Source of the DNA: a virus
Virus record (IMG/VR): IMGVR_UViG_3300024520_000471
Span: 1-24,930 of that record
Direction: 5' to 3' (one strand)
Length of the DNA: 24,930 nt
Numbering within the stretch: the first letter of the stretch is position 1; every line of letters starts with the position of its first letter. The translations under genes and the position numbers were made by a program. The notes under the pieces were generated by a model. The model worked only from the letters and a program-made list of their open reading frames with translations. It was not told the origin of the DNA and ran no database searches. This document shows, in pieces, positions 1 to 24,930 of the stretch.

Positions 1-254
1 CCGTTATGTGCATACAATTTATCAGGTGTTCCAAAGACAGCCCTCTTTTTATTATTATCACTTCGATATGTAATTAAATCTCTAGCACTTCCATCAAATG
101 CAGTGCTTACCTTGGTCTCATATCCACGCATGTTCTCAGGTTTACCCGAACGAAAGCGTACATGATTTCCATCAAACCACTTACCCTCCTCTTCATATTG
201 AGTAGACTCTCTATGAAGACCGGGCTTTAATTTAATTTTAGATAGCGTGGTCAT
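1..254 (-). CDS. Tail structural protein, N-terminal fragment
   Basis: The gene starts at ATG 254 and runs off the left edge of the window, so only about 84 residues are visible. The start is preceded by an AGGTAAG ribosome site, 10 bases downstream of the previous gene's stop. The visible part carries a pattern that recurs at the start of podovirus tail or DNA-stabilisation proteins: KPGLHRESTQY, then EGKWFDGNHVRFRSGKPENM and RGYE. In such phages this protein is a large virion component that follows the fibre genes. I infer a tail or DNA-injection-channel structural role from this pattern and from its place after two fibre genes; an exact family name is not certain because most of the protein is missing. 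Confidence 0.7.
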   Translation of the reverse strand, partial: MTTLSKIKLKPGLHRESTQYEEEGKWFDGNHVRFRSGKPENMRGYETKVSTAFDGSARDLITYRSDNNKKRAVFGTPDKLYAHN

Positions 255-264
255 TAATACTTAC

Positions 265-1284
265 CTATTTAAGATCGTTTACCATTACTGCATCAACTTT
301 ATCAGCGGCTCTTACAGAGAATACTAATAAATCAACTGCATTTGCTGCTGTAGATAAAGTGGGATCGGTGCCTCCCGGAAACTTAAATACAGCATTATAC
401 CCCATAGTGCGACTTCCTGTTCCATCTTGATTAAAATATATATGTCCTGTTTGCCCTATTGTTAAGTTCGTGGGGGTTGCTAATGTTCTATTACCAGCTA
501 GAGTTATAGAAAATTGATTATTGGTTGCCATATTCATTACAACACTTGCTGCATCTGTAATAGATGTAATTATCTGATGTACAGGTGCGCCTGAAGCTAA
601 TGATACGGCTGCTTCAAAACGTGTAGTACTTTTATTAACTTGTGCGCCTTCTACTGTCACAGTACTTTTAAAATTAGCAGCACCCGCTAAAGTTACTGCG
701 CCAGTTACAGTAAGAGCACCAGAAACAGCCAGTGTGCTATTAAATGTTCCAGCACCATTAAAATTTTGGTTTCCTGTTACTATTAAATTACCAACAACAG
801 AAGCCTTTCCTCCTATAATGGCATCACCATCTACAGTTAAAGAACTAAACTTTGTAGGAGCTACATTATAAACACTTGTTCCATCACAAACTACATGCTG
901 AAAAACTGTAGATGATCTTTCCAGAGTAACACCAGTATTACCTGCCACTCGTATCATAACTGCATTACTGGAAGCATTGGCAGCTACACCATTTAATATA
1001 GAATATGATTTAGTCTTACTAGGGATAACAAGGAATATTGAAGTAGCTACAGTTCCTATTGATCCTTTAATTTCTAAAAAGGCAGATCGTGCTTGATCAT
1101 CAGCACCATCATTGGCTGTTAAGTTTACTGTTGCAGCACTACCAATAGATATAGTAGTATATCCTGCTATAGCTTCATCAGCAAGACTAATGACACCATC
1201 ATTTAGAATCTGACCCCAACTATTAGGGTTCTCTCCATCAGCTTGTTTAGTAAGCCTCAGATTAGTTGTATATGTACTTGCCAT
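265..1284 (-). CDS. Tail fibre / receptor-binding-like protein
   Basis: This 339-residue protein begins with a tail-fibre style N-terminus (TNLRLTKQADGENPNSWG followed by ILNDGVISLADEAIAGYTT), which I recognise from aquatic phage fibres as the virion-attachment part. Residues about 145-225 are beta-rich repeats of the form S-V-x-G-x-L-x-V-x-G-A-A-x-F, the same kind seen in the N-terminal half of the 1493-residue fibre at 2768-7249. The C-terminal 110 residues (FSITLAGNRTL ... GYNAVFKFPGG ... VFSVRAADKVDAV) look like the compact beta tip of a fibre. A good ribosome site (CAGGAGA) precedes ATG 1284. The shared repeats suggest this and the giant fibre exchange or duplicate modules. Role in host recognition is inferred. 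Confidence 0.8.
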   Translation of the reverse strand: MASTYTTNLRLTKQADGENPNSWGQILNDGVISLADEAIAGYTTISIGSAATVNLTANDGADDQARSAFLEIKGSIGTVATSIFLVIPSKTKSYSILNGVAANASSNAVMIRVAGNTGVTLERSSTVFQHVVCDGTSVYNVAPTKFSSLTVDGDAIIGGKASVVGNLIVTGNQNFNGAGTFNSTLAVSGALTVTGAVTLAGAANFKSTVTVEGAQVNKSTTRFEAAVSLASGAPVHQIITSITDAASVVMNMATNNQFSITLAGNRTLATPTNLTIGQTGHIYFNQDGTGSRTMGYNAVFKFPGGTDPTLSTAANAVDLLVFSVRAADKVDAVMVNDLK

Positions 1285-1320
1285 TTAGCGTCTCCTGAAA
1301 TAATATCCGTATCATTTTAA

Positions 1321-2061
1321 TTATCCTTGTGTACCTGAAATTGTACCGTTGTTTGTAGTAGTAACTGTATTAGAGTTCTTTGCAACTGCATATCCTGTAG
1401 AACCACCGGCTCCTCCACTGCCGTTACTACCCGACCCGGATGCATCAGAGCCAGCACTTCCAGACGCACCGTGCGCTCCACCAGCACCACCATCGCCAGC
1501 CACAGCACATCCATCCTCACCGCCCGAAGAACCACTTGCAGCAGAAGCTGTACCAGCACCAAGACCACCAGTGCCGCCAGTGGCGTCGAGGTACTCACCA
1601 TCACTATCACAAACGGACCCACCGCCACCGCCGCCACCACCGCCACCTGCTAATACTGAACCTCCAGAATTAACAACCAAGGTAGCATCACAGGCAAATG
1701 ACATTGAAGTACCACCAGTAGCACCCACAGCGCCGGGTTGACCACTACCGCCGTGTACGCCAACACCACCTGCGCCACCAGCACCACCATATCCTTTAAT
1801 AGCACCATTAATATAGATTGATACAGTATGTATACTTCCAATAGTTCCTGTTTGCCACGCAGGAGTGGCTGTGCCTGTAGAGGCGGCTGATGTTACATTA
1901 ATACTAGCATTTAATGTGTAAGTAATCCTTGTTGGTGTATCATTATTAAAACCTGCTGCATCCAACAATGTTCTTAGATTAATATTCTCAGCATTAGATG
2001 ATGTAATAATATCAATACCACCAGCCATACCCATCATAATACTTCTTTGAAAGGCTGACAT
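1321..2061 (-). CDS. Glycine-rich tail adhesin (gp38-like)
   Basis: The protein has 246 residues. Its first ~90 residues contain a conserved-looking anchor (SSNAENINLRTLLDAAGF) followed by beta-rich sequence ending in SIYINGAIKGYGG. From about residue 90 on it is dominated by glycine, with many GGxGG runs and one stretch of ten glycines, mixed with Ala, Ser and Asp. This is the composition of the T-even gp38-type distal adhesins, whose glycine-rich strands form a polyglycine-II bundle with receptor-binding loops between them. It follows the giant fibre and precedes a second fibre, which fits a tip adhesin. Three cysteines occur in the Gly-rich part. RTX nonapeptides (GGxGxDxUx) are not present, so it is not an RTX toxin. 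Confidence 0.75.
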   Translation of the reverse strand: MSAFQRSIMMGMAGGIDIITSSNAENINLRTLLDAAGFNNDTPTRITYTLNASINVTSAASTGTATPAWQTGTIGSIHTVSIYINGAIKGYGGAGGAGGVGVHGGSGQPGAVGATGGTSMSFACDATLVVNSGGSVLAGGGGGGGGGGSVCDSDGEYLDATGGTGGLGAGTASAASGSSGGEDGCAVAGDGGAGGAHGASGSAGSDASGSGSNGSGGAGGSTGYAVAKNSNTVTTTNNGTISGTQG

Positions 2062-2071
2062 TATCTACTCT

Positions 2072-2269
2072 CTAGCTTGCTGTTTGTTCTATGCATTTTG
2101 CTGTTTTTATTTCCGCATTAAATGCACTATTAACCACAGCCGCTACCTGTGCTTTATAACTTTCACACTGGAATTTTTCTGGAAACGGACCCACCACAGA
2201 CTTCTCCTCTACAGGTAGATTCATAGGAGAAAGTATAACAAAAGCTATAACTGATATATAATAAAACAT
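2072..2269 (-). CDS. Small exported or membrane-anchored protein
   Basis: This 65-residue protein opens with a hydrophobic segment (MFYYISVIAFVILSP, residues 1-15) that looks like a short signal peptide or an N-terminal membrane anchor. The rest is soluble and holds two cysteines (35 and 59) that could form one disulfide in the periplasm. The central VVGPFPEKFQCESYKAQV resembles small secreted phage proteins of unknown function. Its start (ATG 2269) directly abuts the stop of the upstream gene as TAAATG, so it is likely translationally coupled. No lipobox is visible. A lysis-accessory (spanin-like) role is possible from size and topology only; nothing in the sequence proves it. Confidence 0.6.
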   Translation of the reverse strand: MFYYISVIAFVILSPMNLPVEEKSVVGPFPEKFQCESYKAQVAAVVNSAFNAEIKTAKCIEQTAS

Positions 2270-2497
2270 TTAATTCAGACCGACTTGAAGAACCTCTGAC
2301 TCTTCTTCTACTGTTTTAACTAATTCTTCTGTAAACCTGTCTTGAGCAACAACTACTTGATCCAGTTGGAATCTTAAATTATTTGCTTTTAGTTGAAGAT
2401 CACGTATCTGATTTATAAAATATTTCTGACGCTCATCAAGAGTATCTTCAGAATATTCCTGACCATTAATTGTTACTACGTTATTTTCAGTTTCCAT
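2270..2497 (-). CDS. DUF6447-like small coiled-coil protein
   Basis: A 75-residue protein with a short beta-type start (NVVTINGQEYSEDTLDERQK) and then a long amphipathic helix (about residues 25-65, QIRDLQLKANNLRFQLDQV) likely to form a coiled coil. The combination of a TINGQEY start and a helix with paired leucines matches a widespread family of small phage proteins annotated as DUF6447. It is often found next to tail-fibre genes in aquatic phages, as here. ATG 2497 has a TAGGAA ribosome site a few bases upstream. Function unknown; an assembly helper for the fibres is a guess from position. Confidence 0.65.
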   Translation of the reverse strand: METENNVVTINGQEYSEDTLDERQKYFINQIRDLQLKANNLRFQLDQVVVAQDRFTEELVKTVEEESEVLQVGLN

Positions 2498-2502
2498 TGT
2501 TC

Positions 2503-2766
2503 CTATCCGTTAATATAGTTTAAACCAGAAGTGATAGCATTCGTATATGATGTCTTATCACGACTATCTTCTGTGGCCCAATCTTTATCTAATTGGAGTT
2601 CAAGATGATCTGTATTACGTTTGATCATAAGGTTCACCTCTGCTGCACTACCATATATTGCCAATGCATCAGTATCGTCGGCAACGGTTGCATCAATCAA
2701 TGCTACGCTGTCATCCATTGCAGAGAAGTGTCCATTAATTTCTTCTGCCGTTAGTTGTTCATCCAT
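2503..2766 (-). CDS. Small acidic hypothetical protein
   Basis: This 87-residue acidic protein lies between the giant fibre and the coiled-coil gene. It begins immediately after the fibre's stop (TAAAATG), with a GGAAAG ribosome site inside the end of the fibre gene, so it is probably made together with the fibre. It is rich in Asp, Ala and Thr (SVALIDATVADDTDALAIYG) and appears largely helical with no membrane segment or cysteine. I do not recognise a family. Its position just after the fibre suggests a fibre chaperone or tip cofactor, but this is only contextual. Confidence 0.6.
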   Translation of the reverse strand: MDEQLTAEEINGHFSAMDDSVALIDATVADDTDALAIYGSAAEVNLMIKRNTDHLELQLDKDWATEDSRDKTSYTNAITSGLNYING

Positions 2767-2767
2767 T

Positions 2768-5700
2768 TTACTTTCCTTTCAAAGTTTTAATTTCGGACTT
2801 TAGTTCGTCAACTTGCGTTGATAGTTCTTTAATTGCGTTTACCATCGCCCAAGTAATAGGGTCATTGTTTACCGAAAGCATACCAAAGTCATTCCGCTCT
2901 GTAACGGCTTCTGGGAAAACTTCCCTGACCTCTTGAGCAATAGCACTAGTGGTCAAGACATCTTGTGGGAGATTTTCTTGACATCCCTCAAACTCAGGAA
3001 TCTCATTCAGTTCTTCATTCGACTTATAAAAGAATGTGCAAGGAACCAGTTGATTAATTTCCTTGAGGCCCTTTTCACTTGGCTTGATGTCTTTCTTGAT
3101 GCGTCTATCAGATGTTGCCGTCCATGCGGTTGAATTATTACCTTGATATACGGCACCAGTGCTAGGTGCAATAAATCCTGTGCTGTCGCCTTTGCCTGCC
3201 TGATTTAAACTTCCAATAACAATTTGATGTGTTCCAGTTGCGCCCGAAGGGTCAGTACCCTGTCCTATCATTACGTTGTACGCACCAGTAGTGATTCCAT
3301 CACCAGCACTATGGCCGACCCCAATATTAGAGGCTCCGGTGGTGACAGCGGTTAACGCAGTATAGCCAAAGGCCGTATTATTAGACGCCGTAGTATTGGC
3401 AATAAGAGCGCCAGCACCCACAGCCGTGGCACTAGCGCCGGTGCAAGCTGCCAACGCCGAATTGCCCATCGCTGTGTTATTGTGGCTAGTAACATTAGCA
3501 CCAAGAGCATTGTTGCCGACTGCTACATTACTAGCACCCGTGGTGTTGGCATCAAGAGTATTGTAGCCCACAGCAACATTACCGGCAGCGGTTGTGTTAG
3601 CAGATAATGCATACATACCCAGAGCAGTGTTATTACTTCCGGTAGTATTAGCATCAAAAGCTAAGTTCCCAACAGCAACATTGAAATTTGCGGTAGTAGT
3701 GGCAACGCCAGAGTTTGTGCCTACAAATACATTGTATGTGCCAGTAGTAATGGCGTTTCCGGCATTTGTGCCGATCCCCACATTATTGGTGCCGGTGGTA
3801 TTGGCAGCAAGAGCATTAGAGCCGACCGCTGTAAGAACGCTTCCGGTAGTATTGGCACCCAAAGCACCATAGCCAAGGGCTGTATTATTAGACGCCGTGG
3901 TGTTGGCATCGAGGGCCGCAAAGCCCACTGCTACGTTACTAGCGCCGGTGGTGTTGGCGTACAAGGCAGCATAGCCAACCGCTGTATTACTATCGGCGGT
4001 GGTACAACTACCGAGCGCATCAAGGCCAATCGCTACATGGTTATCGCCCGTTGTATTGGCATCAAGAGCATTAACCCCGACAGCAACATTGGAACCGCCA
4101 GTGGTATTGGCTATCATAGCACTCGCCCCCACGGCTGTATTGCTTGCTCCGGTAGTATTAGCACCCAGAGTATTAGAGCCGACCGCTGTAAGAACACTTC
4201 CGGTAGTATTGGCAGTCAGCGCAGCATAGCCCAACGCCGTATTACTGTCTGCTGTGGTATTTGCATCAAGAGCAGCATAGCCAATTGCTAGATTGTAATC
4301 GCCGGTAGTATTAGCAACAAGAGCATCATGGCCCATCGCAACATTGCCAGCACCCGTCGTAGTAGCGGACATGGCGTTATAGCCCACCGCTGTATTGGAA
4401 TTACCCGTTTGCAGATACCTTAATGCATAAGCACCAAGACCTGTAGAGTAGGATGGCGTTGTACAAGTGATGCCAGACTCATAACCAAGGAAAGTATTGA
4501 AAGTGCCGGTTGTATGCGCCGCTCCCGCATTTATACCAACAACCGTTAACGCCACTCCGGTTGTATTAGCAGTGCCGGCTGACTTCCCGACCGCTGTATT
4601 ACCAGTGCCGGTGGTATTGAGGCCAAGAGAACCATAGCCCACGCCTGTATTATTAGATGCTGTGGTATTGGCATCTAGTGCGTAAGCACCGACCGCTACG
4701 TTACTACCTCCCGTTGTATTGACACTCATGGCAGCACTGCCAACAGCAGTATTACCAGTGTGAGATTGACCAGAGGCTCCTGTAAGCGCAGAAGTCCCAA
4801 CAGCTACATTGTTGCTTCCCGTAACATTATAATATGAGGCATTGACACCTATAGCGACGTTGGAGCCACCCGTAGTCGAACTGAATGCAGAGGATTGTCC
4901 AACGGCTGTATTAGAAGCTCCGGTGGTATTGGAACCCAGAGCATTGTGTCCAACTCCTGTCCCGGCATTTGCTGTGGTATTTGCATCAAGAGCACTAGAG
5001 CCAACCGCTGTGTTGTAACTCGCCGTGGTATTTGCACCCAAGGCCTGTACGCCGACCGCTGTATTAGTAGCGCCGGTGGTATTGGCATCGAGGGCATAAG
5101 CACCTACAGCTACATTGTTAGATCCCGTGGTATTGGCTATCATAGCACTGTAGCCGACCGCTGCATTAGTAGCGCCGGTGGTATTGGCACCCAAAGTATT
5201 ACTGCCCATACCAACATTACCAGTTGCGGTTGTGGTTACATCACCAGCCCGGAAGCCAAAGAAGTCATTATAACTTCCGGTCGTTATTGCCGCACCAGCT
5301 TCCATACCGACGGCAGTATTTTGCGCTCCGGTAGTGTTAGCAGCCAGAGCACTGGAACCCACGGCTGTGTTGTTAGACGCAGTGGTATTGGCGGTCAGGG
5401 CGCTATCGCCCATTGCTGTATTGTAGTTCCCAGAGCTATTCGTATCTAAGCTATAGCCCCCAACCGCTGTATTACTATAGCCGGTATTAAGTTTAAGAGA
5501 CTCAAAACCAACGGCTGTGTTCGTACCATTTGTAGAAACAGTAGCCAACGCACTAGAACCGATAGCAGTGTTACGGACACCACTAGTATTAGCTCCCAAA
5601 GCATTATAACCAATAGCTACAAGATCAACGGCTGTCGTAACAGCATCCCCAGCCGCATAGCCCACAAAAGTATTATTATCCCCTGTCGTGATGGCTGTAC

Positions 5701-7249
5701 CAGCTTCATCGCCAATGGCGACGTTGTAGTTACCACCTGACTCTATTGAGTTACCGGCGTTGACACCGGCAGCAAAGTTAGATGTACCTGCTGTTTTCTT
5801 TTGTATGTCAGCTACAAAGACTGCATTTCCAGTAACTGTAACTGTAGATGCAAATGTAGCAGCACCTCCTACTGAAGCAGTGCTTTGTAAATGTGTAGCC
5901 CCTACAACTGTAACTGTAGATGCAAATGTAGCAGCACCTCCTACTGAAGCAGTGCTTTGTAAATGTGTAGCCCCTACTACCGTTACAGTAGATGCAAATG
6001 TAGCAGCACCTCCTACTGAAGCAGTGCTTTGTAAATGTGTAGCCCCTACAACTGTAACAGTACTACCAAAGTTAGCAGCACCTCCGACTGTTACTGTACT
6101 TTTTAATGCAGCAGCCCCTACTACTGTAACTGTAGATGCAAAGTTAGCTGCACCTACTACACTAAGACTAGATGCTAAACTCACCGCACCTGCAAAATTA
6201 CTTGTACCACCTACACTTAGATTAGCAGATACAGCAAAGTTACCTGCAACTCTATTATTAACAATAGATGCAGCAATATTAGTTAAGTTAGAACCATCAC
6301 CATAATATGAAGATGCACAGACCGCAGCATTAACAGCTTTTATATTTGTTCCTGCTATAGTAACAGTGCCTGTAACATTAAGAGTACCCGCTATAGATAC
6401 ATTACCAGCAGCCTTTATATTACTTACAGACACATCACCTGATATTTGAGGTCCACTAATATTAGTTATATTTGATCCATCACCATGGTAAGCAGATGCA
6501 CAGACCCTTGCACTGGCAGCTTGTACATTGGCTCCTAATATTGTTACTGTACCTCCTACAACAAGGCCGCCACTGATTGATACATTATTATCAAATGTAG
6601 CTGCGCCTGTTGCCATGAATGTTCCACCAACAGAAGTATTACCAGAGGCATTTAAAGCACCAGAAACTGATACTCCAGCTTTAAAGTTAGCCTGAGAAGT
6701 AAATGTAGCTGCACCAAGAACATTTAAAACACCACTTACTGAAACATTATTATCAAATGTAGCAGCACCTACTACTGTTACAGTAGATGCAAAATGTGCA
6801 GCACCGCCTACACTAAGAGTAGAGGCCATACTTACAGCACCAGCAATGGTTACTGTACCACCTACATTTAAACCACCTGATACAGAAACATTAGAATTAA
6901 AGGTAGCTTCACCATTAACCAAAAGAATATTATTAATCAGGGCATTACTGACACAGATACTTGTAGCAAGACTTGCAGTAACACCACTTAGATTAGAACC
7001 ATCACCATAGAATGCAGATGCACAAACTTTTTGATCTACATGTAAATTAGAAGCAATAGAGGTAGCCCCATCTATAACTAATGAGCCTGTAAACTTAGCA
7101 GAGCCAGTAGCAAGCTGGAAAGAACTATCAGTTCCATCTCCAGTTTCAATAGTCGTAAGACCAGCACTGACGCCAGTATTAGTACTTACACCAACTCTTA
7201 GGAGTTGTTTATAAGTATTAGCAATTGTTTTTCCGGTTAGTTCTGTCAT
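2768..7249 (-). CDS. Giant tail fibre with YadA-like repeats and S74 autochaperone
   Basis: I choose ATG 7249 (overlapping the upstream stop as ATGA), giving 1493 residues. Residues ~1-497 hold beta repeats (TVTVVGAATF type) and three copies of a GDGSN motif preceded by VCAS, common in phage fibres. Residues ~497-1333 are some three dozen repeats of about 22-24 residues of the form NTAVGxxALxANTTGxS, the left-handed beta-roll of trimeric YadA/Hia-type heads. The last ~115 residues are an intramolecular chaperone of the Peptidase S74 type: SDRRIKKDI carries the Ser-Lys pair (S1380, K1385) expected to cut the trimer from the chaperone, and a terminal coiled coil (LSTQVDELKSEIKTLKGK) follows. 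The protein is likely a homotrimeric receptor-binding fibre. The beta-roll DNA is visibly more GC-rich than its flanks. Confidence 0.93.
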   Translation of the reverse strand: MTELTGKTIANTYKQLLRVGVSTNTGVSAGLTTIETGDGTDSSFQLATGSAKFTGSLVIDGATSIASNLHVDQKVCASAFYGDGSNLSGVTASLATSICVSNALINNILLVNGEATFNSNVSVSGGLNVGGTVTIAGAVSMASTLSVGGAAHFASTVTVVGAATFDNNVSVSGVLNVLGAATFTSQANFKAGVSVSGALNASGNTSVGGTFMATGAATFDNNVSISGGLVVGGTVTILGANVQAASARVCASAYHGDGSNITNISGPQISGDVSVSNIKAAGNVSIAGTLNVTGTVTIAGTNIKAVNAAVCASSYYGDGSNLTNIAASIVNNRVAGNFAVSANLSVGGTSNFAGAVSLASSLSVVGAANFASTVTVVGAAALKSTVTVGGAANFGSTVTVVGATHLQSTASVGGAATFASTVTVVGATHLQSTASVGGAATFASTVTVVGATHLQSTASVGGAATFASTVTVTGNAVFVADIQKKTAGTSNFAAGVNAGNSIESGGNYNVAIGDEAGTAITTGDNNTFVGYAAGDAVTTAVDLVAIGYNALGANTSGVRNTAIGSSALATVSTNGTNTAVGFESLKLNTGYSNTAVGGYSLDTNSSGNYNTAMGDSALTANTTASNNTAVGSSALAANTTGAQNTAVGMEAGAAITTGSYNDFFGFRAGDVTTTATGNVGMGSNTLGANTTGATNAAVGYSAMIANTTGSNNVAVGAYALDANTTGATNTAVGVQALGANTTASYNTAVGSSALDANTTANAGTGVGHNALGSNTTGASNTAVGQSSAFSSTTGGSNVAIGVNASYYNVTGSNNVAVGTSALTGASGQSHTGNTAVGSAAMSVNTTGGSNVAVGAYALDANTTASNNTGVGYGSLGLNTTGTGNTAVGKSAGTANTTGVALTVVGINAGAAHTTGTFNTFLGYESGITCTTPSYSTGLGAYALRYLQTGNSNTAVGYNAMSATTTGAGNVAMGHDALVANTTGDYNLAIGYAALDANTTADSNTALGYAALTANTTGSVLTAVGSNTLGANTTGASNTAVGASAMIANTTGGSNVAVGVNALDANTTGDNHVAIGLDALGSCTTADSNTAVGYAALYANTTGASNVAVGFAALDANTTASNNTALGYGALGANTTGSVLTAVGSNALAANTTGTNNVGIGTNAGNAITTGTYNVFVGTNSGVATTTANFNVAVGNLAFDANTTGSNNTALGMYALSANTTAAGNVAVGYNTLDANTTGASNVAVGNNALGANVTSHNNTAMGNSALAACTGASATAVGAGALIANTTASNNTAFGYTALTAVTTGASNIGVGHSAGDGITTGAYNVMIGQGTDPSGATGTHQIVIGSLNQAGKGDSTGFIAPSTGAVYQGNNSTAWTATSDRRIKKDIKPSEKGLKEINQLVPCTFFYKSNEELNEIPEFEGCQENLPQDVLTTSAIAQEVREVFPEAVTERNDFGMLSVNNDPITWAMVNAIKELSTQVDELKSEIKTLKGK
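5847..6062 (-). repeat. Three 72-bp tandem repeats inside the fibre gene
   Basis: Three nearly identical 72-bp units start at 5847, 5919 and 5991. Each encodes 24 residues of the fibre (STVTVVGATHLQ then STASVGGAATFA). They differ at only a few bases near the unit ends (ACAACTGTAACTGTA versus ACTACCGTTACAGTA). The near-identity points to recent in-frame expansion, unlike the well-diverged beta-roll repeats downstream in the same protein. Confidence 0.9.
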
Positions 7250-7521
7250 ATTAGGTTCCAATACTTGTCTGTGTCTTCCCAATTAGTTGTGGCCTGTCCC
7301 CATGTTAGGTTCCTACCACCATTATCTGGTCGTGGATCACGTATCGCAGGGTTATCTCGCACATCAGGTATTTTATTTTGTGGATGATTCTTTAAATCAA
7401 ACTGCCCCTCAAAGTCTGTAGGACATACCAGCATCCCATAACTATTAAAACGCATTATTCTGTGAGGATATACAAAACCACATGTATCACACATGGCTAA
7501 TGCATTTTTATTACTTGCCAT
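7246..7521 (-). CDS. Small zinc-ribbon-like phage protein
   Basis: This 91-residue protein has a CxxC knuckle at residues 11-14 (CDTCG) and a second Cys at 33 in LVCPTDF; relatives I know of have a second CPxC pair, but here the partner position is Asp36, with H20 and H46 as alternative ligands. After this comes a conserved-looking FDLKNHPQNK and a proline-rich tail (DNPAIRDPRPDNGG). The type occurs often in podovirus structural operons between adaptor and fibre genes; its role is unknown, possibly structural. It starts by a TAATG overlap with the gp4-like gene and ends by an ATGA overlap with the fibre, so the three are probably co-translated. Confidence 0.7.
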   Translation of the reverse strand: MASNKNALAMCDTCGFVYPHRIMRFNSYGMLVCPTDFEGQFDLKNHPQNKIPDVRDNPAIRDPRPDNGGRNLTWGQATTNWEDTDKYWNLI

Positions 7522-8195
7522 TACACATACCTTAGTTTAGGTACAACCTTCATGGTTGCTCTTTCCCTATCTTCTTGGAAAGCCCTAGCCAATAATTCCT
7601 CATAGTTACCTTTTAACATTTGTATTCTACCAGCCTCTACACCGGGACGTTTCATTGACATGTAGTATGCCAAACCACAAGTTAGTGGTGGCAGAAAGCG
7701 TGTTGGCATGTCTGCATTCTGTCCAGCAGATTTATCCACATCCTGTAGTTCACTAATACGTTCAATCTTCATTATGTCAGTAGAGTTCTCTGGTATGGGC
7801 CATACCGAAAGAACAGGGTTATCCCTTCCCCTACGTATAGAATACTGAGAGGGTCTGCCTGTCTGTGTCTTGTTAGGAATTATTAAATATTCTTCAGGTG
7901 AGATACGATCTAGTTGTATGTCTGTGCTGTCTCTATTGAGTACAACCTCAAGAGCATCTACAGTGGAGCTACTGAGATCATAGGTTGTTGTACTTGCAAC
8001 AACAGTAACAGCAGTAGTCTCTGTAGTCCACAGAAGAACACCCCTGTTCTGCCAGTCCTTTAGCATAAGGTTTATTGAACGCCGAGCAGAAGCAGGTTCG
8101 TGACCAAGAGTTTCTTCGCCCCCGATCATCTCCATTGCTTCTTGTATGACTTGATCTATATCAAGATTAAAATTATATGTACCTGATACTGCCAT
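7521..8195 (-). CDS. gp4-like head-to-tail adaptor (tail accessory factor)
   Basis: At 224 residues, its size and layout fit the P22 gp4 / packaged-DNA stabilisation group that plugs the portal after packaging and connects it to the tail. Visible signs are the helical N-terminus (IDQVIQEAMEMIGG ... PASARRSINLMLKDWQNRG), a beta section (TTTYDLSSSTVDALEVVL, SIRRGRDNPVLSVWPIP) and a helical C-terminus (CGLAYYMSMKRPGV ... YEELLARAFQEDRERA). The pattern of an N-terminal helix pair ending in LLW followed by a WP-containing strand is typical of this family. It shares TAATG junctions with the Cys-rich gene upstream and the zinc-ribbon gene downstream. Confidence 0.78.
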   Translation of the reverse strand: MAVSGTYNFNLDIDQVIQEAMEMIGGEETLGHEPASARRSINLMLKDWQNRGVLLWTTETTAVTVVASTTTYDLSSSTVDALEVVLNRDSTDIQLDRISPEEYLIIPNKTQTGRPSQYSIRRGRDNPVLSVWPIPENSTDIMKIERISELQDVDKSAGQNADMPTRFLPPLTCGLAYYMSMKRPGVEAGRIQMLKGNYEELLARAFQEDRERATMKVVPKLRYV

Positions 8196-8296
8196 TATTC
8201 TTCATCACATTCACAGTTTTTACAAGAACATTCACATTCCTCTTTATCACAATGACAATCACAATTACAATTACTACATGTGTTCTCTATAGTCAT
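8195..8296 (-). CDS. Cysteine-rich 33-residue metallothionein-like miniprotein
   Basis: A short frame starting at ATG 8296 encodes 33 residues, ten of them cysteine (positions 7, 10, 12, 14, 16, 21, 23, 25, 28, 30). The spacing is CxxCxCxCxC then CxCxC then CxC, with one His, no aromatic residue, and many Asp and Glu. This is the composition of small metal-thiolate proteins such as metallothioneins, though I do not recognise a named family. That it is a real gene is supported by TAATG stop-start overlaps at both ends, like its neighbours. All ten Cys codons are TGT. A metal-binding or disulfide-rich role is inferred; the alternative is a low-complexity linker that happens to be open. Confidence 0.65.
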   Translation of the reverse strand: MTIENTCSNCNCDCHCDKEECECSCKNCECDEE

Positions 8297-8439
8297 TAAC
8301 GTCCTACTTTCTTCATTGCCTTTTTATGGGCTGATGCAAAACTGCTCCCCTTTTTCATTGTAGCCGTCATGCTAGAAATATGTTTCTTGGTATGATGTTT
8401 AGCATGTTTCTTCAATTTAGATGTTATCTTTTTTGGCAT
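8296..8439 (-). CDS. Small basic protein (47 aa)
   Basis: ATG 8439 to TAA 8296 gives 47 residues, very rich in Lys and His (KLKKHAKHHTKKHIS), ending in SFASAHKKAMKKVGR. The C-terminal pattern SF-x2-AHK-x-AMK-x-VG resembles small basic proteins I have seen in aquatic phage structural operons. The isoelectric point must be very high, so DNA or RNA binding is the simplest reading: a candidate packaged nucleoid or ejection protein. It starts two bases after the upstream TGA stop and overlaps the Cys-rich gene by TAATG. Confidence 0.7.
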   Translation of the reverse strand: MPKKITSKLKKHAKHHTKKHISSMTATMKKGSSFASAHKKAMKKVGR

Positions 8440-8441
8440 TT

Positions 8442-8642
8442 TCACATTACTCTTTTAGCTTTGCTACCATATGTATATTTATGTGTTTCTTTTAAATAGT
8501 TCACAAGTGATTTCCAATAGTCATCCCAACATGTATAATCTTTTTTAAGAGGTTTAATAAGACTTTCATCTATTAAACTATAATCATCTTCGCCTCTATC
8601 TACAGACTCTTGATATCGTTTTAAGAACTCTGCATCAACCAT
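8442..8642 (-). CDS. Hypothetical protein (66 aa)
   Basis: A 66-residue soluble protein (MVDAEFLKRYQESVDRG ... YTCWDDYWKSLVNYLKETH), mixed charge and predicted helical, with aromatic clusters in the middle and a basic end (SKAKRVM). It begins by TAATG overlap with the Lys-rich 425-residue protein and ends three bases before the 47-residue basic gene. Its first residues (MVDAEF) resemble those of the 16-codon frame at 9922-9972 (MVDADY). No known family recognised; existence as a gene is supported by tight packing on both sides. Confidence 0.6.
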   Translation of the reverse strand: MVDAEFLKRYQESVDRGEDDYSLIDESLIKPLKKDYTCWDDYWKSLVNYLKETHKYTYGSKAKRVM

Positions 8643-9919
8643 TAATACAATTTATCTGAATATGTGGCTCTACCAAAACCCCGTTTAGCCGCACCTGCTC
8701 CACGAACAGAGCCACCCATATTTCTTTTTACTTTACCACCATGTTTATGTCCCCTAAGTTCTTTTAAATCTGCTTTAAGATTATCAAGATCAAATGCGGC
8801 GGGATCGTCTGGGTCCATTGGATATTCCCTCTCTTCAATTCTTTCTAATATTGTTTCTAAATCTAATCCAGTACTAGACCCTTCACCCCTTGGATTACTT
8901 GTTATAGTTTTACCGGGACTAGAAGAACCAACTCTTTCCTCATCTCCTTTAGTTACTGGTGCTACAGCAGAAGATATGGATTTTTTAGGTAGTTTAATAG
9001 TGGATTTTGGTGGTGATGCAACAGGTGGAGTACTTTTAATAGGACTCGGTTTAGGTTTAGCTGGAAGAGGTAAAGCTGCTTTAGGTTTAGCTGGAAGAGG
9101 TAAAGCTGCTTTAGGTTTAGCTGGAAGAGGTAAAGCTTCTTTAGGTTTAGCCGGAACTTTTTTAGGTTTCTCTGCATTTTGCCTTGCAATATTAATTGCT
9201 GCAATTCCTCCTGTAGCGCCTATTCTTAATTTATCTGCAGTACTCAAAGGTTTTCTACCAGCTACATTAGCAGCCGTTACAGCTTTTTGTTGTTTAGTAG
9301 CAGTACGAGAAGCTGTACGAGATTTTGATGCTAAGTTTTTAGCTTTTGTAATTTGTCTTTTAACATTCGATGCTGTTTTTTTTGCTACTGCTTGTGATGG
9401 TGGTGTATATACTTGTTTCCCTTTTTTGGCTGTCCATTTTGCTTCTGTTGCTTTCTTCTGTGCTGCATCAGCAGTTTTCTTTGCTGCATCAGCAGCTTTT
9501 TTTGCTACTTTTTTCTTTACCGTTGCGCCAGTTAATTTTTTGATACCTTCTGCTGCTGCTTTTGCAGCCCTAGCACCTCTAACTATTAGACCTCCTACAG
9601 GAATAGCACTGGCTGCTGCCCAAGCTGCTTCAACATTGGTTTTACTTCTATCAGTTTTCATCTGATTCATGGCAATTTTTTTACCAAGCTTTTTTGCTGC
9701 GCTTTCCGACTTACCCTCTTTTCGAGCTTTAGTAGCAGCTTTTTCACCTTTAGCTATTGCTGCTTTTTCTGCTGGAGTACCTTTAACAGTTTTATCTACA
9801 GTTTTTCTAGCGGCATCTCTTGAGGTACGACCTGTTCTTTTTTTGAGAGCCATATACTCTGCAAATCTTTTAGGATTTTTTGCTTTCATTTTTTGTAATC
9901 GTGTAAGTTTTTCAGCCAT
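8642..9919 (-). CDS. Lys/Ala-rich basic structural protein with C-terminal GG-VRG tail
   Basis: The protein has 425 residues. Residues 1-250 are dominated by Lys, Ala, Thr and Arg in long helical stretches reminiscent of histone H1-like or DNA-condensing proteins (KKKVAKKAADAAKKTADAAQ). Around residues 258-290 there is a proline-rich repeat of ten residues (AALPLPAKPK), encoded by 30-bp tandem repeats. After a Ser/Pro-rich linker and an acidic patch (DLETILERIEEREYPMDPDDP) the C-terminus carries HKHGGKVKRNMGGSVRG then AGAAKRGFG, a basic Gly-rich tail motif that recurs in other proteins here. No enzyme motif is visible. I infer a virion-internal, DNA-associated or injected protein; the family is not known to me. 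Confidence 0.7.
   Translation of the reverse strand: MAEKLTRLQKMKAKNPKRFAEYMALKKRTGRTSRDAARKTVDKTVKGTPAEKAAIAKGEKAATKARKEGKSESAAKKLGKKIAMNQMKTDRSKTNVEAAWAAASAIPVGGLIVRGARAAKAAAEGIKKLTGATVKKKVAKKAADAAKKTADAAQKKATEAKWTAKKGKQVYTPPSQAVAKKTASNVKRQITKAKNLASKSRTASRTATKQQKAVTAANVAGRKPLSTADKLRIGATGGIAAINIARQNAEKPKKVPAKPKEALPLPAKPKAALPLPAKPKAALPLPAKPKPSPIKSTPPVASPPKSTIKLPKKSISSAVAPVTKGDEERVGSSSPGKTITSNPRGEGSSTGLDLETILERIEEREYPMDPDDPAAFDLDNLKADLKELRGHKHGGKVKRNMGGSVRGAGAAKRGFGRATYSDKLY
9051..9150 (-). repeat. 30-bp tandem repeats encoding AALPLPAKPK
   Basis: A 30-bp unit begins at 9051, 9081 and 9111, with a partial fourth at 9141. Copies one and two are identical and copy three differs by one base. The repeats keep the frame and lengthen a Pro/Lys-rich spacer in the Lys-rich protein, so copy number can vary without breaking the gene. 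Confidence 0.9.
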
Positions 9920-9921
9920 AA

Positions 9922-9972
9922 CTAGTCCTCTTCTTTAAAAGTTTTATCTTGTTGATAGTCTGCATCAACCAT
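9922..9972 (-). CDS. 16-residue mini-ORF between basic proteins
   Basis: ATG 9972 overlaps the upstream stop as TAATG, and the frame ends with TAG at 9922, two bases before the next gene. It encodes MVDADYQQDKTFKEED. Half of its positions match the last 16 residues of the 58-residue protein at 10403-10579 (VVNEDYEQGKSFKVEG). It may be a translational coupler that carries the ribosome to the next start, or a remnant of a duplicated gene. A ribosome site for the following gene (GAAGAGGAC) lies inside it. Confidence 0.4.
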   Translation of the reverse strand: MVDADYQQDKTFKEED

Positions 9973-10400
9973 TAAAATCCTCTGAGTGCTGCACCATATC
10001 CACGAAGAGCACTACGTTTCTTTGCTTTAGATTTCTTTTTCTTTATTTTCTTTTTAATACTACCACCACTTTTCATCCAAGCATCCCCGTCAATGTAATC
10101 AGGAACATCTCTTGCATAAGCTTCTTCAGTACCTACCCACTCTCCAGTTCCACTCCTAAACATTTTATTATCAAGACCGGGAATCTTTTTTTTCTTTCCA
10201 AATGCACCTGCTATGCTAGCTATAGATTCTGCTAAAGAATCACCTTTTGATTTAGCTGGAAACTTAAGAGGAGAAGCTGTACGAGTTTTACCTGCATCCT
10301 TCACTTTTAATGGTGCTTGATTTCTTGCTCCTTTTAATATTTTCTTTTTTCTCCAATCAAAAGGACGCCTTTGAGATTTAGGTTTAGGAGGTCTAAGCAT
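9972..10400 (-). CDS. Basic hypothetical protein with RGYGAALRGF tail
   Basis: A 142-residue, strongly basic protein: an N-terminal Lys/Arg/Pro-rich part (KPKSQRRPFDWRKKKILKGA), a short hydrophobic helix (LAESIASIAGAFG), a central acidic/aromatic section (GTEEAYARDVPDYIDGDAW) and a very basic C-terminus (KKKIKKKKSKAKKRSALRG) ending in YGAALRGF. The ending is the same style of Gly/Arg tail as the 425-residue protein downstream. Starts two bases after the previous stop. Function unknown; a DNA-associated virion protein is the most economical idea given charge and neighbours. Confidence 0.62.
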   Translation of the reverse strand: MLRPPKPKSQRRPFDWRKKKILKGARNQAPLKVKDAGKTRTASPLKFPAKSKGDSLAESIASIAGAFGKKKKIPGLDNKMFRSGTGEWVGTEEAYARDVPDYIDGDAWMKSGGSIKKKIKKKKSKAKKRSALRGYGAALRGF

Positions 10401-10402
10401 AA

Positions 10403-10579
10403 CTAACCCTCCACTTTAAAACTCTTACCCTGTTCATAGTCTTCGTTGACTACAACATCTTGAGGCTTACCTGTTACAGATGGTCCTTTACGTGCAGCAC
10501 CAAACCCTTGTCCAGTAGGCTTTCCTACTATTTTATTTAGTGGGATGCTACGATCTATTAGTGTATGTGGTCCTGACAT
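10403..10579 (-). CDS. Small hypothetical protein (58 aa)
   Basis: The open frame extends to 10672, but I choose ATG 10579: it sits one base after the upstream stop (TAAAATG) and has a GGGGAAG ribosome site, whereas the longer version overlaps a full membrane protein gene. The 58-residue product (MSGPHTLIDRSIPLNKIVG ...) contains GQGFGAARKGPS, another version of the Gly/Arg motif found in neighbouring proteins, and ends in VVNEDYEQGKSFKVEG, which resembles the 16-codon frame at 9922-9972. No known domain recognised. Confidence 0.6.
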   Translation of the reverse strand: MSGPHTLIDRSIPLNKIVGKPTGQGFGAARKGPSVTGKPQDVVVNEDYEQGKSFKVEG

Positions 10580-10580
10580 T

Positions 10581-10766
10581 TTACTTCCCCTTCCTATACT
10601 TATTATAAGCAAAAATACCACCCAGAATAATAACGGCACCAATAAAACATGATATTCCAATAATCTGGACATGATCAGGATTAAACTCTGGTTGTTTAAT
10701 AGGCTGCTCTACAACAGCTACTGTTTCTGCTTCTACTTTCTTATCCACTACGATTTTCTTATCCAT
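10581..10766 (-). CDS. Small single-pass membrane protein
   Basis: This 61-residue protein has an N-terminal acidic and polar region of ~30 residues, one clear membrane helix at residues 33-54 (VQIIGISCFIGAVIILGGIF) and a short basic C-terminal tail (NKYRKGK). By the positive-inside rule the C-terminus is cytoplasmic and the N-terminus outside. It could be a lysis-related or virion inner-membrane-facing protein; nothing decides between these. It begins by TAATG overlap with the basic gene upstream. Confidence 0.65.
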   Translation of the reverse strand: MDKKIVVDKKVEAETVAVVEQPIKQPEFNPDHVQIIGISCFIGAVIILGGIFAYNKYRKGK

Positions 10767-10984
10767 TACGCTCTCCTCTTTTTACCTTTAGCGGCCATCT
10801 TAGCCATTTTCTTTTTGCCGTACTTCTTACGGCCTATATATGCAGCAAGAGCTTTAGAATTTTTTGCCCCACCTTTTTTTAATTTAGTAGCTAGAGCTTT
10901 AAATCTAGCTCCACTTCCTAGCTTTGGTTTACGTTTCTTGGGTGACTTCATAATCTGTTGTTTAATACTAGACCTATTAGTCAT
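10766..10984 (-). CDS. Small highly basic protein (up to 72 aa)
   Basis: About a third of its residues are Lys or Arg. The core (GSGARFKALATKLKKGGA then KNSKALAAYIGRKKYG then KKKMAKMAAKGKKRRA) has a pattern of small basic proteins I have seen in aquatic phage tail/head operons: a helix, a GAKN turn, and IGRKKYGKKKM. Nucleic acid binding is likely from charge. The start is uncertain: ATG 10984 overlaps the upstream stop by 8 bases, while an internal ATG at 10951 (MKSPKKRKPK) would give 61 residues; neither has a clear ribosome site. Confidence 0.68.
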   Translation of the reverse strand: MTNRSSIKQQIMKSPKKRKPKLGSGARFKALATKLKKGGAKNSKALAAYIGRKKYGKKKMAKMAAKGKKRRA

Positions 10985-11450
10985 AACTATTATCGACTAC
11001 CTGTCCACCTGTCATGCGATAAGTAATAGCCCCACCTTTTTTGTAGCCCTTTACTTTACCACCGCCTTTTGCTTCCATTTCTACAAATGGCTCAAAAGGT
11101 TTTCTTTTTTTTCGTTTAGGTGCCAATTTCTTTTCTTCTAATTTACGAAGTCTCTCTAAACTTTTAAATGTTTCGTCTATAGGAGGCATAGAACGACCAC
11201 TAGCACCCGGTGGCATAGGAGGCATAGGAGGCATAGGAGGCATAGAACGACCACTAGCACCCGGTGGCATAGGATTTTTTGTAACCAAACTACGTTCTAA
11301 TTTAGGCAATCTACCTCTTGTTGGAATACCTTTTCTTTCTTTCTCAACATCTTGAAGCCATTCAGTAGGATACTTATATTTTTTTAAATCTAAGGGTCTT
11401 CCCTTTTTAGTAGTAGGAATTGATATCTTTTTACGTCTTGAAGATGGCAT
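10977..11450 (-). CDS. Basic Pro/Met-repeat hypothetical protein
   Basis: 157 residues, basic, with an N-terminal SRRKKISIPTTKKGRPLDLKKYKYP segment and a low-complexity middle built from MPP repeats and two copies of MPPGASGRSMPP. It then has a charged helix (ETFKSLERLRKLEEKKLAPKRKKRK) and a Gly/Lys-rich end (EAKGGGKVKGYKKGGAITYRM then TGGQ), again the GG-K-V motif shared by neighbours. TAATG overlap joins it to the adaptor gene upstream. Unknown function. Confidence 0.62.
   Translation of the reverse strand: MPSSRRKKISIPTTKKGRPLDLKKYKYPTEWLQDVEKERKGIPTRGRLPKLERSLVTKNPMPPGASGRSMPPMPPMPPMPPGASGRSMPPIDETFKSLERLRKLEEKKLAPKRKKRKPFEPFVEMEAKGGGKVKGYKKGGAITYRMTGGQVVDNSYD
11181..11274 (-). repeat. 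40-bp direct repeat with GGAGGCATA spacer repeats
   Basis: A 40-bp segment at 11181-11220 recurs exactly at 11235-11274, separated by short GGCATAGGA units. In the protein these give MPPGASGRSMPP twice with MPP repeats between. Copy number of the 9-bp units is likely variable by slippage. Confidence 0.85.
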
Positions 11451-12127
11451 TATGGTGTCCCCTGTTGTAATGTATCAGGACCACCGGCAGGTGATGCAGC
11501 AACTGCCATGTCATCCTGACGTGTCCTTCTAGCTTGGTTTCTAAGTGTGGTGACTGCTGCTTGATATTGTGACTGCCATGCAGTAAGTGTATTCCAATCC
11601 TTCATGTACATTGTAGCTTCCATCATTGCAGCATAGAATAAAGCATCATAACAGTAATTACTAAAATAATTCTGTGTCGTAACACTTGTACCTGTGGCAG
11701 AAGCTAATGCTAGTGGTTGTGAAACTGTTTGTATTTCTCCTGTCAATGTAGACGTAGGAGTTGGCACGATAAATATAGAAGTATTATTCTTACGTGCATA
11801 GTAACGTGGTACACCCGTAGAAGAACTCACGGGCCAGTAGTCGTTACAATATTCAATTGTTCTTTGTAATAGATTAGTTTTAATGCTGGAAGCACTTGTG
11901 GTAAAGTGTACATTACGTACTATACGTACCCTATCTCCCAGAGATACAACTGCATTACCGCCTGTAAGCGTAATAGCTGAATACTCATCCAAGCCTGAGT
12001 CATCAATATCCTTGGTTAGACGTAGCTCTGATCTGCTAATGAAATTAGGTATTTCAGCAGTAAACTCAGTGCCGTCATTCTCAGTGGTATTAATGATGGC
12101 TGTTTTTAAATCAGAATACGTAGCCAT
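11450..12127 (-). CDS. Head-tail adaptor / tail-tube-A-like protein
   Basis: I place the start at ATG 12127 (MATYSDLKTAIINTTEND), two bases after the upstream stop, not at the longer in-frame start at 12157 that overlaps it. The product is 225 residues. An N-terminal helix region (FISRSELRLTKDI) leads into a beta domain (AVVSLGDRVRIVRNVHF, GVPRYYARKNNTSIFIVPTP) and a C-terminal helical part (CYDALFYAAMMEATMYMKDW, YQAAVTTLRNQARR). This pattern (RLTKD, VPRYYA, IVPTPT, two C-terminal helices) is typical of podovirus proteins that sit between portal and tail (T7 gp11-like or gp6-like adaptors). It follows the capsid genes, as expected. Confidence 0.72.
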   Translation of the reverse strand: MATYSDLKTAIINTTENDGTEFTAEIPNFISRSELRLTKDIDDSGLDEYSAITLTGGNAVVSLGDRVRIVRNVHFTTSASSIKTNLLQRTIEYCNDYWPVSSSTGVPRYYARKNNTSIFIVPTPTSTLTGEIQTVSQPLALASATGTSVTTQNYFSNYCYDALFYAAMMEATMYMKDWNTLTAWQSQYQAAVTTLRNQARRTRQDDMAVAASPAGGPDTLQQGTP

Positions 12128-12129
12128 AA

Positions 12130-12471
12130 TTAGCCCACAAATGCTGTCAAGACACACCCATCAGTAGGACCAGATACGCTGACAACACCATAGACAGGAA
12201 CACCAAGTTCCCCCATGTAAATGTCAGTTGCTTCATTGGCAGCTACTTGAAATTTAATTGCAGTACCTTCTGCTGTTTTATTGGTAATCTGCCTTTGACC
12301 CTTAATTGAATAAGAACCGGCAGCGGTAGCCAATGCATGTATAGCCAAGATACGGGTGGTTGACGGAGTAGGGCTGTCACCTGTACCATTACTACCTACA
12401 GTCGTATCATCTTCTACATATGTAAGAACTGCGTCTGCTGTTGCAATCCCGACTTTAATATTTGTTGTCAT
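12130..12471 (-). CDS. Small head protein (candidate decoration)
   Basis: 113 residues, mostly beta-prone with many Thr, Ala, Gly and Val (KVGIATADAVLTYV, GVPVYGVVSVSGPTDG). No catalytic motif, membrane segment or coiled coil. Its place directly after the major capsid gene, a strong ribosome site (AAGGGAG) and coupling to the adaptor gene suggest a capsid decoration or head-completion protein. No family recognised with confidence. Confidence 0.6.
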   Translation of the reverse strand: MTTNIKVGIATADAVLTYVEDDTTVGSNGTGDSPTPSTTRILAIHALATAAGSYSIKGQRQITNKTAEGTAIKFQVAANEATDIYMGELGVPVYGVVSVSGPTDGCVLTAFVG

Positions 12472-12492
12472 AATAACTCCCTTATAAGTATG

Positions 12493-12521
12493 AGAGAGGT
12501 AGCATTACACTACCCCTCTCT
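12493..12521 (-). other. Hairpin after the major capsid gene
   Basis: A 10-bp inverted repeat (AGAGAGG-TAG / CTA-CC-CCTCTCT, with a two-base bulge and a 7-base loop) starts seven bases past the capsid stop codon at 12528. No T-run follows on the minus strand, so it is not a classical terminator. It could protect the 3' end of capsid mRNA or be an RNase processing site, and the next gene's ribosome site follows it. Confidence 0.6.
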
Positions 12522-12527
12522 ACTGTT

Positions 12528-13448
12528 TTAGCCTCCAGCGGAACCGAAGAACCCACGCCAATCAGAGACACCGAAGCTATAACGCTCACGGGCTTTGAAA
12601 CGAAGGTTTCCAGTATCAAAATCAGGCTCCATCTTGGTCTGAAGCGGAGAACGAACAAACATCTTTGTTCCATTCGGCACATCAGTCTTCATAAACCACG
12701 CATCAGTATCAGTGAGGCGACGGTTAATAAAGTAGCCTTCAGGGACCATGCCCATATTACGAATAGCATTGATAGCATTCGTATTGGGGTTAGCCGCTGC
12801 TGCACTCGTTCCGGTGTTACCGGGGCTGCTGAGAATCTTATCAGCAACTGCCCAAGAGTCAACGGGGATATGCAAAGAAACTACAGAAGCACCAATCAGA
12901 ATACCACGATCATCTTTGATCTTCTGAGCGGTAGTTAGTGCAGTTTCAAGAGTCGCTTCTGAAAGGTCAGACGCAGCCAAAAGGTTGGACTGATTACCAT
13001 CAGAAATCGTTGGATGCGCTGCAGAGAAGAAGGCCGCACCATCGCCAATGGTATCAGAGAAACCATTATTGAAAATGTTAGCCGCTTTAACCTGCTTCGT
13101 ATTTGCCATCGCCCGTGCAAGACCTTTCGCACGAAGTTTCGCAAACGTGTCATACAGATTATCTTCCATTGCTTCTTCGGTAACAGCAAAGGCAAGAGCT
13201 ACGGTCTCAGCCGTATAACGGGCCGTGTAGCTTTCCTGTGCGTCATCATAAGAAACAGCAGCACCTTCACCCTTAGTGGGTGCAGTACCGAACCCAGTGA
13301 AAAGAACTTCCTCTTCAAAGGCACGGTCTGAGTTTTCTATTTCAAAGAGAGGCTCATGTTCATTATTTACCTCTCCATACTCCATTCCGAATACAGCATT
13401 TAGGCCGGGAAGGAGTTCTTTGCTAATACTAGCTCTATTAATAGCCAT
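12528..13448 (-). CDS. Major capsid protein (HK97 fold, Mu gpT-like)
   Basis: 306 residues. The middle shows the Mu gpT-type pattern: AVTEEAMEDNLYDTFAKLRA then RAMANTKQVKAANIFNNGF followed by AFFSAAHPTISDGNQSN, which corresponds to the spine-helix and E/P-loop part of that HK97-fold family. The C-terminal half (GILIGASVVSLHIPVDSWAV, PEGYFINRRLTDTDAWFMKT, SFGVSDWRGFFGSAG) looks like the axial domain. Length is usual for the family. A near-ideal ribosome site (GGGAGGA) and the promoter upstream of the scaffold fit heavy expression. It is preceded by the scaffold and two structural genes, the standard order of a phage head module. Confidence 0.88.
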   Translation of the reverse strand: MAINRASISKELLPGLNAVFGMEYGEVNNEHEPLFEIENSDRAFEEEVLFTGFGTAPTKGEGAAVSYDDAQESYTARYTAETVALAFAVTEEAMEDNLYDTFAKLRAKGLARAMANTKQVKAANIFNNGFSDTIGDGAAFFSAAHPTISDGNQSNLLAASDLSEATLETALTTAQKIKDDRGILIGASVVSLHIPVDSWAVADKILSSPGNTGTSAAAANPNTNAINAIRNMGMVPEGYFINRRLTDTDAWFMKTDVPNGTKMFVRSPLQTKMEPDFDTGNLRFKARERYSFGVSDWRGFFGSAGG

Positions 13449-13463
13449 AATAAATCCTCCCTA

Positions 13464-14084
13464 TTAAGCCGTTGCTGTTGATGCCGTAGCTGTTACATAG
13501 CGGTCACGATGTTGGTTAATCCAACACTCGACAATTGGATAGGCATCGGAATCCTTTTCATCAGGATACTTAGCTTTACCAACAACTCGTACAGCCGCTG
13601 TAGCTTCAGTTCCAGAAGCACCATCAAGATAATAACTGGACTGACCAGTTACAGTACTACCTGACGAAGCTGTAGAACTAACAGTTACGTTATAGTTTTT
13701 GACAATTGCCAACTCAGCCGCCGAAAGCGACAAAGAGGCTTGAATGTAATAAGTCTGATCTGGATCAGTTATTACAAAGAATTTAATATCCGTGGCACTC
13801 GTTCCACCATTCCAATAGCGGGAGAACTTCTGCTCACCATTTTCTACATATTGGCAACCCATGAAAACCCCGGAGGATTTAAGAGTAGTCGCAATGTAAG
13901 GCGAAATTGTTGCAAAGTTTGCACCCGGAAGAACTACCGGATCGCCTGTGAAAATGTTATTAGTGGGTGACTGGGCCTGACCCGTTGAAGTCAACGTAAT
14001 CATATCAGTCATGGCTTCGTTATTATAGCCACCACCCTTTTTGCGAGCAGGAATGAAACCACGAAATGCTTTTGTAGTAGACAT
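13464..14084 (-). CDS. Structural protein upstream of the major capsid gene
   Basis: 206 residues with a basic N-terminus (AFRGFIPARKKGGGYNNEAM) and a beta-rich body (SGVFMGCQYVENGEQKFSRYW, DIKFFVITDPDQTYYIQASLSL) that ends in an Ala/Thr tail. Its start has the best Shine-Dalgarno match of the window (TAAGGAGATG), suggesting abundant product. Sequences of this type are common just upstream of capsid genes in aquatic phages and are likely head-decoration or other structural components. No catalytic motif is visible. Function inferred from position, ribosome site and beta-rich composition. Confidence 0.65.
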   Translation of the reverse strand: MSTTKAFRGFIPARKKGGGYNNEAMTDMITLTSTGQAQSPTNNIFTGDPVVLPGANFATISPYIATTLKSSGVFMGCQYVENGEQKFSRYWNGGTSATDIKFFVITDPDQTYYIQASLSLSAAELAIVKNYNVTVSSTASSGSTVTGQSSYYLDGASGTEATAAVRVVGKAKYPDEKDSDAYPIVECWINQHRDRYVTATASTATA

Positions 14085-14112
14085 TGTTTCATCTCCTTAG
14101 TTATGAAGAAGA

Positions 14113-14607
14113 CTAGTTCTGAAAAGAAGGTCGCCTTCCTCTGGTTGTTACTGATTTACTTGTATTGGAGATAGGCATACGAGAGTCAGAGTTTTTCATA
14201 AGCTGGGCATTGACTGCATCCATCATATCATTTGCTTTGTTCTCATAATGCTTCCTCCGAGCCTTTACCTTACCTGCTGGCATTTTAGCCAGAGCCAAGT
14301 CTCCACGACAGACTGTACCAAGGTATCGGCCTTCATCCCTTACGAAGGATGTGACAGCCATTTCAGGAACTTCTTCAGGAGTTACGAAGACCCATCCCGC
14401 CATTGTTTTCTTACCAACATTGGTGATGTCATCTTGACCTTTTAACGATATACGTATCCAACGAAGGGCCATGCCTTCATTATCATAACGTGCTTGTACC
14501 ACATCTGGTATGGCGAGGGCATCGGGTTCCTCAAAGGTCCATTCTTCTTCTCTTAAATTCTGTTCTCTCAGATTATCACTACGTGTTTCATTTCGTGTTG
14601 TATCCAT
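14113..14607 (-). CDS. Conserved phage hypothetical protein in the head module
   Basis: 164 residues. The body contains MALRWIRISLKGQDDITNVG, KKTMAGWVFVTPEEVPEMAV and GRYLGTVCRGDLALAKMPAG, then a helical RRKHYENKANDMMDAVNAQL. This arrangement (RWIR, a G-W-x-x-V-x-P-E segment, GDLALAKMP, and a C-terminal helix) recurs in proteins located between scaffold and capsid genes of aquatic podoviruses. It is a probable assembly factor or minor head protein. A GGGAG site precedes ATG 14607. No enzyme family recognised. Confidence 0.65.
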   Translation of the reverse strand: MDTTRNETRSDNLREQNLREEEWTFEEPDALAIPDVVQARYDNEGMALRWIRISLKGQDDITNVGKKTMAGWVFVTPEEVPEMAVTSFVRDEGRYLGTVCRGDLALAKMPAGKVKARRKHYENKANDMMDAVNAQLMKNSDSRMPISNTSKSVTTRGRRPSFQN

Positions 14608-14624
14608 TTTATTCTCCCACGCTA

Positions 14625-15554
14625 CTATTTAATATTTGTATACTCGCCATCAGCCTGTACAACTTTAAGCTTCTGGGCGGCATACGTTTCAAGAGGTATA
14701 TTCCATTTTTCAGCAAGCCTTAAATCTTCTTGCGAAAGCTTAATTTTCTTCCTAGAACTCGGAGAAGAGCGAGAACCCCCCGATACCACTTGAGCAGGTG
14801 TTGACGTATTTTCCTGCACACGTTCCTGCACTTCCCCAAACTTTTGTGGAAAAGTGTTTTTAATCCTGTTATTAATTTCTTGATAAAATTCATTATCGTT
14901 TGGATCATAACCTTCATTCTTTAATTCCGCATCTATAGCAAGCGCAGCGGCAGTCATTATATTATCTTTGCCAAACCACTCATTATTTGATACCCATTCT
15001 TCTGCTTTGGGATCAGCCTCTGGCTGTGCTACCGGTTGGCGTGCTGCTGGTTGAGCAACAGGCTGTTGAGCCTGAGTTGCATAATGTGCTTTGGCATTGG
15101 TAACCTGTTTTAAATCACTCTGTGCTTCATTCAACATTTCTTGAGCATTCAGGAGTTTCTCTTTTTCTCCTTCCTCAAACGCTTCCAGATAAACTTCTCT
15201 TGCCAGTTGAATCTTATCTGTCAGTTGTTTTTCTGAAAGATCGAGGGTATGCCTACTTATATTGGTTACTTCATTACTTTTACTTTGTAGCCTGTTATTT
15301 AATTCTTGATTCTGTCTAAGTAGAGCTTCTACTTGATTTTCTTTTTCTTTCCTTTGTTTAACAAGCTGCCTAATTCTTTTTGACGCACCATCCGTTTCAA
15401 TTCCCTCAAGCTCTTTAGGCTCTTCGTTCTCGATTTCATTTTCTTTAACTTCTGGTTCTGCTTTAGCCGCTTGTTCAACTACAGGCTCTTCAATTTCATA
15501 TTCTACTTCTTTACCGGGGACTTCTACAGTTTCCCAACTATCTTTTTCTACCAT
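14625..15554 (-). CDS. Capsid scaffolding-like protein
   Basis: 309 residues. The first ~60 are strongly acidic (VEVPGKEVEYEIEEPVVEQA). Residues ~60-155 form long charged helices (LVKQRKEKENQVEALLRQNQ, LSEKQLTDKIQLAREVYLEA) typical of coiled-coil scaffolds. A Gln/Pro/Ala-rich linker (~165-180) precedes a more ordered part with WVSNNEWFGKDNIMTAA, and a basic Ser-rich segment near the C-terminus (GGSRSSPSSRKKIKLSQ) could be the capsid-binding end. Acidic coiled-coil make-up, length and location two genes before the capsid gene fit a scaffold. A GGAG site precedes ATG 15554, and a sigma70-like promoter lies ~50 bases upstream. Confidence 0.8.
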   Translation of the reverse strand: MVEKDSWETVEVPGKEVEYEIEEPVVEQAAKAEPEVKENEIENEEPKELEGIETDGASKRIRQLVKQRKEKENQVEALLRQNQELNNRLQSKSNEVTNISRHTLDLSEKQLTDKIQLAREVYLEAFEEGEKEKLLNAQEMLNEAQSDLKQVTNAKAHYATQAQQPVAQPAARQPVAQPEADPKAEEWVSNNEWFGKDNIMTAAALAIDAELKNEGYDPNDNEFYQEINNRIKNTFPQKFGEVQERVQENTSTPAQVVSGGSRSSPSSRKKIKLSQEDLRLAEKWNIPLETYAAQKLKVVQADGEYTNIK

Positions 15555-15603
15555 ACTGCTCTCCGTTGTTTACGAGACAAACGCCTTACGTAATTAGTTG
15601 TTA

Positions 15604-15638
15604 TACTATTATACCATACTTTTTGCTTTAATGCAAAT
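15604..15638 (-). promoter_or_regulatory. Sigma70-like promoter before the scaffold gene
   Basis: On the minus strand, TTGCAT (15631-15636) and TATAAT (15608-15613) are separated by 17 bp. The predicted start of transcription is near 15601, giving a leader of about 47 bases. The 35-bp segment is identical to the one at 21312-21346. It separates the GroES gene from the scaffold gene and would add transcription of the capsid block. Confidence 0.8.
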
Positions 15639-15643
15639 TAATA

Positions 15644-16066
15644 TTAGTGTTTTGACAAATTAAATGTAGGATCAAGGTCTTTTGGGTCTCTGACCCTCAT
15701 AATTACCTGATCATCAAATAAAAGTAATAGCTTAACATTCTGATAATATAGTTTAGTTCCTGCATGTTTACCATAACATACATAATCTCCTACACCACAC
15801 CAATCTCCATTGGGAAACTTTTCTAAATCTTTATAGGCCAGATCACCCAATGCAATTACCCTGCCTACAGTTGTAAGATAACTCATATCATCCTTGGTGG
15901 AATCAGGAATAAAGATACCACCCTTTGTTTTATTCTTTACCGATGCTGGTCTTACCAGAACATGAAATCCCGGCATCTCTGGAAGAGTTGTGGGATCACT
16001 TACTTCATCTTCAATGTCAATCCATTCATCGTTTTTTATTGCATTACCCATTTGTACCTGTCTCAT
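15644..16066 (-). CDS. GroES-like co-chaperonin (Cpn10 fold)
   Basis: 140 residues. Residues 31-125 follow the GroES pattern: PGFHVLVRP opening strand, KNKTKGGIFIPDSTKDD as the mobile loop with an IFIP contact in place of the host IVL, then TVGRVIALGD, VGDYVCYGKHAGTKLYYQNV and the closing LLLFDDQVIMRV. It carries an extra ~30 acidic residues at the N-terminus and a short C-terminal tail, as seen in phage-encoded co-chaperonins. It probably works with host GroEL to fold the capsid protein, playing the role of T4 gp31. It lies between portal and scaffold genes, with TAAATG coupling to the gene before it. Confidence 0.9.
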   Translation of the reverse strand: MRQVQMGNAIKNDEWIDIEDEVSDPTTLPEMPGFHVLVRPASVKNKTKGGIFIPDSTKDDMSYLTTVGRVIALGDLAYKDLEKFPNGDWCGVGDYVCYGKHAGTKLYYQNVKLLLLFDDQVIMRVRDPKDLDPTFNLSKH

Positions 16067-16255
16067 TTAATCCTCGTTATACATCCTTCTTTTAATAATT
16101 TCTGTTAAATTCGACCTTGCCCAATCTAAACCCTGTATAGAACCTACAAGTTGTCTATAATGAGGAAAGTCTTCAGCAAGACCATCACCCAGTGATGCTT
16201 TTAATCTTTCGATTTCATTGTTAAACTCTTGAACAACCTCATCCCAAATTTCCAT
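16067..16255 (-). CDS. Small helical hypothetical protein (62 aa)
   Basis: 62 residues: a charged helix (VVQEFNNEIERLKASLGDGL), a short DFPHYRQLVGSIQGLDWARS segment and a basic end (EIIKRRMYNED). The pattern of a helix followed by YRxLVGxIxGLDxA resembles very small proteins next to portal or GroES genes in aquatic phages. It could be a portal-associated assembly factor; this is only contextual. It directly abuts GroES (TAAATG). Confidence 0.65.
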   Translation of the reverse strand: MEIWDEVVQEFNNEIERLKASLGDGLAEDFPHYRQLVGSIQGLDWARSNLTEIIKRRMYNED

Positions 16256-16260
16256 TGGGA

Positions 16261-16440
16261 TTACAGTGAGGCTTTCCTAGTGCTTTTCTTTGGACTAGGC
16301 ATCTCATAAGAATCCTTATCCCATTCATTAAGGGAACTACGCATATTACGTGGACCCCAAACATCTTGTTTAAATGGATTACCAAAACCTTTGGAAGTAT
16401 CCTTCTCATGTTCTGGATAACCCTTACCCTTCTTCATCAT
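16261..16440 (-). CDS. Small basic hypothetical protein (59 aa)
   Basis: ATG 16440 overlaps the portal stop (TAATG), with GGAGAAG as ribosome site, and the frame ends with TAA at 16261, giving 59 residues. The protein is basic and polar (MMKKGKGYPEHEKDTSKGFG, QDVWGPRNMRSSLNEWDKD) and ends in PSPKKSTRKASL. I do not recognise a family. The overlap on one side and a five-base gap on the other support it as a gene. Confidence 0.65.
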   Translation of the reverse strand: MMKKGKGYPEHEKDTSKGFGNPFKQDVWGPRNMRSSLNEWDKDSYEMPSPKKSTRKASL

Positions 16441-18917
16441 TAGTCTTCTCCTTTTTTCATTTCTTCGATTGCCATGCGTGACAGTGTATTCAGTTTAGTA
16501 CTTTCTACGTCTTTATCATCTTTTAATTCTTCGACTTTAAGTTTACCAAGATTATTCAGTGCTGTCAACTCTTTTTTCGATTCTCTATCTGCTTCAGCCT
16601 TCTCACGTTTAAAGTTATCAGTGGCACCGGCTTCAATCATACTAAGTATCTGTTCATTTTCTTTAAGCTCAAGTTCTTTTGTTTTAAGTTCAAGCTCGGC
16701 AGCATCGACCATTGTATCAGACTGTAGCTTCTGCTGCTGTAGTTTAACCTTCTCCTGCTCAAGCATAACAAGTTGCTGCTCCGGTGAAGGCGGTGGTGGC
16801 TGTTGATTGGCTTGCATAACCTGTTGTGCAGCCTGTGCCATTGCCATTTCAACAATAGAAGACTGATCCTGTTGCTCTGGCGGAACCTGTTGTAGTACTT
16901 GAGATGTAACGCCAGACATCTGCTCCTGATACTTCAATACAGAATGTTCCTGTATATTAGATTCAAGTACAGGTTTAATCCTTTGCATAACAGGATTGGC
17001 ACCATTGGCAGGGTCTTGTAGATACATCATCTTAACCTGTATGTGGGCATCATGGTTCTGGCTTGGGAAAGCTGCAATGGGCAGACCCTTTGTAACAGCC
17101 ATGATATCAGATACAGGATCAAGCGGTTGTGGCTCGATCTTTGGTGGCAGTATCTGTTCTAGGTTAGGCATATTAGCAGCCCTGAGAATTGTTCTATTCA
17201 GTTCTTCAATGTTAAACATTCCCGGTGGGGATTGCTGTGCCATCTGCAATGCCATATTGGCAAGCATCATACGATGTGCGTTGCTGGGAATATTAGGATC
17301 AGAGACAGGAACAATATCTACACGCCCATCAAAGTCAGACTTAAAGATACTACGATCTTCAAATGGTACTTCGTATGGATATTCTTCTGGTAGATAATCA
17401 TAATCTATCTGTGCTAGGATTCTAAATTCATCCTTCTGTGACTTGTGTAATCTTTTATGGATTGCAGAGAAGAACTTACTGGAAGCCTCAAGCAATGCCA
17501 TTGTTGTACCCACGGGTCCATAGGAGGCAGCATCAGAGATAACTTGCTCAGTGCTATCCGCAAACTTCTGACCAGCAGCAGTTACGAACCCAAGCATCTG
17601 GAAGAGCGTTTGGGAAGGCTCTTTATAGGGCAGGGGAACAATTGCCCTAGACAAATCAATGCCAGTTGCTTCGACCTCCTTGAACTCGCCGGGGGCGATA
17701 GGATCGTTGTCTCCAACCATCCGCACTCCTTTGGCCTTAAATCCTCCGGGTAAATTGGCGAACTGTCCTGCGTCAATCAGGGAGCGCATCGCAGCAGTTG
17801 CCGACATGGTGAGATTACCAAGGAAATGGATAAGGCCCAATCCGTAGAAGCCAAAGCCCGGTACAAACCTGTAATGAACGAAGTGACTTCGTTTCTCTTT
17901 GTTTGAATCATCTTGCTTATAGTTTCTACGAATACTTAAAACTTCTCTTGACTGTTCTTCTACAGTCACAATATAAGGGCATGGTACACCCTCTTCTTCA
18001 ATATCAAGATAACAATGCTGTTCCAGTAATATATACTGTGGATCATTATCATATGATGGACTAATACCTAGAATATTATCTATCTTGGTGGCAAACCCCG
18101 AAGACGAAAGCTGAGATGGTGATGGCAGAGTAATATCTTTATAGACACCAGCCATCATATCCAGTTTTATATCCACCGGGCTTTTTCGTATTACATGTGT
18201 GTAGCGATCTGCATTCCTGAGATCACTTGCATAGTAAGATACATAGAACTGATCTATCGGTATAAATTCTGATACGGGCCGCTTCAATGTTGAACTATAG
18301 TAAATCTTCTTAAAGGCTGAACCTATCAATGGGAGATGAAAAAGCATCCTTTCAAATTCATCGAAGTATTCAGGCATCTGTTCTGTTAGCTGAAAGTTCA
18401 TAAAGTTCTGAACTCTGTTGGACTGCATCTCTTTCTCTGGTGTAGCTGCACCAAGTATCTGAGCCTTGACAGGACCAGTGGCGGGGAACAACTCACCTGA
18501 AGCTTTTGATTGGAACTTAACAGCCGATTCAATTAAGAGTGGATGTACAGCAGTACAGGCTCCCTGAAATGGTTCTGAACCTTCTTCCAGCTTTAGACCA
18601 AGCAGATCAAAGCCTCTCTCAAACATGGACTCCCATTCAGCACGGCTATCTTTATCTGCATTGAAGTTCTCAATTACATCAGTAGAAATACCCTGTAGAA
18701 CTTCTTCATCTAGGCACTCACAAAGATCACCATACCATTCACTGATTTCTTCTGAAGGTTCCATTATGGCTTCTTCTTCTGAAGAGAAGTCTACAATGAC
18801 ACCACCATCAGAAGGATCAATCTCAATAGACACATTGGATTGTTCTTCAGGGACCATTGCAATAACATTGGTCTCTGTCTCAGGAATCATATCAAAGGGA
18901 TTACGTTCTGTTGCCAT
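16440..18917 (-). CDS. P22-type portal protein
   Basis: 825 residues, matching the long podovirus portals. After an acidic N-terminus, the core shows typical sequences: RAEWESMFERGFDLLGLK, ACTAVHPLLIESAVKFQSKA, LPLIGSAFKKIYYSSTL, RNADRYTHVIRKSPVDIK, YGLGLIHFLGNLTMSATAAM, FADSTEQVISDAASYGPVG followed by TTMALLEASSKFFSAIHKRL. The last ~170 residues are Gln/Glu/Lys-rich coiled coil (EQEKVKLQQQKLQSD), compatible with the C-terminal barrel of P22 portals. It forms the dodecameric DNA gate at one capsid vertex and binds the terminase. TAATG overlaps couple it to the genes on both sides. Confidence 0.88.
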   Translation of the reverse strand: MATERNPFDMIPETETNVIAMVPEEQSNVSIEIDPSDGGVIVDFSSEEEAIMEPSEEISEWYGDLCECLDEEVLQGISTDVIENFNADKDSRAEWESMFERGFDLLGLKLEEGSEPFQGACTAVHPLLIESAVKFQSKASGELFPATGPVKAQILGAATPEKEMQSNRVQNFMNFQLTEQMPEYFDEFERMLFHLPLIGSAFKKIYYSSTLKRPVSEFIPIDQFYVSYYASDLRNADRYTHVIRKSPVDIKLDMMAGVYKDITLPSPSQLSSSGFATKIDNILGISPSYDNDPQYILLEQHCYLDIEEEGVPCPYIVTVEEQSREVLSIRRNYKQDDSNKEKRSHFVHYRFVPGFGFYGLGLIHFLGNLTMSATAAMRSLIDAGQFANLPGGFKAKGVRMVGDNDPIAPGEFKEVEATGIDLSRAIVPLPYKEPSQTLFQMLGFVTAAGQKFADSTEQVISDAASYGPVGTTMALLEASSKFFSAIHKRLHKSQKDEFRILAQIDYDYLPEEYPYEVPFEDRSIFKSDFDGRVDIVPVSDPNIPSNAHRMMLANMALQMAQQSPPGMFNIEELNRTILRAANMPNLEQILPPKIEPQPLDPVSDIMAVTKGLPIAAFPSQNHDAHIQVKMMYLQDPANGANPVMQRIKPVLESNIQEHSVLKYQEQMSGVTSQVLQQVPPEQQDQSSIVEMAMAQAAQQVMQANQQPPPPSPEQQLVMLEQEKVKLQQQKLQSDTMVDAAELELKTKELELKENEQILSMIEAGATDNFKREKAEADRESKKELTALNNLGKLKVEELKDDKDVESTKLNTLSRMAIEEMKKGED

Positions 18918-20590
18918 TATCTAAGGCCACTACCAAATGATGTAATGCCAAATGGTCTGGGGCTTTGCATACCGAATCCTTGTAGACCTTCATGTGTGGT
19001 CATTCCACCAGCCTGACGGCGCAGTACACGACCTATACCACCGCCATGTTTAAAGTCCCATGCGTCTGGCTCCTCATCCGGCCCCGGACCTCCTTCATCG
19101 TCATATGGGTCATCTGGTGTAACAGGAGGCTCTGGCTCTACTATAGGTGGCTCTGGCGGGGGAGGCGGGGGTTCGTTTCTTACTCCACCAAGCATACCAA
19201 TAATACCTTCATATGAACTGGAGTTTCTTGGTAATCCTAGAAGTGACGCTAGCTGTGCCATATTATATGGACTAACATTGCTGGCACCACCATAGTAATC
19301 TTCATTAAAAGTATTCAATGCACCTGATGCACCTCCTACATCAAATGGTAAATAATTTCCCATTGTCTCACGGGCCAATCCTTTTCTGTACTCAGCCAGT
19401 TCAAACGGGTCTGAACTAGTAGGAGGAGGAGCCATGGAAGGTGTATCCATTGGAACTGTGGGAACAGTATACTTGCTGGGCTGTCCTAATTTTTCAAGGT
19501 ACAGTTCCATTGCTGATTTTGTTTTTTCTTCTTCTTCTCCTACTTGCCCGCCTGTTGCAGCGGTTGTCATACCTCTGTTCCAATCTATATGTTCTGCCCA
19601 CTCCCGTTCTTGCCGATTTCGGTCCTCTTCTTCTCTTTGCTTTGCTACTTCCTCTGCCCAAGCCATTTCCTTTTGATCGGCCAGACTCAATGCAGCTAGA
19701 CTGTTTAATCCACCTAATGCGGCTCCAAGACTAGCATCATCTCTCCCTCTTGCACTTTGTGTTCGATCTTCATAACCTTCTACACGACCAAGTGTTGATT
19801 GAGGAGTACCACCCAGTGCAGTGCTGAAATCACCGGCTATACCTTTTAAAGAAGCCTCTATACCGGGGCCTATATCGAAATCCGGGTGGAGGGCGGGTGT
19901 ATGGTAACCAGCTAGATTCCTAGCTAGGCCGAAGGGGCTGAGATTCATAGCCGCAGTCGCCAAGCCCCCTATCCCGTAACCAATATTACCTACAATATCA
20001 CCAATTCCTTTACTTAGCTCTCCCCCAAAAGCTTTCCAAGCATCTGGTCCTTCATAACTCCATGTACCATCTGGACCCATTGAGACATTAACATCTAATC
20101 CTTTTTGATCCAAGTCTGCTTGAAATTCTGCAACCTCTCCTTTAGCTTCTGCCTTTTCTTGCCTGTCAACAGCCTCTTCATATCCGAGGGCATCTAGATC
20201 TTCCTCATCTAATAAACCTAAAGCCTCATAGTCTTCAATCCCAGATACTGATCTACCCTCTGCTTCTGCTACGGCTGCTGCATGTTCTGAAGCTGAACGG
20301 CCCCCTTCTCCGGTATCCGTTCGAGATTGTTGATCTGTAGCCGCTTGATCTGCTGCTGCCGCTGCTGCTGCCGCTGCTGCCTCTGCTTCTGCTGCTGCAT
20401 GAGAACCTTTGCCACCTATACCCTCATAGTCTTCAAAATCTTTATCTGATAATTCACCGCCATTAGTACCATCATTACCATCACCATCAAAGCAGCAATG
20501 AGTGCGTTCATATTCATTAAAGTAGTTTAGCCACGGCATATCCTTGGCAAAACCATCGTTCCACATTGGTTTTTTATATTCGTTTAACAT
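18917..20590 (-). CDS. Gly/Ala-rich structural protein of unknown role (557 aa)
   Basis: This 557-residue protein lies between the acyltransferase and portal genes. In order it has: a short N-terminus with a Cys pair (HCCFDGDGND); an Ala-rich stretch with nine consecutive Ala inside ~20 residues; an acidic helix region (DYEALGLLDEEDLDALGYEE); a Gly-rich, mildly hydrophobic region near 190-225 (ELSKGIGDIVGNIGYGIGG) that could touch membranes; a charged helix (AWAEEVAKQREEEDRNRQ); a Pro-rich acidic linker; and a C-terminus with KHGGGIGRVLRRQAGG, related to the Gly/basic tails of other proteins here. I do not recognise a family. An ejection or minor virion protein is the best guess. It overlaps the acyltransferase gene by 17 bases. 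Confidence 0.65.
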   Translation of the reverse strand: MLNEYKKPMWNDGFAKDMPWLNYFNEYERTHCCFDGDGNDGTNGGELSDKDFEDYEGIGGKGSHAAAEAEAAAAAAAAAADQAATDQQSRTDTGEGGRSASEHAAAVAEAEGRSVSGIEDYEALGLLDEEDLDALGYEEAVDRQEKAEAKGEVAEFQADLDQKGLDVNVSMGPDGTWSYEGPDAWKAFGGELSKGIGDIVGNIGYGIGGLATAAMNLSPFGLARNLAGYHTPALHPDFDIGPGIEASLKGIAGDFSTALGGTPQSTLGRVEGYEDRTQSARGRDDASLGAALGGLNSLAALSLADQKEMAWAEEVAKQREEEDRNRQEREWAEHIDWNRGMTTAATGGQVGEEEEKTKSAMELYLEKLGQPSKYTVPTVPMDTPSMAPPPTSSDPFELAEYRKGLARETMGNYLPFDVGGASGALNTFNEDYYGGASNVSPYNMAQLASLLGLPRNSSSYEGIIGMLGGVRNEPPPPPPEPPIVEPEPPVTPDDPYDDEGGPGPDEEPDAWDFKHGGGIGRVLRRQAGGMTTHEGLQGFGMQSPRPFGITSFGSGLR

Positions 20591-20993
20591 TGTTTATTCT
20601 ATTGCTCCCCGACCGTTTACTTCTATGAAAATTAACTTTATCTGGTAATCCTAATTCTTTTCTTAGATTATCCAATCTTTTAATTGCAATACGTGTACCA
20701 CCAAAAGGACATATCACATCTATCAACCAAAGGTTATCTCCACTATTCCAATCTTCTGGTTGAATCTTTCTTGTCTTGTTTTTATAACCTTCTTCAGCTT
20801 CTTCTGGTAACATTGCCCAACTTGCATAACAGAGTGGAACTTCTTTATCTGCATATATTCTGTATTGGTTTAACTTTAGTGGTGGTATAACCAATCTCTG
20901 TATATCTTTTATAGTCCAAGTCTCATGCTTGTCAGACAATGATAATATAAATAATACCTTTTCTAAATCACTTTGATAACCTTGCTGTAACAA
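20574..20993 (-). CDS. HlyC-type toxin-activating lysine acyltransferase homologue
   Basis: 139 residues with the full HlyC/CyaC pattern: SLSDKHETW with the catalytic His at 23, PPLKLNQYRIY, VPLCYASWAMLPEEAE, KIQPEDWNSGDNLWLIDVI with the catalytic Asp at 92, then CPFGGT. Position numbers of His and Asp equal those of E. coli HlyC. Known members move a fatty acyl group from acyl-carrier protein to internal lysines of RTX toxins in the cytoplasm. No RTX toxin is visible here, so the substrate is probably a phage protein. The start is TTG 20993, with AAGG nine bases upstream; no ATG is available before the catalytic His, and the frame overlaps the holin-like gene by 26 bases and the following gene by 17. 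Confidence 0.88.
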   Translation of the reverse strand: MLQQGYQSDLEKVLFILSLSDKHETWTIKDIQRLVIPPLKLNQYRIYADKEVPLCYASWAMLPEEAEEGYKNKTRKIQPEDWNSGDNLWLIDVICPFGGTRIAIKRLDNLRKELGLPDKVNFHRSKRSGSNRINNVKRI

Positions 20994-21261
20994 TCTCTTC
21001 TACCTTTGGCAGTAATCTAATACCACAGTATCCAATCATAAATGCCATGGCCGGTCCCCATGTCATATCCAAGGACCAATGTTTCATTATGGGCGGGATA
21101 AACCATTCTGCAGCTATCCACCCTACGATAATTGCTATAAGGATATCCTTTAAAGCAGTCCGGTCAAAATTCTTCTTTGTCAATACATTTGTAGCACCAC
21201 CTACGCCACTCGATAAAATACAACAAATCTTTGCACCCAGTGTTTGAATCAACCATTCCAT
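20968..21261 (-). CDS. Holin-like small membrane protein
   Basis: 97 residues. Two clear membrane helices lie at ~38-58 (KDILIAIIVGWIAAEWFIPP) and ~67-85 (TWGPAMAFMIGYCGIRLL); a weaker hydrophobic stretch at ~3-25 (WLIQTLGAKICCILSSGVGG) may be a third. Size, two to three helices, a short charged loop (TKKNFDRTALKD) and a charged end (KVEEIVTARLSK) fit phage holins. It follows its own promoter (21312-21346) with a GGGGGAG ribosome site and overlaps the acyltransferase gene. A holin role is inferred; no endolysin is present in the window. Confidence 0.7.
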   Translation of the reverse strand: MEWLIQTLGAKICCILSSGVGGATNVLTKKNFDRTALKDILIAIIVGWIAAEWFIPPIMKHWSLDMTWGPAMAFMIGYCGIRLLPKVEEIVTARLSK

Positions 21262-21311
21262 GACTGCTCCCCCTTAAACTGTAATCATATACTATCCATA
21301 ATTTTGCTATG

Positions 21312-21346
21312 TACTATTATACCATACTTTTTGCTTTAATGCAAAT
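21312..21346 (-). promoter_or_regulatory. Sigma70-like promoter before the holin-like gene
   Basis: TTGCAT (21339-21344) and TATAAT (21316-21321) on the minus strand, 17 bp apart. The 35-bp segment is identical to 15604-15638. It lies in the gap between the terminase stop (21367) and ATG 21261, leaving a leader of about 48 bases. Confidence 0.8.
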
Positions 21347-21366
21347 AGAATACCTAATTTATTTAT

Positions 21367-22911
21367 TTAGAATGTCCAATAAGTCTTTTTCTTCTCTCTT
21401 ACTTCATTATCATACTCTGGATCGTCTGGATGTGTGAGGTGCCAAGACTCCTTCATGTAATGTATGGCCATTGTCATGGCATCCACTTGGTCATCGTGGG
21501 CCGCATTGGGGAACCTTAGTAATTCTTCTATGAGTTCATCAGACCACTTCTTATTATTGGGTATCCACATTCTACCAGCTTCAATGATCGGAGAAGCCGC
21601 ATATACTCTGGATACCTTATCTCTATCTGGTGTATATTCCATGACAGGGAGACCACCTCTACGCATATCCTGTATCAAGGACTGTCCACTGGCCTTCTTC
21701 TCAATCATGCACACGTCTGGTCTGTGTTCACTATACAGCTTCTGTGCAAGTTTCCTTAGTTCGGGGTATTCAAACCTGCCTCTTATGTTTCCCAACAGGA
21801 TCAGGTTGGGTGTAAAGTCCTCTATACCATTACCATCCTGATTAAACATGGAGAATATACCCCATGTCTGTATTACACTGTAATCAGCCGTGGTTCGTGT
21901 GGAAAAAGCAGTATCATATGTCTGTATTATAAAATCACAGGTGGGTGGTTCCTCATCTTCCCAGTGTTGTAGCCATTTCTTCTTTATAATCCCACCTTCT
22001 TCCGGTGTGGGGTCTTGCATATACAGTGCGTTCCAGTATCTGCTGCCATTACTGGCCTTGATCTCGTTCTCGTCCATTCTCAGGACTTCATCGCTCTTCC
22101 ATTCGGGAAAGTAACTAGAGCCTACAGGTAAGTCAAGCAATTGCGCTGCTTCTTCGTCCACCCATGCAGGTATTCTAATTACTTCCCATGGGATTGTTTC
22201 AAACTCTCCCATATTCTCCTGTTGTTTCAGCAACCAGCCACAGAGATCATCATAATGGTAGCGTGTGTTGATTACCACGATGGCCCCATTGGGCATTATG
22301 CGGGTTCTAAGCCCTGCTGGATACCATTCCTTGATATATCTCCTGCCTGATGCGCTGATGGCATCGTCTTCAGACATAACATCATCCAGTATAGCTATAT
22401 GAGCACCCCGTCCAGCTATCTGAGACCTGACACCAGCAGCATAGTACGTACCATTCTGGTTTGTCTTCCATTTACCAGCAGCCCTGACATCGCTTCTGAG
22501 AGAGACTCCTTTAAATATCTTGGAAAACTCTTCAGTATTGACTATATCTCTTACAGACCTGCCAAAATCACTGGATAACTGGTCACTATGGGATACAGTC
22601 AGTATTTCATGTGTAGGATTCCTGCCAATATACCAAGCAGGAAAGAGTTTAGAGCAGATAACAGACTTGGAAGACCGTGGTGGAAGAAATACCATCAGCC
22701 GTTTTACTTCACCAGCCTCTAATTCCTTTAATTTATCTGATATAACTTCAATATGTCTACCCATTCTCCAATCGGAGACAAGCATAGGAGCTATTCTTCT
22801 TACAAATGTAAGAAAATCATCTCTGGATTCTTGATCTACTTTATTATCTAACAATCCTTTTAAGTTTATAAAGGGTTGTAGGTACTCATTAGTACTTTCT
22901 AGTAATTCCAT
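21367..22911 (-). CDS. terL: Terminase large subunit
   Basis: I choose ATG 22911 (514 residues); the frame also opens at TTG 22941, but that codon touches the promoter. In the longer numbering, the ATPase has a Walker A of the variant form LPPRSSKS (87-93), Walker B HIAILDD (to 187) and a coupling motif VVINTRYHYDD (222-232). The RNase-H-like nuclease follows with YDTAFS (D343), CMIEKKASG (E414) and HDDQVDAM (D484), all three acidic residues kept. It cuts concatemeric DNA and pumps it into the prohead through the portal. No small terminase gene is recognised in the window. It is the first gene of the late minus-strand block. Confidence 0.93.
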   Translation of the reverse strand: MELLESTNEYLQPFINLKGLLDNKVDQESRDDFLTFVRRIAPMLVSDWRMGRHIEVISDKLKELEAGEVKRLMVFLPPRSSKSVICSKLFPAWYIGRNPTHEILTVSHSDQLSSDFGRSVRDIVNTEEFSKIFKGVSLRSDVRAAGKWKTNQNGTYYAAGVRSQIAGRGAHIAILDDVMSEDDAISASGRRYIKEWYPAGLRTRIMPNGAIVVINTRYHYDDLCGWLLKQQENMGEFETIPWEVIRIPAWVDEEAAQLLDLPVGSSYFPEWKSDEVLRMDENEIKASNGSRYWNALYMQDPTPEEGGIIKKKWLQHWEDEEPPTCDFIIQTYDTAFSTRTTADYSVIQTWGIFSMFNQDGNGIEDFTPNLILLGNIRGRFEYPELRKLAQKLYSEHRPDVCMIEKKASGQSLIQDMRRGGLPVMEYTPDRDKVSRVYAASPIIEAGRMWIPNNKKWSDELIEELLRFPNAAHDDQVDAMTMAIHYMKESWHLTHPDDPEYDNEVREKKKTYWTF

Positions 22912-22917
22912 AGTACT

Positions 22918-22946
22918 ATTATACACTATAAAGTTCTCCAATGCAA
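22918..22946 (-). promoter_or_regulatory. Sigma70-like promoter at the terminase start
   Basis: TTGCAT (22941-22946) and TATAAT (22918-22923) on the minus strand with 17-bp spacing. Flanks match the other two copies in part (TTGCATT and TATAATAGTA). The predicted first transcribed base coincides with ATG 22911, so the mRNA may be leaderless. Confidence 0.75.
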
Positions 22947-22982
22947 CTATTAAAATAAAATAAATATAAATAAAATATATTG

Positions 22983-23004
22983 AAGTAACTTTAAAGTAAC
23001 TTTA
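22983..23004. repeat. Tandem 11-bp repeat AAGTAACTTTA
   Basis: Two perfect copies of AAGTAACTTTA stand head to tail in a very AT-rich stretch (about 22945-23080) between the two divergent transcription blocks. Each copy is close to palindromic. It may be an operator or part of an AT-rich origin-like region; this is positional inference. Confidence 0.6.
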
Positions 23005-23053
23005 TAGCCGTCGATTGGTTTTTGAAGATAAGTCCGTAATTTTTTAAAAATAT

Positions 23054-23080
23054 TTGGCAGTGCTGTTTTATATATATATG
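23054..23080 (+). promoter_or_regulatory. Possible plus-strand promoter for the noncoding RNA
   Basis: TTGGCA at 23054-23059 and TATATG at 23075-23080, 15 bp apart, lie just upstream of the structured region and point toward it. The spacing is short and the -10 is imperfect within a TA run, so this is only a candidate. Confidence 0.3.
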
Positions 23081-23106
23081 GGCGAGGCCAAATTTTTTCC
23101 CCGCCC
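23080..23106. other. GC-rich hairpin GGGCGAGG / CCCCGCCC
   Basis: A 7-bp stem with one A-C mismatch and an 11-base loop rich in T. It stands out in otherwise AT-rich DNA. On neither strand is it followed by a T-run, so a terminator call is weak; it may be the first helix of the plus-strand RNA or a replication structure. Confidence 0.5.
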
Positions 23107-23155
23107 CCTACATTGGTGATTGCCCAACAGTACCATATCGGAACTATTGAGTCCC

Positions 23156-23215
23156 CAATTGTTGATTGCCCAATTGTTTTGTAGTCAATTGTTTAGTTAT
23201 CCATTGTTTATCGTC
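23156..23215. repeat. Four 15-bp direct repeats with CAATTGTT core
   Basis: Repeats start at 23156, 23171, 23186 and 23201, exactly 15 bp apart. The first three begin CAATTGTT and the fourth CCATTGTT; the remaining seven bases vary. A related GATTGCCCAA occurs at 23118 and again at 23164. Such phased direct repeats resemble iterons or operator arrays; the exact role cannot be read from sequence. Confidence 0.7.
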
Positions 23216-23696
23216 CACCTTGTCGCTGCTAGGGCTTTGCCAAGTCTAACAATGTTAGCCAAGGCTAAGTTTTATAACACTTTGCAACATTTATAGCCTT
23301 GGCTGATTTGATTAGTACTGGCTAACAATGACGAGGCATGGGACGATCCACCATGTATGGAACTTTATGTCCAAAATAGTGCAAACAACGCAATAATGTT
23401 TCACGATTAGCGGTATAATTCCCAATCCATGTATGCGACACTCTTACATGCTCTTTCGATACGACCCAGACAAAATGGGTGCGGGGCATCGAGCCAACTG
23501 GTGGTATTCCCCAGAATACTTTACGAATGGCAGTATCTAAGCGGATCGATGCCTTTGGGCTTATCGATCTTGATCACCTAGTGTACCGGCGCAGGAGATA
23601 GCCTTTGTGGTACGGGATTTTGACGGGATAGGCCGTCGCTATTACCACCACATTCATGCGTTGAAATAAACCGGGCATTCAGGATTGTATCCTGTT

Positions 23697-23714
23697 AGCG
23701 CACTCAGCGCACTC
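23697..23714 (+). repeat. Tandem AGCGCACTC repeat within the noncoding RNA
   Basis: Two perfect head-to-tail copies of AGCGCACTC. Together with the two bases before it, the first copy reads TTAGCGCACT, identical to part of the 3' arm of the terminator at 24147-24165 and therefore able to pair with the terminator's 5' arm. Confidence 0.8.
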
Positions 23715-23861
23715 TATTGCGTTTTGTTTTGTCGGGCTGTTCACTAGTCGTTAAACAGAACACGGCAGGAGGGATAGCGGTCAGGATTATGGCGAAGGTT
23801 AGTAGTCACCTTTCACGGCACCGGAAACCTACAGCAAGACATTCCAAAACAAGATAGAGAT

Positions 23862-23912
23862 AGAGACACCGGCCCCAAAAGGGCTAGCGAGTTGTCAAGC
23901 TCGCCTGTCTCT
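23862..23912 (+). ncRNA. Three-way junction subdomain of the large RNA
   Basis: A 7-bp closing stem (AGAGACA 23862-23868 with TGTCTCT 23906-23912) holds two hairpins: GGCCC/GGGCT with a CAAAA loop (23871-23885) and GCGAG/CTCGC (23887-23904). Single unpaired bases or CC separate the arms. The compact nested arrangement is hard to expect by chance and is the clearest single structural module. Confidence 0.7.
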
Positions 23913-23959
23913 CTAAAACTGGATTATTAAACTATGTAATGGGTTTAAATTCCCGCAAA

Positions 23960-23992
23960 TAGTTCAGGCATGGGATGCCATGGGATGCTGTT
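23960..23992 (+). repeat. Tandem CATGGGATGC repeat
   Basis: Two perfect head-to-tail copies of CATGGGATGC near the 3' part of the large RNA. They allow alternative helices: GGCA-TGGGA-TGCC locally, or ATGC/GCAT with the following TGTTAAGCAT. Confidence 0.7.
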
Positions 23993-24119
23993 AAGCATTG
24001 CCAGAAAACACCAGCGTCAAATTGATAATAGAACCAAGCACCTGATACACCTATCTAATTTTTGGATAGTGAGGTTCCAGCGTCGATTTGCCGTGCCTAT
24101 TTCAGCATTGCAATCTGGA

Positions 24120-24169
24120 ATAGTGCGCTAAGTATTTGGGATATTTCAAATATTTAGCGCACTATTTTT
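24120..24169 (+). terminator. Strong rho-independent terminator
   Basis: Stem of 19 bp (24120-24138 with 24147-24165), perfect except one G-U pair, loop GGATATTT, followed by TTTT. It lies 36 bases upstream of ATG 24205 on the same strand. It ends the large noncoding RNA and may control read-through into the plus-strand gene. Confidence 0.92.
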
Positions 24170-24204
24170 GGTGCACATTTCAATTTTAACAAGGGATTAA
24201 GCAA

Positions 24205-24810
24205 ATGCTAAACGCTGAACAAACAACATCAAACAAGGCCATCATGGGCAAAATCAGGTCTATCAAAAAGCGTGGCAAGACCTTAGATAATGACACCCAA
24301 ACGGCGATTGGCCTATGTGCTGTTCATTTCGATACGTATGGTGATCATACATGTTTTGGGCATCTTTTTGCGGCATTGCCCAACTCGGCCAAAACGGCCA
24401 CGATTGTTTCATATATCTGCGCCGTAACACCGTTAAATTTTAACAGTAAGAAAAAAGGCTTTGTTCTGCCCAAAAACAAGGACAAGCGCCGGCCATTTGA
24501 TTTTGAGACAATCAAGAATATTCCGTTTTGGGAATACGAAAAAGAGCCGGCCGTCAAGAAAGTGAACGTCAACAATCTTTTGATATTGTCTGACCTAATC
24601 GAGAAAGCGCTAAAAAGCGTTGAAAATGCGGACGAAATTATTGGCGATTTACCACAATTTCAGGCAAGAGTGGCAAAGTATAAAGCCATGCTAAAGCCAG
24701 CAAATGAAGATCAGGAGGAAACAAAATCAGCACTTGATAAGACTTTATTGGCTGATGCCTTGAGTGTATTGGGCAAGGTAAAAGTGTTGGAAAATAGCAA
24801 GGTTGCGTAG
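24205..24810 (+). CDS. Conserved phage hypothetical protein (201 aa), first plus-strand gene
   Basis: ATG 24205 follows AAGGGA with suitable spacing. The N-terminal half (KIRSIKKRGKTLDNDTQTAI, HFDTYGDHTCFGHLFAALPN then SAKTATIVSYICAVTPLNFN) resembles a type of hypothetical protein I have seen in early regions of diverse phages: a polar helix, a THGD-like turn (here TYGD), ALPxSxK, then a hydrophobic helix, a Lys-rich strand region, and W-E-Y before a long C-terminal helix. Function unknown; early location suggests nucleic acid metabolism or host takeover. It is the only clear gene on the plus strand, divergent from the late block, and follows a terminator, so expression may depend on anti-termination or on a promoter I do not see. 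Confidence 0.8.
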   Translation: MLNAEQTTSNKAIMGKIRSIKKRGKTLDNDTQTAIGLCAVHFDTYGDHTCFGHLFAALPNSAKTATIVSYICAVTPLNFNSKKKGFVLPKNKDKRRPFDFETIKNIPFWEYEKEPAVKKVNVNNLLILSDLIEKALKSVENADEIIGDLPQFQARVAKYKAMLKPANEDQEETKSALDKTLLADALSVLGKVKVLENSKVA

Positions 24811-24864
24811 TAGTTTATAGACAGGGCCGCATAAGACAAATGTGCGGCCCCAATGTGTAAACTA
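24811..24864 (+). other. Long two-part hairpin after the plus-strand gene
   Basis: An outer stem TAGTTTA/TAAACTA (7 bp) and an inner stem GGGCCGCA/TGCGGCCC (8 bp, 24824-24831 with 24843-24850) are separated by internal loops of 6 and 7 bases, with an 11-base loop. No T-run follows. It begins right at the stop codon of the 201-residue gene; an RNase III-type processing site or mRNA-stabilising element is possible. Confidence 0.65.
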
Positions 24865-24930
24865 TAGAGGCAGAATGTTACTCGTAATATAAATCTGACA
24901 GACTTCGACAAGGCGCACAAACCATACGGG
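24865..24930. other. Unassigned right edge
   Basis: The last 66 bases hold no recognisable gene start. An ATG in GGCAGAATG is followed by a stop after five codons. Nothing further is supported. Confidence 0.5.

Follow-up and report, generated by a model that had tools for sequence, protein, structure and literature searches.

A 33-codon cysteine-rich gene joined to a phage tail adaptor gene is a candidate phage metallothionein

What does a 33-codon, cysteine-rich reading frame do in the tail operon of a phage? The original prediction was of a metallothionein-like protein, lying between adaptor genes, that could bind zinc or iron in the virion or in the infected cell. The window, that is, the whole stretch of DNA analysed, is a 24,930-base IMG/VR virus record. 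Its minus-strand operon encodes terminase, portal, major head protein, two SU10_adaptor-type proteins, a putative zinc-ribbon protein and a long Peptidase_S74 fibre. Judged by terminase and adaptor, the closest isolate relatives are the Pelagibacter phages HTVC027P and HTVC023P, phage 023Pt_psg01 and DSL-LC04, at only about 40% identity. The features around the frame are:

8195-8296, minus strand: gene for a 33-residue, ten-cysteine metallothionein-like microprotein (ATG at 8296-8294, TAA at 8197-8195), based on translation, homologues and dN/dS
8294-8298, minus strand: TAATG stop-start overlap between the small basic protein gene and the microprotein gene, read from the sequence and found likewise in many relatives
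8193-8197, minus strand: TAATG stop-start overlap between the microprotein and tail adaptor genes, read from the sequence; TAATGGC at this junction in relatives
8302-8305, minus strand: AGGA, a Shine-Dalgarno-like string 5 nt 5′ of the microprotein ATG, within the end of the upstream gene
8296-8439, minus strand: small basic protein (MPKKITSKLKKHAKHHTKKH...), whose gene immediately precedes that of the microprotein; weak match to phrog_31838 (E 1.3e-4)
7521-8195, minus strand: tail adaptor of the SU10_adaptor family (Pfam PF24175, E 1.5e-11), directly downstream of the microprotein; 80 relatives kept
7246-7521, minus strand: putative zinc-ribbon protein following the adaptor; its motif, CDTCGF...CPTDFEG, is present in most relatives
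11450-12157, minus strand: second SU10_adaptor protein (Pfam E 7.7e-20)

Elsewhere in the window, positions 2768-7282 encode the fibre, a protein of 1504 aa with repeated NTAVG / GGAATFASTVTVVGATHLQSTASV units and a C-terminal Peptidase_S74 chaperone domain. Positions 8642-9919 encode a Lys/Ala-rich protein of 425 aa with tandem PAKPKAALPL repeats.

Translation of the minus strand from 8296 to 8195 gave MTIENTCSNCNCDCHCDKEECECSCKNCECDEE followed by a stop, a frame of 102 bp. The product contains ten cysteines (30%), one histidine and no aromatic residue, and has a net charge of -8. It is therefore small, with at least about 20-30% Cys in CxC and CxxC motifs and few or no aromatics, as is usual for metallothioneins. 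The TAA of the upstream gene (8298-8296) overlaps the microprotein ATG by one base, and the microprotein TAA overlaps the ATG of the adaptor gene (8195-8193) in the same way. The AGGA at 8305-8302 is a plausible candidate for the ribosome site of the gene. The length, composition and overlaps on both sides given in the original prediction were thus borne out by translation, and its coordinates were right; the strand, which it did not state, is minus. Its placing of the gene between adaptor genes holds loosely, as the two SU10_adaptor genes lie on either side at 7521-8195 and 11450-12157, but the immediate upstream neighbour is the small basic protein. When the window was simulated 400 times with a dinucleotide-Markov model, frames with at least ten Cys and at least 25% Cys occurred at a mean of 0.0, against one in the real window, and frames with at least six Cys at a mean of 0.015 per simulated window. 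Judged by its sequence, the frame is a real gene and not a product of chance.

A search with the adaptor yielded 80 relatives, and the slot before the adaptor was read in the 79 whose adaptor start was known. A full cysteine-rich frame of the CxCHC type, ending exactly in TAATGGC, was present in 11 of these 79 unselected relatives, and a short 19-residue relative with five cysteines in a further four. Where the upstream sequence could be read, most of the remaining loci have another protein, usually small and basic, that runs straight into the adaptor start. DNA patterns matching CHCDKExC or less strict versions of it, and a profile, were then used for further scans. With these targeted scans the frame expected at the matching place in related phages was found in about 36 IMG/VR contigs in all, near-copies among them. 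Frameshifts, loss of the ATG and unconserved cysteines would each speak against the gene; in the relatives the ATG and the reading frame are intact, and the TAATG junctions and the placing of the cysteines are retained. The junction with the adaptor gene is constant across members, and the upstream neighbour is variable, other small basic proteins taking its place in relatives.

The short form, MVDKYCSKCKCKKCKCGKK, occupies the same slot before the adaptor (L040, L048, L049, L108-L110 and L112-L114; also L031, L111 and L115). It is basic, with a net charge of +5 to +7, and has no histidine. It looks like an internally deleted version of the microprotein. With five ligands it could hardly hold a full metal cluster, and this counts against the metallothionein reading. 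In another adaptor clade (L057, at about 4639-4917, and L058-L061), two different small cysteine-rich frames precede the adaptor, MITCKNCGYDSHCG... and MCNNEECSNSHCTCDPCICRIENLCECC...; on visual inspection the latter looks similar to the CxCxxCxC beginning of bacterial metallothioneins, and it had no Pfam match. The slot itself (8296-8642 in the window, and in related loci) is a swap zone for very basic small proteins of the AKHHTKKH, MSLKEWFGKG and MAVAKKRDPKKWAAAK types, which are perhaps DNA-binding.

Close pairs of microprotein genes differed with dN of 0.01-0.19 and dS mostly several-fold higher; the exceptions were L085-L091, where the two were nearly equal, and L035-L046, which differed by one replacement and had no silent differences. 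In eight disjoint pairs (window-L255, L035-L068, L044-L052, L019-L022, L078-L086, L062-L085, L212-L201 and L181-L204) the differences at codon positions 1, 2 and 3 were 26, 21 and 61 of 108, with a binomial p of about 7e-7 that is approximate because tree branches may be common to some pairs. These substitution counts show purifying selection on the frame among closely related members.

Among the differences at cysteine codons, 16 were silent TGT/TGC swaps and one changed the residue, to histidine. This was C21 in L255, a two-base change (TGT vs CAT) found despite an adaptor 99.6% identical to that of the window. An alignment of 29 members, in which the putative first residue of the L178/L235 form was set to Met by hand, contained ten Cys columns. 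Gaps aside, all eight replacements in these columns were His, and they fell in three columns: column 12 in L084, column 21 in L255 and column 34 in six rows (the 'HSxWGExTVDME' group). The cysteines are thus conserved, and are replaced only by another metal ligand, as would be expected of a metallothionein. Outside the cysteines, the CHCDKE block is conserved across members, the loops vary freely, and the Cys count is 5, 8, 9, 10 or 11.

A change from Cys to His takes two base changes and cannot be reached by one. Random drift or loss of a disulfide would be expected to yield Ser, Arg, Gly, Tyr or Phe at the Cys columns instead. Replacement solely by His, two bases away, therefore points to metal ligands rather than to disulfides or a regulatory leader. 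The exchange fits coordination of a divalent metal, and we infer the metal itself from it; of the two metals originally offered, a zinc-type ion would fit better than iron. It also makes it distinctly unlikely that the protein acts mainly in redox chemistry, its cysteines forming disulfides or a thiol sink against oxidative stress with metal a secondary matter. The high Cys content would suit such a role, and metallothionein thiols are known to scavenge oxidants too (PMC7387436), but exchange exclusively to His keeps a metal ligand and loses the disulfide or thiol.

The distribution of the gene was patchy. A structural part of the tail adaptor should accompany every such adaptor, and the microprotein gene was absent from most of the 79 relatives, including some with adaptors 92-95% identical. 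An adaptor tree of 76 rows needs 8 changes to explain where every form of the gene is missing, at least six of them forced by well supported branches, and 11 for the full form alone, at least nine of them forced. The targeted searches enriched the sample behind these counts in carriers, and instead of gain and loss the pattern could reflect recombination between adaptor and slot. In three relatives of 55-57 kb the whole contig was free of a copy. As with moron-like genes, the insertion between core genes is clean, and the neighbours are alike with and without it. Because it is patchy on the adaptor tree and absent from the three 55-57 kb relatives, the gene is, on these comparisons, an optional accessory cassette. 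The putative zinc-ribbon protein after the adaptor, which has the conserved motif CDxCGF...CPxDFEG and no Pfam match, was considered as a neighbour dependent on the microprotein; this was unsupported, as its gene is there among relatives both with and without the microprotein gene.

Homologues were also found in a second setting. Seven contigs (L084, L104, L148, L165, L184, L178 and L235) encode a longer form with a common tail, D-I/V-P-x-S/T-F, and a T4-type lysozyme gene follows at once or a short way downstream. The long-form homologues with the conserved C-terminal tail, near the T4-type lysozyme, include:

L084, 1442-1582
L104, 5825-5965
L148, 3035-3178

Genes recognised by eye as clamp-loader-, gp46/47- and DNA-polymerase-like lie on the L104 contig, and by their gene content the long-form contigs look like T4-like phages. 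Given this second context, the microprotein is not a fixed part of the adaptor.

A location in the virion, the other site originally proposed, is unlikely on this evidence. The microprotein would there sit in the tail or head, either carrying metal in a Ferrojan-horse-like manner or stapling the adaptor ring through metal. Its gene does lie in a late structural operon and in this phage group is always joined to the adaptor gene by TAATG, and it has been suggested elsewhere that phage tails contain iron (the Ferrojan horse, discussed in PMC12753301). A tail part would hardly be missing from close relatives whose tail genes are the same and from the whole of three longer contigs, undergo at least six gains or losses, and adjoin lysozyme in T4-like phages. 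The patchiness and the lysozyme-side context instead suggest that the protein has an accessory role inside the infected cell.

We give hardly any credence to a leader or attenuator peptide, in which the run of Cys codons would tune adaptor translation through charged tRNA-Cys and the product would be unimportant. Ten Cys codons do stand just ahead of a TAATG-coupled gene, but conservation extends beyond the cysteines, for instance to the CHCDKE block, cysteines change to His, most adaptors have no microprotein gene ahead of them, and the C-terminal tail is conserved in homologues that precede an unrelated gene. At the microprotein gene there was no Rfam match, no RNA fold (z -0.25) and no terminator-like site.

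Known families were searched for relatives of the microprotein. Five members had no match in Pfam up to E 10, although the composition filters of HMMER handicap Cys-rich queries; there was accordingly no profile match to the bacterial metallothionein family PF02069 (SmtA/BmtA type). NCBIfam and PHROG gave no match for microprotein members up to E 10, and a PDB profile search was empty; a PDB match at E 1.2 was judged to be chance. An AlphaFold model, built without metals, had a pLDDT of 65, a confidence too low to be informative on the fold. No match in isolate phages was found by tblastn, where the BLAST low-complexity filter may hide one, and the longer homologue gave only matches at E 6. 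Profile searches around the lysozyme or adaptor of C48C1, Aegir, HTVC200P, HTVC023P, DSL-LC04 and HTVC027P detected no homologue. In GTDB species genomes, 24 pattern matches were mostly startless, too short or unlike the family, and were judged to be chance. A profile search of 398 + 198 genomes (596, two phyla) produced no convincing cellular homologue; the same profile recovers 8 of 11 viral records. As no cellular homologue was found in the sampled bacterial genomes, the gene is not evidently borrowed from a host. A phrase search of an open-access library found no paper on a viral or phage metallothionein.

A small, optional and swappable gene with frequent gain and loss might also encode a zinc-folded knuckle that binds a host protein or nucleic acid, for takeover or counter-defence, and does not buffer metal. 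Conservation of the CHCDKE block beyond what the ligands alone require would agree with this. We consider it very unlikely, as 11 ligands in 33 residues leave little surface for a specific interface, and the freely varying loops and the changing Cys count speak against one.

The reading we prefer, with a probability of about 0.62, is that the microprotein is a phage-specific metallothionein-like protein acting as a late metal buffer in the infected cell. The metal-binding part of the original prediction is supported by conserved position, dN below dS and replacement of Cys by His only; its placing in the virion is not. Among known clusters, those of a Pseudomonas metallothionein (PflQ2 MT) are Zn3Cys9His and Cd4Cys9His (PMC7387436), the animal domains are M3Cys9 and M4Cys11, and His is common among bacterial metallothioneins (PMC10612145). 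Ten Cys and one His fall within this ligand range.

In the mechanism we propose, the microprotein would be made by translational coupling on the late transcript of the tail genes. Its ten Cys and one His would wrap a small divalent-metal cluster, probably of about three or four Zn(II), modelled on bacterial Zn3Cys9His or animal M4Cys11. The soluble protein would then buffer or hand over zinc-type metal late in infection, for instance metal released by the breakdown of host proteins, to clients such as zinc-ribbon virion proteins, the putative one encoded beside the adaptor among them. It may also blunt metal or oxidant stress. The gene would be an optional fitness cassette, dispensable for the tail.

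We put forward more tentatively, at slightly under even odds, a virus-born metallothionein family with no known cellular ancestors, spread over marine podovirus-like and T4-like phages and controlling zinc-type metals in late infection. Should the protein bind metal, marine phages would possess metallothioneins of their own, of a class unmatched in the family libraries searched, and phage infection would be tied directly to the handling of trace metals (zinc, cadmium, copper) in the sea. The analysis also indicates that a selected gene of 33 codons can be validated by positional conservation and Cys-to-His ligand exchange alone.

Compared with known systems, the microprotein resembles SmtA, BmtA and PflQ2 MT (Metallothio_Pro) in being small and Cys-rich, with CxC motifs and a His as extra ligand. 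Unlike them it is shorter, has no profile match and no adjoining SmtB-type regulator, and is encoded in a phage late operon. With the animal M3Cys9 and M4Cys11 domains it shares a single small domain, a Cys number in the 9-11 range (here ten, plus one His as ligand) and an almost complete lack of aromatics; it differs from animal metallothioneins in its conserved His, in consisting of one domain only and in having no Pfam or PDB profile match. MymT is a short mycobacterial Cys-rich copper metallothionein; its likeness to the microprotein, which had no NCBIfam match, is by description only (short, Cys-rich). The gene behaves like phage morons and auxiliary metabolic genes in being optional, patchy and cleanly inserted between core genes, and differs from those derived from hosts in having no homologue in the sampled bacterial genomes.
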